Origin: Nitrosomonas sp.
Lineage (GTDB): Bacteria > Pseudomonadota > Gammaproteobacteria > Burkholderiales > Nitrosomonadaceae
Length of the DNA: 64,000 nt
NCBI GenBank assembly: GCA_019635215.1
Contig: JAHBZZ010000005.1
Location: forward strand, 115,470-179,469
Direction: 5' to 3'
Below, piece by piece: positions 1 to 64,000 of the stretch. The notes beneath the pieces were generated by a model. It was not told the DNA's origin and did no database searches. It saw nothing but the letters and a program-made list of their open reading frames with translations. Within the stretch, counting starts at the first letter, position 1. The number at the start of each line of letters is the position of its first letter. A program made the translations under genes and the position numbers.

Positions 1-771
1 ATACCTGCGAACGAGCTCAACGAATTACTACATCGAAAATTTGATTTCAATAAACCGTTAAACTGGTTCGGACAAAAAAGTACGAACGACCGATGGGAAG
101 AAATCAACATGAAATCAGCCGATCACTCGGGCTTTATCAATTTGAAGGGATGTTTATTACTTGCTGATCGTGCAGGTCCAATCAGAGAAATTGATTTATC
201 CATTTTTCGCGACACCGTTCAGGATTTTGCCAAGCAAATCAACGCAAAAACGGAATGCCCGGATATTGTGCCATCACATGAACAAGCAGCAAGGCTTGAC
301 AAATTTTGTGCTGATGTCGACGTTATGATCGGCGTTAATATCATTAGCAAAGATGAAGGTGCATTTGTTGGAACAAAAATCAGAGGATTAGCCGAAGCAT
401 CGGGTTTCAAATTGGAATCTGATGGCATATTTAAATACCGAAATGATGAAAATCATATTCTGTTCACACTGATCAACTACGAACCAGAACCTTTTATCCC
501 AGATAGTATAAGAACCATAACCACACATGGAATAACGTTTCTATTGGATGTACCAAGAGTGGCAAACGGCGAGAAAGTTTTTGATCAGATGACGCACCTT
601 GCCAAAGTTTTCTCTAATACGCTTGGCGGGATCATGGTCGATGATAATCGCGTACCACTCAGTGAAAATGGACTGGCTAGGAGTAAACAACAGCTTATCA
701 ATATCCAATCAAGAATGAAAAAGTACAGTATCCTTCCTGGCAGCCAGAATGCCTTAAGATTATTCAATTGA
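1..771 (+). CDS. zipA: Cell division protein ZipA, C-terminal part (5' end outside window)
   Basis: The frame is open from base 1, so the N-terminus lies outside the window. The visible part, about 256 residues, contains the C-terminal FtsZ-binding domain of ZipA, which tethers FtsZ to the inner membrane at the septum. The linker just before it carries a basic, Trp-containing stretch (residues NWFGQK and then RWEEIN), as in betaproteobacterial ZipA. The globular domain follows from about residue 40 (GFINLKGCLLLADRAG) and includes the segment GITFLLDVPRV. The gene stops at a TGA. In betaproteobacteria zipA is usually followed by ligA; here a CDGSH gene and zapA follow instead. Membrane anchor and true start cannot be seen. 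Confidence 0.85.
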   Translation: MPANELNELLHRKFDFNKPLNWFGQKSTNDRWEEINMKSADHSGFINLKGCLLLADRAGPIREIDLSIFRDTVQDFAKQINAKTECPDIVPSHEQAARLDKFCADVDVMIGVNIISKDEGAFVGTKIRGLAEASGFKLESDGIFKYRNDENHILFTLINYEPEPFIPDSIRTITTHGITFLLDVPRVANGEKVFDQMTHLAKVFSNTLGGIMVDDNRVPLSENGLARSKQQLINIQSRMKKYSILPGSQNALRLFN

Positions 772-810
772 CACTGCTGCAGTTCACAAGAATCAAACCA
801 GAGGAAAATC

Positions 811-1047
811 ATGAGTTCAACCAATAAAACATTCTCGCCGATAGAAGTACAATTAGAAGCTGGAAAACAATATTATTGGTGTACCTGTGGACGCAGCCAG
901 TCTCAACCTTTTTGCGATGGCTCACATAAAGGTACAGAATTTACGCCTCGGGCTTTCTCCGTTGATATCAGTAAATCCTCCTGGCTATGCACCTGCAAAA
1001 AAACAGGTAATCCCCCGTTTTGCGATGGTACACACAATAAGCTATAA
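811..1047 (+). CDS. Tandem CDGSH iron-sulfur domain protein
   Basis: A 78-residue protein made of two CDGSH (mitoNEET-type) iron-sulfur motifs. Each has the ligand pattern C-x-C-...-P-x-C-D-G-S/T-H: the first runs from residue 28 (CTCGRSQSQPFCDGSH) and the second from about residue 60 (CTCKKTGNPPFCDGTH). Each motif is expected to bind one 2Fe-2S cluster through three Cys and one His, so a redox or cluster-transfer role is known for the family, but the partner is unknown. It is soluble with no signal peptide. It has a GAGG ribosome-binding site upstream and lies 39 bp after zipA, so the two may be co-transcribed. Confidence 0.85.
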   Translation: MSSTNKTFSPIEVQLEAGKQYYWCTCGRSQSQPFCDGSHKGTEFTPRAFSVDISKSSWLCTCKKTGNPPFCDGTHNKL

Positions 1048-1115
1048 AAGAACAAAAAACCAACTAACCTTGATTGCGCATAATTCTAAGATTTTCCATT
1101 AGCTGCCGGATATCT

Positions 1116-1313
1116 ATGGATTCAGATCTCAAAATACTCGAAGATGAAGTCAACCGGCTAGTAACCTTATATCAGGAGATTCGTAATGAGAACATCCGGT
1201 TACGTCAGCAACTTGCCAGAACTAGCGCAAGAAATGAACAGCTGACTGAAAAAATACATATTGCTTCCAGTCGTTTAGAAAATCTTTTAAAGCATTTACC
1301 TGATCATGAATAA
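1116..1313 (+). CDS. ZapB-like coiled-coil protein (TIGR02449 type)
   Basis: A 65-residue, strongly helical and charged protein reading as a single coiled coil (MDSDLKILEDEVNRLV..., then repeated E/N/R heptads). It matches the small proteins placed directly before zapA in many beta- and gammaproteobacteria (TIGR02449 family), thought to resemble ZapB. The ATG at 1116 is chosen over an in-frame ATG at 1074 because the extra 14 residues are hydrophobic and unlike the family. Its last 8 bases overlap the start of zapA, which points to translational coupling and a joint role at the Z ring. Confidence 0.75.
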   Translation: MDSDLKILEDEVNRLVTLYQEIRNENIRLRQQLARTSARNEQLTEKIHIASSRLENLLKHLPDHE

Positions 1314-1608
1314 TGAAAATGTGTTAGTAATCGATATCATGGGCAGAGAGTTTAGTATTAGCTGTCCAAATGACGAGCGCGAGAAAATTCTGGAAGCTGC
1401 CGAATTTCTAAACAGCAAAATTCGTGAAATTAAAAATGAAGGCAAAATAGTCGACTCAGAACGGATAATCATTGCCGCAGCACTTGGAATCACACACGAA
1501 TTACTCGACTCACGCCGATCAAACAGTTTTGACATTGATGACATTAAGCGTAGAATTGTGGATATACGAAGAAAAATCGATACTGTATTGAACAAAAATG
1601 CAGAATGA
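1306..1608 (+). CDS. zapA: Cell division protein ZapA
   Basis: A 100-residue ZapA, the cytoplasmic protein that binds and bundles FtsZ filaments. The N-terminal alpha/beta head (VLVIDIMGREFSISCPNDE, residues 6-24) is followed by the family's AAEFLNSKIREI helix and a C-terminal coiled coil (IDDIKRRIVDIRRKI). Its start overlaps the stop of the ZapB-like gene. A 6S RNA gene follows at once, the classic zapA-ssrS arrangement of proteobacteria, which supports the call. Confidence 0.92.
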   Translation: MNNENVLVIDIMGREFSISCPNDEREKILEAAEFLNSKIREIKNEGKIVDSERIIIAAALGITHELLDSRRSNSFDIDDIKRRIVDIRRKIDTVLNKNAE

Positions 1609-1664
1609 TGCTTCGTTGATCTATATCATCGTGAGAAAAAATAGCGTATTTAAAATATATTAAA

Positions 1665-1850
1665 AATTGCCCCCTGCCGTGTACGTTAAAGACTGAAATT
1701 CTTTGAACCAATTATCAAAACAGGTTGTTGACTAAAGTGAAACTGTTGTGCGCGGCTTCATTGAAGGCGTGCCTGATGGATCCGGGAAACAACCACCTTG
1801 AACCTCGTGGTTCAAGATGATGGTCTGACGGCATATGCGGGGGGCTTCCG
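1665..1850 (+). ncRNA. ssrS: 6S RNA
   Basis: 6S RNA binds sigma-70 RNA polymerase by mimicking an open promoter. Evidence is position (straight after zapA) and structure. A closing stem forms between GCCCCC (1669-1674) and GGGGGC (1840-1845), continued by TGCCGT (1675-1680) with ACGGCA (1828-1833). On the 3' side the conserved hairpin CACCTTGAACC / GGTTCAAG (about 1794-1815) matches the hallmark CCTTGAACC...GGTTCAAGG of known 6S RNAs. The length of about 180 nt is usual. Exact ends are estimated. The gene often found downstream (5-formyltetrahydrofolate cyclo-ligase) is missing; motA follows. Confidence 0.85.
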
Positions 1851-2115
1851 CTTCCCTATTCTCATCCCGCTATCAGGCTAAAAAATTCACACGCGCATCA
1901 GATATTTTTTATGCAGGTATCAGAAAGCTAAGTTCCTGATTGTGGCGCATATCAAAATAATGATACCCAAAATTCCCTAATAAACCATTATCTTGCGGAA
2001 ATACGGGTTAAATTCTTGCTTTCTCATCTCTTCGATTCTAGTCATATATGATAATTTTTGCGTAAATTATTAAACCTAATAACAATTCTCAACTTACGCA
2101 CAAAGGTTTTCTATA

Positions 2116-2976
2116 ATGCTAGTCATTGTTGGTTATCTCATTATCATCTTATCTATATTTGGCGGTTTCGCACTCGCAGGCGGACATTTGGCTTCTCTGT
2201 GGCAACCGGTTGAAATATTGATGATCGGTGGAGGTGCTTTCGGTGCTTTTGTAGTTGGTAATTCCAGCAAGGCACTCAAAGCGACTTTAAAAGGCCTGCC
2301 AAGTGTTTTTAAAGGTACCAAATATACTAAAGCTGTTTATATGGAGTTAATGACGTTGCTCTATGAGATTCTTGGAAAAATCCGCAAGGAAGGCTTAATG
2401 TCGATTGAATCTGATGTCGACGACCCGCAAAACAGTCCTATCTTCACCAAATATCCAGCCATTCTGGCAGATCACCATGTTACAGAGTTTATGACAGATT
2501 ATTTACGGCTGATGGTAGGTGGAAATCTAAACGCGCTGGAAATTGAGAATTTAATGGACAGCGAACTGGAAACACATCATCAGGAAGGTGAAGTTCCTAT
2601 TCACTGTATTGCAAAACTCGGAGATGGCTTACCTGCTTTTGGCATTATTGCCGCTGTCATGGGGGTTGTTCATACCATGGAATCTGTTCATTTACCACCG
2701 GCCGAACTTGGTGTTCTGATCGCGGCTGCTTTGGTAGGTACCTTCCTTGGTATTCTGCTGGCTTACGGCTTTATAAGCCCATTAGCCGGAAAACTTGAAC
2801 ATCAATTACATGAATCCAGCAAGCTATTGGAATGCATCAAAATTACATTACTGGCCAATTTGAACGGTTATTCACCTGTTCTCGCGGTTGAATTTGGCCG
2901 AAAAGTGCTCTTTACCACAGAAAGACCGTCATTCCTTGAACTGGAACAACATGTCAAGAGTAGCAAGGCAGAATAA
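2116..2976 (+). CDS. motA: Flagellar motor stator protein MotA
   Basis: A 286-residue MotA, the stator subunit that with MotB forms the proton channel driving flagellar rotation. Four membrane segments are visible: two near the N-terminus (residues 2-24 and 33-50) and two after a large cytoplasmic loop (GLPAFGIIAAVMGVVHTME and the ELGVLIAAALVGTFLGILLAYGF region). The Pro-Ala of GLPAFG is the conserved stator proline region. Length and order fit the family. motB follows after 52 bp. No other flagellar structural genes are in the window. Confidence 0.95.
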   Translation: MLVIVGYLIIILSIFGGFALAGGHLASLWQPVEILMIGGGAFGAFVVGNSSKALKATLKGLPSVFKGTKYTKAVYMELMTLLYEILGKIRKEGLMSIESDVDDPQNSPIFTKYPAILADHHVTEFMTDYLRLMVGGNLNALEIENLMDSELETHHQEGEVPIHCIAKLGDGLPAFGIIAAVMGVVHTMESVHLPPAELGVLIAAALVGTFLGILLAYGFISPLAGKLEHQLHESSKLLECIKITLLANLNGYSPVLAVEFGRKVLFTTERPSFLELEQHVKSSKAE

Positions 2977-3028
2977 TCCAATCCAGATCATCGTAACAAG
3001 ATAACAACGAGATATCACGAGGCAATGT

Positions 3029-3976
3029 ATGTCTGATGATCTTTCACAACGCCCTATAGTCATTAAACGTATCAAAAAAATGGCTGGCAGTCATCATGGT
3101 GGCGCATGGAAAATCGCATATGCCGATTTTGTAACGGCGATGATGGCTTTCTTTTTGTTAATGTGGCTACTTGGCTCATCTTCTCAAGGTGATCTCGAAG
3201 GTATATCCGAATACTTTAGAACACCATTGAAAGTGGCTTTTCTTGGGGGTACAAATGTAGGTGACACCTCAAGCCTAATAAAAGGTGGTGGTACTGACAT
3301 GACAAAAAGTACCGGACAAGTTAGAAAAGGTGAAACTTCAGCTAATAAAGCATTTATAGACCTTGAAGCCGCAAAAGCCGAACGAGAACGCATTGAGTTA
3401 ATTCGTTTTAACCTTTTAAAAAACAAGATTGAACGGGCCATTGAAGCAAATCCTTTGTTACATAGATTCAAGAGTCAATTGTTACTGGATATCACCACGG
3501 ATGGATTACGCATTCAAATCGTTGACGAACAAAACCGGCCGATGTTTGCCAGTGGACGCGCTGAATTGCAACCTTATACTAAAATAATACTTCACGAAAT
3601 AGGCAAAATGCTGAACGATGTACCGAATAAAATCAGCCTCTCCGGGCATACGGATGCAACACTTTTCCCTTCCGGGGATATAGGCTATAGCAACTGGGAA
3701 TTATCAGCCGATCGCGCTAACGCTTCACGTCGGGAATTAATAGCCGGCGGTATGGATGCTGATAAAGTACTGCGTGTAGTCGGATTGTCATCAGCTGTCT
3801 TATTCGATCGTGATAATCCTTTCAATCCGATTAACCGCCGAATTAGTATCATTGTGATGAATGAAAAGGCTGAAAACGCGATCAAACAGGAAAACAACGA
3901 AGTAAAAATCGACAGCCCAATCGGAATCAATAAAGATTTAATCGACCTACCCCGAATCCCACGTACTACGGAATAG
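3029..3976 (+). CDS. motB: Flagellar motor protein MotB
   Basis: A 315-residue MotB. After a basic cytoplasmic tail a single transmembrane helix carries the proton-binding aspartate Asp33 in the motif YADFVTAMMAFFLLMW. The C-terminal half (from about residue 150) is an OmpA-like peptidoglycan-binding domain, with the typical ISLSGHTDA and NWELSADRANASRREL motifs, anchoring the stator to the cell wall. It forms an operon with motA. All functional residues expected for the family can be seen. Confidence 0.95.
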   Translation: MSDDLSQRPIVIKRIKKMAGSHHGGAWKIAYADFVTAMMAFFLLMWLLGSSSQGDLEGISEYFRTPLKVAFLGGTNVGDTSSLIKGGGTDMTKSTGQVRKGETSANKAFIDLEAAKAERERIELIRFNLLKNKIERAIEANPLLHRFKSQLLLDITTDGLRIQIVDEQNRPMFASGRAELQPYTKIILHEIGKMLNDVPNKISLSGHTDATLFPSGDIGYSNWELSADRANASRRELIAGGMDADKVLRVVGLSSAVLFDRDNPFNPINRRISIIVMNEKAENAIKQENNEVKIDSPIGINKDLIDLPRIPRTTE

Positions 3977-3998
3977 AAAAAAATTACGCATAATTATA

Positions 3999-4757
3999 AT
4001 GTTCACTCACGCCGTCACTCGTACACCCATAATAAAAGCGCTACTTATTCAATTGCTGGCATTTTTATGTATGGTGCCACTGGTTGTATTCTTTCCACCC
4101 CTGACAATCCTGGCTTGGGCCCCGATTCAAGGTATTACGGCAGCAGCCATCAGTCACTATGCTAAAATGGCCTATTGGTGGATCCCGATACAATTAGCCT
4201 TTTTACCCGCCATCATCATCACATTGACGCTGGAAATATCACCAGTATGGTTTGGTGTATGTTTTTTCGTATTATTTCTGGTTTATGGCAAGATTCCCAA
4301 GACTCAGGTGCCATTGTATCTTTCCAGTTCCGAAGTCACCAAAACCCTGGCGTCTTTGTTACCGCAAAAAAAGAACTTCACATTTATCGATCTCGGCTGC
4401 GGCTGTGGTGGTTTACTCAGTAAATTGAATACCCTACGCGACAATGGCTTCTTTTACGGTATAGAAGCTGCACCGATTCCTTATTTAATTGGAAAGATCA
4501 GAATATTGTTCAACAAAACAAACTGCAATGTTCAGTGGGGTGATCTATGGCAACAGGATCTCGCACAATATGATGTCGTTTATGCGTATCTTTCACCTGT
4601 TCCCATGCCAACACTCTGGGAAAAAGTGTGCCGTGAAATGCAACCTGGCAGCCTGTTTATCAGCAACACCTTCACAGTCCCCGGTATCGTTCCTGAAAAA
4701 ATCATACGATTAAACGATTTCTCCGAATCAACTTTATATATCTGGCGAATAAACTGA
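3999..4757 (+). CDS. Membrane-anchored class I SAM-dependent methyltransferase
   Basis: A 252-residue protein with three or four hydrophobic helices in the first 110 residues, followed by a Rossmann-type methyltransferase domain. Motif I is FIDLGCGCGGLLSKL (about residues 129-143), the glycine-rich S-adenosylmethionine loop, and a post-motif acidic residue occurs in YGIEAAP. The downstream YDVVYAYLSP and PGSLFISNTF strands fit the fold. The substrate cannot be told from sequence. It starts 22 bp after motB, so it may be read through from the motor operon. It is convergent with cysS, the two stops being adjacent. Confidence 0.7.
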   Translation: MFTHAVTRTPIIKALLIQLLAFLCMVPLVVFFPPLTILAWAPIQGITAAAISHYAKMAYWWIPIQLAFLPAIIITLTLEISPVWFGVCFFVLFLVYGKIPKTQVPLYLSSSEVTKTLASLLPQKKNFTFIDLGCGCGGLLSKLNTLRDNGFFYGIEAAPIPYLIGKIRILFNKTNCNVQWGDLWQQDLAQYDVVYAYLSPVPMPTLWEKVCREMQPGSLFISNTFTVPGIVPEKIIRLNDFSESTLYIWRIN

Positions 4758-6140
4758 TTATTGGCGCCGCCAAGTCGTACCCTGAGGCCCATCTTCAAGT
4801 ACGACCCCCGCATCCAGCAATTTCTGACGTATCGCATCGGCATCCGAATATAGCTTGGCTTTGCGTGCCGTTAATCGCTGCTGTATCATGCGCTCAATCT
4901 CCTCTGCGGTAAAATGCTCTGTCGATTCAGTAAAAATAGCATTTTGCAGATAGACTTGCGGTGTCTGTTGCAATAATCCCAGTATACCGCCCAGTACTTT
5001 CAGTAACGCCGCATGTCCGGCAGATTGCGTCTTATTGACCAGACTGGCGAGATCAAATAGTACAGCAATGGCTTCCGGTGTATTGAAATCATCATTCATT
5101 GCAGACATAAAAATTTTTGCATTCTCGTCAGCCCAGTCAATTGCAGTTTTTTCCGGTACTGGAATCTCCTTCAATGCAATGTACAAACGGTCCAGTGCCT
5201 GCTTCGCGTCTTTTAAATGCTGATCGGAATAATTCAGGGGACTGCGATAATGCGCACGCAGAATAAAGAAACGCACCACTTCAGGTTGATAATTTTTAAG
5301 TACATCCCTGACCGTAAAAAAATTGCCCATGGATTTTGACATTTTCTCGCTGTCAACACGAACAAAACCATTATGCATCCAGTAATTAACGAAGGGATGG
5401 TCGTGCGCACCCTCACTTTGCGCAATTTCATTCTCATGATGTGGGAATTGTAGATCCTGTCCACCACCATGAATATCAAAATGCTCGCCCAGAAATTGCT
5501 CACTCATGACTGAACATTCAATATGCCATCCGGGACGTCCATGACCCCAGGGTGATTCCCAATAGGGCTCCCCTGATTTTGCCGATTTCCATAACACAAA
5601 ATCAAGTGGATCTTTTTTATTGGCGTCAACTTCTACACGCTCTCCGGCTCGTAGATCTTCAAGCGACTTTCCTGACAACTTTCCGTAACCTGGAAAGTGG
5701 CGTACAGCATAATAGACGTCACCATTATTGGCTCGGTAAGCCAGAGACTTGTTGATCAAAGTATTGATCATGACGATCATACGCTCGACATATTGTGTTG
5801 CCCGGGGCTCAAAGGTTGGAAAATCAACACCAAGTGCCGCCGCATCCTCTTCCATCGCCGTAATAAAGCGATTTGTCAATGCATCAATGCTTTCATTATT
5901 TTCTGCAGCACGTTTGATAATCTTATCGTCTATATCCGTAACATTACGGACGTAAATGACCTCGTATCCGCTGGCTTTCAACCAACGCACGACCATATCG
6001 AACACGACAAGAACACGCGCATGACCAAGATGACAAAAATCATAAACGGTCATACCACAGACATACATCTTTACTTTTCCGGGTGTTATTGGCACAAAGA
6101 TCTGCTTGTTACGAATCAGCGTATTATAGATTTTCAGCAT
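4758..6140 (-). CDS. cysS: Cysteine--tRNA ligase
   Basis: A 460-residue cysteinyl-tRNA synthetase, charging tRNA-Cys with cysteine. It shows the class I signatures: the zinc-ligand Cys28 in YVCGMTVYD, a HIGH-type motif HLGH (37-40), the further zinc region WHIECSVMS and [10 protein letters not shown], and the KMSKS loop near residue 266 ([10 protein letters not shown]). The C-terminal helical anticodon-binding domain is complete. It runs toward the upstream methyltransferase. The neighbouring cyclophilins are divergent from it, a cysS-ppi linkage seen in many proteobacteria. Confidence 0.96.
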
Positions 6141-6422
6141 GCAAAGAATCTTAAGATTGTAGAATTATCTATCTTCTTGATAGAATCCTGATTACACTAA
6201 ATTTAATCAGAAAAAAGCTCGAGGAGTATAGCATAAACAACGATCAGCTCATTCTCCCAGCTTAACAGGTTAATTAGAATTCCACAGCACCAGGATTGAC
6301 GACAAAAATTAAACCCAACGTCTTCCTACACAGTATATATTGTCGGGTTCAATCTGATTGAATCATTGTCAACAGGATTTCAGCAATCGTCTATAACAAA
6401 CAACCAACTATAAGGAAACCCA

Positions 6423-7010
6423 ATGCGTTTAATACAATCTTTTTTATTGACTTTATTCTTTCTAGGCAGCACATCAAGTTATGCCGGAAATCCTCAGATC
6501 ATAATGAAAACTAGCCTGGGTAATATTAAAATTGAACTGTACCCTGAGAAAGCACCCAGGACTGTTGAGAATTTCTTACGCTATGCTGAAGATGGATTTT
6601 ACAAGAACACGATTTTTCACCGCGTTATCGCAAATTTTATGATACAAGGCGGTGGATTTGATCGCTCATATACGCAAAAACCAACGCATGCGCCAGTTGA
6701 AAATGAAGCCAACAATGGCCTTAAAAACGAAATAGGCACGATAGCCATGGCACGAACGTCCGATCCGCATTCCGCCACGGCACAGTTTTTTATCAATGTC
6801 GTCAATAACACATTTTTAAACTTCACTTCGCCAACGCCAAGCGGCTACGGTTACACCGTTTTTGGCAAGGTAACCGATGGCATGGATATTGTTCATCAAA
6901 TAGCAAAAAAACCGACAGGCCCCGGTGGACCATTTCCGAGCGATGCTCCTAAGAACATGATCATCATAGAAGAAATAACAGTCTTGTCATCTGAAAATAC
7001 AGCACGCTAA
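6423..7010 (+). CDS. ppiA: Periplasmic peptidyl-prolyl cis-trans isomerase (cyclophilin)
   Basis: A 195-residue cyclophilin that speeds proline isomerisation in exported proteins. A signal peptide covers residues 1-21 (cleavage after SSYA), so it acts in the periplasm. The catalytic core is intact: FHRVI with the active-site Arg, FMIQGGG, and [19 protein letters not shown] good AAGGAA ribosome-binding site precedes the ATG. It is followed 20 bp later by a second, cytoplasmic cyclophilin that is closely similar, so the pair probably arose by duplication. Confidence 0.93.
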
Positions 7011-7030
7011 ACCACAAAATAGGCTATCCA

Positions 7031-7522
7031 ATGATTAAATTAACAACAAACTTTGGCGACATCACGCTTGAACTCAATAGCGAAAAAGCCCCGGAAACCG
7101 TAAAAAACTTTCTTTATTATGTTGAAGGTGGATTTTATGACAACACCATTTTTCACCGTGTTATTGATGATTTTATGATCCAGGGCGGTGGGTTTGAGCC
7201 CGGAATGCACCAGAAAAAAACCGAGGCACCCATTAGAAACGAAGCGGCCAATGGCCTGAAGAATGACACCTATACGATCGCCATGGCAAGAACCGCGGAC
7301 GTTCATTCAGCCACATCGCAATTCTTTATTAATGTAGCCAACAATGGCTTTCTCAATTATAAGGAATCAACGCCACAGGGATTTGGCTATTGCGTTTTTG
7401 GCAAAGTGATCAGCGGCCAGGATGTTGTCGATAAAATCAAGAAAGTTAAAACAGGCAACCACAGCGGACATCAGAATGTACCTCTTGAAGATGCCATCAT
7501 TGAAAAAGCTGAGATTATCTGA
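7031..7522 (+). CDS. ppiB: Cytoplasmic peptidyl-prolyl cis-trans isomerase (cyclophilin)
   Basis: A 163-residue cyclophilin without a signal peptide, so cytoplasmic. Active-site motifs are [15 protein letters not shown] and [21 protein letters not shown]. The usual length of PpiB is about 163-164 residues. It lies directly after the exported paralogue and is very likely in the same transcript. The lpxH gene that often follows ppiB in proteobacteria is not present; the converging chemotaxis operon comes next. Confidence 0.94.
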
Positions 7523-7663
7523 CCCTGACTTCAGGCAGGATATCTGTACTGCGACGCGATAGAATAAGATTCAGATCCTGCTGACAGATGCATGCAAAAG
7601 CTATTTCTGTCAAATAGATCTGAATCTCAATAGGAATCTCAAGACATTTACCGTCTTCGGATT

Positions 7664-9388
7664 TTAGAATTCCTCCCAAGAATCACTACCACCTGCAGCG
7701 ACTTTTTTGGGCTTAGATTCAATTGAAACAACGTCGGTTTCTCTTTTAACAGCCGTTTTCCTAGTTGCCGGACCACGGTTAGGCAATTTAGCCACGGCAG
7801 CCGGACGATTGCTTTTTCTGACCGGTGCAGCATCATACATACCACCACCTGACAGCTTGAACACAGATACCGCGTGCGTCAATGCCTGGGCCTGTTCCTG
7901 CATGGATTCCGCAGCAGCTGCCGCTTCTTCTACCAAAGCAGCATTCTGCTGTGTTACCTCGTCCATCTGCGTCACAGCCTGATTAACCTGTTCAATACCG
8001 GAGCTTTGCTCCTGTGATGCGGCAGAGATTTCTGCCATGATATCTGTCACACGCTTAACAGAACTGACTATTTCTTCCATGGTAGCCCCAGCCTCATCGA
8101 CCAATCGGGTACCGTCTTCAACTTTACTGACCGAATCACTGATCAGTTCTTTGATTTCCTTAGCCGCTGCAGCAGAGCGTTGTGCCAATGTACGCACTTC
8201 TGTCGCCACCACCGCAAACCCCCGTCCCTGCTCACCTGCACGTGCCGCTTCAACAGCCGCGTTCAACGCCAAGATATTGGTTTGGAAAGCAATACCGTCA
8301 ATAACGCTAATAATATCGACAATTTTCTTGGAGCTATCATTAATCTCGCTCATGGTTTGCACCACCTGCCCAACCACGGCACCGCCTTTTACAGCCACTT
8401 CTGAAGCACCGGATGCCAACTGGTTGGCCTGACGCGCATTGTCAGCATTCTGTCTTACAGTAGATGTCAACTCTTCCATGGAAGATGCCGTTTCCTCAAG
8501 ACTGGATGCCTGCTCTTCAGTACGCTGACTCAAATCGGCATTACCGGAAGCAATTTCACTCGATGCCGTATAAATAGAATCGGTACTGGTACGCACTTTG
8601 CCCACCAAATCCACCAGATTGTCATTCATTTGCTTCAGCGCTTGCATCAAGCGTCCGGTTTCATTATTCGAATTGACATCAATGCGACTGGTCAAATCAC
8701 CGGGTGCAACAGCATTAGCGACATTAACGGCCTCATTGATCGGACCAACAATTGCACGTATCAACATCATACCGATTACAATTGCCAAAATAACGCCAAC
8801 GACAACAGTCGTACTAGTTATCATAAAAACACTGTTGAAATTGCTTTGTGCTTCTGCATATTCCTGAGCCGCAACATTGCCCTGCAGTTCAATCAAACTG
8901 AGCATAGTCGCATGTACCGTGTCAAATTTTTCTCTAGCATCCGATGTTGCATTGGCCGCAGACTCCTCGAAATTGCCTGCCATAGCCAGTTTCAATGTAT
9001 GATCACGCGATTCTTTATATACCGGCCATTGATGCGCAAAGGTATTGGCCAGCTTTTCTTCCTCAGGTACTAGATAAGTAGTCATGAATTTTTGCCATAT
9101 GCTATTTATCCTTGCATCACTCTCGGCAGTCATTGCAGTACGTTGTCTGGCAACCTCAATACTATTCAGATTGGCTGCCATTACGGCATGCATACGGGCA
9201 ATCTGCATTTGATCAAGAACTTGACTTAGATCCGCCAACACTATAGTACGATCTTCATAAACTGTTTTCAATCCTTCATTGGATTGACTGATCCCGTACA
9301 GTCCCAAACCACCGATGCTCATCAATAGAAACGAGAGCATGCCGATTACTAGCATCAATCGTGATTTGATCGTCATATTGTTCAACAT
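7664..9388 (-). CDS. Methyl-accepting chemotaxis receptor
   Basis: A 574-residue transmembrane receptor of Tar/Tsr type. A first membrane helix (about residues 10-32) and a second (about 190-214) enclose a periplasmic four-helix-bundle sensor domain of roughly 155 residues. HAMP, methylation helices and the highly conserved signalling hairpin ([20 protein letters not shown]) follow. The protein ends in SWEEF, close to the NWETF/NWESF pentapeptide that tethers CheR and CheB in enteric receptors. The ligand is unknown. It is the last gene of the leftward che operon and has an AGGAG ribosome-binding site. Confidence 0.92.
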
Positions 9389-9430
9389 AACATTCTCCTA
9401 CAAAGCAATTATCAGGTATAACACTAATCT

Positions 9431-9952
9431 TTAATTTAGCGATTGATCAATCAATCCCATATCCTCACTAGCCATCAATTTTTCAATATCGACTAATATC
9501 AGCATGCGCGTGTTTATCGTTCCCAATCCGGTAATATATTTTGTATCGATAATAGAACCGAACTCAGGCGTAGGTCGCACCTGATCCATGTCGAGACTGA
9601 TCACATCGGAAACGCCGTCAACAACAATACCCATTACACGCCCACCCACATTCAGAATAATTACTACGGTGAATTGATCGTATTCGGCATTTCCCAGTCT
9701 GAATTTAATGCGCATATCAATAATAGGCACGATAATGCCACGCAGATTAACGACACCCTTGATAAAATCGGGAGAGTTTGCAATTTGCGTTATAGCTTCA
9801 TTATCATAACCACGAATTTCCTGAACTTTCAGGATATCAATCCCGTATTCTTCATTTCCCAGTCGAAAAGTAAGAAATTCATTTAACTGGCATAGTGCGG
9901 CCTCACCCACTGAATTAACAGCAGGTGTCATTGTTGCGGGTTGTTGCGACAT
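9431..9952 (-). CDS. cheW: Chemotaxis coupling protein CheW
   Basis: A 173-residue CheW that links receptors to the CheA kinase. It has the SH3-like double-barrel pattern: [21 protein letters not shown] near residue 30, [19 protein letters not shown] in the centre, and [12 protein letters not shown]. The start is supported by a perfect AAGGAGG ribosome-binding site a few bases upstream. It sits between cheA and the receptor gene in the same orientation. Confidence 0.95.
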
Positions 9953-10015
9953 ATTGATACCTCCTTATATAAATACATAAAAACCCGACAAGTAGCTGGA
10001 AGAACGCCACAATAC

Positions 10016-12217
10016 TTATTGAGTCAACATGACCAATCCGGTCGTATCAAGGATTAAAGCTACTTTGCCATCACCCATGATAGTGGCGCCTGAAACGCCA
10101 TGGACACGACGATAATTACTTTCAAGACTCTTGATAACCACCTGATGCTGGCCTACCAGCTCATCAATCAGCATGGCCGCCTTATGACCATCAGCATCCA
10201 GAATAACCAAAATTCCGTCTTTGATCTCTGTTGATTTCGGCCGGATGTTAAATACTTCGTGCAATGCAATTACAGGTAAGTACTCGCCACGTACTTGAAC
10301 CACACGCCCTCGACCGCTGATTGTTCTTATATCGTTATCAGACGGCTGCAACGATTCAGTGATGTAAGTCAGCGGTACGATAAACATTTGATCACCTACG
10401 GTCACCGATAATCCATCCAGAATAGCCAGTGTCAGCGGTAATCGGATCGTGATGCGTGTACCGACACCAGAAACAGAATTCACTTCAACGCGCCCGCCCA
10501 TGCTCTGGATATTTCGTTTCACCACATCCATACCCACACCACGGCCTGAAACATCGGTCACTCTGTCGGCTGTTGAAAATCCAGGCTCAAAAATCAACAT
10601 CCAAACTTCCTGATCCGACATACCATCATGAACTTGCAGTCCTCTTTCACGTGCTTTAGCAAGGATTTTTTCACGATTGAGTCCCGCGCCGTCATCGCCA
10701 ACTTCTATCACGATACTGCCACCTTGTTGAAATGCGCGTAAAGTAATTGTACCTTTGGCCAGTTTACCGGCTGCTATCCGTTTCTCAGGCAATTCAATTC
10801 CGTGATCAAGGCTATTACGCACCAAATGTGTCAAGGGATCGGCAATTTTCTCGATCAAACCTTTATCCAATTCGGTGCCTTCCCCCACTGTCTTTAATTC
10901 TACTTTTTTATTCAGTTTTGCCGCCAGATCACGGACAACCCTAGGGTAACGGCTAAAAACAAAGCTCATTGGCAGCATGCGGATGGACATCACTGCTTCT
11001 TGAAGGTCACGCGTGTTGCGTTCCAATTGACTCATTCCGCCTTGTAATTTTTCGGAAATGACGGGATCAATTTCCGAAGTCGTTTGTGCAAGCATTGCCT
11101 GTGTAATAACAAGCTCGCCAACCAAATTAATCATTTGATCGACTTTTCCAATACTCACACGGATTGAATTTGTTTCAACTGACGATGCTGCTTTAGCATT
11201 TAAGTTAGAATTCGCTACCAAATTAGTTTGATCAGTGGAATTCACTGATTGAGTCAACTCAGAAAGCGGATGATCGTTATTCTCTATGGGAGGAGCAGCC
11301 GGTGCACCGGGAAAGAAACCATATTGTGCGTTATCAGGGCCCTTTGCCGAAGATATTTTTGGTTCTTTGATTGATTCTAAATTCTCTGCACCATCAATCG
11401 CAACCGATACATAAACACTAGGATCTTGAAACCCCTCAGTTTCTGTCCATTTTTCTATTTTCAAATTAGCCGGATTAACAACAAATGCCAATGTCTCCCA
11501 GATATCCTCTTCTGGCATACTTGTTGTCAAACGTAGAAGACAAACTTCATTACCACTTGATTGCGTCAATACTTCTACTTTTCCTTGTTGCCTCAAATTA
11601 AAGAATAAGTTGTCCTTTGAACCATTGCTTAATCCTGTGGTTGAAAATTCTATTTGATAAACAACTTGATTTACATTTTCCAGCACTGGTGGAGGACCTT
11701 CATCCATGACACCTGCTAACCGTTCTTCTACAAGCGGTGTTTCCACTGCAACACTTGATTCCTCCTGTGCTTGTAAACACACCACCGACGAAATATCCTT
11801 TCTATTGTCAATGATTACAGCATCCGATGATTCCTCAGAAAATTTCTGTAGATCATCGCAAACTTCCTTCACGACAATCGGATCAGCAGCGCCATCACCC
11901 CGATGCCCAGCAAGCTGATCTTTGATGACATCGCCAGCTCTTAGAAAAGCATCAATCATTTCACTACGAACCATCAGCTCACCTTTACGCAACCTGTCAA
12001 GCAGTGTTTCCAACATATGCGTCATCTCCGTCATATCTGTAAAACCAAAAGTACCTGCTCCGCCTTTTATGGAATGAGCAGCGCGGAATATTGCATTTAA
12101 ATCTTCTATGTTGGGCGAATTAACGTCGAGTCCAAGTAAACATGCTTCCATTTCCGCGAGCAATTCCGAGGATTCCTCAAAAAAAACCTCATAAAACTGT
12201 TCTAGATCTGTACTCAT
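10016..12217 (-). CDS. cheA: Chemotaxis histidine kinase CheA
   Basis: CheA phosphorylates itself and then CheY in response to receptor state. Starting from the ATG at 12217 it has 733 residues. The ATG is preferred to an in-frame TTG two codons earlier because AGGAT is well spaced from it. Domains in order: Hpt with phospho-acceptor His in AAHSIKGGAGTFGF (near residue 48), a variable section with a CheY-binding-like domain around 165-245, dimerisation helices (SIRVSIGKVDQMINLVGELV), a HATPase domain with N-box LVRNSLDHGIE and G-boxes DDGAGLN and SGRGVGMDVV, and a C-terminal CheW-like regulatory domain. All catalytic motifs are intact. Confidence 0.96.
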   Translation of the reverse strand: MSTDLEQFYEVFFEESSELLAEMEACLLGLDVNSPNIEDLNAIFRAAHSIKGGAGTFGFTDMTEMTHMLETLLDRLRKGELMVRSEMIDAFLRAGDVIKDQLAGHRGDGAADPIVVKEVCDDLQKFSEESSDAVIIDNRKDISSVVCLQAQEESSVAVETPLVEERLAGVMDEGPPPVLENVNQVVYQIEFSTTGLSNGSKDNLFFNLRQQGKVEVLTQSSGNEVCLLRLTTSMPEEDIWETLAFVVNPANLKIEKWTETEGFQDPSVYVSVAIDGAENLESIKEPKISSAKGPDNAQYGFFPGAPAAPPIENNDHPLSELTQSVNSTDQTNLVANSNLNAKAASSVETNSIRVSIGKVDQMINLVGELVITQAMLAQTTSEIDPVISEKLQGGMSQLERNTRDLQEAVMSIRMLPMSFVFSRYPRVVRDLAAKLNKKVELKTVGEGTELDKGLIEKIADPLTHLVRNSLDHGIELPEKRIAAGKLAKGTITLRAFQQGGSIVIEVGDDGAGLNREKILAKARERGLQVHDGMSDQEVWMLIFEPGFSTADRVTDVSGRGVGMDVVKRNIQSMGGRVEVNSVSGVGTRITIRLPLTLAILDGLSVTVGDQMFIVPLTYITESLQPSDNDIRTISGRGRVVQVRGEYLPVIALHEVFNIRPKSTEIKDGILVILDADGHKAAMLIDELVGQHQVVIKSLESNYRRVHGVSGATIMGDGKVALILDTTGLVMLTQ

Positions 12218-12516
12218 TTCCAATCCTATTTTTTCTTAAATTGTGTCTGATCCAATTGCCACAGGCTCACCACACCAACTCACATTATTCAATATCTGAT
12301 TTTATTATCTAACTGAAGGATGTATATTATGCGTATTGAATGGCTTGATGGGCATGTTCAAAACATGTTTTCATTCCCTCATTCTCTTGGAATACTTTAT
12401 GAAGTAATGAATAGCGCATTATTTTTGGAAACAACATCAAATAAATTTCAATACATTAAACAACAAAAATTTAAATCTCATTGTCGGAATAAAAGCATGT
12501 ATTCATTTCAATTAAA
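12218..12516. other. Intergenic region between cheA and cheY
   Basis: About 300 AT-rich bases separate cheY from cheA although both run leftward. I see no hairpin terminator and no convincing gene. A 71-codon open frame on the plus strand (12320-12535) lacks a ribosome-binding site, overlaps the end of cheY and has no family resemblance. The gap may hold an internal promoter for cheA-cheW-receptor. Confidence 0.4.
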
Positions 12517-12882
12517 TTATTTGATTACCTTTTGAATGACTTCCACCAAACTTCCAGGATTAAATGGTTTAACAAGCCACCCCGTAGCGCCAGCCGATCT
12601 TCCTTTCGCCTTCATTTCATCGGTAGATTCCGTTGTCAGCATTAAGATCGGTATAGCCTGATACTGGGAAATTTTTCTCAAATTTTCCAACAACTTTAAG
12701 CCATCCATACGAGGCATATTGATATCCGTCAGTACCAGATTAAATGTATGCTGTTTAGCTTTATCCAAAGCATCCTGCCCATCGACAGCTTCTATCACAT
12801 CATAACCCGCACCTTTTAAAGTAAACGAAACCATTTGCCGTATTGATGCTGAATCATCCACCGCCAGTATTGTTTTTGCCAT
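12517..12882 (-). CDS. cheY: Chemotaxis response regulator CheY
   Basis: A 121-residue stand-alone receiver domain. It has the acidic pair in LAVDDSAS, the phospho-acceptor Asp53 in LVLTDINMPRMDG, the conserved Thr in MLTTES and the Lys in LVKPF. With no output domain, and with cheA and a CheZ-like gene beside it, it is the CheY that signals to the flagellar switch. A GGAG-type ribosome-binding site precedes the start. Confidence 0.93.
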   Translation of the reverse strand: MAKTILAVDDSASIRQMVSFTLKGAGYDVIEAVDGQDALDKAKQHTFNLVLTDINMPRMDGLKLLENLRKISQYQAIPILMLTTESTDEMKAKGRSAGATGWLVKPFNPGSLVEVIQKVIK

Positions 12883-12940
12883 TGATCCACTCCTTAAACC
12901 GATTTTGTTACCCTGATATCTATAAAAATTGCCACTATAC

Positions 12941-13510
12941 TTAAAACAATTCTATTTCACCGTTGTGCATAGCTTGTTGAATGACAGGCTTTTTCTTGTT
13001 TCTGGATCGCGCTATCCGCATCGCCTGAGAAACGTTTTTGCCTCCATCGATCAATTTATCCTCTCTTTGCAAGTTACTATGACGATCGATACGTTGTAAG
13101 ACTCTAATAAATACATCAAGCTGATCTGACGTATGCGCCAACAATTGGGTCACCAAATCTCCAAACTGAAGCGATGTAATCGCTGCACCCAGTTCATGTT
13201 CAATTTTATCTGCGATCATCATTTGTCTTTTCAACAGCTCAAGAACAGGCTCACTTTCATTGGGTATCGCCAGCTTCTCAATAGCCATGACCATCTCATA
13301 ATGCGATTTCGTCAATTGGCTGATAAACTTGAAGTTAATAACCAGATTATTAACGGCATCACTGACAAGTCGGTCAATTTGGTTTAAATCATTCTTGATA
13401 TTTAAAAAAAACTCATCTGATTCATCATTATGAATACCATTGACTTCATTTAAAGAATTGTCAGACATGTACAGATTTGGCTCGATATGTTCATTTTGGT
13501 TATTTGTCAT
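12941..13510 (-). CDS. Putative CheZ-like CheY-P phosphatase
   Basis: A 189-residue, mostly helical protein of unsure family, placed directly upstream of cheY. About two thirds of the way along it has SLQFGDLVTQLLAHTSDQLD, which resembles the catalytic helix of CheZ (FQDLTGQ), where an Asp and a Gln four residues later act on CheY-P; here the pair is Asp and Gln of GDLVTQ. The C-terminal tail ends in a short acidic-hydrophobic stretch (NGEIELF), reminiscent of the CheY-binding tail of CheZ. Overall similarity is low, so the function is an inference from motif plus position. Confidence 0.5.
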   Translation of the reverse strand: MTNNQNEHIEPNLYMSDNSLNEVNGIHNDESDEFFLNIKNDLNQIDRLVSDAVNNLVINFKFISQLTKSHYEMVMAIEKLAIPNESEPVLELLKRQMMIADKIEHELGAAITSLQFGDLVTQLLAHTSDQLDVFIRVLQRIDRHSNLQREDKLIDGGKNVSQAMRIARSRNKKKPVIQQAMHNGEIELF

Positions 13511-13552
13511 TGTTATGCCTTACCTGTTAAGATCGTCTTATATTTTCACGTA

Positions 13553-14797
13553 TTAATTGGCCACATCACCAATCCGATTCACCCATCCGAGTGCTTCCAG
13601 CTCCAAACCGGTCAATTCCCTTTGATTTAGAAAACCCATTTCACCCAATATCGATTGAACAGTCTCAAGTTGACTGGCTTCACTAGCCTCAATCAATTTA
13701 AGTTCTTGTCCTAAACGACCATACCGATTTAAAAGTGCTTCGCTCATGTCTTCCGGAATACTCAATTTATCGATAATCTGCTGCATTTCGATGCCTAGCA
13801 ACGTATCGAGTAAGGACAAAATACCGACCATAAACGCTCTTTCCTGATGCGTTTTATCGTGTGGACGCTCTACACCGGCGATAAGCTCCATGAGCTTGCC
13901 ACGTGCAGCGGCTGTTTGTAGCAACGCATTCGCTGTGCTGTTTCCGCCACCGGAATGATCGGTTGTATAGAGAAGCAATTGTATCCAGCGCTGCAACTGC
14001 CTTCGCCCCAATAACATAATCGACTGTTTTATAGAATTTATTTTTTGCGGAAGTCCGCTAGCGGATGAATTAACCATGCGCAACAAGTTATAACTCAAAC
14101 CGGGTTGTCGCTTGAATTCTTTGTCTATTTCTTCGATGTCGCCGTTGCCCATGATAAGCTGCAACAACTTCAGAAGTGATAATTTGGCCGGATCGGCTCG
14201 CTTACCGGAAATATTTTCCGGTTTGGCATAATAATATCCCTGGAACATCTCAAAACCCAAAGCCATACATTCCTTAGCCAGATTGCGGGTTTCCACTTTT
14301 TCCGCAAGCAGTAAAACTGGCCAGCGCTTATACTGATTGACTAATCTGGCAAGGCTTTCTTTATCGAGTTGCGAAACATCTATTTTCACAATGTTGATCA
14401 TAGGTAAGATGCGCTGAATTTCTTCATTAAACGCTACAACACCATCAAGCGCATACTGATGTCCCATTTTTTTTAATTTGACGCATTTCTCGATAAGCTC
14501 ATCGTCAAATTTGTCTGTACTCTTGATCTCCAGCACAACATGATTGCAAGGCAGCAACTCAACAGTGTCACTTAAAATCAACTCTCTGTTAACATTGATA
14601 AACCCACGCTGTTCCCCCAATATATTATGTATACCAAAATGCCCGTAAGCGTTAACAATGACATTAGCCGTTGCTGCAAGATCATCATCAAAATCGGCTT
14701 TTTCATCACGCTTACTTGATCTAAAGAACAATTCGTAAGCGATTAAATTTTGATTACGATCGAGTATGGGCTGTTTTCCAAGAAACACACTCTCCAT
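13553..14797 (-). CDS. EAL-HDOD domain signalling protein (YuxH type)
   Basis: A 414-residue protein with an N-terminal EAL-like domain (residues 1-200) and a C-terminal HDOD domain (about 205-400). The start MESVFLGKQPILDRNQNLIAYELFFR is typical of YuxH-like proteins. The signature EAL is replaced by YEL and most metal ligands are missing, so cyclic-di-GMP hydrolysis is unlikely. HDOD proteins act as signalling scaffolds, and members of this group affect motility. It is the first gene of the leftward chemotaxis cluster and has a GGAG ribosome-binding site, which fits a role in motility control. Confidence 0.85.
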   Translation of the reverse strand: MESVFLGKQPILDRNQNLIAYELFFRSSKRDEKADFDDDLAATANVIVNAYGHFGIHNILGEQRGFINVNRELILSDTVELLPCNHVVLEIKSTDKFDDELIEKCVKLKKMGHQYALDGVVAFNEEIQRILPMINIVKIDVSQLDKESLARLVNQYKRWPVLLLAEKVETRNLAKECMALGFEMFQGYYYAKPENISGKRADPAKLSLLKLLQLIMGNGDIEEIDKEFKRQPGLSYNLLRMVNSSASGLPQKINSIKQSIMLLGRRQLQRWIQLLLYTTDHSGGGNSTANALLQTAAARGKLMELIAGVERPHDKTHQERAFMVGILSLLDTLLGIEMQQIIDKLSIPEDMSEALLNRYGRLGQELKLIEASEASQLETVQSILGEMGFLNQRELTGLELEALGWVNRIGDVAN

Positions 14798-14987
14798 TCA
14801 TTTCTCCGCATTAATCGTCAGCGATAAGCAATACTGTTGATATTGGTTATCGACTATAAAGCCCGATTCTTAAGCATGAGCTTCAATTTGGCTATGTAGC
14901 CATTAATTATTGAATTAGTTCGTCAATGTGTATTGAGATATAGAAATAAAGAATTAGGCAATGAAAACAACTGAATTCAAATCTTGA

Positions 14988-15077
14988 ATGAAATCAATAG
15001 AACGCATGAGCCGTACTCAACGCGATAGACTTCGAAAAGAATTGGAAGGAAAAAAGCATGCCGATGAAGCGACATAG
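14988..15077 (+). CDS. Very short open frame next to the IS relic, possibly a truncated gene
   Basis: A 29-codon frame starting MKSIERMSRTQRDRLRKELE, rich in Arg, Lys and Glu and helical in character. It ends at a TAG only a few bases before the left edge of the IS630 relic. It may be the surviving start of a gene cut by the insertion, or chance. There is no clear ribosome-binding site and no family match I can name. The rest of the 285-base gap before it holds nothing recognisable. Confidence 0.2.
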   Translation: MKSIERMSRTQRDRLRKELEGKKHADEAT

Positions 15078-15083
15078 CCTACG

Positions 15084-15561
15084 TCACATAAAATAAAATG
15101 ATTCGATTTTAAAGAATTGCTCCACGGTATGGTTTTGTTGTTTTCTGATTGCTTTGGCTTGAGCCCATTTGTGCTCAATAGGATTAAGGTCTGGTAAATA
15201 GGCTGTCAGATATTCCAGTGTATGTCCGGCTTGTGTGATTACATTTTGAATATCCTGCCTTTTGTGAAAGGTCGCGCTATCCATGACCACAACTCGTGAG
15301 CAAAACTACTCTCGTCAATTAGATGATGAGCCCGTTCGGCTGGATAGGATCTGGATATTCCTGCACATCACGAACCAACGCGATCATATCGATCTTCGTC
15401 GCCGGTTTGTTACGGGTTTGCATGGGAATGAGATTCTTCACCCAGCGCGTCACGCTGGCAATTCCCACACAAAAACGTGCCGCTGCCTGTGCAATTGTCA
15501 GTCCTTCTTCTTACGAACGGACAAAACTTTGCAGCGAAATGATGATGGATAAGTCATCCAT
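15084..15561 (-). pseudogene. IS630-family transposase relic (stop codon and internal deletion)
   Basis: Reading leftward from 15561 the frame gives MDDLSIIISLQSFVRS, then a stop, then EEGLTIAQAAARFCVG and ASVTRWVKNLIPMQTRNK: the N-terminal helix-turn-helix of an IS630-type transposase with one in-frame nonsense codon. This part stops after PIQPNGLII near 15322. The protein resumes in 15290-15084 with VMDSATFHKR and YLPDLNPIEHKWAQAK, the C-terminal end of the DDE catalytic domain. The central catalytic part is deleted, so the element is dead. Its ends are not clearly defined. Confidence 0.85.
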
Positions 15562-15604
15562 GGATTGCAATCCATTTATCTGAGCTTTGCCATAAAATCA
15601 ATAT

Positions 15605-16918
15605 CTAATTAGATCTGGCAATCAATCTTTTTCCTGGAAACTGGATACAGAATTCACTGCCTTTCCCGACTTCGCTGGTTATTTTCAAACGTGCCTGATG
15701 GCGATTGAGCACATGTTTTACAATCGCCAGCCCAAGGCCGGTACCGCCGGTTTCTCTGGAACGGCTGTTATCCACACGGTAAAAACGCTCGGTAAGGCGT
15801 GGAATATGCTGCGGTTCTATACCGACACCCGTGTCGCGCACATAAAACATACCCTTGCTATTGTTAACTTCCCAGCAAATATCAATCTCGCCGCCTTCTG
15901 GTGTGTACCGGATCGCATTGATAATCAGATTCCCCATCGCACTGCGTAATTCTTCACGGCTGCCCAGAATCAGATCGTCACTGTTGATGCTTAAATGAAT
16001 CGTATGCTTCCCGGCGCTCAACGACATGGCCTCCTGATATAGCTCCTGCAATAGCGACGGAATATTTACTGTACTTTCATTGAGCCTGTTCAACGCATTT
16101 TCTAGGCGCGAAAGCGTCAGCAAATCTTCAACCAGGCGCTGCATACGAGCGGCCTGCTCCTGCATTGCAGCCAGGGCGAATCGCTGCATTTCCGGATCAT
16201 TGCTATTTTCAGCAGCGAGCATTTCGAGATACCCGTTTACGACCGTCAAGGGTGTACGTAATTCATGTGAAATATTGGCAACAAAATCGCGGCGCATGGT
16301 TTCAATTCGCTCATAACTAGTAATATCGCGGCTGATCAGCAGTTTCTGGTTCTTGCCATAAGGCACCAGTTGAATTAGAAGTGTCAAACGGTGATGGCGC
16401 ATTTGTTTAAGCACCAAAGGTTTATTGAATTTACGCGCTGTGAGATATTCCACAAATGACTGCTGCCGCACCATATTAGTGATCTGCTGTCCGCTATCGA
16501 GCTCCAGATTGATCCCCAGATGTTTTTCCGCCACCGGATCACACCACTGAATATGATCGCCATCATCAAGAATAACCATACCGTCCGGCATGGCGGCTGT
16601 TACATTCTGCAACTGCTTTAATTCAAGATCCAATAATTGTTGGCTCTTACTCTGGGAACGCACATACCGCGCCAGATGCGCAAAAATGCTGTTCCATGCT
16701 CCGGATCCCGACGGTATGCTTGACGGTGTATGATCGGAAATCAACAGCCATTCTTCCAGAGCGATTAAGTGCCGTGTATGGTGAATGATCAGAAACAATA
16801 AAGCAGCACTCATGAAAAACCATCCATACACCGCGCTGGTGATCATACCGATCAGCAACGCAATGACCGCGACAGAAAAGACCGTGCCAAGACGTTGAAA
16901 AAGGCCAGATGCTCGCAT
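15605..16918 (-). CDS. phoR: Phosphate regulon sensor histidine kinase PhoR
   Basis: A 437-residue membrane histidine kinase. Two N-terminal transmembrane helices (about 10-45) are followed by a PAS-like region (VTAAMPDGMVILDDGDHIQWCDP), the H-box FVANISHELRTPLTVV with phospho-acceptor His218, and a HATPase domain with N-box NLIINAIRYTPEGG and G-box DTGVGIEPQHIPRLTERFYR. It senses phosphate status through the Pst/PhoU system in known cases. It is downstream of phoB, 120 bp apart, in the same direction. The IS630 relic lies just beyond its stop. Confidence 0.9.
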   Translation of the reverse strand: MRASGLFQRLGTVFSVAVIALLIGMITSAVYGWFFMSAALLFLIIHHTRHLIALEEWLLISDHTPSSIPSGSGAWNSIFAHLARYVRSQSKSQQLLDLELKQLQNVTAAMPDGMVILDDGDHIQWCDPVAEKHLGINLELDSGQQITNMVRQQSFVEYLTARKFNKPLVLKQMRHHRLTLLIQLVPYGKNQKLLISRDITSYERIETMRRDFVANISHELRTPLTVVNGYLEMLAAENSNDPEMQRFALAAMQEQAARMQRLVEDLLTLSRLENALNRLNESTVNIPSLLQELYQEAMSLSAGKHTIHLSINSDDLILGSREELRSAMGNLIINAIRYTPEGGEIDICWEVNNSKGMFYVRDTGVGIEPQHIPRLTERFYRVDNSRSRETGGTGLGLAIVKHVLNRHQARLKITSEVGKGSEFCIQFPGKRLIARSN

Positions 16919-17038
16919 AATCCTATAAAGATTCTAAGGGTAAAGTCCAAATCAATTGCAAAATTGCATTCATACACTGAATACTAGTCATAAACCGGAT
17001 TTCTCAATTCAAAACATGAATCAATCCAAAACATCCCC

Positions 17039-17749
17039 TCATAGTGCATCCGGTTCCGAATCGGCATTTACCGAAAAGCAATAACCGGCTCCCCGCACCG
17101 TTTTGATCAATTCTTCTTTGCCGACTGTTCCTAATGCTTTCCGTAAACGCCGGATATGCACATCGACCGTTCTTTCTTCCACAAAAACATGGTCGCCCCA
17201 CACCCGGTCAAGGAGCTGTGCGCGGGAATAGACACGGTCAGCATGTGTCATAAGAAAGTGCAACAAACGGTATTCCGTCGGGCCAAGCGTGATTCCACCA
17301 CCACCCGCCGTTACGCGGTGGTTTACGGGATCAAACATAAGACCGTCAATAACTACCGCTTCATCGAGTGTTTCCGGTGCACGCCTGCGCAACACCGCCT
17401 TGATTCGCGCGATCAATTCACGCGGAGAAAAAGGTTTACTCACATAATCGTCAGCGCCCATTTCCAGAGCACTCACTTTGTCGTTTTCATCTGACCGCGC
17501 AGTTAACATGATAATGGGTATCCGCTGCGTCCGCGAATGTCCGCGCAGCTTGCGCGCAAATTCAATACCGCTCATTTTCGGCAGCATCCAATCAAGCAGT
17601 ATCAGATCGGGCAAAGCACCATGAATATGATTCATTGCTTCTTCCGCATCACAAGCGCAAATGGGCTTGTAACCCGCTTGCACGATAGTGAACGCAATCA
17701 TTTGCTGAATAGCCGGTTCGTCTTCCACGATCATGATTCTTGCTGTCAT
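17039..17749 (-). CDS. phoB: Phosphate regulon response regulator PhoB
   Basis: A 236-residue OmpR-family regulator. The receiver has acidic residues in IVEDEP, phospho-acceptor Asp53 in LILLDWMLPKMSG, Thr in MLTARS and Lys in VSKPFSPREL. The C-terminal winged helix carries LGPTEYRLLHFLMTHADRV and VDVHIRRLRKAL, matching PhoB closely. It precedes phoR and is divergent from the DUF971 gene. No Pho box is evident in the 118-bp gap between the two starts. Confidence 0.92.
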   Translation of the reverse strand: MTARIMIVEDEPAIQQMIAFTIVQAGYKPICACDAEEAMNHIHGALPDLILLDWMLPKMSGIEFARKLRGHSRTQRIPIIMLTARSDENDKVSALEMGADDYVSKPFSPRELIARIKAVLRRRAPETLDEAVVIDGLMFDPVNHRVTAGGGGITLGPTEYRLLHFLMTHADRVYSRAQLLDRVWGDHVFVEERTVDVHIRRLRKALGTVGKEELIKTVRGAGYCFSVNADSEPDAL

Positions 17750-17867
17750 CTCTCATCATGCTCCGGTTGTTACGGTTGTTCATGCGCAATTTGCAAACTT
17801 CAGCGCGATGCACTACGCTTCAGTCTGCATATCATTTTTTTCACTGTTATCTTTGAAAGATCAATTT

Positions 17868-18296
17868 ATGGCTGGTTTAACTAAAAACACCCCTGTTCCA
17901 AAAGAAATCAAGCTGCACAAAAAATCCCGAATACTGGACATCACTTTCTCCGATGGAAAAACTTTCCATTTTCCCTGCGAATTCCTGCGCGTCTATTCGC
18001 CTTCCGCTGAAGTTAGCGGCCATGGAACAGGGCAGGAAATTCTGCAAACCGGAAAAAAAATGGTCAATATACTGAAAATCAACCCGGTAGGCCATTATGC
18101 AATACAGCCGCACTTCAGCGATGGACACAACACAGGGATTTATTCCTGGGACTTACTCTATAACTATGGTTCCAATCAGGATAAAATGTGGCAAGACTAT
18201 CTACAGCGGTTAAAAGAAGCCGGTGCCAGCCGGGAATCAAAAGCCGATCTACTGTCAGATACGCAGACCTGTCAGAACGATAAAACATGCTACTAG
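17868..18296 (+). CDS. DUF971 domain protein
   Basis: A 142-residue cytoplasmic protein with a DUF971 (gamma-butyrobetaine-hydroxylase N-terminal-like) domain. Conserved strands are SRILDITFSDGKTFHFPCEFLRVYSPSAEV and HNTGIYSWDLLYNYG. The ATG at 17868 is used; an in-frame ATG at 17733 would add 45 residues unlike the family and overlapping phoB. In betaproteobacteria this gene usually sits right before ubiE, as it does here. The domain occurs in proteins tied to iron-sulfur or ubiquinone metabolism, but its own function is not established. Confidence 0.85.
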   Translation: MAGLTKNTPVPKEIKLHKKSRILDITFSDGKTFHFPCEFLRVYSPSAEVSGHGTGQEILQTGKKMVNILKINPVGHYAIQPHFSDGHNTGIYSWDLLYNYGSNQDKMWQDYLQRLKEAGASRESKADLLSDTQTCQNDKTCY

Positions 18297-18360
18297 CTTT
18301 GATCAATTTCGATATGTCAAACCAGTAGATCAAAAATTCTAACACTAATTTCAGAGAATT

Positions 18361-19095
18361 ATGACTAAAACCACACATTTCGGTTTCAAGACCGTTTCCG
18401 AAACAGAAAAAGCCGGCAAAGTTGCCGATGTTTTTCATTCGGTCGCCGAACGCTACAATCTGATGAACGACCTTATGTCCGCCGGTTTGCACCGGGTATG
18501 GAAACGTTTTGCCATTGATGTCAGCGGTATTAAACCAGGTGACAAAGTACTCGACATCGCAGGTGGAACCGGTGATCTGAGCGCACTCTTTTTGAAACAA
18601 GTTGGTAAAACCGGTGAAGTTTGGCTGACGGACATCAACAATTCCATGCTTTCTATCGGACGTGATCGGTTGATCGATGAAGGCACACCCACACCCGCCG
18701 TACAATGCGATGCGGAAAAACTGCCGTTTCCGGATAACTATTTTAGCTGCGTCAGCGTCGCGTTCGGTCTGCGCAACATGACCCATAAGGCGATTGCGCT
18801 TAAGGAAATGCTGCGCGTGATAAAACCGGGCGGTGCCGTCATCGTCCTGGAATTCTCCAAAATCTGGGAACCTTTACAGCCCGTATACGATGCTTATTCA
18901 TTCAAAATTCTGCCGTTTATGGGAAAAATGATCGCCAACGATGCAGACAGTTACAGTTACCTGGCCGAGTCCATCCGTATGCACCCATCCCAGGAAATAC
19001 TCAAAGAAATGATGCAGGAAGTTGGTTTTGAGCATGTCGAATACTTTAATCTGACCGCAGGAATAGTAGCGCTTCATCGCGGTTACAAATTCTAG
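18361..19095 (+). CDS. ubiE: Ubiquinone/menaquinone C-methyltransferase UbiE
   Basis: A 244-residue SAM-dependent methyltransferase that C-methylates the benzoquinol ring in ubiquinone synthesis. Family motifs are [23 protein letters not shown], the SAM motif [29 protein letters not shown] and [15 protein letters not shown] at the C-terminus. Length is usual. The ubiJ and ubiB genes that commonly follow are absent; instead the 3' end overlaps by 50 bp a convergent, frameshifted gene. Confidence 0.96.
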
Positions 19096-20150
19096 CGTTA
19101 CAGATATGTGGGGAAACAATCTCACTGCGGATATTGGTAATGGGATCGGTTACGATCCCCAGAACGCTGTCTTTAGTAATCTTTTCGCCCAACTGAACGC
19201 GACTGAACAATATGCCGCCATGATCGACACGAACCCAGGCGGATTGATAAAAAACAGATTCCAGTTCAACCGGATCGGTGTCATTTTTTACCATACCCAA
19301 TTTATTTAATGCTGTCTGTATACTCCTGACACCATAACGGATAGCGGACTCCTGGAGTGTCTGTGATTTTCCCGCTTCCAACGTCACAGAAGGAATTCCG
19401 GCATTAACCGCTGCATGGCGAAGCATGCCTTCGGCTCCTTCGCTATGCAGAATCACAGAAATACCGAATAAATGCGCAAAAGCCGCTACTTCGGGGACAT
19501 GCAAATTTCCCCTGATCTGCGGCAGATTGGTGCGATAGGCGGAACCAGTATGCAAATCAACTAAAAAATGACAGCGGCTGATAATCTCATCAAAAAAAGA
19601 ATGGGCGATCCGTGCAGCCGAGCTGCCATACGGGTTCCCTGGAAAATAGCGGTTTAAATCCCGACGGTCAATCAAATAACGCGATGTGCGGTGAAAACCT
19701 TGCAAATTAACAATCGGCACACCAATAACCGTGCCGGATAATTGTCCGGGATTGAGATCATGCAGAATACGGCGGACAATCTCAATTCCGTTTAATTCAT
19801 CACCATGAATAGCCGCGGTCAAACAGAATACCGGGCCTGCATGAGCACCATGAACAACCCAGCACCGGCGTCGACAAATGCAAGCCATCCAGTGATTGTT
19901 GCGGCTGCCAGGAGAGCCGCATGGCATGTGCCGGAGGAATTTCGGTTGAAAGCAAAGTCAATATTTGTTGCGGCTGTCTTGTTGCATCGATTCTCAGATT
20001 GCCATCAATAGCATCTGCTGCCGATTGCACAGCAATGCTGCCGGAATTGCTGAAAACCGCCGATTCATATTGAATCGCATCATGTGATGAGTGAGTAAAA
20101 CCGCAGTATGGCGTCCATAACAGTAACAGACCAGCAATTATCCTCAGCAT
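19046..20150 (-). pseudogene. Exported succinylglutamate desuccinylase/aspartoacylase family protein, frameshifted
   Basis: Two leftward frames make one gene. The first (20150 to about 19858) begins with a signal peptide (MLRIIAGLLLLWTPYCGF) and runs to DGLHLSTPVL. The second continues VVHGAHAGPVFCLTAAIHGDELNG to the end. Removing one base from the CCC at 19858-19860 joins them exactly in family order. The zinc ligands HGDE and DLHTGS are both intact in the second part, so the catalytic domain is otherwise conserved. The gene is either truly broken or carries a one-base sequence error. The 3' end overlaps ubiE by 50 bp. The substrate is unknown. Confidence 0.75.
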
Positions 20151-20489
20151 AATAACCACCCCAGCATAAAATCTATACAACCACATGCATTAACATTCAG
20201 ATTATTGTATAAAAAACCTTTTCTATAATCTCTGTTAATGATTCGGTTTATATCACCTTTAATTATAAATTACAAATAATTACCAAAGATAAATAAGTAT
20301 TTACTTTACAAGTTTTGGGAAAGATAATGAAAAATGTTGATTTTTTATAACAACCGCTAAGATACAATTCCTGTATTGCACAGGATTTCGTATTTTCAGA
20401 TTATCAACCGGAATAAATAATGACGTTCATGGCATTTTTGCCATCATATGCGTAGAATTCTTCTATTGCAGCCCCTGCCCCACTCATGA
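20151..20489. other. AT-rich divergent intergenic region
   Basis: About 340 AT-rich bases between the leftward frameshifted gene and rightward trmJ. No gene is visible. Promoters for both directions must lie here. A loose sigma-70-like pair for trmJ (TGTTGA near 20336, 17 bases, TAAGAT) is only a weak match. Confidence 0.3.
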
Positions 20490-21248
20490 ATGACGCCTTC
20501 ACCACTAGACAACATCCATATCGTACTCAGTCACACCAGTCACGCCGGTAACATCGGTGCAACTGCGCGTGCAATGAAAACCATGGGCTTGAAATCGTTG
20601 CATCTGGTCAATCCTAAATCCTTTCCGGATAAAGAAGCCGATATTCGCGCCGTCAGCGCGAGAGATTTGCTCAGCCAAGCGAAGGTCCACGGCAGTCTGG
20701 ATGAGGCATTACGCGATACAATACTTGCCGCAGCGCTGACATCCCGTTCCCGTGAGTTTGCGCATGACCTGCATGACGCACGCAGTGGCGCCGAAATACT
20801 GTTGGAACATGCCCGGCAACATCCGGTAGCGCTTGTATTCGGTGCCGAAACGGCAGGACTGACTTCGATCGAAGTCAGTAAATGCCAATTACAGATATTT
20901 ATTCCGGCCAATCCCGATTATCCTTCTCTCAATCTGGCCAGTGCCGTACAAATTATGGCCTATGAATTGCGCATGGCAGTGACCGATACCAAGCCGCCCG
21001 TTCAATCCCCGGACCTACCCGCCACGCTGAATGAAATTGAGTTTTTCTATCAGCATCTTGAAACAGTCATGACCACAATTGATTTTTTCAATCCACAACA
21101 ACCGAAAAAGCTGATGCAACGCATACGCCGGTTGTTTTCACGTACCCGCCTCGGGAAAGAGGAAATCAATATTCTGCGCGGCGTACTCACTGCCATGGAA
21201 AAAAAACTGTCCGGTAATTCAATATCCAATCGGCGTGATGAATCATAA
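20490..21248 (+). CDS. trmJ: tRNA (cytidine/uridine-2'-O-)-methyltransferase TrmJ
   Basis: A 252-residue SPOUT-fold methyltransferase that 2'-O-methylates position 32 of tRNAs. The N-terminal block IVLSHTSHAGNIGATARAMKTMG and the knot motifs ALVFGAETAGL and IPANPDYPSLNLASAVQIMAYEL are diagnostic of the TrmJ/LasT group. The C-terminal extension (KKLMQRIRRLFSRTRLGKEEINILRGVL) is the usual TrmJ dimer tail. An overlapping out-of-frame ATG at 20486 is not used. Confidence 0.93.
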   Translation: MTPSPLDNIHIVLSHTSHAGNIGATARAMKTMGLKSLHLVNPKSFPDKEADIRAVSARDLLSQAKVHGSLDEALRDTILAAALTSRSREFAHDLHDARSGAEILLEHARQHPVALVFGAETAGLTSIEVSKCQLQIFIPANPDYPSLNLASAVQIMAYELRMAVTDTKPPVQSPDLPATLNEIEFFYQHLETVMTTIDFFNPQQPKKLMQRIRRLFSRTRLGKEEINILRGVLTAMEKKLSGNSISNRRDES

Positions 21249-21368
21249 CCGGGATCAGCACTATCGCTGTAACCAAACGCACCGGTATACCAGATAAACT
21301 GCAGAACGCAAACCCATCATCCTATCATCTGTTGTTTTATACGATTTCCATAAGCACACCCTACAAAT

Positions 21369-21387
21369 ATTAATAATAATCATTATC
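21369..21387 (+). promoter_or_regulatory. Fur box
   Basis: The 19 bases attaataataatcattatc match the Fur consensus GATAATGATAATCATTATC at 16 of 19 positions. A loose promoter-like pair (TTTCCA, 17 bases, TATTAA) overlaps it. The next long genes downstream are the exported CbiX-like protein (start 21948) and the TonB receptor, so iron repression of this pair is the likely purpose, though the site lies 560 bp upstream of the first start. Confidence 0.7.
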
Positions 21388-21947
21388 ATTTACAAATGAT
21401 CTATTATGTGTTTGAATCCTGCTTACTTAAAGAAGGGTTAAATCAATCAGTAAAGTGAATACTGGACGAAGCGCACAGCGTGCAACAGGAAACCACTCAG
21501 AATAGATAGGCAAATGGTTAAACGCCACGTAACGAAGCCATATGCCACTTTAACTGTTTTATTCAGCCCCACCTTTAAGAACCCCGGGTGATGTGAACAA
21601 CCATACTCACGAAAACACCGACGTAACACTTTTTCAATTGCACAACAATGTCTTATAGCCAGCGAACCAAGCAAGCATTAAAGCTTTATTGGGTTGCCAG
21701 CCATCGGCTTTATGGAAAAAATGTTTTGCCAATGGCGAAATTGCAGGTGTTGGTATGGACGGCGCTGATGCATCAGCGAGTCAGCGATAAAACCCGGGGA
21801 AAATTTTACGGTGGCATTCGTAGGCATGCTCACCAGACAGGAACAGATCAGGTGAACTTGAATAGCGAAGTCATCGAATCAACGGAGATCATCATACTTA
21901 ATAACTACAAATTACAGATATTTTTCCAAAAATCATAAGGAGGGATT
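21388..21947. other. Long leader region with an unassigned 96-codon open frame
   Basis: This stretch separates the Fur box from the CbiX-like gene. A plus-strand frame at 21648-21938 (starts MSYSQRTKQALKLYWVASHR, basic and aromatic) has no good ribosome-binding site and no family I recognise; it ends just before the next gene. I found no cobalamin-riboswitch core despite the neighbouring chelatase-like gene. A strong AAGGAGG ribosome-binding site sits at the end, before 21948. The region could be an untranslated leader or remnant sequence. Confidence 0.35.
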
Positions 21948-23669
21948 ATGAATCCTTGGGCTAGGATACTACGATCAGTCTTACCATTTTTACTGACCAT
22001 TGTTCTGGTTTACGCCGGAACTACGCAGGCAGCCAATGCTGCCCCGAACAATCAAACCGGTTTTCTAATCATCGCAGCCGATCGGGGATTTCTCGGTAAT
22101 GAAGAGATTCGCGATGCATTCGAGCCGTTTTCCGCCAATCACCCGGCCGCTCTGGTATTCGTTACCGATGAACGTACACAGCAGACACTGAAATCCGGTC
22201 TTGATTCGCTGCGCCATCAAGGTGTCGAGCGAATCGTCGTATTACCCCTATTCATTTCCGCAGCGGAACCACGCTATCGCCTTGTTCATCAGCTACTGAC
22301 ACAGGAAAAAGGAAATACCCCCCCGGTTTTTGCACGTCCCTATGGAGAAAGCTATTTTGCTGTCGAGGCACTCGCTGACCGATTTCACATGATGGAGCAA
22401 ACCACGGATCAGCATCTGCTGGTAATCGGTTACGGTACAACGGATGATGCCAGCAAACAAGCCATGCACAAAGATTGGGCGCGTATCGTCAAACAAGCAT
22501 CACATGGCTTCGATTTCCGGTCGACCCATACGCTGGTTCTCCCGGAAAGAGGAACAGACGAAGATGGAGAACATTACGCGACCAGAGTCACGCAACAACT
22601 TACTGATTCATGGAAGTCCCTGAAGCCCGTAGTCAAAGGTGGTCAAAATCAGGTCATCACATTTGCTTTAGGACCGAAGCATGACAGCATGATGTCACTC
22701 GAAGCGCGACTGGAGTGGCTATTACCTGAAAATGCAACGCTCAATAACTTTCAGGTCAAACCCCAACAGCTAACCATGTGGATGGCGCGTGAGGCTAACC
22801 GCAACCTGCCGCTTGTTGCGGAGGATACCGGGGTAATCATATTTGCACATGGTTCCGACTTTCACTGGAACGAGAATTTGCGTATTGCAGTACGGCCATT
22901 GATGGATCGCTATAAAGTCGAATTTGCCTTTTCCATGGCGGATCCCATCACAATCGAACGCGCATTACGCAAACTGGAGCAGCGCGATGCGAAAGCAGTC
23001 GTCATTGTCAGCGCCTATGCAACAAGCACTTCATTTCGCACAGACATCGAGCGCCTGGTCGGACTGGATATCGAGGATCAATCAGTTCAGCACAGCGCAA
23101 ACGGCCATGGTGGACATGACGGACACGGCCATCATGGAAAATCCAGCAAGCCTTCTCCCAGGATATTAACGTCCCTACCCGTTGTATGGACAGGCGGATA
23201 TGAGGACAACCCATTATTTGCAAATGCCTTATTGGATCGCGCACTGGCAGTATCCAAAGATCCCACTAAGGAAACGGTCATCCTGGTAGCGCATGGTGCG
23301 CGAGATGATCAACGCAACGAGACATGGCTGCAGAAACTGGAAAACATTGTCAATCACATGCGCAGCAATGGCGGCGAAAAATTCAAAGCCATCCAGGTCG
23401 CAACCTGGCGCGAAGATTGGCCGGAAAAACGTGCGCCATGGATTGAAAAAGTCAGAACCATGGTAACAGAAGCCAATAAACAAGGCGGCAAGGCAATTGT
23501 CATTCCCGCGCGTACTACAGCAACGGGGCCGGAAAAGAAATTTTTAGCCGGACTCGAATTTGAACTTGGAGAAGGTTTTGCGCCCCATCCTTTGTTTACG
23601 CAATGGGTCGATGAACAAATCCAACAGGGCATGAAGCAGCACGCAACGGCAATAAGCCACTCAAAATAA
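21948..23669 (+). CDS. Exported CbiX-like (sirohydrochlorin cobaltochelatase family) protein with His-rich loop
   Basis: A 573-residue protein with a signal peptide (about residues 1-31, ending TTQAANA), so periplasmic. It holds three chelatase-like repeats: from about residue 36 (LIIAADRGFLGNEE), 294 (VIIFAHGSDFHWNENLR) and 444 (VILVAHGARDDQRNETW). Repeats 2 and 3 keep the metal-site HG; repeat 1 has DRG instead. The second active-site His of CbiX is not evident in any repeat. Between repeats 2 and 3 is a His-rich loop (about 381-399, GHGGHDGHGHHG). Classical CbiX is cytoplasmic and about 120-300 residues, so export and triplication are unusual. Its partner gene is a haem-type TonB receptor, so haem or metal handling is inferred. 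Confidence 0.75.
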   Translation: MNPWARILRSVLPFLLTIVLVYAGTTQAANAAPNNQTGFLIIAADRGFLGNEEIRDAFEPFSANHPAALVFVTDERTQQTLKSGLDSLRHQGVERIVVLPLFISAAEPRYRLVHQLLTQEKGNTPPVFARPYGESYFAVEALADRFHMMEQTTDQHLLVIGYGTTDDASKQAMHKDWARIVKQASHGFDFRSTHTLVLPERGTDEDGEHYATRVTQQLTDSWKSLKPVVKGGQNQVITFALGPKHDSMMSLEARLEWLLPENATLNNFQVKPQQLTMWMAREANRNLPLVAEDTGVIIFAHGSDFHWNENLRIAVRPLMDRYKVEFAFSMADPITIERALRKLEQRDAKAVVIVSAYATSTSFRTDIERLVGLDIEDQSVQHSANGHGGHDGHGHHGKSSKPSPRILTSLPVVWTGGYEDNPLFANALLDRALAVSKDPTKETVILVAHGARDDQRNETWLQKLENIVNHMRSNGGEKFKAIQVATWREDWPEKRAPWIEKVRTMVTEANKQGGKAIVIPARTTATGPEKKFLAGLEFELGEGFAPHPLFTQWVDEQIQQGMKQHATAISHSK

Positions 23670-23776
23670 ACTGTTTATGTTCTGATAAAAGCCCTACTCC
23701 AGCCAGCCAAGCCGTATTAGCCAGCCAGAAACTACTAATTTTATTAATTCGATTAATTTTTCTGGAGAATATTCTC

Positions 23777-25876
23777 ATGTCACTCAAACTCGAACCGCGC
23801 ATGGTCACGCTGGGTATTCACCTCGTGATCATGGCTATTCTTGTCTTTCCTCGGCATACCGCGGCACAGATGGTACAAGCCGAAACAGAAAAAAAACCAG
23901 AACCCGTCAGTAATCTGGCGTCCACTAATTTCAAGGAAATTACCGTAACCGCGACACGCACGCTCCGCAAGGTCAGTGATGTGCCCGAGTCGGTCAGCGT
24001 TGTCGATACGGAACAATTGCGCACCCGCCAGGCCGCCGATATCGGCGATACGCTGCGCTATCTACCCAATGTCGAGTTGGGCGGGGGACCGCGTAATATT
24101 GGTATGAATCCCGTCATACGGGGTATGGGCGACGGGCGTATTCTATTTTTACTGGACGGTGCCAGACAGGATTATAACCGTGGACATGATGCCCGGATTT
24201 TTGTCGATCCATCGTTGCTTAAACGGGTCGAGGTCATGCGCGGTCCCGCTTCAGCCACATGGGGCAGCGGCGCTCTGGGTGGTGTAATGTCCTTGACCAC
24301 GGTGGACGCCACTGATCTGTTGCGACCCGGTGAACGTATGGGTGTGAAAGTTCGAGGTGGATTTCAGAGCATGAACGAACAATACATTCCTGGCGCCAGT
24401 GTTTATGGTCTGCTCGGTAATCAGTTCGATTATCTGTTCGATTTCTCCTACCGCAATGCCGCCGATGATATCCGCCTGGGGGATGGTTCCAAACTGCAAA
24501 ATTCCAGCTTTGAATCCTATGCCAGTCTAGCCAAATTGAATTGGACACCGGGCCCGCATCAATTCATGTTTTCAGCGCAAACATTCGACCAGGCCGGAAA
24601 AGTGCCGTCGAATGCACAAGCGGGTGTTTCAACGACAAATTTGCTACTGGATCGGGATACCGAACAACGCAACTACACTTTGCGCTATCGCTACGATAAT
24701 CCGGACAACAATTGGCTGGATCCTGAAATCCTGGTTTACCACAACACGACGTATTCTCTTGAACGTAGATTATTCGATCAACGACGTGATGAAACGGATT
24801 TCTCCACCACCGGCATTAATGTACGTAACAGTTCGCGTTTTGATATCGGCAATTTCGCGACGCAATTGTTTACCTATGGTGTTGATTATTTCCACAATGA
24901 AGGCAAGGGAAAACGCAATGGCGCGGCACGTCCGGAATTTCCCCGGGGCGAGACTGATGTCGTCGGTGTGTATTTACAGGATGAAATCATGCTATGGGAG
25001 AGATTCTCACTAACGCCTGGTGTGCGCTGGGATCATTTCAGCAGTCAGGCGGATAATGCAGCGGCTGCCAATAAGAATGATCGTGTCAATTTCAAAATCG
25101 GCGGGCTTTTCAAAGTTACGGAATGGCTGTCGATTACCGGTGGCTATAACGAAGCATTCCGCGCGCCGACACTGAGTGAATTATTTACCACCGGCACCCA
25201 TTTCACCTGCGGCCCGGGTTGCTCCAATCTGTTTATACCCAACCTTAATCTCAAACCGGAAACTGCGTTCAACAAAGAAATCGGGATGCGCATACAAAAA
25301 TCAGATCTGCTTTATGCAGATGATCAGTTAAACATTAGGGGTGCGTATTTCAATAACAAGGTCAAAGACTTTGTTGATCTACTCGTTGATTTTGTGCCTT
25401 TCCCGGTACCCGGAAATCCGGGTACCGGAGGTACTACGTCGAGTAGCAACGTGCGCAATGCCTTGCTGGAGGGGTTTGAAATAGAAGCCAATTACGCGGC
25501 AAAATATGGCTATGCCGGCTTTTCATATGCCCAGACACGTGGCCGCAATAGAACAATAGGCGGTGCATTATCCAACGTTCAGCCGGATAAATGGATTGTT
25601 ATGGCTGGCCTGAATTGGCCGATCTACAATCTCTCCCTCGGTTGGCGCAACAGCATCGTCGATGCGCAAAACCGCGTGCCAACAGGCGGAACACCTACGC
25701 CTGGCTATACGCTGCATGATCTGACGCTGACCTGGCTGCCACGAGATGGTACTTTCAGAGGATTACGATTCGATTTCGGGATCGACAATCTAACCGATAA
25801 GGATTACCGACGTCATCTCTCCGTGCTGAGAGATCCGGGCCGCAATTACAAAATCGCTATTTCACACCAGTTTTAG
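23777..25876 (+). CDS. TonB-dependent outer-membrane receptor, haem/haemoglobin type
   Basis: A 699-residue receptor. Signal peptide to about residue 30, TonB box-like KEITVTATRTL (about 53-63), plug domain with VRGPASATWGSGALGG-type motif (VMRGPASATWGSGALGGV), then a 22-strand barrel ending in Phe. The segment YNEAFRAPTLSELF followed by NLNLKPET matches the FRAP and NPNL signatures of haem receptors such as HmuR and PhuR. It lies 107 bp after the CbiX-like gene and downstream of a Fur box. Haem uptake is the best reading; other chelates cannot be excluded. Confidence 0.85.
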   Translation: MSLKLEPRMVTLGIHLVIMAILVFPRHTAAQMVQAETEKKPEPVSNLASTNFKEITVTATRTLRKVSDVPESVSVVDTEQLRTRQAADIGDTLRYLPNVELGGGPRNIGMNPVIRGMGDGRILFLLDGARQDYNRGHDARIFVDPSLLKRVEVMRGPASATWGSGALGGVMSLTTVDATDLLRPGERMGVKVRGGFQSMNEQYIPGASVYGLLGNQFDYLFDFSYRNAADDIRLGDGSKLQNSSFESYASLAKLNWTPGPHQFMFSAQTFDQAGKVPSNAQAGVSTTNLLLDRDTEQRNYTLRYRYDNPDNNWLDPEILVYHNTTYSLERRLFDQRRDETDFSTTGINVRNSSRFDIGNFATQLFTYGVDYFHNEGKGKRNGAARPEFPRGETDVVGVYLQDEIMLWERFSLTPGVRWDHFSSQADNAAAANKNDRVNFKIGGLFKVTEWLSITGGYNEAFRAPTLSELFTTGTHFTCGPGCSNLFIPNLNLKPETAFNKEIGMRIQKSDLLYADDQLNIRGAYFNNKVKDFVDLLVDFVPFPVPGNPGTGGTTSSSNVRNALLEGFEIEANYAAKYGYAGFSYAQTRGRNRTIGGALSNVQPDKWIVMAGLNWPIYNLSLGWRNSIVDAQNRVPTGGTPTPGYTLHDLTLTWLPRDGTFRGLRFDFGIDNLTDKDYRRHLSVLRDPGRNYKIAISHQF

Positions 25877-25906
25877 CGGTTATACAAATGGGCTATGCTC
25901 TAGCCA

Positions 25907-26488
25907 TCACTCGGCGATGATTTCCTGAATTCTCGCACGAAGGCATGGAACCACTTCCCGCTCGAACCACTTGTTTGAACTGAACCACCGGTTGTTCGTC
26001 GGACTCGGGTGCGGTAGAGGAATCACACGGGGCCAATACTTCCGCCAGGCAAGAACCGCCCCGGTGACTCCGGCGCGTTCTTCCGGAAGATGGTAAGCCA
26101 AAGCGTATTGTCCAATTACCAGCGTAGTACGGATATTGGTCAGGCCACTCAGCAGTGAGTCCCGCCAGCGCGGCGCGCACTCAGGACGGGGCGGCAAATC
26201 ACCCGACTTGCCTTTTCCGGGATAACAAAAGCCCATGGGCAGAATGGCCAGGAGTTTCGGATCGTAGAACGCATCCCGGGTAAGTCCCAACCAGCTGCGC
26301 AACCGGTCACCGCTCGGATCATTAAATGGCAGGCCCGTCTCATGAACCTTCCGACCGGGTGCCTGAGCAGCGACCAGAATCCTGGCGCGGCGGTCAAGCT
26401 GCAGGACTGGACGTGGCCCCAACGGGAGATGCTCGGCGCAGAGTCTGCAGGAGCGGACTTCTTCAAGGAGGGAAGTGAATGACGACAT
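25907..26488 (-). CDS. Uracil-DNA glycosylase family protein
   Basis: About 193 residues from the ATG at 26488, chosen because family members start near LLEEVRSCRLCAEHLPLGPRPVL. In-frame ATGs at 26533, 26539 and 26575 would extend it and the last overlaps the next gene; none has a clear ribosome-binding site. Motifs include VAAQAPGRKVHETGLPFNDPSGDRLRSWLG (active-site loop) and PLPHPSPTNNRWF (DNA-binding loop). The Cys pair in CRLC may be part of an iron-sulfur site as in family 4/5 enzymes, but only two such Cys are near. The role in uracil repair is inferred. Confidence 0.85.
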   Translation of the reverse strand: MSSFTSLLEEVRSCRLCAEHLPLGPRPVLQLDRRARILVAAQAPGRKVHETGLPFNDPSGDRLRSWLGLTRDAFYDPKLLAILPMGFCYPGKGKSGDLPPRPECAPRWRDSLLSGLTNIRTTLVIGQYALAYHLPEERAGVTGAVLAWRKYWPRVIPLPHPSPTNNRWFSSNKWFEREVVPCLRARIQEIIAE

Positions 26489-26564
26489 TGCTGGTTTGGT
26501 GGAGGTAGCGCTGGCCTCAGTCGCATTGAGCATTGTCATAAAACTGGAAGGCGAGATCTTGGGT

Positions 26565-26939
26565 TTACTTCCCATGCGTGGAATTAGATTTAGTTCCGTA
26601 ATAAAAGCCAGTCGCTGCTGAAACCAAGGCAATTATTGGATTTAGGATAACTCCAAACTCCTTGATGTGATCAACATCGATAATTCCACACCATAGCGAG
26701 ATTAGTATTCCACTCACGATAAGCCCAAGCAACCCGATCAGCAGATAAGCAATATTTCGCCGTGCCTCATCTTCTTGTGGTCTAGAGTCGTATTTGTCTC
26801 CAACCTGTGGAGTTGGAACCTGATCGATAACCGTGCGGTCTTCTGTGAAGTCCAGGCCATTACTGTTCGCAGTATCTTCGCCGCTCGCTGCAGGGATTTC
26901 TTCTGCTGCTTGAGTTTTCTCAGCTTTTTCTCCGCCCAT
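26565..26939 (-). CDS. Small membrane protein of unknown function
   Basis: A 124-residue protein starting MGGEKAEKTQAAEEIPAASG. The first 65 residues are polar and acidic; two hydrophobic helices follow (AYLLIGLLGLIVSGILISLW and GVILNPIIALVSAATGFYYG). No family recognised. It starts 22 bp after the ribbon-helix-helix gene and shares its promoter, so the two form an operon. The second helix with its GFYYG end resembles small phage or conjugation-linked membrane proteins, but this is only an impression. Confidence 0.6.
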   Translation of the reverse strand: MGGEKAEKTQAAEEIPAASGEDTANSNGLDFTEDRTVIDQVPTPQVGDKYDSRPQEDEARRNIAYLLIGLLGLIVSGILISLWCGIIDVDHIKEFGVILNPIIALVSAATGFYYGTKSNSTHGK

Positions 26940-26961
26940 TTTGCCTCCGGTAACTATTGCA

Positions 26962-27168
26962 TTATTTGCGTATAACCTCGCGAATACGATGGTCAGCATC
27001 TTCTACGAGAATTTTACGTTTGTTTGTTTCTTGATCAACGAAGAATTTTTCGGAATTGATTGATCTACGAAGAACGTCAGTAAATGTCACATGCTCTGCT
27101 GCTGCAATTTTCTGAAGAAACTCTACTTGATCTTCCGGGAGATTGACGGTGATTTTTTTCATAGCCAT
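26962..27168 (-). CDS. Ribbon-helix-helix (CopG-type) transcriptional regulator
   Basis: A 68-residue protein. MKKITVNLPEDQVEFLQKIA forms the ribbon and first helix, and HVTFTDVLRRSINSEKFF the second helix and following turn, as in MetJ/Arc/CopG DNA-binding proteins. The ATG at 27168 is chosen because a GAGGAG ribosome-binding site lies about 7 bases upstream. Upstream is a palindromic region overlapping a good promoter, so it probably represses its own operon. It precedes a small membrane-protein gene; a toxin-antitoxin role is possible but unsupported. Confidence 0.7.
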   Translation of the reverse strand: MAMKKITVNLPEDQVEFLQKIAAAEHVTFTDVLRRSINSEKFFVDQETNKRKILVEDADHRIREVIRK

Positions 27169-27207
27169 GATGCGCTCCTCTGGTGAATGGATGATGAATG
27201 AATAATA

Positions 27208-27242
27208 ACTATATATGGTTGAATACCATATATCAACCATAT
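27208..27242 (-). promoter_or_regulatory. Promoter overlapped by inverted repeats, operator of the RHH operon
   Basis: On the minus strand a -35 TTGATA (27236-27231), a 17-base spacer and a -10 TATAGT (27213-27208) form a good sigma-70 promoter. Two perfect inverted repeats overlap it: ATATATGG (27211-27218) with CCATATAT (27226-27233), and ATATGGTTG (27213-27221) with CAACCATAT (27234-27242). This is the layout expected for autorepression by the ribbon-helix-helix protein encoded just downstream. Confidence 0.65.
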
Positions 27243-27461
27243 CTTAACTTTATCAAAGTAGCCTGTTTAACTGGAATCAGACATCCGAAATGACGCAATA
27301 TATCACGTGCGCACTGAAACCTGACACGGCAAATTGCATGCAATCTTCCTTTTAGGCACATTCAGCGACACACAGCAGTTGCTTGAATACATGACAATCA
27401 GTAGAGTAATCTTTCATCGTTTTCGCCAGTGACTGAAATTTGATCAACCGGTTTTTGATTT

Positions 27462-29084
27462 ATGGAAATAGATATCAGGCAACAATCGATACTCATCGAC
27501 TCACTCATGCACCCGGATGTATTCAATCATCCCAGCGGAACGATTACGTGCATTGAAACGCATATTTCCTGGGTCATTCTGGCCGGTGATTATGCTTATA
27601 AAATCAAGAAAGCCTGCAATCTCGGTTTTCTTGATTTTTCCACCTTAAAAAAACGGCGGCATTTCTGCAATGAGGAAGTCCGGCTCAACCGCCGTCTGGC
27701 CGCACCGCTCTATATCGGCGTCATTCCGCTCACGGGCGAACCGGAACAGCCCGGTTTGCGGGGCAGCGGAACAATTATCGAATACGCGATCAAGATGATC
27801 CGATTTCCGCAACAGGCGCAACTCGACCACATGCTGATTCACGGTAAACTGGAAACCCGGCATATCGATGCGTATGCGCAGATGATTGCCGATTTTCATT
27901 GCGCTGCCGCATCGGCCTCGGAAGAAACCGATTTTGGCGATCCGGCGCATGTTGATCACGCCGTTACGCAGGTTTTCAGCCAGCTCCGGCGGCAACCGGA
28001 AGCAACCCGGTATACTGCGCTGATTAACGATCTGGAGGATTGGTGCGCGTCCGCGTTCAAAACACTGACGCCGTTATTCGAACACCGCAAACACAGCGGT
28101 TTCATCCGCGAATGCCATGGCGATATGCATTTACGCAACCTTGTCTGGTTCAACGAACATCCGCTGGCTTTCGATTGCCTGGAGTTCGACCCTGACCTGC
28201 GCTGGATCGATGTATTGTCGGAAGTCGCTTTTCTGGTCATGGATCTGGACTACCGCAGGCAGCACAGGCTGGCGTACCGGTTTCTGAATGCCTATCTGGA
28301 GCGTACCGGCGATTACGCGGGTATGCCCGTTCTGCGCTTTTATCTGGTATACCGGGCGCTGGTGCGCGCAATGGTCGATGCCATCAGAGCCGCACAGCCC
28401 GGTATTTCGCCCGCCGAACATAAAGAAGCCGCGCAAGCGTTTTGCAGCTATCTGGAACTTGCACAGTCCTATTGCCGCCCGGCCATACCTTCATTGATGA
28501 TCACACACGGGCTGTCGGGTTCCGGCAAAAGCACATTGTCGCAATTACTGCTGGAGCAGACCGGCGCGCTACGCATACGCTCCGATGTCGAACGTAAAAG
28601 AATATTCGGCCTGCTCGGTGGATTGAATATGGCGAATACGGCACTCAATACAGATGCCGGCGCATACCATCCCGACAGCGCACAACAGCTCTATTCCCGG
28701 ACGGCAAACACCCGGACCTATGCAACACTGAAGCAGCTCGCAGAGAAAGTGCTGGAAGGCCGTTTTCCGGTTATCATCGATGCTGTTTTTCTGCACCATG
28801 AAGAACGTACGGAATTCAGGGCATTGGCGCTCAGGATGCAGGCTCCGTTTATCATTCTGGCATTCACCGCATCCGCCAATACACTGCGGCAACGCATCCG
28901 GGAACGGAAAAATGATGTTTCCGACGCCGACCTCGCCGTTCTTGAAATGCAGCTGGGCGCATTAAAACCGCTACAGGACGCTGAATTACCTCACCACATC
29001 GTTATCGATACCGAGCAGCCATTCGATGCCGCACAACTGGCGTCGGCTATTGAACGAATCAGCACAGGCTTTACAGCGGACTGA
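27462..29084 (+). CDS. Aminoglycoside phosphotransferase-like / P-loop kinase fusion protein
   Basis: A 540-residue two-domain protein. Residues 1-340 resemble the APH kinase fold, with the catalytic loop ECHGDMHLRNLVWF (about 213-226) and the metal motif AFDCLEFDPDLRW. Residues 345-540 form a P-loop ATPase/kinase with Walker A GLSGSGKST (about 350-358) and a Zeta/adenylylsulphate-kinase-like fold. This fusion is widespread in proteobacteria, its substrate unknown; antibiotic resistance should not be assumed. It stands alone with 220 bases upstream that show no clear motif. Confidence 0.85.
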   Translation: MEIDIRQQSILIDSLMHPDVFNHPSGTITCIETHISWVILAGDYAYKIKKACNLGFLDFSTLKKRRHFCNEEVRLNRRLAAPLYIGVIPLTGEPEQPGLRGSGTIIEYAIKMIRFPQQAQLDHMLIHGKLETRHIDAYAQMIADFHCAAASASEETDFGDPAHVDHAVTQVFSQLRRQPEATRYTALINDLEDWCASAFKTLTPLFEHRKHSGFIRECHGDMHLRNLVWFNEHPLAFDCLEFDPDLRWIDVLSEVAFLVMDLDYRRQHRLAYRFLNAYLERTGDYAGMPVLRFYLVYRALVRAMVDAIRAAQPGISPAEHKEAAQAFCSYLELAQSYCRPAIPSLMITHGLSGSGKSTLSQLLLEQTGALRIRSDVERKRIFGLLGGLNMANTALNTDAGAYHPDSAQQLYSRTANTRTYATLKQLAEKVLEGRFPVIIDAVFLHHEERTEFRALALRMQAPFIILAFTASANTLRQRIRERKNDVSDADLAVLEMQLGALKPLQDAELPHHIVIDTEQPFDAAQLASAIERISTGFTAD

Positions 29085-29132
29085 CTCGGGACATAACCCA
29101 CACGTGGTAATCTCCGCTTTCCGTCCCGGGAA

Positions 29133-29969
29133 TTAACGCAGAAAAATCACCGGAATATCGGCTTGTACGATCAATACCTGCTTCTCATCGTCGGTCAGAA
29201 AATCCGGGCCACTCTCCAGTAACAGCATACGACCATGAAACTGCCGGATGACTTGTAAAACCTGCCCGGCTGTATTGCCGGATAACCGCACCAGGCTGAC
29301 CTGAAGGCGTGGGATGTTTAAATGCTCCTGAATCGTTTTATTTAACTGCTGATATTTCAGTTCATCCGATACCGGCAGCATGACAATCAATTGATTATGG
29401 TCCTCACGTGCGAGGTCGATTGCCAGCGATAAGGCATGCAGGCTGGCCTCGCTGCCCGTGAAACCGGTTACCACCGGCCGCTCGATGCTGCTGCCATAAT
29501 GCAGTACTGCCAGGTTGCACCGGGCTGATGCTATTACCGACTGGGCTATGCCACCGATTTTCTGGCTTTTCCCCGGTAGCAGGGTATTTTTGCCGATGAT
29601 CAATAAATCCGTCTGACTGGACACTTCACACAGTGTACGAGCAACATTGCCGCGCAGCACATCGAATACAATTTCGATCCGGTTTTGCTGCGCGATGGAT
29701 GCGACCCATTTGCGCAACCGTGTTGTCTGACACTGAATCGACCGCTCCATTCCGGCAACATTGATCGCACGCCCGGATAACGTGCCATAAACGACTTCAC
29801 GCACAAATGGCAATTCAGCAGCACTGATCAAGTCGGCATCCTCGACGAATACTGCAGCGAGCCGCGAATGAAAACGCGAAGCCAACGTGATACCCGCCCG
29901 CAGAATATTCTGACTGGCAGCACCAGAATCGAGCGCAACCAGAATACGGTTAATCTCCGTTTTTTTCAT
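29133..29969 (-). CDS. Universal stress protein, tandem Usp domains
   Basis: A 278-residue protein with two UspA-like domains. The N-terminal one (ILVALDSGAASQNILRAGITLASRF) is complete and carries LLIIGKNTLLPGKSQKIGGIAQSVI, a variant of the ATP-binding G-x2-G-x9-G-S/T motif. The C-terminal one begins at about residue 170 (VTGFTGSEASLHALSLAIDLA) and is shorter. Its first 20 bases overlap the end of the Lon-type protease gene, so the two are translationally coupled and likely act in the same stress response. Confidence 0.85.
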   Translation of the reverse strand: MKKTEINRILVALDSGAASQNILRAGITLASRFHSRLAAVFVEDADLISAAELPFVREVVYGTLSGRAINVAGMERSIQCQTTRLRKWVASIAQQNRIEIVFDVLRGNVARTLCEVSSQTDLLIIGKNTLLPGKSQKIGGIAQSVIASARCNLAVLHYGSSIERPVVTGFTGSEASLHALSLAIDLAREDHNQLIVMLPVSDELKYQQLNKTIQEHLNIPRLQVSLVRLSGNTAGQVLQVIRQFHGRMLLLESGPDFLTDDEKQVLIVQADIPVIFLR

Positions 29970-32340
29970 TGCCGTTCGCCGTTTCTTTAACGGTTTTCGT
30001 CAGATTCTGGCGGATTTTTTCCAACTCCCTCAAACGTGCTTCCACTTTTGCGTTAACCTGCCCCGCCACCTCACCGGTGAGCACTTCCATGACTTCATCG
30101 CAGTTGTGGTAGGCATAAACGGCAAACTGTCCACTCGTGCATGCTGCAATCACATCGGCCCGCAGCATCAGGTGCCGGATATTACTGGCGGGTATCAGAA
30201 CACCCTGTTTTCCGGTTAATCCGCGAAATTTGCAGATATCGAAGAAACCCTCTATTTTTTCATTAACGCCGCCGATAGGCTGCGCTTCTCCGCGCTGATT
30301 GACGGAACCGGTCATTGCCAGGTTCTGCCGGATGGGCAGGCCCGACAATGCGGAAAGCAGACTGCACAACTCGGCCATGGATGCACTGTCACCTTCAATG
30401 CGGCCATAGGATTGTTCAAAAACCAGACTGGCTGCAAGCGACAAGGGATAGTCTTTCGCGTACCGTTCCGCGAGGAAGGAAGAAAGAATGAAAACGCCTT
30501 TCGAATGAATCGCACCGCCGAGTTTGGTCTCACGCTCGATATCAATCACTTTTCCGCTGCCCAGCCGTGTGGTTGCGGTGATCCGTGATGGTACGGCAAA
30601 GCTCACATCGCCGAGCTGCATGACGGCAAGCCCGTTGATCTGACCGACTCTGGCGCCATCGGTATCGATCATCAATGTGCCGCGGTGTATCGCTTCCTGC
30701 AATTGTTCACGTATACGGTCGCCACGGTATATCTGTGCATCGATGGCGCGCTGCACATGGTCTCTGTGCACGACGGCCTGATCTGCAGCGCCTGCGTAGT
30801 GGTCGGCCTCACGCAGCAGATCGGCGATGTCCATGACATTGATCGAAAGCTTTTCGGCGTCTTCCGCAAGCCGTGCGCCATGTTCGATGATACGTGCAAC
30901 CGCGTAATGGTCGAAAGGCCGCAGTTTGTCACGACGTACTAAACCCGCGATCATGCGGGCATACATCTGCTGATTCTCGTCCGTGCGATGCAGCCGATCA
31001 TCAAAATCGGCCGCGATCTTGAAAAGCTGCCTGAATTCGGGGTCATGGGCATGCAGCAGGTAATACAACATGCGCTCGCCAATCAGAACCACCTTGATAT
31101 TCAGCGGAATAGGCTCCGGCTCCAGCGAAACCGTGCTGACCAGGCTGTAGATCTGGCCCAGCGACTGAATCCGGATTTGCCGGGAAAACAGCGCGCGCTT
31201 CAATCCTTCCCACGCATATGGCTGCATCAGCAGTTTCATCGCGTCGATGATCAGGTAGCCGCCATTCGCCTGATGCATTGCACCGGGTTTGATCAACGTG
31301 AAATCCGTCTGCAGCGCCCCCATGTGCACGGTATATTCGACAGCGCCGATCAGATTCGCATAATTGGGCAAATCGAGAAACACGACCGGCACACCACCGT
31401 CATGCTGTGTGTGATCCACGAGAATATTGACGTCGTAGCGGCGGAAAGCCGGCATTTTCATCAACGGCACATGCATATGATCCGCCGTATCTTCCTCGGG
31501 GCGGAAATTCTGCAGATTATTGATGACATCCTGCTGCACCGCTTCCAGATAGGCCAGAATGACGTTATGGTGCTGATATTTGATTTTCAGTTCATCGATC
31601 AGATGTCCGGAAGCGAACATGACAATTTGCCGGTTCAACTCTTTGATCTTGTTACGGGCTTCGCGCTGCCACTGCGGCTGAATGCGCAGAATAGCTGTCA
31701 GCTTTTCTTCAAGCGCATTAACAGTATCCTCGATCTGCCGCTGTTCTTCTTTGGACAGTGCATCGAATGCCTTCGGCTTGATCACTTCATTGTCTTTTAC
31801 CGGCGCAAAAGCAAAACCGTGCGGCGTGCGCAGCAGCCGCATATTGCTCGCTTCCGCTTCATCGCTGAGTGTACTGAATGCGGATGCGATCGTTTTCTTG
31901 AGATCATCATCGATCTCCTGCAGGCGCAAATGATATTCATCCGTCTCGAACGCGCTCGGAATGACGCTGCACAGATCTTCCACCAATTGATGCATATCAT
32001 TGCGGAAAATCGTGGCATGCTCGCACGTCAGGCTGATCGCGATCGGTTCGGACGGTTTATCAAAGTTATTGACATACACCCAGTCCGGCGGCATCTCACG
32101 TGTACGGGATTGTTCTTCGAGGTAATCCCGCACCACGGTATGTTTACCCAGTCCAGTCTGCCCAAGTACGAACAAATTATACCCGTCATGCTGAATATTC
32201 ACCCCCAGATGCAGCGCCTGTATGGCACGATCCTGACCAATCACCGCGTTGAGGTCTTCGAGCATTTCTGTCGTATCAAAATCAAATTGATCCGGATTAC
32301 AGGCCGTGTAAAGCTGATTCGGGGCAAGTGGTTTGATCAT
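29950..32340 (-). CDS. Lon-like ATP-dependent protease (LonB/YcbZ type)
   Basis: A 796-residue protein. An N-terminal AAA region has Walker A GQTGLGKHT (about residue 58) and a long helical insertion. The second half carries a second AAA-like part and a C-terminal Lon protease domain with the catalytic Ser in GDSASMAEL and the Lys in GGVNEKIEGFF, about 43 residues apart, as in the Ser-Lys dyad of S16 peptidases. It lacks the N-terminal LON substrate domain of LonA, matching the soluble LonB-like/YcbZ group. It is followed by an overlapping Usp gene. Confidence 0.9.
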   Translation of the reverse strand: MIKPLAPNQLYTACNPDQFDFDTTEMLEDLNAVIGQDRAIQALHLGVNIQHDGYNLFVLGQTGLGKHTVVRDYLEEQSRTREMPPDWVYVNNFDKPSEPIAISLTCEHATIFRNDMHQLVEDLCSVIPSAFETDEYHLRLQEIDDDLKKTIASAFSTLSDEAEASNMRLLRTPHGFAFAPVKDNEVIKPKAFDALSKEEQRQIEDTVNALEEKLTAILRIQPQWQREARNKIKELNRQIVMFASGHLIDELKIKYQHHNVILAYLEAVQQDVINNLQNFRPEEDTADHMHVPLMKMPAFRRYDVNILVDHTQHDGGVPVVFLDLPNYANLIGAVEYTVHMGALQTDFTLIKPGAMHQANGGYLIIDAMKLLMQPYAWEGLKRALFSRQIRIQSLGQIYSLVSTVSLEPEPIPLNIKVVLIGERMLYYLLHAHDPEFRQLFKIAADFDDRLHRTDENQQMYARMIAGLVRRDKLRPFDHYAVARIIEHGARLAEDAEKLSINVMDIADLLREADHYAGAADQAVVHRDHVQRAIDAQIYRGDRIREQLQEAIHRGTLMIDTDGARVGQINGLAVMQLGDVSFAVPSRITATTRLGSGKVIDIERETKLGGAIHSKGVFILSSFLAERYAKDYPLSLAASLVFEQSYGRIEGDSASMAELCSLLSALSGLPIRQNLAMTGSVNQRGEAQPIGGVNEKIEGFFDICKFRGLTGKQGVLIPASNIRHLMLRADVIAACTSGQFAVYAYHNCDEVMEVLTGEVAGQVNAKVEARLRELEKIRQNLTKTVKETANGNEKNGD

Positions 32341-32388
32341 CCGCGATTTCCAGTATCAGAATACTTTGATTCAGCCTGTACAGCAGTT

Positions 32389-32769
32389 TTATTCACAATA
32401 ATAGGCTTCCCCGGAAAAAATGATCTGTTTGTTGACGCCCGGCACTTCAAAACGGGCGGTATTGCTGCGCAGCACATGAATCGTATTTGCGCCCATGCTG
32501 GCTGCTTCGTTCTGCAGATGGGTTCTGGCGATAATGAGGCGTTGGGGATAAGTCTTGTCATTATCGCTTTCCTGCGAAGCACCCGTTACGCTGCCAAGCT
32601 TCTCGCATCCGGCAAAATCCTGCACTTCTCCGATTAACAGCACAATCGGTTTGGCCGGCCGGGTATCCGCCGTATTGGCGGCAGTATCGGCCAATACCGG
32701 ACAACTGGCTACAACCATAGCCAGCACTGCAATTTTAGATAATAATCGGCATGCGGGTACTACAAACAT
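32389..32769 (-). CDS. DUF4156 (RcsF-like) exported protein
   Basis: A 126-residue protein with a signal peptide (about residues 1-27, ending PVLA). The core GCEKLGSVTGAS, then ARTHLQNEAASMGANTIHVLRSN and FSGEAYYCE, matches the DUF4156 family, whose fold resembles RcsF. The Cys pair (GCEK and YYCE) may form a disulfide. No lipobox is clear, so it is probably periplasmic rather than a lipoprotein. A GGAG ribosome-binding site supports the start. Its stop is 48 bp before the lon-like gene. Confidence 0.75.
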   Translation of the reverse strand: MFVVPACRLLSKIAVLAMVVASCPVLADTAANTADTRPAKPIVLLIGEVQDFAGCEKLGSVTGASQESDNDKTYPQRLIIARTHLQNEAASMGANTIHVLRSNTARFEVPGVNKQIIFSGEAYYCE

Positions 32770-33163
32770 AAGCTACTCCATACAGTATAGATTTTAAGAT
32801 TGCCCCGGTTTCAGAGGACACGCATATCCGCGTGATTTTAGCATTGGATTATGGCAATTTCTTGAAATACGGTTGTGTTTATGACACCGATCAGCGAAAA
32901 AATTTAAGGAATTTTAGATTGATATTGCAAATCCTTAAACAGGATTTGTGTTTTCCAAAAAGTGATACGAAAAATTTTTTAACTAGCCTTACAGTTAGCT
33001 GATGATTGACTTATTGTGTGTTTTCATCCAACAAAAAATACATAAAAAATCGCGACAAATATTAATAATATAAATATGATGCATGAATACATAAAACGTG
33101 CATTGAGTTTTCAATCGCCAGACTATCGTCATTATTCCGGCAAAAAAAAGGGGTGACACAAAT
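32770..33163. other. AT-rich divergent intergenic region
   Basis: About 390 bases between a leftward and a rightward gene. No gene, RNA signature or strong repeat seen. The plus-strand end carries a GGGGTG ribosome-binding site for the next gene. Confidence 0.3.
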
Positions 33164-33667
33164 ATGTTCAATTTAGGTTCCATGCTGAATCTGGGTTCTA
33201 CCGAGCCTGTTATAGGCAGTGCATCCACGATTGTGGCATGCTCCGCCAGTGAATTGTTCCAATATATAGGAGAGGAACTGTTTCAGAATTATCCTAAATG
33301 GTCTCCTGAAGTGAAAGAGCTCGAAAAAATTACGCCTGGCCCGGTGCAACTGGGAACCATCGGGCGACAAGTGCGTGTTGATCAGGGTCGCCGCTCAGAA
33401 TCCCGTTTTAAAATATCCGATTTCATCCCTGAAGAACGCTTAACATTCTCTGGTATATCCGATCCTTATCGCTGCTCGTATGAATTGCAATCCAGTGCTC
33501 TCGAAAACTCGACAAAACTAATATTTACATTTGAGCTGCTTGAGTTACTGGTGGTTATGCGGCCTTTTGAAGGACTGGTTCGCGCTTGCATCAAAGATGG
33601 TGTTGCCAAAACAGTTCAGAATATCAAACGATTAGCTGAAGCTGAAAAATTGAAGCATAACGAATAG
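33164..33667 (+). CDS. SRPBCC-fold (polyketide cyclase/START-like) protein
   Basis: A 167-residue soluble protein. From about residue 20 it follows the SRPBCC pattern: an initial strand (STIVACSASELFQYI), NYPKWSPEVKELEKI, a beta-sheet with RRSESRFKISDFIPEERLTFSG, and a long C-terminal helix (FEGLVRACIKDGVAKTVQNIKRLAEAE). Such proteins bind hydrophobic ligands; the ligand here is unknown. It precedes a small-molecule O-methyltransferase by 133 bp in the same direction, so the two may act on one compound. Confidence 0.7.
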   Translation: MFNLGSMLNLGSTEPVIGSASTIVACSASELFQYIGEELFQNYPKWSPEVKELEKITPGPVQLGTIGRQVRVDQGRRSESRFKISDFIPEERLTFSGISDPYRCSYELQSSALENSTKLIFTFELLELLVVMRPFEGLVRACIKDGVAKTVQNIKRLAEAEKLKHNE

Positions 33668-33800
33668 AAATGATTTAAATAAATCGTATAGACGGCAAAC
33701 TGATGAATGACAAAGAAATTCAGTCGTGAGTGACATAAGGACGGAAAGCGTACTGCTGACAATCAATCAGTACATTTGCAAAATATATCAATAAAAAGGA

Positions 33801-34844
33801 ATGATGATGGTACAAGACAAAATTTCCGATATTCAAATACCGCAAGTGGATGATCGCCCGTTATGGGATGTAATTTTTGCAATTTATGGCTATCCTGCGT
33901 TGCTTATGGCGCACCGGCTCAGGATTTTTTCTATACTGGCTGAAAAAACATGCACATTATCGGAAATTTGTAACGCGCTTAACCTTAAGCCACGTCCTGT
34001 TGAGGCAATATTAACCACAGCAACTGCATTGGGATTTCTGTCTCTCCATGAGGAACGTTACAGTTTAACGCCAGTAACCGAAATATATCTGCTCGAAAGC
34101 AGTCCGAATTACTTCGGATTTTTCTGGGACATGATGATAGATAATTATCAGGTATCTTCGATTGCAAGCCTGGAAAAAGCCATTCTCACTGATACGCCCC
34201 AAGTATATGGTGGCAGTAATCTCTTTAAAACACATGAGGAACAGATTGAGCTACTGCAACGTTTTACAGCAGGCATGCACAGTATTAGTATTACTTCCGC
34301 ATTGGTTTGGCCGACCCTCATGGATTTTTCCAGACACCGCATCATGCTTGATATTGGCGGTGGCTCTGGTGCACATTCCATAGGCGCCGCATTAAAATTG
34401 CCAAACCTGGAGCTTGCCCTAATCATGGATTTTCCTCAAGTATGTGAAGTGGCTGAAGAATATGTTGCTCAATACAAAATGCAAGACCGCGTTAAACCGC
34501 ACGCAGCTAACATCTGGCAAGATCATTGGCCGACAGCCGATCTTCACTTTTTCTCGAATATGTATCACGACTGGATGCCGGATAAATGTCATTTCTTGAC
34601 GGCTAAGAGCTTCAATAGCCTGGAACCGGGGGGGAGAATTGTGATTCATGAAATGCTTTATCACGACGACAAAACCGGTCCGTTTGCTATGGCCGGGTTC
34701 AGTATGGTGATGATGGGATGGACGGAAGGAAAAATGTATTCCGGCCGGGAATTAACCACTATGCTGGATGAAGTTGGGTTTGAAGACATTCAGATTCATA
34801 AAGCATTTGGTTATCACAGCATTGTTACAGGTGTTAAATCTTAG
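33801..34844 (+). CDS. SAM-dependent O-methyltransferase (acetylserotonin/COMT type)
   Basis: A 347-residue methyltransferase. An N-terminal winged-helix dimerisation domain (LRIFSILAEKTCTLSEICNAL ... YSLTPVTEIYLL) precedes a Rossmann domain with SAM motif MLDIGGGSGAHSIG (about residue 180) and the catalytic-region HDWMPDKCHFL and PGGRIVIHEML. This is the architecture of O-methyltransferases acting on small hydroxylated aromatics or pigments. Three ATG codons stand in a row at 33801, 33804 and 33807; AAGGA ends at 33800, so the third is best spaced. Substrate unknown. Confidence 0.85.
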   Translation: MMMVQDKISDIQIPQVDDRPLWDVIFAIYGYPALLMAHRLRIFSILAEKTCTLSEICNALNLKPRPVEAILTTATALGFLSLHEERYSLTPVTEIYLLESSPNYFGFFWDMMIDNYQVSSIASLEKAILTDTPQVYGGSNLFKTHEEQIELLQRFTAGMHSISITSALVWPTLMDFSRHRIMLDIGGGSGAHSIGAALKLPNLELALIMDFPQVCEVAEEYVAQYKMQDRVKPHAANIWQDHWPTADLHFFSNMYHDWMPDKCHFLTAKSFNSLEPGGRIVIHEMLYHDDKTGPFAMAGFSMVMMGWTEGKMYSGRELTTMLDEVGFEDIQIHKAFGYHSIVTGVKS

Positions 34845-34906
34845 CAATTGTTTGGAAACTCTGGGCACGGGTATTAATGCCGCGATTTTTTATAAACAAC
34901 GCACTA

Positions 34907-35821
34907 TCATATTGTTCCGATTAACGTCCCTCCGACCCGCCCGTGCACATCCACCCACATATACGGTAAACCAAGCTCAAGCAACCAATCCGGGCCGCGT
35001 TCCTCCATCAGCATGCCGATGGTGGAGGCGCTGCCTGCCACGACACAATAATCACTCACTACACTGACCGCCGCCATAGTATTCACCGGCCATCCTGTCT
35101 TCGGATTGAGCACATGGCCGTAACGGATATTGTTGAGAATGATACAGCGCTCATAATCGCCGCTGCTGGCCAGTGCGCCCGAATAAAGCAGTAATGTTTC
35201 AAGTATTCCGTCCGATTGCCGGGGATGGCGCACGGCAACCCGCCAGGGGCTGCCATCAGGGTGCGGCCCGATCACTTTAATATCGCCGCCCAGATTGACA
35301 ATACCATGATGTATTCCGGCTTCCAAGCACAATGCAGCGGCACGGTCGACGGCATATTCCTTGACGACGCCGCCAAAATCAATTTCCATACCCGGGATAT
35401 CAAATGATAGAACGGGACGCGCCCATTTGACATGGTGCCAACCAATTTTTTCCTTAGCGCGTTCAATCGTCTGATTATCCGGCAGTTTCCCGGATTTAAA
35501 ATCCCATGCTTTACGCAGCACACCGGATGTAATATCAAACAGACCATTGCTCTGTTGATAGCAGGTATCGGCATAATCCAGCAGACCGGCTGTTTCTTCA
35601 TCGACTGAAATAGCGCCACCGGCTGCGGCCGCCCGATTGATCTCGGACAGAAAACTGTCTTCGCGGTAACGTGAATATAATGCTTCCAGACGTCGCACAT
35701 CGTTTATCGCAATCTCTGCTGCAGCCGCACCCTTTTCTGCATTACGGGCATACAACTGTATCGTGCAGGGCGACCCCATGGCCTTGAAGTCGTAATGATA
35801 GTACCGTAAACGACGCGCCAC
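34907..35821 (-). CDS. apbE: FAD:protein FMN transferase (ApbE)
   Basis: ApbE attaches FMN covalently to Ser/Thr of exported redox proteins. Motifs are MGSPCTIQLYA, GLFDITSGVLRKAWDF, IDFGGVVKEYAVDRA, GIVNLGGDIKVIG, HVLNPKTGWPV and GSASTIGMLM (metal and FAD sites). Start is uncertain: a GTG at 35821, six bases inside the DUF3570 stop, gives about 304 residues and fits a tight operon, whereas the longest frame overlaps DUF3570. No clear signal peptide follows that start. It is the last gene of the leftward secreted-protein operon. No D-x-x-T/S-x-A-T flavinylation motif is obvious in the neighbours. Confidence 0.85.
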   Translation of the reverse strand: MARRLRYYHYDFKAMGSPCTIQLYARNAEKGAAAAEIAINDVRRLEALYSRYREDSFLSEINRAAAAGGAISVDEETAGLLDYADTCYQQSNGLFDITSGVLRKAWDFKSGKLPDNQTIERAKEKIGWHHVKWARPVLSFDIPGMEIDFGGVVKEYAVDRAAALCLEAGIHHGIVNLGGDIKVIGPHPDGSPWRVAVRHPRQSDGILETLLLYSGALASSGDYERCIILNNIRYGHVLNPKTGWPVNTMAAVSVVSDYCVVAGSASTIGMLMEERGPDWLLELGLPYMWVDVHGRVGGTLIGTI

Positions 35822-35826
35822 CGCAG

Positions 35827-38592
35827 TTAGAAAGTATAACTCCACGACGCCGCCAGCGCGCCTTTGGGTACTAATTGAAATCCATTGACATCGGTATGCA
35901 CCGGTTGCAGCCATTCAAACCCCAGATGATTCCCGGCAAACCGGCCGCCGGGCACATTGACGTTGACACCCACACCAATATTCCAGAACTGGCCGCCATA
36001 GCTTCTGGGAAAATCCATTGGACCGGTACGCGCGTTAAACATATTGAAATCACCATGAATATGATCTTGCGCCGTGTAAACACCGCGTACCGAAGCAGTC
36101 AGCCAGCGTGACAGATCAAGTCCGCTCCAGGCGGTTGCCTGAAAAGCATCACCCAGACGATAACCTGAATCGTTCTGCTTTTCCATGCGTTTGATACCGC
36201 TCACTTGCATACCCCATGACCAGCGATCATGCTCACCGGTATATGTCAGGCTCGGCACAAAATCCCAAGTGCCACTGCCCAGTTGCATACCGAAATGAAT
36301 CGCGCCACCGTCAGCTCTTGCCACACGGCGTAACTCTATATCCGTCTTGCCGGACGGCGCACTCAACCCCAGACTGGCATGCAGGCGATGTCCGCGTTTT
36401 CCATACAGCTTAAGCAATGCCGCCATCAGCGTATCGCCGATAACACCGGTTGAATGTCCAACAATACCGGTATGCTCGTGTACCCCCGGTGCCCGCGGCG
36501 GCCTGCCGTCGAGTTCGCGAAGATTCATGTCCATATCCATAAACGTGGGCATGACCATCAGATTCAACCAGCGTGTCGGCGCATACATCAGGTCGAGCAT
36601 ATGCATGCGCATATTCATATACGACGGCGTAAACCGGCATAAATTCTCGTCAGTACAACCCTGGTTGACAACAACCTGATCGCTGACCGCACGCGTTCCA
36701 TGATGCATTTTGCCATCCTGGTGGCTATACATAAAACGGTAGCCCACCATAAACTGGCCTGGTTTATCCAGCATATGCGCATACATAAGCCCTGCAGGCT
36801 GAGTATGGCGATGACGGTGATCTGTACTACCATGCGCTTCCGTATGACCGTGATGATGCCCATGATGCATACCGCCAGCCGGTTTTGTCAGTGACATCGA
36901 TTCCAGATTGAGTTTCAATGCGGCATTGGCAACATAGTAATCAAAATCGGCAAAGCCGTTACCACCGCCACCGCCAAGCTTAAACGCACTGGCACGGGTG
37001 TAATATTCAAACCCGGCTTCCAACGCTATGCCCTTGGCCAACTGCTTATTTAGCGTGAAACCACCACTGAGCGCACCGAATCCGGCAAGCCGGTGATCGC
37101 TGGAAAAGTTATTCGGCAACTGTCCTGGATCAAACGCGACTGTTTTGGGTTCAACGAGAAGCGTTGCTTCATTAACCGGATTTCCCGCACCGTCGACTAA
37201 GTTGAAATTCGCATCGCGGAAATATTCATTGTTCGGATTCAGCGAATCCACCCAAACCTCCCGCCCGAGACTGTCAAAGGCTTGTCTGGAGAAATTTTGC
37301 TGGGAAATCAGATAGGGATTGTAAAAGCTGGCCGAATCCTGTGAATAATAGCGGATTCTCGGTGTGAACATCCAGCCAAACGGCAGCGGTTGTACCCAGC
37401 TGGCGTCAAAGGTATGCGTTTTGATACCCCAGTCGTCGGCAGTGAATTTATAATCCAGATGCAAAGCGGCATCAAAGAAATTGATATGCTGAATATATTT
37501 GGTATTAAAGGCAAACTGGTTGCGCTGACCGGGGCGCTGTTCGAGCAAAGCACGCACGTCGCCAGGCACGGGCGTCGTCTGACCGTTGTTCAGAATGTCA
37601 GGATCGACAAAAATAACCGTCATCGCTTTATAGGGATTTTCCAGAAATCCCTGGCTGTGCGTATAGCCAAAATTTGCGTCAATCAGTGCATGCTTGTTGA
37701 GCACTTGCGTCAATCCCAGATTGGCCGACCAATCCTGCCGCTCGCCATGTAGTATTTCAGAACCACCACGATTTTCGATCTGTTTGGCAAATGCTGTTTT
37801 GGTCAGATAGGGAGAGGAATCATGATCGAGAATCGCGCTGATATTACTGCTGGTGTATCCCGCACCGAACTTGACGGTTGTCAGTTTCTGGTTAAAATCG
37901 AGTCGGCCGCCCAGGTTGCCGAAACTGGAACGATAATCGTTTTCCAGCGAAAAACCCGCACTGGCATTGATTGCCGCTTCATCCCATTCGTAGCCTAGCC
38001 CGAAATTGGCCTGATGGCGTGTTTCGGGAGACGCTGACGCCAGCACCAGAACAGACCGAGTATCCTGTGCCAGTGTGCCATCCGGATTTCTGCCGAGCGG
38101 ATTTAAGTTACGATCCAGTAGTAATCCCCTGGGAAATATCAAGGGTGATGCACCAACCACTGTCGTGCCTGACGGTGTATTTGCCAGAATCGATTGATAC
38201 GGATTGGCCGCCAATGGCGATGTTGTGATCGGCGTCGCACCTGACCAGGTGTCCTGCGTATAACTGAATGAAAACTTGGCGCGGTCGGTCAGTGGAAAAA
38301 GCCCGTTGCCATGCAAAACATCCGCACGAATGGGATCAAAATTATTCGGTGTGCCAAAGAGATCGCGCTTCCCTTCCTGATACCGGCTGAATTGAAAGTT
38401 AATGCGGCCACCGTCATCCGCCTGCGCGGGCGACAACATCAGACCGGGCAGGACAATCGCCGCCGACGTCAATGCCTGCAGCGCCTTACTCGCGGTACCA
38501 GCAGACCGGATTACGCGAGATTGGTTATGAGCGGAATTTGAGCATTCATCAGAAACCCTGCCCTGCAATGGCTTATCCCGCTTAAACCTCAT
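35827..38592 (-). CDS. DUF3570 outer-membrane beta-barrel protein, His/Met-rich
   Basis: A 921-residue predicted barrel. A signal peptide with a long n-region ends near residue 58 (SPAQA), and the last residues SWSYTF have the terminal Phe of outer-membrane proteins. The DUF3570 domain covers both ends. Near residues 570-597 is a His cluster (HHGHHHGHTEAHG and DHRHRH), and around 650-690 a Met-rich stretch (MNMRMHMLDLMY, MVMPTFMDMDMN), both suited to binding copper. The order TlpA, DUF4266, DUF3570, ApbE recurs in other bacteria. A metal-related export or electron-transfer role is inferred. Confidence 0.85.
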   Translation of the reverse strand: MRFKRDKPLQGRVSDECSNSAHNQSRVIRSAGTASKALQALTSAAIVLPGLMLSPAQADDGGRINFQFSRYQEGKRDLFGTPNNFDPIRADVLHGNGLFPLTDRAKFSFSYTQDTWSGATPITTSPLAANPYQSILANTPSGTTVVGASPLIFPRGLLLDRNLNPLGRNPDGTLAQDTRSVLVLASASPETRHQANFGLGYEWDEAAINASAGFSLENDYRSSFGNLGGRLDFNQKLTTVKFGAGYTSSNISAILDHDSSPYLTKTAFAKQIENRGGSEILHGERQDWSANLGLTQVLNKHALIDANFGYTHSQGFLENPYKAMTVIFVDPDILNNGQTTPVPGDVRALLEQRPGQRNQFAFNTKYIQHINFFDAALHLDYKFTADDWGIKTHTFDASWVQPLPFGWMFTPRIRYYSQDSASFYNPYLISQQNFSRQAFDSLGREVWVDSLNPNNEYFRDANFNLVDGAGNPVNEATLLVEPKTVAFDPGQLPNNFSSDHRLAGFGALSGGFTLNKQLAKGIALEAGFEYYTRASAFKLGGGGGNGFADFDYYVANAALKLNLESMSLTKPAGGMHHGHHHGHTEAHGSTDHRHRHTQPAGLMYAHMLDKPGQFMVGYRFMYSHQDGKMHHGTRAVSDQVVVNQGCTDENLCRFTPSYMNMRMHMLDLMYAPTRWLNLMVMPTFMDMDMNLRELDGRPPRAPGVHEHTGIVGHSTGVIGDTLMAALLKLYGKRGHRLHASLGLSAPSGKTDIELRRVARADGGAIHFGMQLGSGTWDFVPSLTYTGEHDRWSWGMQVSGIKRMEKQNDSGYRLGDAFQATAWSGLDLSRWLTASVRGVYTAQDHIHGDFNMFNARTGPMDFPRSYGGQFWNIGVGVNVNVPGGRFAGNHLGFEWLQPVHTDVNGFQLVPKGALAASWSYTF

Positions 38593-38607
38593 CCGGAACG
38601 GTTAGTT

Positions 38608-38835
38608 TTAGTAGCATCCGCAACCACCGCCACCATCGGCGGAGTGCGTACTGGCAGCTGCTTCCCGGCTGAAATAATTATGCAGCTGAATATGATGCTG
38701 CAACGGATTAGGTTCAACAGCCATCTGCGGCTTGGCAAGATAACCGCGCTCCCATGCTGCAACATTGGCACAGCCCGACAGCATCAAAAAAATCAGGCCT
38801 GCAAAACCAAAAAGAAATAATTGCTTTAATTTCAT
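38608..38835 (-). CDS. DUF4266 lipoprotein
   Basis: A 75-residue lipoprotein. Signal peptide with lipobox LSGC (Cys22) is followed by the family core WERGYLAKPQMAVEPNPLQHH and YFSREAAAS, and it ends in GGGGCGCY, the Gly-Cys tail common to DUF4266. The two C-terminal Cys might bind metal or accept a modification. It lies between the TlpA-like gene and the DUF3570 gene with gaps of 12 and 15 bp, so all are one operon. Confidence 0.85.
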   Translation of the reverse strand: MKLKQLFLFGFAGLIFLMLSGCANVAAWERGYLAKPQMAVEPNPLQHHIQLHNYFSREAAASTHSADGGGGCGCY

Positions 38836-38847
38836 AGTAAAAAACGA

Positions 38848-39354
38848 TCAGGGACGATAGTCTAAAAGCTGTTCAACAATCTGCCGCAGCGCTTTGGTTT
38901 CCCCCGGGCGAAAACCGCGGTGGATATACCGCACCATGCCTTCCCGGTCAATCAGATACGAAGAAGGCATGGCAATGACATCAAAATCCTTCGCACATTG
39001 TTTTGATCGATCAGCAACAATGCTGAACCCGGCTGGGTAATCGGAAAGAAATTTCTCCGCATCGGCCACCTTTTCATCCAGATTGACGCCAACAACACGT
39101 AACCCCCGTTCGCCATACTCCTGTTGTAATCCGGTTAAAAAAGGAAATGACTGTATGCACGGCGGACACCAGGATGCCCAGAAATCGACATAGATAACTT
39201 CGCCTTTCAGTGCCTGCAGACTATCAACCGGCACACCGTCCAGTGCAGTCAGATTGCATACGGGCGCTGGCCTGTCAATCAGCTGCGCAGCCATAACCGA
39301 TGCCGTTAGCGGCAATAAAAACAAAAGCGGCAAAAGACACGAGATTTTTTTCAT
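38848..39354 (-). CDS. TlpA/ResA-like thioredoxin, exported
   Basis: A 168-residue thioredoxin-fold protein with a signal peptide (MKKISCLLPLLFLLPLTASVMA). The active site is WCPPC in FWASWCPPCIQSFPFL (about residue 66), and the cis-Pro region is MPSSYLIDREG. It should reduce disulfides in the periplasm. The ATG at 39354 is used; a TTG four codons upstream gives worse spacing from the AGGGAG ribosome-binding site. It may keep copper-binding Cys of operon partners reduced; that is inference. Confidence 0.9.
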   Translation of the reverse strand: MKKISCLLPLLFLLPLTASVMAAQLIDRPAPVCNLTALDGVPVDSLQALKGEVIYVDFWASWCPPCIQSFPFLTGLQQEYGERGLRVVGVNLDEKVADAEKFLSDYPAGFSIVADRSKQCAKDFDVIAMPSSYLIDREGMVRYIHRGFRPGETKALRQIVEQLLDYRP

Positions 39355-39393
39355 GTGATCTTGCAACTCCCTATAGAAGACAAAAGCACCGTA

Positions 39394-39876
39394 TCAGAAA
39401 TTTCTCCCTTCAGGCACGCCAAATTGTGTAACGCCGAGTTCAGTTCCGGTATGTGTATCGGTACCGTCCATACAGTGCCATTCCAGATCAAATGCGCGTT
39501 CTCCGACATCGGTTTTGCTCACAATTACAAAATAAGCACCCGTACCACCATGCAACTCTACAAACGGACTGTAATTAGCATCTCCAGGAACCGTATCGCT
39601 GATACTCACCGCCTGATTACCCTTAAAGATATGCAGATTGGTGATCAATCCCGGTACAGCAGGCGAATTGTCGCGTATCTGGGCAGTCAGGTAATAATCA
39701 GCTGCTGCGCCAACTCCATCGGATGTACAAGTCACTACAGCCACGCCGGTAAATGATCGATCATATCCAAGCATCGCACCGCCGCCGTGCGCATGCACGA
39801 AAGCGGCATGACCCAGCAGGCACATCCCGGCAACAACGGATATTCCTTTTTTCAAATGACAGTATTGCTTAAGCAT
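39394..39876 (-). CDS. Small secreted protein with N-terminal His-Gly-Gly-Gly after signal cleavage
   Basis: A 160-residue protein with a signal peptide (MLKQYCHLKKGISVVAGMCL...), predicted to be cut after VHA so that the mature form starts HGGG. One Cys pair is seen (VVTCTSDG and WHCMDG). I do not recognise the family. The ATG at 39876 has a GAGGAG ribosome-binding site; an upstream ATG at 39912 does not. It is the first gene of the operon leading to apbE and is preceded by a dyad-type promoter. A mature N-terminal His parallels the two YcnI-like proteins next door. Confidence 0.7.
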   Translation of the reverse strand: MLKQYCHLKKGISVVAGMCLLGHAAFVHAHGGGAMLGYDRSFTGVAVVTCTSDGVGAAADYYLTAQIRDNSPAVPGLITNLHIFKGNQAVSISDTVPGDANYSPFVELHGGTGAYFVIVSKTDVGERAFDLEWHCMDGTDTHTGTELGVTQFGVPEGRNF

Positions 39877-39974
39877 GATCTTTTTCTCCTCTATATATTT
39901 GCGCCACTTCACTTACGTGTACTGACAGCCAAACCACCATGGGTCGCTGATCATGTCGCCAAGAAATCAATTTC

Positions 39975-40020
39975 ATTATCCTTTCCGGATAATGAAATAG
40001 CAATGCGACAAAATGTCGCA
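39975..40020 (-). promoter_or_regulatory. Dyad-controlled promoter 1, before the secreted-protein/apbE operon
   Basis: The perfect dyad TGCGACA-AAA-TGTCGCA (40004-40020) directly abuts a minus-strand -35 TTGCTA (40003-39998). A 17-base spacer leads to -10 GATAAT (39980-39975). The dyad centre would lie near -44, as for class II activators. An 11-bp perfect inverted repeat (39971-39981 with 39987-39997, loop TTTCC) overlaps the spacer and -10 and could form a hairpin. The first gene starts about 95 nt downstream of the expected transcription start. Confidence 0.75.
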
Positions 40021-40027
40021 CCCCAAG

Positions 40028-40055
40028 AAAAACGCCGCACAAAGGCGGCGTTTTT
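40028..40055 (-). terminator. Rho-independent terminator after the first YcnI-like gene
   Basis: AAAAACGCCGC (40028-40038) pairs with GCGGCGTTTTT (40045-40055) around a 6-base loop. It works in both directions by sequence, and follows the stop at 40101 by about 45 bases. It separates the YcnI-like transcript from dyad promoter 1 immediately downstream. Confidence 0.85.
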
Positions 40056-40100
40056 CCAGTACGTCAGATTAGAAAAAAATTTACTGAATCAGCAGCAAAC

Positions 40101-40844
40101 TCAGGGTTGAGGCCACACCTGCTGCCCATTGAATTTGATCGGCATGTCACGGTTAATTTGCGCGGCTGAAGGTTTCAGTTCGACCGCGACACCGGCGCCG
40201 CATGACTCAGGCAGCGGATTGTTAGTCAAATCACGATTAATGGTAAATGACGCGGGACCATCGTCAGTCGCACTGACACGATCAAAAGGCGTGCCAAGAT
40301 TGTTATGCGTCCATAGTTCAACCGTACCTTCACGGAAACCATCTACGCCGGTAATTTCGCAAATATCCACAATCGATACATAAACCTTTACACTTTTTGC
40401 GCAGGATGCCGGCTCTATAGCTGCAGCAGCCAACCTGAAAGGAAGCGCCACAGCAAGACCAGCCGGCATACCGGGCCCGCCACCCGCCCAGAAACCGGTT
40501 ACATTACCATTCGCATCCCTTTTGGTCTCCATGTAATCGAAAGCAGAACGATCATAAAAAAATGTCACGTTATTACCATAATTGGTCAGAAAGTCAATTA
40601 TCGGGCCACTATGCGGCGTACCATCAACAACTATGGTTGAATCTACGCCATCCGGAAATACCACCGAAGTACCAATAGTATGTGACGTATCAGTACAGGA
40701 ATGTCCGATGATGACGTGATTGATAGCCCGCTGGCCTTCTGTTGCGCTTGAAATATTCAGCCGCGTATGCGCTGCCGCATTTTGTGTCAAGCCGATCAAC
40801 AGTACACTGGCTACCGCGCCCGAAAGTAATTTAATTTTATTCAT
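40101..40844 (-). CDS. YcnI-like (DUF1775-related) exported protein, predicted copper-binding N-terminus
   Basis: A 247-residue protein with a signal peptide (MNKIKLLSGAVASVLLIGLT...), predicted cleaved after AAA to give a mature N-terminus HTRLNI. The strand pattern with NHVIIGHSCTDTSHTIGTSVVFPDG and the tail INRDMPIKFNGQQVWPQP is shared with the next gene, and the HSC/HGC motif resembles the VPHGC of YcnI-like DUF1775 proteins, where the N-terminal His helps bind copper. Four or five Cys are present. An AAGG ribosome-binding site and dyad promoter 2 precede it, a terminator follows. Confidence 0.7.
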   Translation of the reverse strand: MNKIKLLSGAVASVLLIGLTQNAAAHTRLNISSATEGQRAINHVIIGHSCTDTSHTIGTSVVFPDGVDSTIVVDGTPHSGPIIDFLTNYGNNVTFFYDRSAFDYMETKRDANGNVTGFWAGGGPGMPAGLAVALPFRLAAAAIEPASCAKSVKVYVSIVDICEITGVDGFREGTVELWTHNNLGTPFDRVSATDDGPASFTINRDLTNNPLPESCGAGVAVELKPSAAQINRDMPIKFNGQQVWPQP

Positions 40845-40921
40845 TTTTATAACCTTTATCTCAAAAAATTAGTTGTCGTAACACGCAAGCGGAAACCCAT
40901 CCAGCCGCGCCACTTAATTAA

Positions 40922-40967
40922 AGTATCTTGTTTTCCATACGGAAAAACAATGCGGCAAATTGTCGCA
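40922..40967 (-). promoter_or_regulatory. Dyad-controlled promoter 2, before the first YcnI-like gene
   Basis: The near-perfect dyad TGCGGCA-AAT-TGTCGCA (40951-40967) abuts a minus-strand -35 TTGTTT (40950-40945); 17 bases on is -10 GATACT (40927-40922). An imperfect inverted repeat TTGTTTTCC / GGAAAAACAA (40928-40950) lies over the spacer, as at promoter 1. The gene starts at 40844, about 70 nt from the expected transcript start. Confidence 0.75.
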
Positions 40968-41032
40968 CCCGTTCACTTGAAACAAAAAACGGATAACTGC
41001 CTGAAGTGGGAACAAGGGCTTGACAGACCATC

Positions 41033-41839
41033 TTAAGGTAATGGCCAGACCTGTTGTCCGTTGATCCTGACCGGCATATCGCGATGAAGCTGTGCTGCCG
41101 AAGGAAAAATGCGTGCAGCAATACCATCGCCACAGCTTGCCGGCAGCGGATTATTCACCAGATCGCGTTCCACGGTAAAAGTCGCGGGGTAACTCCAGTT
41201 GGGTGAGTCATACGGCGTTCCCACATCAGGTGCGGTCCAGAAATCGACGTTGGGATCATCGGCATTCTTACCGTCGATCTCAGCCAGCGACGATAATTTA
41301 CAGATATTTGCAATTGCCGGCACAAAAACTACTTTTGTAGCGCAAGATGCGGGCTGGACGGCTACCGCTGTAATGTTCATCGGCAATTGTGCGACCCAGT
41401 TATGCGGTGGCAACTCACCACCGGCTGCCCAGAATCCAATCGGATTACCCAGCGGATCGTTGATAAACTCGACTGTGTCATAGACATCGCGGCTTTTAAT
41501 CAATCGGATGAACGGTGAGTTCACGATGTAATCGAATGCAGTTGCGCCCTCAGGGGTTTGGAATGTGGCAAAATTGTCCGAAGAGGTCTGAACAATTGCA
41601 CCATTGCTGTCCGGCATAAAAAAGACATTGCCAATCACGGAATTATCGCCACAACCATGTGGAACATTCACGGCCGTCGTAGTCGTACCATGCGCCGCGG
41701 AGCTTTCCTTCGCCGTCGTGACCGTCAAACGGGTATGCGCGGAAACATTGTGACTTGCCAGCGCAACCAAGGCGGCAACTGCAACCGCTAAAACTGCCTT
41801 CATTTCTGTCCGCTCTATTTTTTCTGCTCGGTTCATCAT
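41033..41839 (-). CDS. YcnI-like (DUF1775-related) exported protein, second copy
   Basis: A 268-residue paralogue of the neighbouring YcnI-like protein. The signal peptide ends ASHNVSA, leaving a mature N-terminus HTRLTV. AVNVPHGCGDNSVIGNVFFMPD matches the VPHGC motif of YcnI-type DUF1775 proteins, and RDMPVRINGQQVWPLP ends it. Starts at 41839 (AGGAT upstream) or 41803 are both possible; the first is listed. It is transcribed from dyad promoter 3 through a leader of about 280 nt. Copper binding is inferred from the N-terminal His and the family. Confidence 0.75.
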   Translation of the reverse strand: MMNRAEKIERTEMKAVLAVAVAALVALASHNVSAHTRLTVTTAKESSAAHGTTTTAVNVPHGCGDNSVIGNVFFMPDSNGAIVQTSSDNFATFQTPEGATAFDYIVNSPFIRLIKSRDVYDTVEFINDPLGNPIGFWAAGGELPPHNWVAQLPMNITAVAVQPASCATKVVFVPAIANICKLSSLAEIDGKNADDPNVDFWTAPDVGTPYDSPNWSYPATFTVERDLVNNPLPASCGDGIAARIFPSAAQLHRDMPVRINGQQVWPLP

Positions 41840-42127
41840 TTTTTTATCCTGTAAAATTTCACTATCGCATTTTTAATTTTATTGACCTTCCCGCATCAGG
41901 GAGGAAGCAATGCACACATTCACATGTCAACGATCCGAACAGCGACAAGCGGGCTATCCTATTCTGCTGACGAAACCGCAGTCATTCATGAATCCATGCA
42001 ATGCTTCCATGGAGGACTTATCAATCAATATCAAAGAAAGATCAGTGATAGTAACGCTACTGGCTCGTCATGCCGAAACAGGCATTCACGTCGCCTGTAT
42101 TCGTTCCGTCACATCTGATCTTTTTTT

Positions 42128-42173
42128 ACTATCTGTCAGAAAAACTGTGAAAGCAATGCGGCAAATTGCCGCA
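42128..42173 (-). promoter_or_regulatory. Dyad-controlled promoter 3, before the second YcnI-like gene
   Basis: The perfect dyad TGCGGCA-AAT-TGCCGCA (42157-42173) abuts a minus-strand -35 TTGCTT (42156-42151). A 17-base spacer leads to -10 GATAGT (42133-42128). Architecture is identical to promoters 1, 2 and 4. The nearest leftward gene starts at 41839. Confidence 0.75.
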
Positions 42174-42299
42174 TGCGGCTTGCTACGGATTTGATTGGAT
42201 AAGAACATGCTTATTGATACTTTAGTTTTTGTACTTATAGACTATGCACTGTGCCGGAATCCGCGAAAAACAAGTGTACGGTACGAAAAAACAAAAGAT

Positions 42300-42534
42300 A
42301 AAAAAACGCAAATGCGAAGAAAAGTGGAGGTGGTACAGGTTTTCACCGGATTTATCAATATTTTACAATTACTGAGTAAGCAACTCATGAACCGAGGTCA
42401 TCGATAAAATCCGGATAAACGCTGCAACACCTCCAGGGAGGAAAAGACTTCAAAGCTATATTCACACGTTTAACTCAGTCATCGCAGTAAACAGGTTCTG
42501 CATAGTTGCATTATGCAGATCCAGACTGAATGTG
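42300..42534 (-). ncRNA. Candidate structured small RNA from dyad promoter 4
   Basis: Promoter 4 would start a leftward transcript near 42534, where no protein gene follows. The transcript contains nested complementary arms: TGGAGGTG with CACCTCCA (plus-strand 42325-42332 and 42428-42435), inside it CCGGATTTATC with GATAAAATCCGG (42346-42356 and 42403-42414, one-base bulge), and an apical TGAGT/ACTCA. About 20 nt after the outer stem is a small CGCATTTGCG hairpin followed by seven Ts (42306-42300, minus strand), a possible terminator. Ends and function are inferred; a degraded gene is the alternative. Confidence 0.45.
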
Positions 42535-42540
42535 TTTTTT

Positions 42541-42586
42541 ACTATCGCGTAAAAATAACCTTAATGCAATGCGGCATAATGTCGCA
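42541..42586 (-). promoter_or_regulatory. Dyad-controlled promoter 4, leftward, no gene directly downstream
   Basis: The dyad TGCGGCA-TAA-TGTCGCA (42570-42586) abuts a minus-strand -35 TTGCAT (42569-42564); 17 bases later is -10 GATAGT (42546-42541). The spacing is the same as at promoters 1-3. Only the candidate small RNA and, 700 bases on, the second YcnI-like gene lie downstream. Confidence 0.7.
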
Positions 42587-42628
42587 TTCGTCAACGGCCA
42601 CAATAGCCATACCCCGGCCGCAAATCGG

Positions 42629-42674
42629 TGCGACAATTTGCCGCATTCCCGCATGGTACTGCACGCTATAGAAT
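42629..42674 (+). promoter_or_regulatory. Dyad-controlled promoter 5, before the spermidine-synthase-like gene
   Basis: The dyad TGCGACA-ATT-TGCCGCA (42629-42645), in the opposite orientation to the other four, abuts a plus-strand -35-like TTCCCG (42646-42651). A 17-base spacer leads to -10 TAGAAT (42669-42674). The weak -35 with a strong -10 and an adjoining dyad is what an activator-dependent promoter looks like. The gene starts at 42772. Confidence 0.7.
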
Positions 42675-42771
42675 TCAACTTCCTTAATTCAAGTATACAT
42701 ACCGATGTCTGCTGAAAAGTTGTTTTACATAAACTGATTTTTCATATTCCGCCAGTTTTTAAACTTTCTCA

Positions 42772-44364
42772 ATGAATACCGCTCAATCTGATTCTTTTTC
42801 TAATTCTTTTCGCCATCTTTGGCTGTACATCACTGTTTTTATCACCGGTGCCGCAGTAATGGTCATCGAGTTACTTGGTACACGGCTGATTGCACCATTT
42901 TACGGCGCAAGCCTGTATGTATGGACTTCAGTGATCGCAGTGACGCTGATCGCTCTGGCTTTGGGGTATTTCATCGGCGGACACTGGGCGGATCGGACAA
43001 GACGGGCCGGACTGGCATTCATTATTGCTTTGGCGGGTTTTTTGACGTTGCTGGTACCTTGGCTGACGGCCCCCATACTTCTGGCTACCGATCCACTGGG
43101 GTTACGCATGGGCACGTTTATCAGCACACTCGTGCTGTTCACGCCGAGTCTGTTCATGCTCGGCATGGTCGGGCCATTTGCGGTCAAGCGCGCCACATCC
43201 AGTCTGGACGGTGTGGGCGCCAGCACCGGCTCGATTTATGCCGTCAGCACGGTGGGTAGCGTTATTGGTACACTTTTTCTGGGCTTTTATCTGTTTCCCC
43301 AGGTCGGTTCGCGTGAAATCTTTATCGGATTAGGCATCGCCCTACTGGCGCTCTCCTTTTTTGTTATTTATTTTGAGCGCGAACACATCAGACCCGCGTA
43401 TGCCTTGCCGTCTGTTGCCGTCATTACACTGGCCGGTGCCATTCTGTTGCCTTATATCATGGTATCAGGTAACCAGTTGCTGACCAGTGAAGATCAATTT
43501 CAGACACAGTTTGAGCGTGAAAGCCTGTATGGATGGGTACGTGTAATCGATAATCCCAATGATAATTACCGGCTGCTGACCGTCGATGCATCCGCCATCG
43601 GCGCCGCCACACTCAGCCGTGGTGAAAATATATTGACCTATCAGGAAATCGTATCTTTACTGCCTGCACTGGCACCCGACATGAAGCATGCGCTGCTGAT
43701 CGGACAAGGCGCTGGTCATATGGTGACAACACTCAAGCGACATGGGATCCGGACGGATACGCTGGAAATTGATCCCGTTGTCGCTGAAGCGGCGCGCGAT
43801 TATTTTGATTTTGCGCCAACCGGCAAAACCATTATCGGCGATGCGCGCTATGAAATCCGTAAACTGCAGGGACCTTATGATTTGATCATTCTGGATGTTT
43901 TCACCGGTGGCGCCGAACCGGTTCATCTGCTAACGGTGGAAACCATGCGGCAATTACAGGCATTGCTTTCCGATCACGGTATTATGGCACTCAATTTTGT
44001 CGCTTTTTTTGAGGATGGCAAGAACCCGGCGCTGGCTTCTGTCGCTAAAACACTGGCACAGGTATTTCCGCATCAGATTACATTGATTTCCGAACCCGGC
44101 CATGAATTCAACGATTTTATTTTTCTCGCGGCCGATTTCCCAATTATTATCGAGTCCGACAATCCGGACAAAGCTGTCGCTGTAAACCGTTTGCGCTACG
44201 ATCAAAGCCACTGGCTCAAACAACGGGTTGTTCATCTTGACTGGAGCCATGGCGTTATTCTGACAGATAACCTGAACCCGCTTGAGTCCATGCAAACCCG
44301 GAAATCGGAACAGTATCGCCTGATGATGACCGACTCAATCGGCCTGAATCACTTTATCCGTTGA
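42772..44364 (+). CDS. Membrane-fused spermidine synthase-like protein
   Basis: A 530-residue protein. Six or seven transmembrane helices fill residues 18-230 (AAVMVIELLGTRLIAPFYGASLYVWTS and following), and a spermidine-synthase-like Rossmann domain fills the rest, with HALLIGQGAGHMVTTLKRHG (SAM-type loop), DTLEIDPVVAEAARDYF and GDARYEIRKLQGPYDLIILDVFTGG. Such fusions are common in bacteria but their product is seldom shown to be spermidine. The gene is preceded by dyad promoter 5, tying it to the secreted-protein regulon. It converges on recN with a 15-bp gap. Confidence 0.85.
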   Translation: MNTAQSDSFSNSFRHLWLYITVFITGAAVMVIELLGTRLIAPFYGASLYVWTSVIAVTLIALALGYFIGGHWADRTRRAGLAFIIALAGFLTLLVPWLTAPILLATDPLGLRMGTFISTLVLFTPSLFMLGMVGPFAVKRATSSLDGVGASTGSIYAVSTVGSVIGTLFLGFYLFPQVGSREIFIGLGIALLALSFFVIYFEREHIRPAYALPSVAVITLAGAILLPYIMVSGNQLLTSEDQFQTQFERESLYGWVRVIDNPNDNYRLLTVDASAIGAATLSRGENILTYQEIVSLLPALAPDMKHALLIGQGAGHMVTTLKRHGIRTDTLEIDPVVAEAARDYFDFAPTGKTIIGDARYEIRKLQGPYDLIILDVFTGGAEPVHLLTVETMRQLQALLSDHGIMALNFVAFFEDGKNPALASVAKTLAQVFPHQITLISEPGHEFNDFIFLAADFPIIIESDNPDKAVAVNRLRYDQSHWLKQRVVHLDWSHGVILTDNLNPLESMQTRKSEQYRLMMTDSIGLNHFIR

Positions 44365-44379
44365 GCTTTCCTGCCCGCT

Positions 44380-46065
44380 TTACTTTTCTTCCGTTGGCTC
44401 TGTATTGCCGTGCAGCATTTCAGCAGCATGCCTGCGCGTTGCGTCGGTAATTGTAACGCCCCCCAGCATGCGGGCAATTTCCTCAATCCGGGCAGATACA
44501 TCAAGTACCTTGATCTGACTGTTAATCTGCCGGCCGCCTTCCGCACCCGATTTCATGACCTGCCAGTGATGGTCGCCTGTCGCAGCCACTTGCGGTAAAT
44601 GTGTAATGCACAGCACCTGTCGTGTATGACCTAATCGCCTGAGCAACTGCCCGACGATTTCGGCAACACGCCCGCCGATTCCGACATCAACTTCATCAAA
44701 AATCAATGTCGGCGCCATTCCGGAACTACTGGCGATGACCTGCAAGGCCAGGCTGATGCGCGACAACTCACCGCCGGATGCCACTTTAGCCAGTGGTTTA
44801 AGTGGCAGGCTTTTATGCGCGGCGACCTGAAACTCAACCTGTTCCAATCCATTTACTCCGCTCTGCTCCAGCGCAGTCAATGTCACTGAAAAAATACCAC
44901 CCGTCATTGCCAGTATCTGCATGGATTCGGTAACGGCCTGACTCATCTCTTTCGCTGCTTTGGCACGTTTTGCACTCAACTTCCGAGCCTGCGTCTGATA
45001 AGCCTGCAGCGCGGCATGTTCCTGTTCGGTCAGTTGATCCAGATTCCCGGCATGATCCAGCGCATCACGTTGCGCCATGAGTTTTTCCAGAAAATCAGGT
45101 AACTCTTCCGGTTGTACGCGATACCTTCGGGCCAGATGGTGTATTGCGGCGATGCGTTGCTCGATTTCCTGCAGGGATTGCGGATCCAGATCCAGTTGCT
45201 GTCGGTAGTGGCGTAATTCATAGATACTTTCCTGTACTTGTATCTGTGCCGATTCGAGCAAACCAATCATGGTTTGCAATTGCACATCATATTCTGCCAC
45301 TTGCTGTAGCTGACTTTTAACCGTATTGATCCGGCCAAAGACCGCTGTTTCATTCTCGGACAATGCATCGATCGCCGATTCAGTAGCTTCCACCAGACCG
45401 GCAAGATGCGACAGACGATGATGGTCGGTTTGCAGACTTTCCCATTCGGCACATGAAACATTCAGATCGGAAAGCTCGCCGATCTGCCACACAAGCTGCT
45501 CCCGTTTGTCGAGAATATCCGACAGTTGCTGCTCGCACGCGATTCTCTGACGCTGCAGATTCTGCCAGCTTTTATATGCCGTTTTAACGTCCTGTGCCAG
45601 TTCACGGCAATGGGCAAAAGCATCCAACAATTCACGTTGCGCATCCTTCTGCAGCAATAGCTGATGTGCATGCTGGCTATGAATAGCGACCAGATACTCA
45701 CCAGCCGAGCGTAATTGCTGTAATGTCGCGGCATGCCCATTTATAAATGCGCGTGACCGCCCGCTTGAATCCAGAATCCGCCGCAACAAACAGTCATCTG
45801 TGTCACTTTGCAAATCCTGTTCATTTAACCATGCTGACAACTCAGTTAGTGTACGGATATCGAATAAAGCGCTGATTTCAGCCCGCTCGCAGCCTTGCCT
45901 GATTTGGTTGGCATCGCCCCGCTCCCCCAGAACCAGCGATAGTGCATCAATCAAAATCGATTTCCCCGCACCGGTTTCTCCGGTCAGAACGGTAAAACCG
46001 GGTGAAAACTCGAGCGCCATCCGGTCAACGATGACAAAATTCTGGATACTTAAGTGTTTGAGCAT
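44380..46065 (-). CDS. recN: DNA repair protein RecN
   Basis: A 561-residue SMC-like ATPase of double-strand-break repair. Walker A GETGAGKSILIDAL (residues 29-42), a long central coiled coil, then the ABC signature LSRISLALQVIAS and Walker B LIFDEVDVGIGG. The first residues MLKHLSIQNFVIVDRMALEF are typical. It overlaps nothing but follows nadK by only 13 bp in the leftward direction, so they are co-transcribed, a common nadK-recN pairing. Confidence 0.96.
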   Translation of the reverse strand: MLKHLSIQNFVIVDRMALEFSPGFTVLTGETGAGKSILIDALSLVLGERGDANQIRQGCERAEISALFDIRTLTELSAWLNEQDLQSDTDDCLLRRILDSSGRSRAFINGHAATLQQLRSAGEYLVAIHSQHAHQLLLQKDAQRELLDAFAHCRELAQDVKTAYKSWQNLQRQRIACEQQLSDILDKREQLVWQIGELSDLNVSCAEWESLQTDHHRLSHLAGLVEATESAIDALSENETAVFGRINTVKSQLQQVAEYDVQLQTMIGLLESAQIQVQESIYELRHYRQQLDLDPQSLQEIEQRIAAIHHLARRYRVQPEELPDFLEKLMAQRDALDHAGNLDQLTEQEHAALQAYQTQARKLSAKRAKAAKEMSQAVTESMQILAMTGGIFSVTLTALEQSGVNGLEQVEFQVAAHKSLPLKPLAKVASGGELSRISLALQVIASSSGMAPTLIFDEVDVGIGGRVAEIVGQLLRRLGHTRQVLCITHLPQVAATGDHHWQVMKSGAEGGRQINSQIKVLDVSARIEEIARMLGGVTITDATRRHAAEMLHGNTEPTEEK

Positions 46066-46078
46066 GATTTAAACCGGC

Positions 46079-46951
46079 TTAATGCAATTCGCTCCAGCCT
46101 AGTTTTTCACGCAACATCCGATAGTAACTATGATTCACGGAATGCAGCAGACGGACTGTTTTTGGAAACCGCCGTACGATAATCCGGTCGGATTGCTCGA
46201 GATCGAAATTCGAGTGACTGTCACAGTGCACACGCGAATCCAATGAACTGAGCATATGAACTTCAATACTGGCGTCAGGACCGACGACAATCGGGCGATT
46301 ACTCAATGTATGCGGACATACCGGCACCAACTCAATCAAGTCAAGACTCGGATGCAGAATCGGCCCCCCCGATGATAATGCATAGGCTGTCGATCCATTG
46401 GGCGTGGCTACGATCAACCCGTCTGAACGCATGGTATTGACATATTCGTTATTGATACTCACTTGAAATTCGATCATACCGCTACTCATGCCGCGGTAAA
46501 GCACAACGTCATTGAATGCCAATGCATTAAAAACGCTGTTGTTATCACGTATCACTTCGGCATACAGAAGCATGCGCCGTTCCGTGGTATATTGCCCCTG
46601 GAGCATCTCATTCAGCGTTTCCAGCATACTGTCTGTTGACAAGTCGGTCAAAAATCCGAGCCTGCCCTGATTGATGCCTATCAATGGCACATCGTACGAA
46701 GCCAATATGCGCGCAATATTCAGCATGGTGCCATCACCACCCATAACAACGGCGAGATCGGCCTGTCGCCCGATTTCTTCAAGTGTCAATGCTTTGTATG
46801 TATCCGTAGACATATGGGAAGCTGTCAAGTGGTCGATATATACTTCATATTGCAATCCTGTCAGATACTCGGCAAGATCGAGTATTAATACCGCAATTTC
46901 CTGATTATTATGCTTGCCGATCAACGCTATCGTTTTAAATGGATAACTCAT
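46079..46951 (-). CDS. nadK: NAD kinase
   Basis: A 290-residue ATP-NAD kinase making NADP. The catalytic GGDGTMLNIAR (about residues 71-81), the NAD-binding GINQGRLGFLTDL, and TPNGSTAYALSSGGPILHP are all present. Length is usual. It is divergent from hrcA and upstream of recN, an order seen in many betaproteobacteria (hrcA-nadK-recN). Confidence 0.96.
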   Translation of the reverse strand: MSYPFKTIALIGKHNNQEIAVLILDLAEYLTGLQYEVYIDHLTASHMSTDTYKALTLEEIGRQADLAVVMGGDGTMLNIARILASYDVPLIGINQGRLGFLTDLSTDSMLETLNEMLQGQYTTERRMLLYAEVIRDNNSVFNALAFNDVVLYRGMSSGMIEFQVSINNEYVNTMRSDGLIVATPNGSTAYALSSGGPILHPSLDLIELVPVCPHTLSNRPIVVGPDASIEVHMLSSLDSRVHCDSHSNFDLEQSDRIIVRRFPKTVRLLHSVNHSYYRMLREKLGWSELH

Positions 46952-47287
46952 TGCCGAATATTAAGAAATAATGAAAATACGCTGGAAAGATTCAAATATT
47001 ATGTCTCAGTTGCTTGCATTTTAACGCTCATTTTACCGTTACATGAGTAAGATACAAACCATAAAACCATTGACGCGCTTTTATTCAAACACAGTAGAAT
47101 CATTGATTGAAACCAGTTCAATTGAAATTTTTCACAACTTCAACAATCAAAAACCGAAATTAGATTTACAACAACGAAAAAATGCCGACAAATCCATATT
47201 AGCACTATTATAAGGAAGTAAGCGGAATACACTGTCTCAAAACACAAAGACGGCATTAATATTCAAAGAATGTTGTAAAATTAACCT
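46952..47287. other. Divergent intergenic region, nadK/hrcA
   Basis: About 336 bases. A promoter-like TTGACG (47070-47075) with TAGAAT 19 bases on points at hrcA but the spacing is long. A half of a CIRCE element (TTAGCACT, near 47199) occurs without its inverted partner, so I do not call an HrcA site. No gene or RNA seen. Confidence 0.35.
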
Positions 47288-48307
47288 ATGCTTAATGAAC
47301 GCGCCCAAATACTATTAAAAACACTGGTAGAACGCTATATCCACGAAGGACAGCCTGTCGGGTCGCGCTCACTTTCCAAGTTTTCCGGATTGGAATTAAG
47401 TCCCGCCACAATACGCAATGTTATGGCCGATCTGGAAGAAATAGGGCTGGTCATGAGTCCGCACACGTCTGCAGGCAGAGTACCGACAGCTAAGGGATAC
47501 CGCTTTTTCGTCGATGAACTCCTGGTCATCAAATCACTCGGGGAAGATGAACTTATTCATCTGGAAAACCAATTATTGCCGGATAACCCATCGCGTCTTA
47601 TTAATTTAGCTTCACAACTGCTGTCCGAGCTGACCCATTTTGCGGGTATTGTCGTAACCCCCAAACGCACCGGCGCCGTTTTCCGGTATATTGAATTCAT
47701 GGCGCTATCGGAAAAGCGGATTCTTTTGATCATCGTTACCCCGGAAGGCGATGTGCAAAACCGTATCATTTTCACTGATACTGCTTACAGCCAGTCCGAT
47801 CTGATCGAAGCCGGCAATTTCATCAATCAACACTATGCCGGCTGTACGCTGGATGAGATCCGCAGCCGTATTCACAAAGAGCTTAAACAACTCCGACAAG
47901 ATATGATCTGCCTGATGAATGCAGCAATTGAAGCCGGTGGTGCCGCTGTCAATGAAAACAGTGAGATTGTCGTGCTCGCCGGTGAACGCAAATTGCTCGA
48001 CACGCTTGATACTTCGGAGAATCTGACTAGCCTCAAAAGGCTTTTTGAGATTTTCGAGCGTAAAGCCAAATTGCTGCAACTCCTCGAATTTAGCCGGCAT
48101 GCTCACGGTGTGAAAATATTTATTGGCGGAGAATCCGATATTACCGCGTTTGACGATTTCAGCGTGATTACAGCATCTTACAAAATGGAAGGCTCTGTGG
48201 TAGGAACAATCGGTGTTATCGGGCCCAGGCGTATGGCTTATGAGCGCGTCATTCCGATTGTTGACATCACCGCCAAACTGCTTTCCAGCAGTCTCGCACA
48301 ACAATGA
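47288..48307 (+). CDS. hrcA: Heat-inducible transcription repressor HrcA
   Basis: A 339-residue repressor of groESL and other heat-shock operons via CIRCE sites. N-terminal winged helix with LNERAQILLKTLVERYI and GLELSPATIRNVMADLEEIG, then SAGRVPTAKGYRFFVD, followed by the GAF-like HrcA domain ending GTIGVIGPRRMAYERVIPIVD. It is complete. No chaperone genes lie in the window. It is followed 53 bp later by hemH in the same direction, a pairing known in betaproteobacteria. Confidence 0.95.
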   Translation: MLNERAQILLKTLVERYIHEGQPVGSRSLSKFSGLELSPATIRNVMADLEEIGLVMSPHTSAGRVPTAKGYRFFVDELLVIKSLGEDELIHLENQLLPDNPSRLINLASQLLSELTHFAGIVVTPKRTGAVFRYIEFMALSEKRILLIIVTPEGDVQNRIIFTDTAYSQSDLIEAGNFINQHYAGCTLDEIRSRIHKELKQLRQDMICLMNAAIEAGGAAVNENSEIVVLAGERKLLDTLDTSENLTSLKRLFEIFERKAKLLQLLEFSRHAHGVKIFIGGESDITAFDDFSVITASYKMEGSVVGTIGVIGPRRMAYERVIPIVDITAKLLSSSLAQQ

Positions 48308-48360
48308 TACATCCAATCTGATAAATCGCTATCAGGTCTCACACACCCAATTTCCAAATT

Positions 48361-49449
48361 ATGCACACCGAATCCGATTATCAACATGGCTCACCTGAAA
48401 GTATCGGTATCCTGCTCATTAATCTTGGCACACCGGAGTCACCGACTGCGGCGGCACTGCGGCCCTATCTAAGGGAATTCCTGAGCAATCCACGTGTCAT
48501 CGAGGTTCCACGTATAATCTGGTGGCCAATCTTGTATGGCTTTATTTTACCGTTCAGACCCAGGCAATCGGCTGAAAAGTATGCATTGATATGGACACCG
48601 GAAGGCTCGCCCTTGAAAGTTCATACCGAGCGACAAACGGCATTATTGGCGGAAAGATTGCACAATACTTTGAACGCCCGAGTGATCGTTGAATATGCTA
48701 TGAATATTGGCAATCCATCGGTCGCCAGTGTACTCGATAAAATGAAGGGCGCAGGTTGCAACCGCATTCTGGTTATTCCATTATTTCCGCAATACGCTGC
48801 GAGCAGCACAGCCGCAGCCATGGATGCCACTTTTGCAGCGCTGAGCCGAATGCGAAATATGCCTGCCATCCGCACTGTCAAGCAATATCATGATCATCCG
48901 GGTTATATCGCTGCACTGACACAGAATATCCGCGATTATTGGGAACAGCATGGGCAGCCGGACAAATTGATTATCAGTTTCCATGGCATACCCCGTAAAA
49001 ACCTCGAGAAAGGCGATCCCTATTATTGTTTCTGTCAAAAAACAGGACGCCTGCTGGCCGAAGCACTGAATTTGGATCACGCACAATATCAGATTTGTTT
49101 TCAGTCCCGTTTTGGCCGGGCGCAATGGCTGCAACCTTATACAGCAGACACTCTGAAAAATCTCGGCAGAGCTAAAACCCGACGAATTGATGTCGTTTGT
49201 CCGGGATTTGTTGCGGATTGCCTCGAAACCCTTGAAGAAATCGCTATTGAAGGAAAAAAAATCTTTACTGAAGCGGGCGGCAATGATTATCACTATATCC
49301 CCTGCCTCAACGAACGCAGTGATTGGATCGCCGCACTGGCCGATATCGCTCAATCCAATCTGCAAGGGTGGCTGGAATCCGAGCCTGCTTCATCCGAAAC
49401 ATTTTACCAATCTAAAACACGTGCACTACAATTGGGTGCCACCAAATAA
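48361..49449 (+). CDS. hemH: Ferrochelatase
   Basis: A 362-residue ferrochelatase inserting Fe(II) into protoporphyrin IX, the last step of haem synthesis. [26 protein letters not shown] begins it. The metal-site His lies in [23 protein letters not shown] and the acidic partner in [10 protein letters not shown]. It is cytoplasmic or membrane-associated. It sits after hrcA and ahead of the convergent XrtA locus. Confidence 0.95.
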
Positions 49450-49501
49450 GCTTAGGAAAACTACCTATAGACAGCTCCCGGTCCGCTGGGTCATGTCTAA
49501 T

Positions 49502-50383
49502 TTATTTTGAATCGATGAGCTTAATCCAGTCGTAAGTCCATTGAGCAACTTGATCACGCCACACACGGTGCGAAAAAGTATGATTTGCATCAGGTAAATT
49601 CTGTTGTTTAACATTTGCAAGCAATTTCTGCCATTTATTAGAATTTTTTACTAAATCCAGAAATTCCTTAGCTGTCAGATCATTACCACTGGTAATTACT
49701 AGCAATTTGCCATCAAATATTTTTAAACCGGAATACATACGCTCTTGCAGCGTAAGATTAGGATTATTATCTTCAAAGTATTCTGACTGATTTTTTGACT
49801 CAGATTTAAAATAGCTACTTATAAAATCTTTTATAAATCTAACCACAGAGTATAGAGAGGCATAAAAATCAAATTTACCTGATAAAAACTTTTTCCACAG
49901 CCCTGAATCAAATAACCGTTTGAAATAGTAATGCTTAAAATATGTCTTAGCTAGACTAGATTCTGTTCTAACCCAAGGATTTATCAAAACAAGTCCACTT
50001 ACGCGCTTATCGGTATGAGCATAAAACGCTGCAGCAGTAGCGGCATCACACAAACCCCACAATATAATTTCCTTGATATTGGGAATCTCAAGATAAAACT
50101 GATCGATAGCTGACTTCAAATCATTATCTATTTCTTCAAATGTTCTTATATCGCCCTCACTATCCCCCATACCTCGGACATCAAAACGCATTACCGGAAC
50201 ACCTTTCGCAGCAAGATAACGTGCGATTAATGTAAACTGCCGGTGACTTCCTACTCGGTATTGTGGTCCGCCAACCACAATCAAAACACCTTTTGAGGTT
50301 AGCAGGTTTTCAGGTACACTGATTATTCCATATAACCAAGATTTTTGACATAAAAAACCGCATGCTCTTTCCTCAAACTGCAT
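49502..50383 (-). CDS. Exosortase A system-associated hydrolase 1 (TIGR03100 type)
   Basis: A 293-residue alpha/beta-hydrolase-fold protein, last gene of the XrtA locus. GVLIVVGGPQYRVGSHRQF and MRFDVRGMGDSEGD are fold motifs. The nucleophile elbow reads LWGLCDAATAA, with Cys112 where Ser is usual, and a late His lies in PDANHTFSHR. This Cys form is characteristic of the family as I know it. It overlaps hydrolase 2 by 11 bp. Its substrate is unknown. Confidence 0.85.
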   Translation of the reverse strand: MQFEERACGFLCQKSWLYGIISVPENLLTSKGVLIVVGGPQYRVGSHRQFTLIARYLAAKGVPVMRFDVRGMGDSEGDIRTFEEIDNDLKSAIDQFYLEIPNIKEIILWGLCDAATAAAFYAHTDKRVSGLVLINPWVRTESSLAKTYFKHYYFKRLFDSGLWKKFLSGKFDFYASLYSVVRFIKDFISSYFKSESKNQSEYFEDNNPNLTLQERMYSGLKIFDGKLLVITSGNDLTAKEFLDLVKNSNKWQKLLANVKQQNLPDANHTFSHRVWRDQVAQWTYDWIKLIDSK

Positions 50384-51236
50384 AATAATTTGTAAATACT
50401 TTTGTAGTTTCGACCAGCAGTTGTGGGCATTCTACAATTTCTTGAGTTGCCCAGAAAAATGGGCCTATGATTGGATGAAAATACAAATGATCATTTTCTT
50501 TTTTCCATGTATCTATGATCTTGCTTTTAGCTGGAGTATTTGACTGTGCCATGTCCGATACGATATCAAACCAGTGAATTTCTCCTTGTGTTGCTACTAT
50601 TTCACTGAGCTTAAGATTATCAATAGCCTCTATCAATTCCGGGGCTACTTCATAACCGGCAACTTCAAGTATCTTTCCAGCAGATGATAATTTACGCAAT
50701 TCATTGACACTATGGGGGCTTTGACTATCATTAGAATAGAAATTATTGACTAGATTCATACGCAAAAATTGTGTTACATATGACTGGCCATTTAAAATTG
50801 GTTGCCACAGTACTATATTCTGAATATTAAAATCACTGTTAAAATCACGAACAAAATCCAGCGTCAGTAAAGCACCCAACCGCAATCCCCATAGATTAAC
50901 ATGACCAGACGAGGTATTCTCCTTTATCCATCTCAAAGCGCATAAAATATCCTGTTTCCAGATATTCCAACGTGATTCGCTAAATTCACCATAACTATCA
51001 CCACAACCAAACAAATCGATTTGGAGAACGCCATACCCCAGATTACTAAATGCTCTTGCTTGAAGCGCCACCATATGCCTGGTCTTATTCATTTCATCCC
51101 CGAGTGGATGAATATACAGAAAAGTGCCACTAAAAGATTTACCTGAACAAGGCGGATAGTAAATGCAGAAACATCTTCCTGAGTCTGTTTCTAGGAAAAA
51201 AGGTCTAGCTGGGTTAGAATCGGTAGATTCATTCAT
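50373..51236 (-). CDS. Exosortase A system-associated hydrolase 2 (TIGR03101 type)
   Basis: A 287-residue alpha/beta-hydrolase-like protein. GTFLYIHPLGDEMNKTRHMV and LQIDLFGCGDSYGEF are fold motifs. At the nucleophile elbow it has LWGLRLGALL, so Arg119 stands where Ser or Cys would be, making classical hydrolysis doubtful. Its start overlaps the acyl-carrier-protein stop (ATGA) and its end overlaps hydrolase 1, so all three are translationally coupled. Confidence 0.8.
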   Translation of the reverse strand: MNESTDSNPARPFFLETDSGRCFCIYYPPCSGKSFSGTFLYIHPLGDEMNKTRHMVALQARAFSNLGYGVLQIDLFGCGDSYGEFSESRWNIWKQDILCALRWIKENTSSGHVNLWGLRLGALLTLDFVRDFNSDFNIQNIVLWQPILNGQSYVTQFLRMNLVNNFYSNDSQSPHSVNELRKLSSAGKILEVAGYEVAPELIEAIDNLKLSEIVATQGEIHWFDIVSDMAQSNTPAKSKIIDTWKKENDHLYFHPIIGPFFWATQEIVECPQLLVETTKVFTNYYAV

Positions 51237-51484
51237 TCTGCCAATTTTTGATCTACAAAACTACTCAAACTACCCAATGTTTTAAAAATATCTGCAGTTA
51301 TTTCATCGTCATCAATCGTTAAATCAAAATATTCTTCTATTGTAGTAATGATATTGACCACAGCCATAGAATCCAATTCAGGGATATTACCTAATAAATC
51401 TGAATTTTCGGTCAGTAAATTTATTCTGTCATGAATACATAATACATCACACAGAATCTTTTTTACTTCTTCGAAGTGTTGCAT
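51233..51484 (-). CDS. Acyl carrier protein, exosortase A locus
   Basis: An 83-residue acyl carrier protein with the phosphopantetheine Ser39 in PELDSMAVV and the acidic helix EEYFDLTIDDDEI. The ATG at 51484 is taken because GGAG stands five bases before it. Related loci usually pair this carrier with an acyl-CoA ligase-like and a decarboxylase gene; neither is here. The 225 AT-rich bases on its upstream side (51509-51733) show no gene. Confidence 0.85.
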   Translation of the reverse strand: MQHFEEVKKILCDVLCIHDRINLLTENSDLLGNIPELDSMAVVNIITTIEEYFDLTIDDDEITADIFKTLGSLSSFVDQKLAE

Positions 51485-51733
51485 GTTTACTCCATAAGTT
51501 TTCAACAAATCAGAAATTTAAAAATATATTTAATAGCCAGAAACTAGCGACCATCTTCCAACTGATCATACATAGTCCAGTTTGTACCATTTTTTCGGTC
51601 TAATCCACAAATTGAACTCTGGTTCCCGATATTAAATACAGTAAGCATCATACTTGTAATAATTCTACTTTCAACTATCGTTATTTTTCGGAGGAGATTA
51701 CTCTATTCAAATACATACAGTGACGCAGTGTTT

Positions 51734-52891
51734 TTATTTGACTTCAACTCTTAATTGATACAACAGGCTATCGTAAACATTCATATAGCTATTAATCATT
51801 GCCGCTATAGAAAAATACGTTTTAATTTTATTTCTTGCAAAATCACCGTGTTTTCCCAATAAGTGTGGTTGAGTATAATATTCTTGAATAGCATTTATTA
51901 GTGCAACTTCATCTTTAGGTTCAATCAAAATACCTGAGCGGGCTTCTTCTACTAGCTCTACATTGCCACCAACACGTGTTGCCACAACAGGTAAACCACT
52001 GGACATAGCTTCCAAAATAACGTTTGAGATTCCCTCGCCCAAAGAAGGCAATACAAATAAATTCATTTTTTGCATTAATCTTGGAATATCTGACCGTTCT
52101 CCAGGTAACCAGATTAAATTTTTATAGCCGGACTCCTGTACCATTCTAATGCATTCTTCTCGGGCACTCCCATCGCCTACAATAATAAGCCGTAGATTCT
52201 TTCTAGCTTCCGAATTTTTTTCAAGAAGCCTTATAAAGGCTCGTATTAAAGTTGGATAATCCTTGACTGCCTCTATTCTACCTACACTACCAATAACAAA
52301 AGCATTTTCAGTAAAGAAGTCATTCATATCATGATCAATAGATTGACACGCACGAACGGAGAAGCGATTACAATCAACACCATTATAAATTTGAACAACC
52401 CGATTCGGTGAAATATGCAATAGATTAATCAGCCATCTTTCTAAATCCTTACTGACTGTAACAAATTGACTGACAAAAGGATAAATCATTCTGCGTAACA
52501 AGTTATATTTAAAATTTTCTCCTGCCAGATCGGATATATCACGACCATGCTCGCTATGAACACGAATTTTAATACCTGCTGCTGCTGCTACCAACTGAGC
52601 TTCTAAAGCAGCAAGATTACGAGTATGAACAATATCCGGTTTTAGCTGACGAAGTAATTTAAAAAGCTTGAAATACATTCGAAAGTCATATCCTTCACAC
52701 TTATGTAGCGCAAAAATCTCGACATCGTCCCTAGCTATTCTATTTCGAAAATCTGTGTACCCTTCCAAGCAGATAACCACATGACGATAACGATTATATG
52801 GAATATTATTAATCAGATTTACTAAACCATTTTCCAATCCACCAACACCAAGGCGATAGATGATATGTGCAATTAGAGGTGGGTTTTGCAT
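51734..52891 (-). CDS. XrtA-associated glycosyltransferase (TIGR03088 type, GT4)
   Basis: A 385-residue GT-B glycosyltransferase. IIYRLGVGGLENGLVNLINNIP begins it; the donor-site region is IGSVGRIEAVKDYPTLIRAF and the E-x7-E-like motif is PSLGEGISNVILEAMSSGLPVVAT. This is the TIGR03088 family restricted to PEP-CTERM/EpsH systems, building the repeat unit on the inner face of the membrane. The gene is 75 bp downstream of xrtA in the operon direction. Confidence 0.88.
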   Translation of the reverse strand: MQNPPLIAHIIYRLGVGGLENGLVNLINNIPYNRYRHVVICLEGYTDFRNRIARDDVEIFALHKCEGYDFRMYFKLFKLLRQLKPDIVHTRNLAALEAQLVAAAAGIKIRVHSEHGRDISDLAGENFKYNLLRRMIYPFVSQFVTVSKDLERWLINLLHISPNRVVQIYNGVDCNRFSVRACQSIDHDMNDFFTENAFVIGSVGRIEAVKDYPTLIRAFIRLLEKNSEARKNLRLIIVGDGSAREECIRMVQESGYKNLIWLPGERSDIPRLMQKMNLFVLPSLGEGISNVILEAMSSGLPVVATRVGGNVELVEEARSGILIEPKDEVALINAIQEYYTQPHLLGKHGDFARNKIKTYFSIAAMINSYMNVYDSLLYQLRVEVK

Positions 52892-52965
52892 AAACCGGTT
52901 TGAATTAACATAAAAATAGTTTTTCTAAACTTTATTTATCGCGATAAAAAAAACATCTTCAGAAA

Positions 52966-54540
52966 CTATTTTCTATTACCACTGATTTGCACCAAACTAT
53001 TGGATATATTAGGCAACATATCTGTAAGAAACTGTTGCAGAACTGATTCTGCTTCGACAGGGTCGACATTGTACGAAGCCGCTACTATTATTTCAACACC
53101 TAGCTCATTACCTGACAACAAACGATTTTTGGCCAAAATCACTTTTGCGATATATGGGCTAGTAGTTTCTTCATCTTCACCGAGTATATACCAACGCCAA
53201 ATTAACAAATTGGTTGAGAATGATTTCAATTGAGTCTGACGCACCGTAATACTTTTTGAATTGACCTCAACAGACTCTTTTGTTTCATTGATTATTCGCC
53301 ATGTTAAATCCATTTCAGGAACTAATATATTCCCTGAATTAATCAATTCATCGCCTTGTCTTTGAGTGAGATAATATGTAATGAACAAGTTGACAGTGTT
53401 ATTTTCTTTGTTGGCATAGTGTTGGGAAAATTTACCTGGATTTCCGATATACATCGGCTCCCAATTAGAAACGGATTGGTCAGTAAACTGCCAGTTATAT
53501 TCCGGCAATACCAAATCAAAAGAACTGTGCTTGCTCTCATCAGAATCACGATCGAGATAGGCTGCATACGCTGGCCATATCAAACCAATCACCACAGCAC
53601 ATAAAGCGATAGCCGTGGTTCTGGTAGAAGTTACAGGTGATCCGTTCTCAATCAAATCCAGTTGTTTCCGTTTTGAATACGCATCATGCTTATTGACCAT
53701 ATCTTCACGCCAAAAAGCACCTACCCAGAATAATGCCAGCATAACAAGACCGAAAAAAATCCAGCCATAAATGAGATGATCCACACCAACTGCAACAGTC
53801 ATATCGCTAAGATGTCCGGTCATTACAATTAAATAGGCACGAACCCCATTTGCAAGAATCGGCACAAGAACGGAAAGCACGATAAAGATCAATCTTCGAC
53901 CTAAACTTCGGTAAGTCAGATAGGCATACAGTGTCCCCAACGTAACGGATGCGATTAAATAGCGCAAACCGCTACAGGCCTCAACAACAGACCAATTACC
54001 CGTTGGAAGTGAAATAAAAGTGCCTTCTCGATAAACGGGAATATCGCTGAGTTGTAGCGCCCTGACAGTAAAATCAGCTGTGAAATTGATCAATGGTGGA
54101 ATAAGAATCTCGCCAAACGGTACGGCAAAAAACAGATAAGCCAATGGAAACGCCATGGCAAACATGATTCTATACCCTAGAATAGCGGCAACAACCAATG
54201 GTAGCATGGCAACCAGGGCGTATTGCGCAACAACCTGTACACTCGCCAATTCGGCCACCAACCATAAAAAACCAAGTACGCACAAACCTACTAATGCCAT
54301 GGGGCTGGGTTGCTGTTTCAATGCACTTATACTACGACGCTTAGTCCAGATCATATAAATGACGAACGGTAGAATAAGAAAACCGTGTGCATAGGTATCC
54401 GATCTATACCAAATCGCAGCCATTGACCATGCCGTCTGGTAATAAATCAGCAGGATTGCGGCTATCGCCAGTATCGTTAAAGAAAAAGCCTTATTTGCTG
54501 GATTTTTACCGAGATATTCAGAGGAAACCGAGCTATTCAT
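52966..54540 (-). CDS. xrtA: Exosortase A fused to EpsI domain
   Basis: A 524-residue inner-membrane transpeptidase that cuts PEP-CTERM-tagged proteins. About eight transmembrane helices occupy residues 20-275. The catalytic residues are Cys189 (VVEACSGLRYL), Arg234 (LANGVRAYLIV) and His255 (GVDHLIYGW). Residues from about 300 form the C-terminal EpsI domain (exported, with VLPEYNWQF ... NPGKFSQHYANK ... DMTWRIINETKESVEVN), the common fusion in XrtA. No PEP-CTERM substrate protein was found in the window; they may be encoded elsewhere. Confidence 0.94.
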   Translation of the reverse strand: MNSSVSSEYLGKNPANKAFSLTILAIAAILLIYYQTAWSMAAIWYRSDTYAHGFLILPFVIYMIWTKRRSISALKQQPSPMALVGLCVLGFLWLVAELASVQVVAQYALVAMLPLVVAAILGYRIMFAMAFPLAYLFFAVPFGEILIPPLINFTADFTVRALQLSDIPVYREGTFISLPTGNWSVVEACSGLRYLIASVTLGTLYAYLTYRSLGRRLIFIVLSVLVPILANGVRAYLIVMTGHLSDMTVAVGVDHLIYGWIFFGLVMLALFWVGAFWREDMVNKHDAYSKRKQLDLIENGSPVTSTRTTAIALCAVVIGLIWPAYAAYLDRDSDESKHSSFDLVLPEYNWQFTDQSVSNWEPMYIGNPGKFSQHYANKENNTVNLFITYYLTQRQGDELINSGNILVPEMDLTWRIINETKESVEVNSKSITVRQTQLKSFSTNLLIWRWYILGEDEETTSPYIAKVILAKNRLLSGNELGVEIIVAASYNVDPVEAESVLQQFLTDMLPNISNSLVQISGNRK

Positions 54541-54555
54541 GCTTTTATCGCCTTG

Positions 54556-55749
54556 CTATGTGGGCATTAATAATTGATCGAAGCGCGCGAGACTGGCTGG
54601 CCAGGTATAATCCGATAAAATGCGTGCTCTTGCCGCATTCGCATTCGTATTATGCGCTTTGGCAACCAGGTTTATAATTGTACTGGCAAATGCTTTCTCA
54701 TCAGCAGCTACATAGAGCTCCTCACCATCTGCAGCATGTATGCCCTCCATGGCCTGAGGAGATAAAACAACTATTTTTCCCATAGCCATTGCCTCAAGCA
54801 CCTTATTTTGTATGCCACGTGCAATCCGCAAAGGTGCAATCGCGATAGACGCATATTTCAGATACGGTCTCACATCTTCTACCCGGCCAGTAACGGTAAC
54901 TCCGGGTATCTTCACCAGGGCTTTTACTCTGGCGGCTGGATTGCTGCCGACAATATAGAACCGGATATCCGTAATCTGCGCGCGTACAACCGGAAAAATC
55001 TTTTGAGCAAACCACTCTACGGCATCAACATTAGCCCAATAATCCATCGCACCAGTAAATACAAGAATACGGTCATTTACGGCATATGGATTGGGCAATT
55101 GATGTATTGGAGAAAAATAATCCACATCCACACCATTATTAAAATAATCTACCTTGTCAGCAGCCTCAGGCATCAGCATTTTGAAAAGTGCTGCCTCTTT
55201 CATTGAAACAAATGTCGACTTATCGAATTCTTGCGCAATAGCTTTTTCATAGTTGAGCAACAATTCCGCCTCGCGCTTATAAACCCAGCTCAACGGCCAG
55301 GACTTGGTTTGCGCATACTGTTTCCATTTATCAGAATCAATATCAACAAAATCAATAACACGCCGGGCAGAATGTATATGTCTGACGTATTGCGTCATTG
55401 CAGCTGAGAAGACGATGATTTTCGTGATGGATTTTGCCTTGAATAAATTATCAATCCATTGCTTTAACTTTCTATCCCAATAAAATGGCAATGTTAAGGG
55501 GCTTCCCGTAACCAGTCCGGAAAAACAACGCAGACGTGCAATCTTTGGATCAAGCTTAATCAGGCAGATTTCATCGCACCATTCCCTAATCTTTTCTGCA
55601 TATTGCCAATCTTCCTCAGTATCCACAAACGTACCCAAGTGAATGCGGTAGTGCTGACTCAGATATTTGAGCAGATGGTATGAACGAATCTTATCTCCCT
55701 TATTAGGCGGGTAAGGTATTCTGTGCGTTAGATAAAGAAGATCTTCCAT
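54556..55749 (-). CDS. XrtA-associated glycosyltransferase (TIGR03087 type)
   Basis: A 397-residue glycosyltransferase starting DLLYLTHRIPYPPNKGDKIRSYHLLKYLS, diagnostic of TIGR03087. The C-terminal Rossmann half has RILVFTGAMDYWANVDAVEWFAQKIFP and the donor-site APLRIARGIQNKVLEAMAMGK. It acts with the other transferase in making the exopolysaccharide. It is 15 bp upstream of xrtA in the operon. Confidence 0.88.
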   Translation of the reverse strand: MEDLLYLTHRIPYPPNKGDKIRSYHLLKYLSQHYRIHLGTFVDTEEDWQYAEKIREWCDEICLIKLDPKIARLRCFSGLVTGSPLTLPFYWDRKLKQWIDNLFKAKSITKIIVFSAAMTQYVRHIHSARRVIDFVDIDSDKWKQYAQTKSWPLSWVYKREAELLLNYEKAIAQEFDKSTFVSMKEAALFKMLMPEAADKVDYFNNGVDVDYFSPIHQLPNPYAVNDRILVFTGAMDYWANVDAVEWFAQKIFPVVRAQITDIRFYIVGSNPAARVKALVKIPGVTVTGRVEDVRPYLKYASIAIAPLRIARGIQNKVLEAMAMGKIVVLSPQAMEGIHAADGEELYVAADEKAFASTIINLVAKAHNTNANAARARILSDYTWPASLARFDQLLMPT

Positions 55750-55758
55750 AGCAGCGCG

Positions 55759-56832
55759 CTAACCCAAGTTTTTGACAATATGTGGCCCAATTAGATTGGC
55801 CACAACCAGTGGCATTTTCTGCCATGCTTTAATAAAAAACCGGTATTTAGGATTTGCCGGATTATGATCCGGCACTTTGGCTGAATTAATCAATCGATAT
55901 TCATAATGTAGCGGCTGCGCCTCGAAACCCCAGTTTTTCTTGAAGCTATATGATCCTGAGTTGCGTTTACTGCGTCCAAAATCAAAAAGCTTATAGCCCC
56001 TCTCGCAACTACGCCGCATAAGTTCCCAATACATAAAATCATTTGCAGCAAATTGCCTGGCCTCTTCAGTACCACCACCATAATAAGGCAGTACTTCATC
56101 CCGGAAATAAAAACTCATCACACTGCTGATTGTTTTACCGTCTTTTACTATTGTTAAGAGTTCACAATCCTCAGCAAATATACTTTTAAGCAAACGAAAG
56201 TATTTTTTTGCAAAAACCGGTGTACCTAACCGATGTACACTGCTCGAATAAGCATAAAAAAAACGATCAATATTCTGATCAACTTCACCCACAAGATCAT
56301 GCTTAATTCCTTTCCGAACCATCGCACGCTGTTTGCGCGGTATTTCAAGCAGATTCTTATCGACATCCGGATCAATTTCCTTACGAAAAGTGACATAAAG
56401 ATCTTTATGTGGCCAATCAGCGTGTACGCTATGAAAATTACGAAATTCCAGGTAATCGACATTCAACTGCTTCGCCAGATCTTGAGCCGCACGCTCAAGT
56501 TGTTCACGGATGAGATCATTTTTTGCTACAACACCACCATAGACACAAAATGGCAATGCACTGAGCGAATGTCCAAACAACAGACTGTTAACTTCTGCCA
56601 AGGGTAATACCCCTTGTAATTCTCCATTATTTTCTGCATATAAAAACCAGGTTTTGTGCCCGAAAGCTTTTTCAATCACCATTTTCCAGCCGGATCGGTG
56701 AAAAAATGTTGCATCAGGATGGGTCATTACAAAGTGATCCCAGCGCGCTTCATCTCCCGCTTGCATCTCACGTATGACTGCGGGTACCGCCGCATATACC
56801 TCAGAACCGGATACCTGTTCAGACATCTTCAT
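55759..56832 (-). CDS. FemAB family protein, XrtA system (TIGR03019 type)
   Basis: A 357-residue protein of the FemAB/GNAT-fold family. EARWDHFVMTHPDATFFHRSGWK starts the first domain and KLFDFGRSKRNSGSYSFKKNWGFEAQPLHYEY is the conserved C-terminal core. FemAB-like proteins move aminoacyl or acyl groups; the acceptor here is likely the polysaccharide or its precursor. ATGs at 56832 and 56826 are both possible. The stop of the deacetylase is adjacent (56833). Confidence 0.85.
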   Translation of the reverse strand: MKMSEQVSGSEVYAAVPAVIREMQAGDEARWDHFVMTHPDATFFHRSGWKMVIEKAFGHKTWFLYAENNGELQGVLPLAEVNSLLFGHSLSALPFCVYGGVVAKNDLIREQLERAAQDLAKQLNVDYLEFRNFHSVHADWPHKDLYVTFRKEIDPDVDKNLLEIPRKQRAMVRKGIKHDLVGEVDQNIDRFFYAYSSSVHRLGTPVFAKKYFRLLKSIFAEDCELLTIVKDGKTISSVMSFYFRDEVLPYYGGGTEEARQFAANDFMYWELMRRSCERGYKLFDFGRSKRNSGSYSFKKNWGFEAQPLHYEYRLINSAKVPDHNPANPKYRFFIKAWQKMPLVVANLIGPHIVKNLG

Positions 56833-57690
56833 CTACACCTGTTTTGAAAGAAAAACACTATCAACCCGATCCCATTTAAAATCGCTTGTCAGTGCATTCA
56901 GCCTTTCTTCCATACGGTGTAGATTAAGATAATGGCGAAAACGGGTTTTTAAGCTAATACCGCTTTGACGCGGCTGGTGAGCATCAATTTCCCAGGGATG
57001 AAAATAAAATATGACTGCCTGTGATTCAGAAAGATTTATTCTATTGATAAACCATTTTGAAAGGATATAAGGCCAAAAACGAAAGAACCCGCCGCCTGCA
57101 GCCGGGAAATTTCGTCCCCATAATCGTACTGTTGTAACCGGAATCTCCAATATACCATTCTCACCCCTGGGATAGTATGCAAAACGCGGAGAATCCGGCA
57201 TACCATAGTGATCATGCTGCACGGGATAAATACTGGAGCTGTAATGATATCCCGCTTCGGCCAGACTATCCAAAGCCCATAAATTCTGACTGTTGATTGA
57301 AAAACTCGGGGCACGATAACCTATAACCGCTTGACCGCTGATATCCTCAAGCAAGGATTTGCTGCGATGGATATCTTCTCTAAATTCAGTTGGATTGAGC
57401 TCAGTAACCCGTCTGTGTCCCCATCCGTGACTGGCGAGTTCATGGCCATTATCAACCATACGGTTGATCATTTGCGGATAACGCTCAGCTATCCATCCCA
57501 AGGTAAAAAAGGTTGCTTTAATTCGCTTCTGGTCAAGCAAATCAAGAATCCTATCCATATTGGATTCTATTCTGCATGGCATACTGTCCCATAAACTTCT
57601 TGGAATATACGACTCAAAGGCGGAAACTTGAAAATAATCTTCCACATCAATTGTCATCGCATTAATAATAGAGTGTGAGTTTTTATTCAT
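56833..57690 (-). CDS. Polysaccharide deacetylase, XrtA system (TIGR03006 type)
   Basis: A 285-residue carbohydrate esterase 4 enzyme. The metal Asp pair is in AMTIDVEDYFQV and the His ligands in ELASHGWGHRRVTEL (about residues 84-93); GYRAPSFSINSQN is motif 3. The C-terminal DUF3473 part (YFHPWEIDAHQPRQ) marks the PEP-CTERM group. No signal peptide, so it may deacetylate lipid-linked or nascent polymer. It is 14 bp downstream of the ATPase gene. Confidence 0.9.
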   Translation of the reverse strand: MNKNSHSIINAMTIDVEDYFQVSAFESYIPRSLWDSMPCRIESNMDRILDLLDQKRIKATFFTLGWIAERYPQMINRMVDNGHELASHGWGHRRVTELNPTEFREDIHRSKSLLEDISGQAVIGYRAPSFSINSQNLWALDSLAEAGYHYSSSIYPVQHDHYGMPDSPRFAYYPRGENGILEIPVTTVRLWGRNFPAAGGGFFRFWPYILSKWFINRINLSESQAVIFYFHPWEIDAHQPRQSGISLKTRFRHYLNLHRMEERLNALTSDFKWDRVDSVFLSKQV

Positions 57691-57704
57691 GAGTGTGCAA
57701 TCAA

Positions 57705-58706
57705 TTATCTTTTATTGAGATCATCCTTCATACTTCCAAAGGACAAATTCTGTTTCAATAAATCGAGCACAAATAGAACGGATCTTTCCATTCTGCTTAG
57801 CCGGTTCTCCATTCTCTCCAGTTCAGTCTTTTCGAGTTGCATTTTTGTCGTTGTATCTGCATCGGATGCAAGCTTGGCAGCATTGAATTCTTGCTGAAAA
57901 TCGTTAATGACATCATTGACTTCTTTTCCCCCGAAATGATGCAATTCTTCCAGACAGCCCATCATGAACACTCGATCACAAAACAGATTAATTTTTCGTG
58001 GCACGCCACCACAATATCGATGAATTAATTCGTAAGCCTCATCATCAATAACCGGGTCATTATTCCAATCCACAGTTTTCAATCGATGCTCAATGTATGC
58101 CTTTGTTTCCAGTTCGTCCATCGGACCTAAATGATAGGTTGCAATCACTCTTTGCCTTAGCTGCTGCATATTCTGATCCAACAGAATTTTCCTGAACTCG
58201 GGCTGACCTAATAAAAATGTCTGCAGTAAGGGAGCATCATCCATTTGAAAATTAGACAGCATTCTAAGTTCTTCCAAAGTCTGTTGAGAAAGATTCTGCG
58301 CTTCATCCACTACTAATAAGACACGCTTACCTTGCTGATAGCAGCGCCGCAGAAACTGCTCAAGTTCAAGCAACAGTGCAGCCTTTGATAATTCAACATA
58401 AGACAGACCGAAAGCGGCTGCAACCAATTCTAAAATATCATTGGAATCGACATGCGTATTCACAATCTGGGCAGCAACTATTTTTTTTGATTCGAGACTA
58501 CGAAACAGATTTCGTGCCAATGTTGTTTTACCGGCACCTACCTCACCCGTGAGAACAATGAATCCCTCTCCCTGAGAAAGCCCATATTCTAGATAAGCCA
58601 TCGCTCTTCTATGGCCCTTACTGCCATAATAAAAAGTGGGATCAGGCCTCAGTTGGAACGGCTTAGCGCTAAAGCCATAAAACGATTCGTACATGTTTCG
58701 ATCCAT
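57705..58706 (-). CDS. XrtA-associated AAA ATPase (TIGR03015 type)
   Basis: A 333-residue ExeA-like ATPase. MYESFYGFSAKPFQLRPDP is its hallmark start, Walker A is GEVGAGKTTLA (about 56-66) and Walker B LLVVDEAQNLS. A polar C-terminal helix follows (EKTELERMENRLSRMERS). ATG codons at 58706 and 58694 are both possible; the first overlaps the preceding stop (TAATG). It probably energises or controls export in this locus. Confidence 0.9.
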   Translation of the reverse strand: MDRNMYESFYGFSAKPFQLRPDPTFYYGSKGHRRAMAYLEYGLSQGEGFIVLTGEVGAGKTTLARNLFRSLESKKIVAAQIVNTHVDSNDILELVAAAFGLSYVELSKAALLLELEQFLRRCYQQGKRVLLVVDEAQNLSQQTLEELRMLSNFQMDDAPLLQTFLLGQPEFRKILLDQNMQQLRQRVIATYHLGPMDELETKAYIEHRLKTVDWNNDPVIDDEAYELIHRYCGGVPRKINLFCDRVFMMGCLEELHHFGGKEVNDVINDFQQEFNAAKLASDADTTTKMQLEKTELERMENRLSRMERSVLFVLDLLKQNLSFGSMKDDLNKR

Positions 58707-60235
58707 TAAAAATTCTTGGTTAAAGATACAGTTACAACATTCGCAGATTGCCCGATATTTCCACCTCCCACCGACAGATTAGAAAGCCGATCAATACGGC
58801 GATATTCCAACGAACCCCGCAAATCTGCGCCAAAATTTCTATTAAGGCTTGTAAAAAAATTCAAATTATCGTTGTTACCATTTGAACCAGCGAAATTAAA
58901 CCTTACATAACCGAATGTTGTAATCCAATTGGTACGCGGTGAAAATCTATAATTCCAAGCTACATTTGCTCCCATCTGTTTTGTATTATTAAAGAGGAAA
59001 AGATTCCCCAAACCGAGCAAATCAGCGTCAATATCTGCAGGACTATATGGAGATCTCGAAAGAGAGAATATATTCAATGAAATATCGTTCCTTGAGCCAG
59101 TTAGTGCAATAGCTGCGTTAAATCGTTTTTGTAAAAATACACGATTTGTCAGGAAATTATTTAAACCTAATAAATCTAGCTGTCCCAGACCACCTAAAGT
59201 ACCTATATTTAATGCACCAAATGCACCAAAAGTACCAGCCTGTTGATTAAGTGTCGTAACGTCTTCTGCATACAAAATACGCATATTCAGCAATCTTTTG
59301 CTATAACTGATTTCGCCATAGTAAGTATCGCCAAAAAATCTTTGCCCTGCACTAAACTGTACATTCGTTCGTCGATTGGGAGACCATATAAATCCAGCCG
59401 TCCATGTTGGAGAACTTGTTTTTCCTCGAATAGATACAAAACTGTTTCTTTCATAACCACCTGAGGATGTAAGACTAAACCTTCTAGTCAAATGGTAGCG
59501 AACGTTTGCAATAGAACGTTCAAGTTCAATATCACGATCAATACCACTTAAATCTATTATATGATTGTTGTAATTCAAGCCCCAAGCCAGCTTTGTAAAT
59601 GAACTATCGCTGTTCAAACCAAATTGAAAACTATCTCTTTGACTATCACGAAAACCAGATACTCCACTCTTTACTATGCTTTTGCTATAGCGGACCTCTG
59701 TTGAAGCAAAACTCTGGAATTGATGGCGAAGATAGGGGCTAACAGAATAAACTTGTAAAGATGCTCGATTTCCAGTCAAAAAAATATTGTCGTTTGTTTG
59801 CGCCCCGAGTAGACTGGTATCCTGTTGCCGAATGTTTGCAAAACCATCTATAAAAAACAAATCTCGTACTACTTCTGTTGAAGCATGTGCATTTAGCGTA
59901 TGCCAAATTCTTGTCCGATCAGTGTTTCTGGCAAAAATCACGTTTCTCATGAGATATTGCGCGCTAATATCAAAACGTTGACCCTTCCCGTTCAATTCAA
60001 GCCCAGGATTAATTTGTGTAATAAGATCACTCTTCTTAGTGCCTGATATCCCTCCGCCACCAAAGCCACCTATTCCGACTCCACCCAGGTTAACATTGTC
60101 AGTAAAAGTTTCACGGATATTTAAAGAAGGCTTAATACTGATCTCCGCAGCGACAAGACATAGAGGAAGCAACATTAATAGCGCTGGTATAAGCAGATAT
60201 ACACATCGATTACCGCACTGAATGAGGCATTTCAT
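58706..60235 (-). CDS. XrtA-associated outer-membrane beta-barrel protein (TIGR03016 type)
   Basis: A 509-residue barrel protein with a signal peptide (about 1-30, ending LVAAE) and C-terminal Phe (VSLTKNF). Alternating aromatic strands with repeated short turns (HTLNAHASTEVVRDLFFIDGF, NRRTNVQFSAGQRFFG) match the TIGR03016 PEP-CTERM-system family. A Gly-rich patch (GGVGIGGFGGGGISG) occurs near residue 52. It is thought to work in polymer secretion through the outer membrane. It overlaps both neighbours by a few bases. Confidence 0.88.
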   Translation of the reverse strand: MKCLIQCGNRCVYLLIPALLMLLPLCLVAAEISIKPSLNIRETFTDNVNLGGVGIGGFGGGGISGTKKSDLITQINPGLELNGKGQRFDISAQYLMRNVIFARNTDRTRIWHTLNAHASTEVVRDLFFIDGFANIRQQDTSLLGAQTNDNIFLTGNRASLQVYSVSPYLRHQFQSFASTEVRYSKSIVKSGVSGFRDSQRDSFQFGLNSDSSFTKLAWGLNYNNHIIDLSGIDRDIELERSIANVRYHLTRRFSLTSSGGYERNSFVSIRGKTSSPTWTAGFIWSPNRRTNVQFSAGQRFFGDTYYGEISYSKRLLNMRILYAEDVTTLNQQAGTFGAFGALNIGTLGGLGQLDLLGLNNFLTNRVFLQKRFNAAIALTGSRNDISLNIFSLSRSPYSPADIDADLLGLGNLFLFNNTKQMGANVAWNYRFSPRTNWITTFGYVRFNFAGSNGNNDNLNFFTSLNRNFGADLRGSLEYRRIDRLSNLSVGGGNIGQSANVVTVSLTKNF

Positions 60236-61137
60236 GAATAATAATAACCATAATATTCAGTATTTAAAAATGTTCTGTCTTTGTTATAGATCAAGCTGAT
60301 ATCAGAACTTGCGCCAAACTGATTGATTACGTGCTTAAGTGTTTGTTGCGTTGTTTGTTCTGCCTCAACAACCAACACTATCTGTCCCATGCGCTCAGCC
60401 AGGACACGCGCCTCGCTAGTTAGTAAGACCGGAGGAGAATCAAAAATCACAATTCTATCGTTATAGCGCTGTGCCAATTCGTCGAGCAACATCAGCATTG
60501 TCTGGCTAGCCAACAACTCCGTTGCATGTGGATGTGTAGATCCTGATGAAATCAGACTTAGTTTTTCAATACTGGTTTTCATGAGCACATCGACCACATC
60601 AATCGAATCTTCTATCAAAATATCCATCAAGCCTATTTTGTTCTGAAAACCCAGGATACTCGGAATCGTAGGTCTAGCTACATCTGCGTCAATCAATAAC
60701 ACACGATGATCCATCTCAGACGCAATACTCAATGCCAAATTAACCGCACAGAAACTCTTACCCTCTCCCGCCAATGCACTCGTAATCATAACCAAATTAT
60801 TATTTTTCTTGATAAATGCTTTGGTTAACAACGGTCTTTTAATAATTCTAAATTGTTCTGCTACCTGTGTTTTACCCTGATCTGGGGTTACAATACCCAG
60901 TTGATTTAGCCTGTTAAGATCTATCGCGATATAATTTCTGGACTCAGCATTAGTGCTTTCTGGAATGACGCTATTTACCGGACTTTTTTTTAGGTTTTGT
61001 ATAACTTCACGTTCTTGTGAAACGATGTTTTCTGGATCAATAGCCACACTTTGCTTTCTTTCTGCTCTAACCTCATCGACCTTTTTACTGTTTGCTGCTT
61101 TTTCAAACCTGGAAATTGCTTTTTCAATAATACTCAT
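60232..61137 (-). CDS. XrtA-associated tyrosine autokinase (TIGR03018 type)
   Basis: A 301-residue BY-kinase cytoplasmic domain. Walker A is ALAGEGKSFCAVNLA (about 121-135), Walker A' VLLIDADVARP and Walker B VIFDSPPVL. It ends in a Tyr cluster (EYYGYYYS), the autophosphorylation tail that controls polymer length. The membrane partner is the chain-length protein encoded 59 bp upstream. Its stop overlaps the following start (ATGA). Confidence 0.93.
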   Translation of the reverse strand: MSIIEKAISRFEKAANSKKVDEVRAERKQSVAIDPENIVSQEREVIQNLKKSPVNSVIPESTNAESRNYIAIDLNRLNQLGIVTPDQGKTQVAEQFRIIKRPLLTKAFIKKNNNLVMITSALAGEGKSFCAVNLALSIASEMDHRVLLIDADVARPTIPSILGFQNKIGLMDILIEDSIDVVDVLMKTSIEKLSLISSGSTHPHATELLASQTMLMLLDELAQRYNDRIVIFDSPPVLLTSEARVLAERMGQIVLVVEAEQTTQQTLKHVINQFGASSDISLIYNKDRTFLNTEYYGYYYS

Positions 61138-61196
61138 ATTGATCCTTAACGGTTAAATCAGAATAAATCACTGAGTCCACACAAACAATTCTTACC

Positions 61197-62765
61197 TCAA
61201 AAAGGCAGCTTATCAACTATCGTGCTCAGTTTTCTGAAATATAACAATAAGCCCACATACATCACCCCAAGACATAAAATAAAAGTACTGAATATGAAAA
61301 GCCGCCGCATTCGTTGCATTCTTTGTTGGTCGGTCCATACCATTGGTACGGATCCCAGTACTCGAAGTCCGGTAACTTCACGTAAACTGTTCTGGCTGTA
61401 AAATGCCGGTCTGATCTGACTAATGATGAAAGCAATGCCTACACCGGCCGCTAATGCAGCTAAAAACACGAGCGTGAACATTAAACGATGATTGGGTCCT
61501 ACTGGCATTTCCGGAACCAGGGGCGGATCAATGATTCTGAAAGACAGCAATCCTGAAGCGGAAGTCAATTCACCAGACATGCGTGCTGAAATACGACGTT
61601 CCAATAACTGCTCATAATTCGCTTTATTCACATTGTAATCACGATTAAGTTGAGTGAATTCTGCTTCAACACGTGGCACCGCATCACTCAGGGATTTTAG
61701 ATGCTCATAACGAACCGTATATTCTTCGACGCGTGCAGCCATTGAAGCAACGGCAGCTTCTGCATCAGCCAAAGCAACATTAAGTTGCTGCAACATAGGA
61801 CTATAATTTCTACCCGGATCTCTGGTAGTTGAAGAAAAGTTACGCTTAGCTTCTTCTTTCTTTTGTTCTTCCAGTTGAACAATCAGCCGTTTCGTAGCGA
61901 CAACATCAGGATGCATCTCTGTATAATTCATACGCAAGGAATCCAGACGCTCATTCAAATTACGAATTCTCGCATCAATTTCCGGATTAGCGACAGACTC
62001 CTCTTCAACAGAAAAAGGTGACAAAACAAACACGGGCTCGTCACCACTGATCTGTTTTCTTATCGCGTCGCGACCTTTTTCCGCCTCCTTCAACGCCAAT
62101 TGAGCCTTTCTCATTTGATCTTCCGCTTCAAGCAATTGCGTATAGTAGCCACCACTTTGTCCTGGCAACAATCCTAGATTTTTTCTTTTAAATTCTGTTA
62201 AGGCATTTTCAGCTGCGATCAATTTTTCCTCATATGCAGCGATTTGTTGATCAATAAATCGAAGCGCAGATAATGAATCGCCTCTTTTGCTATCCAGACC
62301 TTCTTCAACAAAAATTGTCAATAGCGATTGGACGATATCCCGGGCCAGAACAGGATTGTTATTATTGTAAGTAATCGTAAAAATATTATCCCCGGTTGTG
62401 GCACCTAATCTAATTTCTTTCATCAGTTGCGCAACCATTCTGTCCCTTTCTTTCTCATCCACAACTTGTATGTCCAGATCCACCATACGAACAACCCTTT
62501 CCACATTTGGACGGCTGATCAGCGTACGCCCCATTATCGAAACCTGTTGCTGTACATCCGGTGAAACAGTCATTCCCGCCATAAGCGGTCTTATAATATT
62601 CTGAGTATCGACATAAATCCTAGCCGAAGCCTCATAATTATCCGGCAATTTAAGTACAAACAGCCATCCGGCAATTGCGACCAACCATGCTGCAATAACA
62701 GCTATAAGACGATATTTCCACGTTCCCTTGAGGTAAACGTATAACTGAGCAATTAACTCATCCAT
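61197..62765 (-). CDS. XrtA polysaccharide chain-length determinant (TIGR03007 type)
   Basis: A 522-residue Wzz-type co-polymerase. The first transmembrane helix is at 18-34 (LIAVIAAWLVAIAGWLF), a periplasmic region with long coiled coils follows (residues 180-390), and the second helices lie near 430-450 and 490-512. The Pro-rich IIDPPLVPEMPVGPNHRLMF before TM2 is the family signature. It forms the transmembrane partner of the autokinase and sets polymer length. Confidence 0.92.
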   Translation of the reverse strand: MDELIAQLYVYLKGTWKYRLIAVIAAWLVAIAGWLFVLKLPDNYEASARIYVDTQNIIRPLMAGMTVSPDVQQQVSIMGRTLISRPNVERVVRMVDLDIQVVDEKERDRMVAQLMKEIRLGATTGDNIFTITYNNNNPVLARDIVQSLLTIFVEEGLDSKRGDSLSALRFIDQQIAAYEEKLIAAENALTEFKRKNLGLLPGQSGGYYTQLLEAEDQMRKAQLALKEAEKGRDAIRKQISGDEPVFVLSPFSVEEESVANPEIDARIRNLNERLDSLRMNYTEMHPDVVATKRLIVQLEEQKKEEAKRNFSSTTRDPGRNYSPMLQQLNVALADAEAAVASMAARVEEYTVRYEHLKSLSDAVPRVEAEFTQLNRDYNVNKANYEQLLERRISARMSGELTSASGLLSFRIIDPPLVPEMPVGPNHRLMFTLVFLAALAAGVGIAFIISQIRPAFYSQNSLREVTGLRVLGSVPMVWTDQQRMQRMRRLFIFSTFILCLGVMYVGLLLYFRKLSTIVDKLPF

Positions 62766-62935
62766 AGAATTCTCGCTATCAAATGCAAAAATGAACCTTT
62801 TATCATGGAAATATTTTCAGAAATATCTATCATTTTGTAGTAAAACTATCGCTATTTCATTAACCAAGGAAGCCGCCCTCCGAAGGTACAATGAAACAAT
62901 TATACTTTTTCGCTACAGATGTAAATTAATGAAAA

Positions 62936-63565
62936 TTAGAAGAAGCTTTCCGGTATCACCAATATATCGCCTTGCTTCATTGGTACATTCGCAGAAATAT
63001 CGCCATCTCTGATCAAATCATTCAAACGCACGCGGAATTGTTTCTGTTCGTCACCGATAATACGAATAATACTGGCGCGATTACCCGATGCGAAATCAGT
63101 TATACCGCCAACAGCAATTAAAACATCCATCAATGTCATATGCTCCCGATAAGGCAGTGCCTGAGGCCGAGTTGCCTCTCCAACTACCCTGATCTGCTCA
63201 CTATAAGGGCCTACAAAATCAGTGACAACGACAGTCACCACAGGCTCCTGGATATATTTGGATAATGTTTCTTCAATATCACGTGCAAGTTGAGTGGCCG
63301 TTTTCCCACTGGCAGGCAAGTCCTCAACCAAGGGAGTTGTTATCTTTCCATCAGGTCTGACTGGAACAGACATTGATATCTCTGGATTACGCCAGACGAT
63401 AATATTTATATTATCCCCAGGTCCGATTAAATAATCCCAGGAAGCAACTTTCTTCTCATCATCGGTCAAAAGCGGATAACTGGTACAGCCATTTAACAAC
63501 ACAAAAGCGATACCTACAAAAATAAATCGCTTTATATTATTTAAATTCATCAAAAATGTTTTCAC
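62936..63565 (-). CDS. XrtA exopolysaccharide export lipoprotein (TIGR03027 type, Wza-like)
   Basis: A 209-residue Wza/OtnA-like protein. The lipobox LLNGC (Cys near 26) anchors it to the outer membrane. The polysaccharide-export domain has YLIGPGDNINIIVWRNPEISMSVPVRPDGKITTPLV and a SLBB domain (IRVVGEATRPQALPYREHMTLMDVLIAVGG). A GTG start at 63565 is supported by AGGGAG six bases upstream; an ATG at 63550 is the alternative. It is the first gene of the leftward locus, 170 bp before the chain-length gene. Confidence 0.92.
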   Translation of the reverse strand: MKTFLMNLNNIKRFIFVGIAFVLLNGCTSYPLLTDDEKKVASWDYLIGPGDNINIIVWRNPEISMSVPVRPDGKITTPLVEDLPASGKTATQLARDIEETLSKYIQEPVVTVVVTDFVGPYSEQIRVVGEATRPQALPYREHMTLMDVLIAVGGITDFASGNRASIIRIIGDEQKQFRVRLNDLIRDGDISANVPMKQGDILVIPESFF

Positions 63566-64000
63566 AAAAACTCCCTTTTCAACATTTTAGTCAAGCAAAA
63601 TCAAATCAGCTTTTTTAAGGCAACATATTATCAGATATTAATACAGGCGCTTATTTTGATAGGCTTAAAAAAGCCAACAAATACCATTTATTTAATTAAT
63701 AAAATACCTTGTAGCGACTAAAATCCATTCAATGAGACCTTGTACGGCAGAAAGAAGATTAATGATGAGCAAATGATATAATACGATTTCCATTCAATGG
63801 GTTGATCAGAATTGGCTTAAGTCTGTCAAATTGTTATGTAACTCGAAAAACACGCAAAGGTAACTTTCTGAATCAAACGGATCAAAAATAATCGTACGGT
63901 ACTTATACGCCCGTATCCGATGCGACAAGCCATCCCACCTATTTGGAATTGCTGTTATTCAAAATACAGAGGCGGACCTCATTCTTGGACAAGTTTCTAG
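63566..64000. other. Upstream region of the XrtA locus, no gene recognised
   Basis: AT-rich at first (63566-63720) and likely to hold the promoter of the XrtA operon, but no convincing -35/-10 pair or sigma-54 element was found. The 10-mer CCATTCAATG occurs twice (63725-63734 and 63790-63799). The last 100 bases have open frames without starts that I cannot assign. Confidence 0.35.

Follow-up and report, generated by a model that had tools for sequence, protein, structure and literature searches.

Dyad promoters and genes of the window

The window analyzed here is a stretch of 64,000 nt of Nitrosomonas sp. DNA (assembly GCA_019635215.1, contig JAHBZZ010000005.1, positions 115,470-179,469, forward strand), in which the dyad TGCGRCA-N3-TGYCGCA occurs five times, each time without mismatches and at the positions reported in the first-pass annotation (Table 1); the next best match in the window has two mismatches. 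Each dyad adjoins a -35 position and is followed, exactly 23 nt (6 + 17) downstream, by a -10 hexamer, and thus the identical spacing and the arrangement of four leftward copies and one rightward copy, which that annotation had also described, are borne out from the sequence, the -35 element itself being weak (see below). The signal of the window lies in the perfect copies, since looser matches reach the level of shuffled sequences: the 16 matches with up to three mismatches do not stand out (the shuffles average 10.3, and 16 is reached by 6 of 100). With a promoter matrix based on 106 oriented promoters, to which the window contributed 6, the five dyads scored 38-50, compared with -8.2 for the best of five shuffled windows, and the only other window matches above 12 were two of the same dyads in the opposite reading (13.5 and 23.2).

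Table 1. Dyad promoters and neighboring genes in the window (positions are those of the window)
Feature	Position	Strand	Evidence and remarks
DUF3570 protein	35827..38592	-	PF12094, 1.1e-108
DUF4266 protein, CGC close to C terminus	38608..38835	-	PF14086, 2.8e-18
Thioredoxin/Redoxin (TlpA-like) protein	38848..39366	-	PF08534, 1.7e-24
Secreted-looking protein	39394..39876	-	AlphaFold model mostly beta strands
-10 GATAAT of promoter 1	39975..39980	-	23 nt from dyad 1; sequence
Dyad 1 (putative RegA-type box)	40004..40020	-	Matrix score 49.5; leftward, predicted to drive genes 39394 to 35827
AHTRL protein, secreted-looking, predicted YcnI-like fold	40101..40844	-	247 aa; AlphaFold model and fold match
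-10 GATACT of promoter 2	40922..40927	-	Sequence
Dyad 2	40951..40967	-	Matrix score 49.0; leftward, predicted to drive YcnI-fold gene 40101-40844
Second AHTRL protein	41033..41839	-	37% identity to 40101 protein
-10 GATAGT of promoter 3	42128..42133	-	Sequence
Dyad 3	42157..42173	-	Matrix score 46.4; leftward, predicted to drive second YcnI-fold gene 41033-41839
-10 GATAGT of promoter 4	42541..42546	-	Sequence
Dyad 4	42570..42586	-	Matrix score 41.3; leftward
Dyad 5	42629..42645	+	Matrix score 38.3; rightward, predicted to drive MFS/spermidine-synthase-like gene
-10 TAGAAT of promoter 5	42669..42674	+	Sequence
Fused MFS/spermidine-synthase-like protein	42772..44364	+	NF037959, 1e-58

The first protein behind promoter 1 (39394..39876) had no Pfam or NCBIfam match, and the fold search with the AlphaFold model of its family gave no PDB match at E 0.001 or better. 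Promoters of this type precede homologues in relatives (a cluster of 9, window included), and those of the promoter 5 type form a cluster of 7, window included; the site matching dyad 5 in the relative L041 lacks the exact register. As the ORF search revealed no complete leftward ORF of at least 50 aa between dyad 4 and promoter 3, promoter 4 is probably either a tandem promoter for the gene at 41033-41839 or the promoter of a small product. In the relatives L041 and L051, too, a site pair includes, on the side corresponding to dyad 4, a site with a -10 hexamer at 23 nt.

The AlphaFold model of the 40101 protein matched YcnI structures with Foldseek E-values of 6e-6 to 3e-5 and TM scores by target of 0.72-0.77, the TM scores by query being just 0.40-0.43 at 9-10% identity, and its top structure match was an uncharacterised Nocardia protein (3esm). 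Its likeness to the YcnI/DUF1775 copper proteins consists in the predicted fold and in an invariant His that follows a signal-like N terminus (the latter judged by eye); in contrast to them, the protein is longer, and neither it nor the 41033 protein has a Pfam DUF1775 match. In A2, H26 is invariant, and E36 and W119 are conserved in at least 90%; these residues may correspond to the N-terminal His, Glu and Trp copper ligands of YcnI.

Conservation of the promoter module

The genome under study contains nine perfect dyads, five of which sit inside 2.6 kb, against none for the reversed control (14 against 4 with up to one mismatch). Across 61 genomes of the family, 213 dyads were counted against 7 controls, and among the dyads listed 161 sites of unique context were examined, after removal of those flanked by fewer than 45 nt and of repeated contexts. 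A -10-like hexamer lies at exactly 23 nt in 77 of the 111 non-redundant sites outside the window. When all 222 flanks were compared (window sites and near-duplicates removed), such a hexamer was found at offset 23 in 82 of them, compared with a mean of 7.2 and a maximum of 16 at other offsets, and GATANT occurred 31 times at offset 23 and at most 6 times at any other. The -35 hexamer of the module is weak, since mainly its first two bases, TT, are conserved (93-94%), with a subsequent G in 64%. The logo of the 106 promoters shows conservation of only the dyad, TT and -10, with divergent flanks.

The same register was obtained when loci were picked via one target protein family (AHTRL, YcnI-fold): a dyad with up to two mismatches lies upstream in all 77 usable loci (L265, with too little upstream sequence, was left out), and the fixed register was found in 67 of them versus 6 of 156 control ends, although the family used as the query had been noticed through the dyad, so that just the loci were chosen independently of it, and the set overlaps genomes used before (e.g., Nm36, Nm84, JL21). 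The promoter set is conserved across relatives of this Nitrosomonas, and the multi-promoter regulon with a fixed register proposed in the first-pass annotation is real and extends far past the window. A point against is the lack of a -10 at the 23-nt offset in 40 of the 138 non-regB sites; ORFs of at least 150 aa contain 11 of these 40 sites and 13 of the other 98.

The genes behind the dyads encode, among others, YcnI-fold secreted proteins, TonB receptors (one of them closest to copper receptors), TonB, CopD, PepSY_TM and FecI-type sigma factors, and a further target set is DUF3570/DUF4266/thioredoxin.

The RegB/RegA system as the candidate regulator

No regulator gene lies near the five promoters, as had been correctly remarked before; regB-regA is located on another contig (C7) and has the dyad upstream. 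Of the 61 genomes in the family, 60 encode a RegA homologue (E-value at most 1e-30). In 60 family genomes, the dyad upstream of regB is perfect in 22 cases, has up to one mismatch in 45 and up to two in 50; 45 of these 50 sites possess a TAATGT-like hexamer (a pattern picked after inspection of the regB sites) at exactly 23 nt, versus 5 or fewer at any other offset. In the remaining 10 genomes no dyad with up to two mismatches was found upstream of regB, two stretches (L143 and L150) being short. Because the same module precedes regB in most family genomes, the RegB/RegA system probably regulates itself. Points against are the matrix score of the C7 site, which is 32.7 in the direction away from regB, toward a DAHP-synthase gene, and 25.4 toward regB; the regB start used, just 31 nt past the dyad; and the eight family genomes that have no perfect dyad, seven of which possess RegA.

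Among genomes of the order beyond the family, 55 of 72 with a RegA hit contain the dyad (126 sites), as do 16 of 122 with none (16 sites; Fisher p 5e-19), and it was not found in the other 17 RegA-positive genomes; the reversed control revealed no difference (23/72 versus 32/122, p 0.41). RegA was called here at E 1e-45 or better with at most 16 candidates scored per genome, so it could be overlooked in some genomes. Both kinds of genomes occur in 15 taxonomic families; RegA-positive genomes have the higher mean in 10 of these, the same mean in 4 and the lower mean in 1. Among the 75 of 142 non-family sites listed, 12 sites, in 11 of 29 RegA-positive genomes, precede regA by 1.26-1.99 kb. The assignment to the RegA/PrrA/ActR/RegR type, initially offered as an inference, is backed by this co-occurrence and by the dyad upstream of regB-regA, and the regulator of the dyad promoters is very probably the RegB/RegA homologue.

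The best NCBIfam model for RegA is NF033791 (ActR/PrrA/RegA, 1.5e-58; next 2.6e-19) and that for RegB is NF033792 (ActS/PrrB/RegB, 7.5e-86; next RegB of Rhodobacter, 2.3e-60); since the scores of 197.7 of 250 and 288.6 of 350 bits, respectively, are below the equivalog cut-offs, the proteins are called homologues and not equivalog members. All 60 RegB homologues carry the quinone motif GGXXNPF in the form GGSTNPF, as well as the H-box His231 and Cys271, which we take to be the redox-box Cys (alignment columns; a narrow regular expression for the Cys box matched 3/60). The phospho-acceptor Asp73 of RegA is present in 60/60, and its helix-turn-helix core LNMHRRTLQR, common to PrrA (1umq), in 57/60 (regular expression).

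The published RegA consensus fits 157 of the 161 sites exactly, compared with 34 exact and 124 one-mismatch fits for RegR and 41 and 120 for PrrA; this test is weak, as a single pattern had been used to pick the sites and the RegA consensus is itself very loose, and because the published boxes are loose, the box fit supports RegA less than the other evidence does. CopR/CusR and Fur-type boxes were rejected, their half-site and spacing being different.

Proposed mechanism and alternative explanations

With a probability of about 85%, we consider the five dyads to be binding sites of the RegA-type regulator of the RegB/RegA system on contig C7, which would activate fixed-register sigma-70 promoters and thereby drive metal acquisition. 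A RegA dimer with a Fis/NtrC-like helix-turn-helix, presumably under a quinone/redox signal, would bind the 17-bp palindrome, whose centre is near -44, be seated directly upstream of the weak TTN -35 element and recruit sigma-70 RNA polymerase to the -10 (GATAAT type) across the fixed 17-bp spacing, switching on the YcnI-fold, TonB-receptor, TonB, PepSY_TM, CopD, FecI-type and DUF3570/DUF4266/thioredoxin genes. From the promoter geometry alone, we infer activation of class II type.

The same box might instead serve repression, RegA blocking the polymerase next to -35 and its targets being released when it is inactive. The dyad does touch -35 in promoters of the module type, and the RegA of R. 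capsulatus is reported to act both as activator and repressor; nevertheless, repression seems unlikely, as a degenerate -35 is typical of activator-dependent promoters, the dyad of promoter-type sites overlaps neither -10 nor the start, and an exact register is expected where a regulator contacts polymerase. Moreover, RegA of A. ferrooxidans is reported to bind mostly upstream of polymerase; motif searches for RegA boxes are said to have failed in that species.

Less probable still is that another regulator, of Fis/NtrC fold or unrelated but palindrome-binding, reads the dyad, the regB-regA link being indirect. The binding of RegA to the dyad is a prediction, and a comparable 6-5-6 layout is seen in NtrC-type boxes, but the presence of the dyad tracks RegA across the order, the dyad lies upstream of regB in the family and ahead of regA in 11 genomes from other families, and RegA has the recognition core of PrrA. 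As for chance or a mobile repeat resembling a promoter, 24 of the 138 non-regB dyads inside large ORFs (at least 150 aa) speak for it, and single sites may be accidental; for the set as a whole, chance is excluded by the 213 dyads versus 7 controls in 61 genomes, the 77/77 protein-picked loci and the 77/111 register, in agreement with the initial view that a five-fold repeat is improbable, and a mobile repeat is ruled out by the divergent flanks of the 106 promoters, which leaves this explanation a negligible weight.

Comparison with known systems and possible function

RegB/RegA of Nitrosomonas resembles RegB/RegA, PrrB/PrrA, ActS/ActR and RegS/RegR in its homologous kinase and regulator, the quinone motif, the invariant Cys, the H-box His, the same helix-turn-helix core and a compatible box. 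Unlike the published RegA-type boxes, described as degenerate and dissimilar (PMC5506826, in part), the Nitrosomonas box is a near-perfect 17-bp palindrome in one fixed register (-44) at sigma-70-like promoters, and its recognisable targets belong largely to metal acquisition. The proteins differ as well: in group 1 (alphaproteobacterial) RegA, Cys156 adjoins the helix-turn-helix and is the site of a Cu-driven disulfide (PMC9147068, in part), whereas the Nitrosomonas RegA lacks Cys156, which rules out this disulfide, and has a conserved Cys35 as its single Cys, with none in the aligned helix-turn-helix segment.

RegA is also tied to metal uptake in Methylomonas sp. DH-1, where it controls iron uptake and binds feo directly; of three regions tested there, it bound only the feo promoter and not the TonB targets (PMC13274454, in part), which counts against the RegA reading proposed here. 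While the TonB/receptor operons appeared to be indirect targets in that study, the TonB, TonB-receptor and FecI-type genes of Nitrosomonas themselves have the box.

The recognisable targets suggest extracytoplasmic acquisition of metal, perhaps copper, many targets being without known function; the first-pass annotation had assigned no function to the regulon. Ammonia oxidation relies on copper and iron enzymes, and iron control in Nitrosomonas is exerted by Fur. In our literature search, neither a RegA regulon nor the control of copper uptake was found described for Nitrosomonas, and, mostly without subscription papers, no work on RegA in this genus or in further ammonia oxidisers came up. 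As a tentative suggestion, to which we give somewhat less than even odds, RegB/RegA could act in ammonia-oxidising bacteria as the master regulator of copper (and iron) acquisition, reading the quinone pool, possibly helped by RegA Cys35, as a metal-loading gauge of the copper/iron enzymes and turning on, through one stereotyped module, YcnI-fold, TonB-receptor and FecI-type genes that are largely specific to Nitrosomonas. Box and register are regular enough for the sequence itself to suggest a RegA regulon throughout Nitrosomonas and its family, which yields a list of targets to test and a promoter geometry with which to study the RegA-polymerase contact.

The genes behind promoter 1 also resemble ApbE flavinylation clusters, which comprise DUF3570, DUF4266 (with CXC near the end) and thioredoxin proteins (PMC8238504, in part): the same three protein kinds are grouped in the window, although the thioredoxin model named in that source is of another Pfam family, and the likeness rests on the three proteins, ApbE aside.

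Promoters of the window and their genes

The window lies on contig C42 of a 3.39-Mb genome. Five copies of the 17-bp palindrome TGCGRCA-N3-TGYCGCA (the dyad) had been reported in the first-pass annotation, and both direct reading and a motif scan found all of them exactly where it had placed them. Directly after each dyad come a 6-nt -35 position, which starts with TTG or TTC, then 17 nt and a -10 hexamer; counting this hexamer as -12 to -7, the dyad spans -52 to -36 and is centred at -44. Since an ORF scan detected no leftward ORF of at least 50 aa wholly between promoters 4 and 3, promoter 4 probably either works in tandem with promoter 3 or makes a small product. The order of the genes behind these promoters, judged from ORF starts, is largely kept in three extracted loci (L051, L041 and L232). 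Between promoter 1 and the first AHTRL gene a hairpin with A/T runs resembles, by eye, an intrinsic terminator. The 39394 family, comprising a window protein and its relatives, is secreted-looking, has no Pfam or NCBIfam match and is often encoded next to AHTRL genes; its predicted structure consists mostly of beta strands, and His134 and His142 are invariant.

Features of the window and of other contigs of the same genome (module: dyad, -35 position and -10 starting 23 nt past the dyad)
Feature	Position	Direction	Genes or remarks
Promoter 1, -10 GATAAT	39975-39980	leftward	secreted-looking protein without known family; thioredoxin-like, DUF4266 and DUF3570 proteins
Promoter 2, -10 GATACT	40922-40927	leftward	247-aa protein, AHTRL after signal-like N terminus
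Promoter 3, -10 GATAGT	42128-42133	leftward	second AHTRL protein
Promoter 4, -10 GATAGT	42541-42546	leftward	farther upstream of the same gene as promoter 3
Promoter 5, -10 TAGAAT	42669-42674	rightward	fused MFS/spermidine-synthase-like protein
39394-family gene	39394-39876		
Hairpin	40029-40056		
AHTRL genes	40101-40844, 41033-41839		
Module places	C45		three ECF sigma-factor genes; FecR, TonB-receptor plug protein and PepSY_TM protein nearby
Module place	C26		fourth ECF sigma factor; two mismatches
Module place	C10		before third AHTRL gene; TonB receptor beyond
Module place, dyad before regB	C7:63519-63535 (L034:5001-5017)	away from regB	
regB	C7:62196-63401		
regA	L034:3067-3657		
Dyads without -10 at 23 nt	L035:5001-5017 (C9), L040:3603-3619 (C26)		one perfect, one with one mismatch

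Dyad and register in related genomes

Perfect dyads number nine in the host genome versus none for the reversed motif used as control, and 14 versus four when one mismatch is allowed; the whole module, at up to three mismatches, occurs at 11 places versus none, namely at the five window promoters and at six places on C45, C26, C10 and C7. Among the 61 genomes of the family the dyad is present in 53 (213 dyads versus seven controls), and 161 of these perfect sites, having unique context, were examined: 23 near regB and 138 others. Of the 138 sites away from regB, 98 have a -10-like hexamer beginning exactly 23 nt past the dyad (106 of 276 flanks); the remaining 40 include chance copies. Sites inside an ORF of at least 150 aa make up 13 of the 98 and 11 of the 40. 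The scan of the genome and its relatives proposed in the first-pass annotation put the dyad far above control and, with the window's five and near-duplicate flanks removed, recovered the fixed register at 77 of 111 sites; in this set offset 23 accounts for 82 of 222 flanks, versus a mean of 7.2 and a maximum of 16 at other offsets. In the logo drawn from the 106 oriented promoters, TT stands directly past the dyad at 93-94%, while at A2 and T6 of the -10 the register alone counts as evidence, because the selection rule fixes both bases. Genes near the L035 and L040 dyads resemble, by eye, XRE and ParB genes; these two dyads are perhaps captured or unrelated uses of the box.

Loci were also picked without the motif, by an AHTRL-family search of named genomes, although the family had first been spotted via the dyad and some genomes had already been used. 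The best 80 of 117 relatives gave 78 loci, titled mostly Nitrosomonas. All 77 with enough upstream DNA carry a dyad within two mismatches (52 perfect, 21 with one, four with two), followed at exactly 23 nt by a -10 in 67, versus 16 matches, six with a -10, at the 156 ends of the same loci; some of the 16 may be genuine neighbouring sites. One locus with an AHTRL gene and a two-mismatch dyad (L299) comes from a record titled Klebsiella pneumoniae MAG, a label that looks doubtful, the gene being otherwise mostly found in Nitrosomonas records.

RegB-RegA as the candidate regulator

Sequence and structure prediction together indicate that these promoters very probably form a RegA regulon. The best match of the ActS/PrrB/RegB kinase model in the host genome is a gene on C7 with a perfect dyad upstream; the next gene encodes a response regulator of 196 aa, for which ActR/PrrA/RegA is the best NCBIfam model. 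Both homologues score under the curated cut-offs. The HTH of RegA shares LNMHRRTLQR with PrrA (1umq), and the best whole-protein PDB match is the response regulator 3rqi. RegA is present in 60 of the 61 family genomes, the exception (G020) also being without a perfect dyad; seven genomes with RegA have none either. Upstream of regB, the 60 genomes carry the dyad perfectly in 22 cases, within one mismatch in 45 and within two in 50; in 45 of these 50 a TAATGT-like hexamer stands exactly 23 nt away. The distance from the C7 dyad to the regB start used is only 31 nt, and the module fits better towards the divergent DAHP-synthase gene (32.7) than towards regB (25.4), so either regB would begin further in, or the site would serve this neighbour or both genes. 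In some family members beyond the genus (L120, L126, L127, L128) the regB dyad is lengthened by outer arms AGGACCA ... TGGTCCT into a longer palindrome.

Outside the family, 194 genomes of the order were compared. Of the 72 with a RegA hit, 55 contain the dyad, versus 16 of the 122 without one (126 versus 16 sites); the reversed control occurs in 23 and 32 of them, respectively (28 versus 42 sites). Allowing for kinship, in 15 taxonomic families holding both kinds the mean was higher with RegA in ten, equal in four and lower in one. Among 75 listed of the 142 sites, 12 dyads in 11 genomes sit 1.26-1.99 kb upstream of regA, which, judged from distance alone, is about where regB would begin.

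PMC5506826 gives the boxes of RegA (SSGNVRDNHYSNCSS), PrrA (YSCGGC(5)GWCRMA) and RegR (GNGRCRTTNNGNCGC), terms RegA-type boxes degenerate and states that A. ferrooxidans gave no motif. The RegA box is matched exactly by 157 of the 161 sites, and within one mismatch the RegR box by 158 and the PrrA box by all 161; as the sites all share one pattern and the RegA box is loose, this fit lends modest support to the RegA identity.

A RegA dimer would occupy two half-sites one helical turn apart, adjoining the -35, and would aid polymerase where the -35 is weak. Redox input to RegB is likely, as 60 of 60 homologues keep GGSTNPF, the quinone motif, together with a Cys. R. capsulatus RegA dimerises with copper and oxygen via Cys156, according to PMC9147068, whereas the alignment places no Cys at this position in the Nitrosomonas protein. 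Of 60 family genomes, 59 keep Cys35 in the receiver domain of RegA.

Targets and possible function

Downstream genes picked in the relatives for the 106 oriented promoters (window included; seven had none) encode AHTRL proteins (28), the 39394 family (9), MFS/spermidine synthase (7), amidohydrolase (7), ECF sigma factors (6 and 1), a weakly redoxin-like family (6), a protein without family (4), a BNR-repeat protein (4), TonB receptors (3 and 2), TonB (2), PepSY_TM (1), CopD (1) and further singletons, some of them perhaps wrongly picked. Copper acquisition is a reasonable though unproven role for the regulon, since the predicted AHTRL structure (pLDDT 86) has a YcnI-like fold, the matched region being a portion of that model (TM by query 0.40-0.43); YcnI binds Cu(II) through an N-terminal-His site. 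Low metal in electron-transport enzymes would, we infer, shift the quinone pool, and metal uptake would be called for. The TonB receptor on C10 has as its best NCBIfam match a copper receptor, under the cut-off (168.5 of 472).
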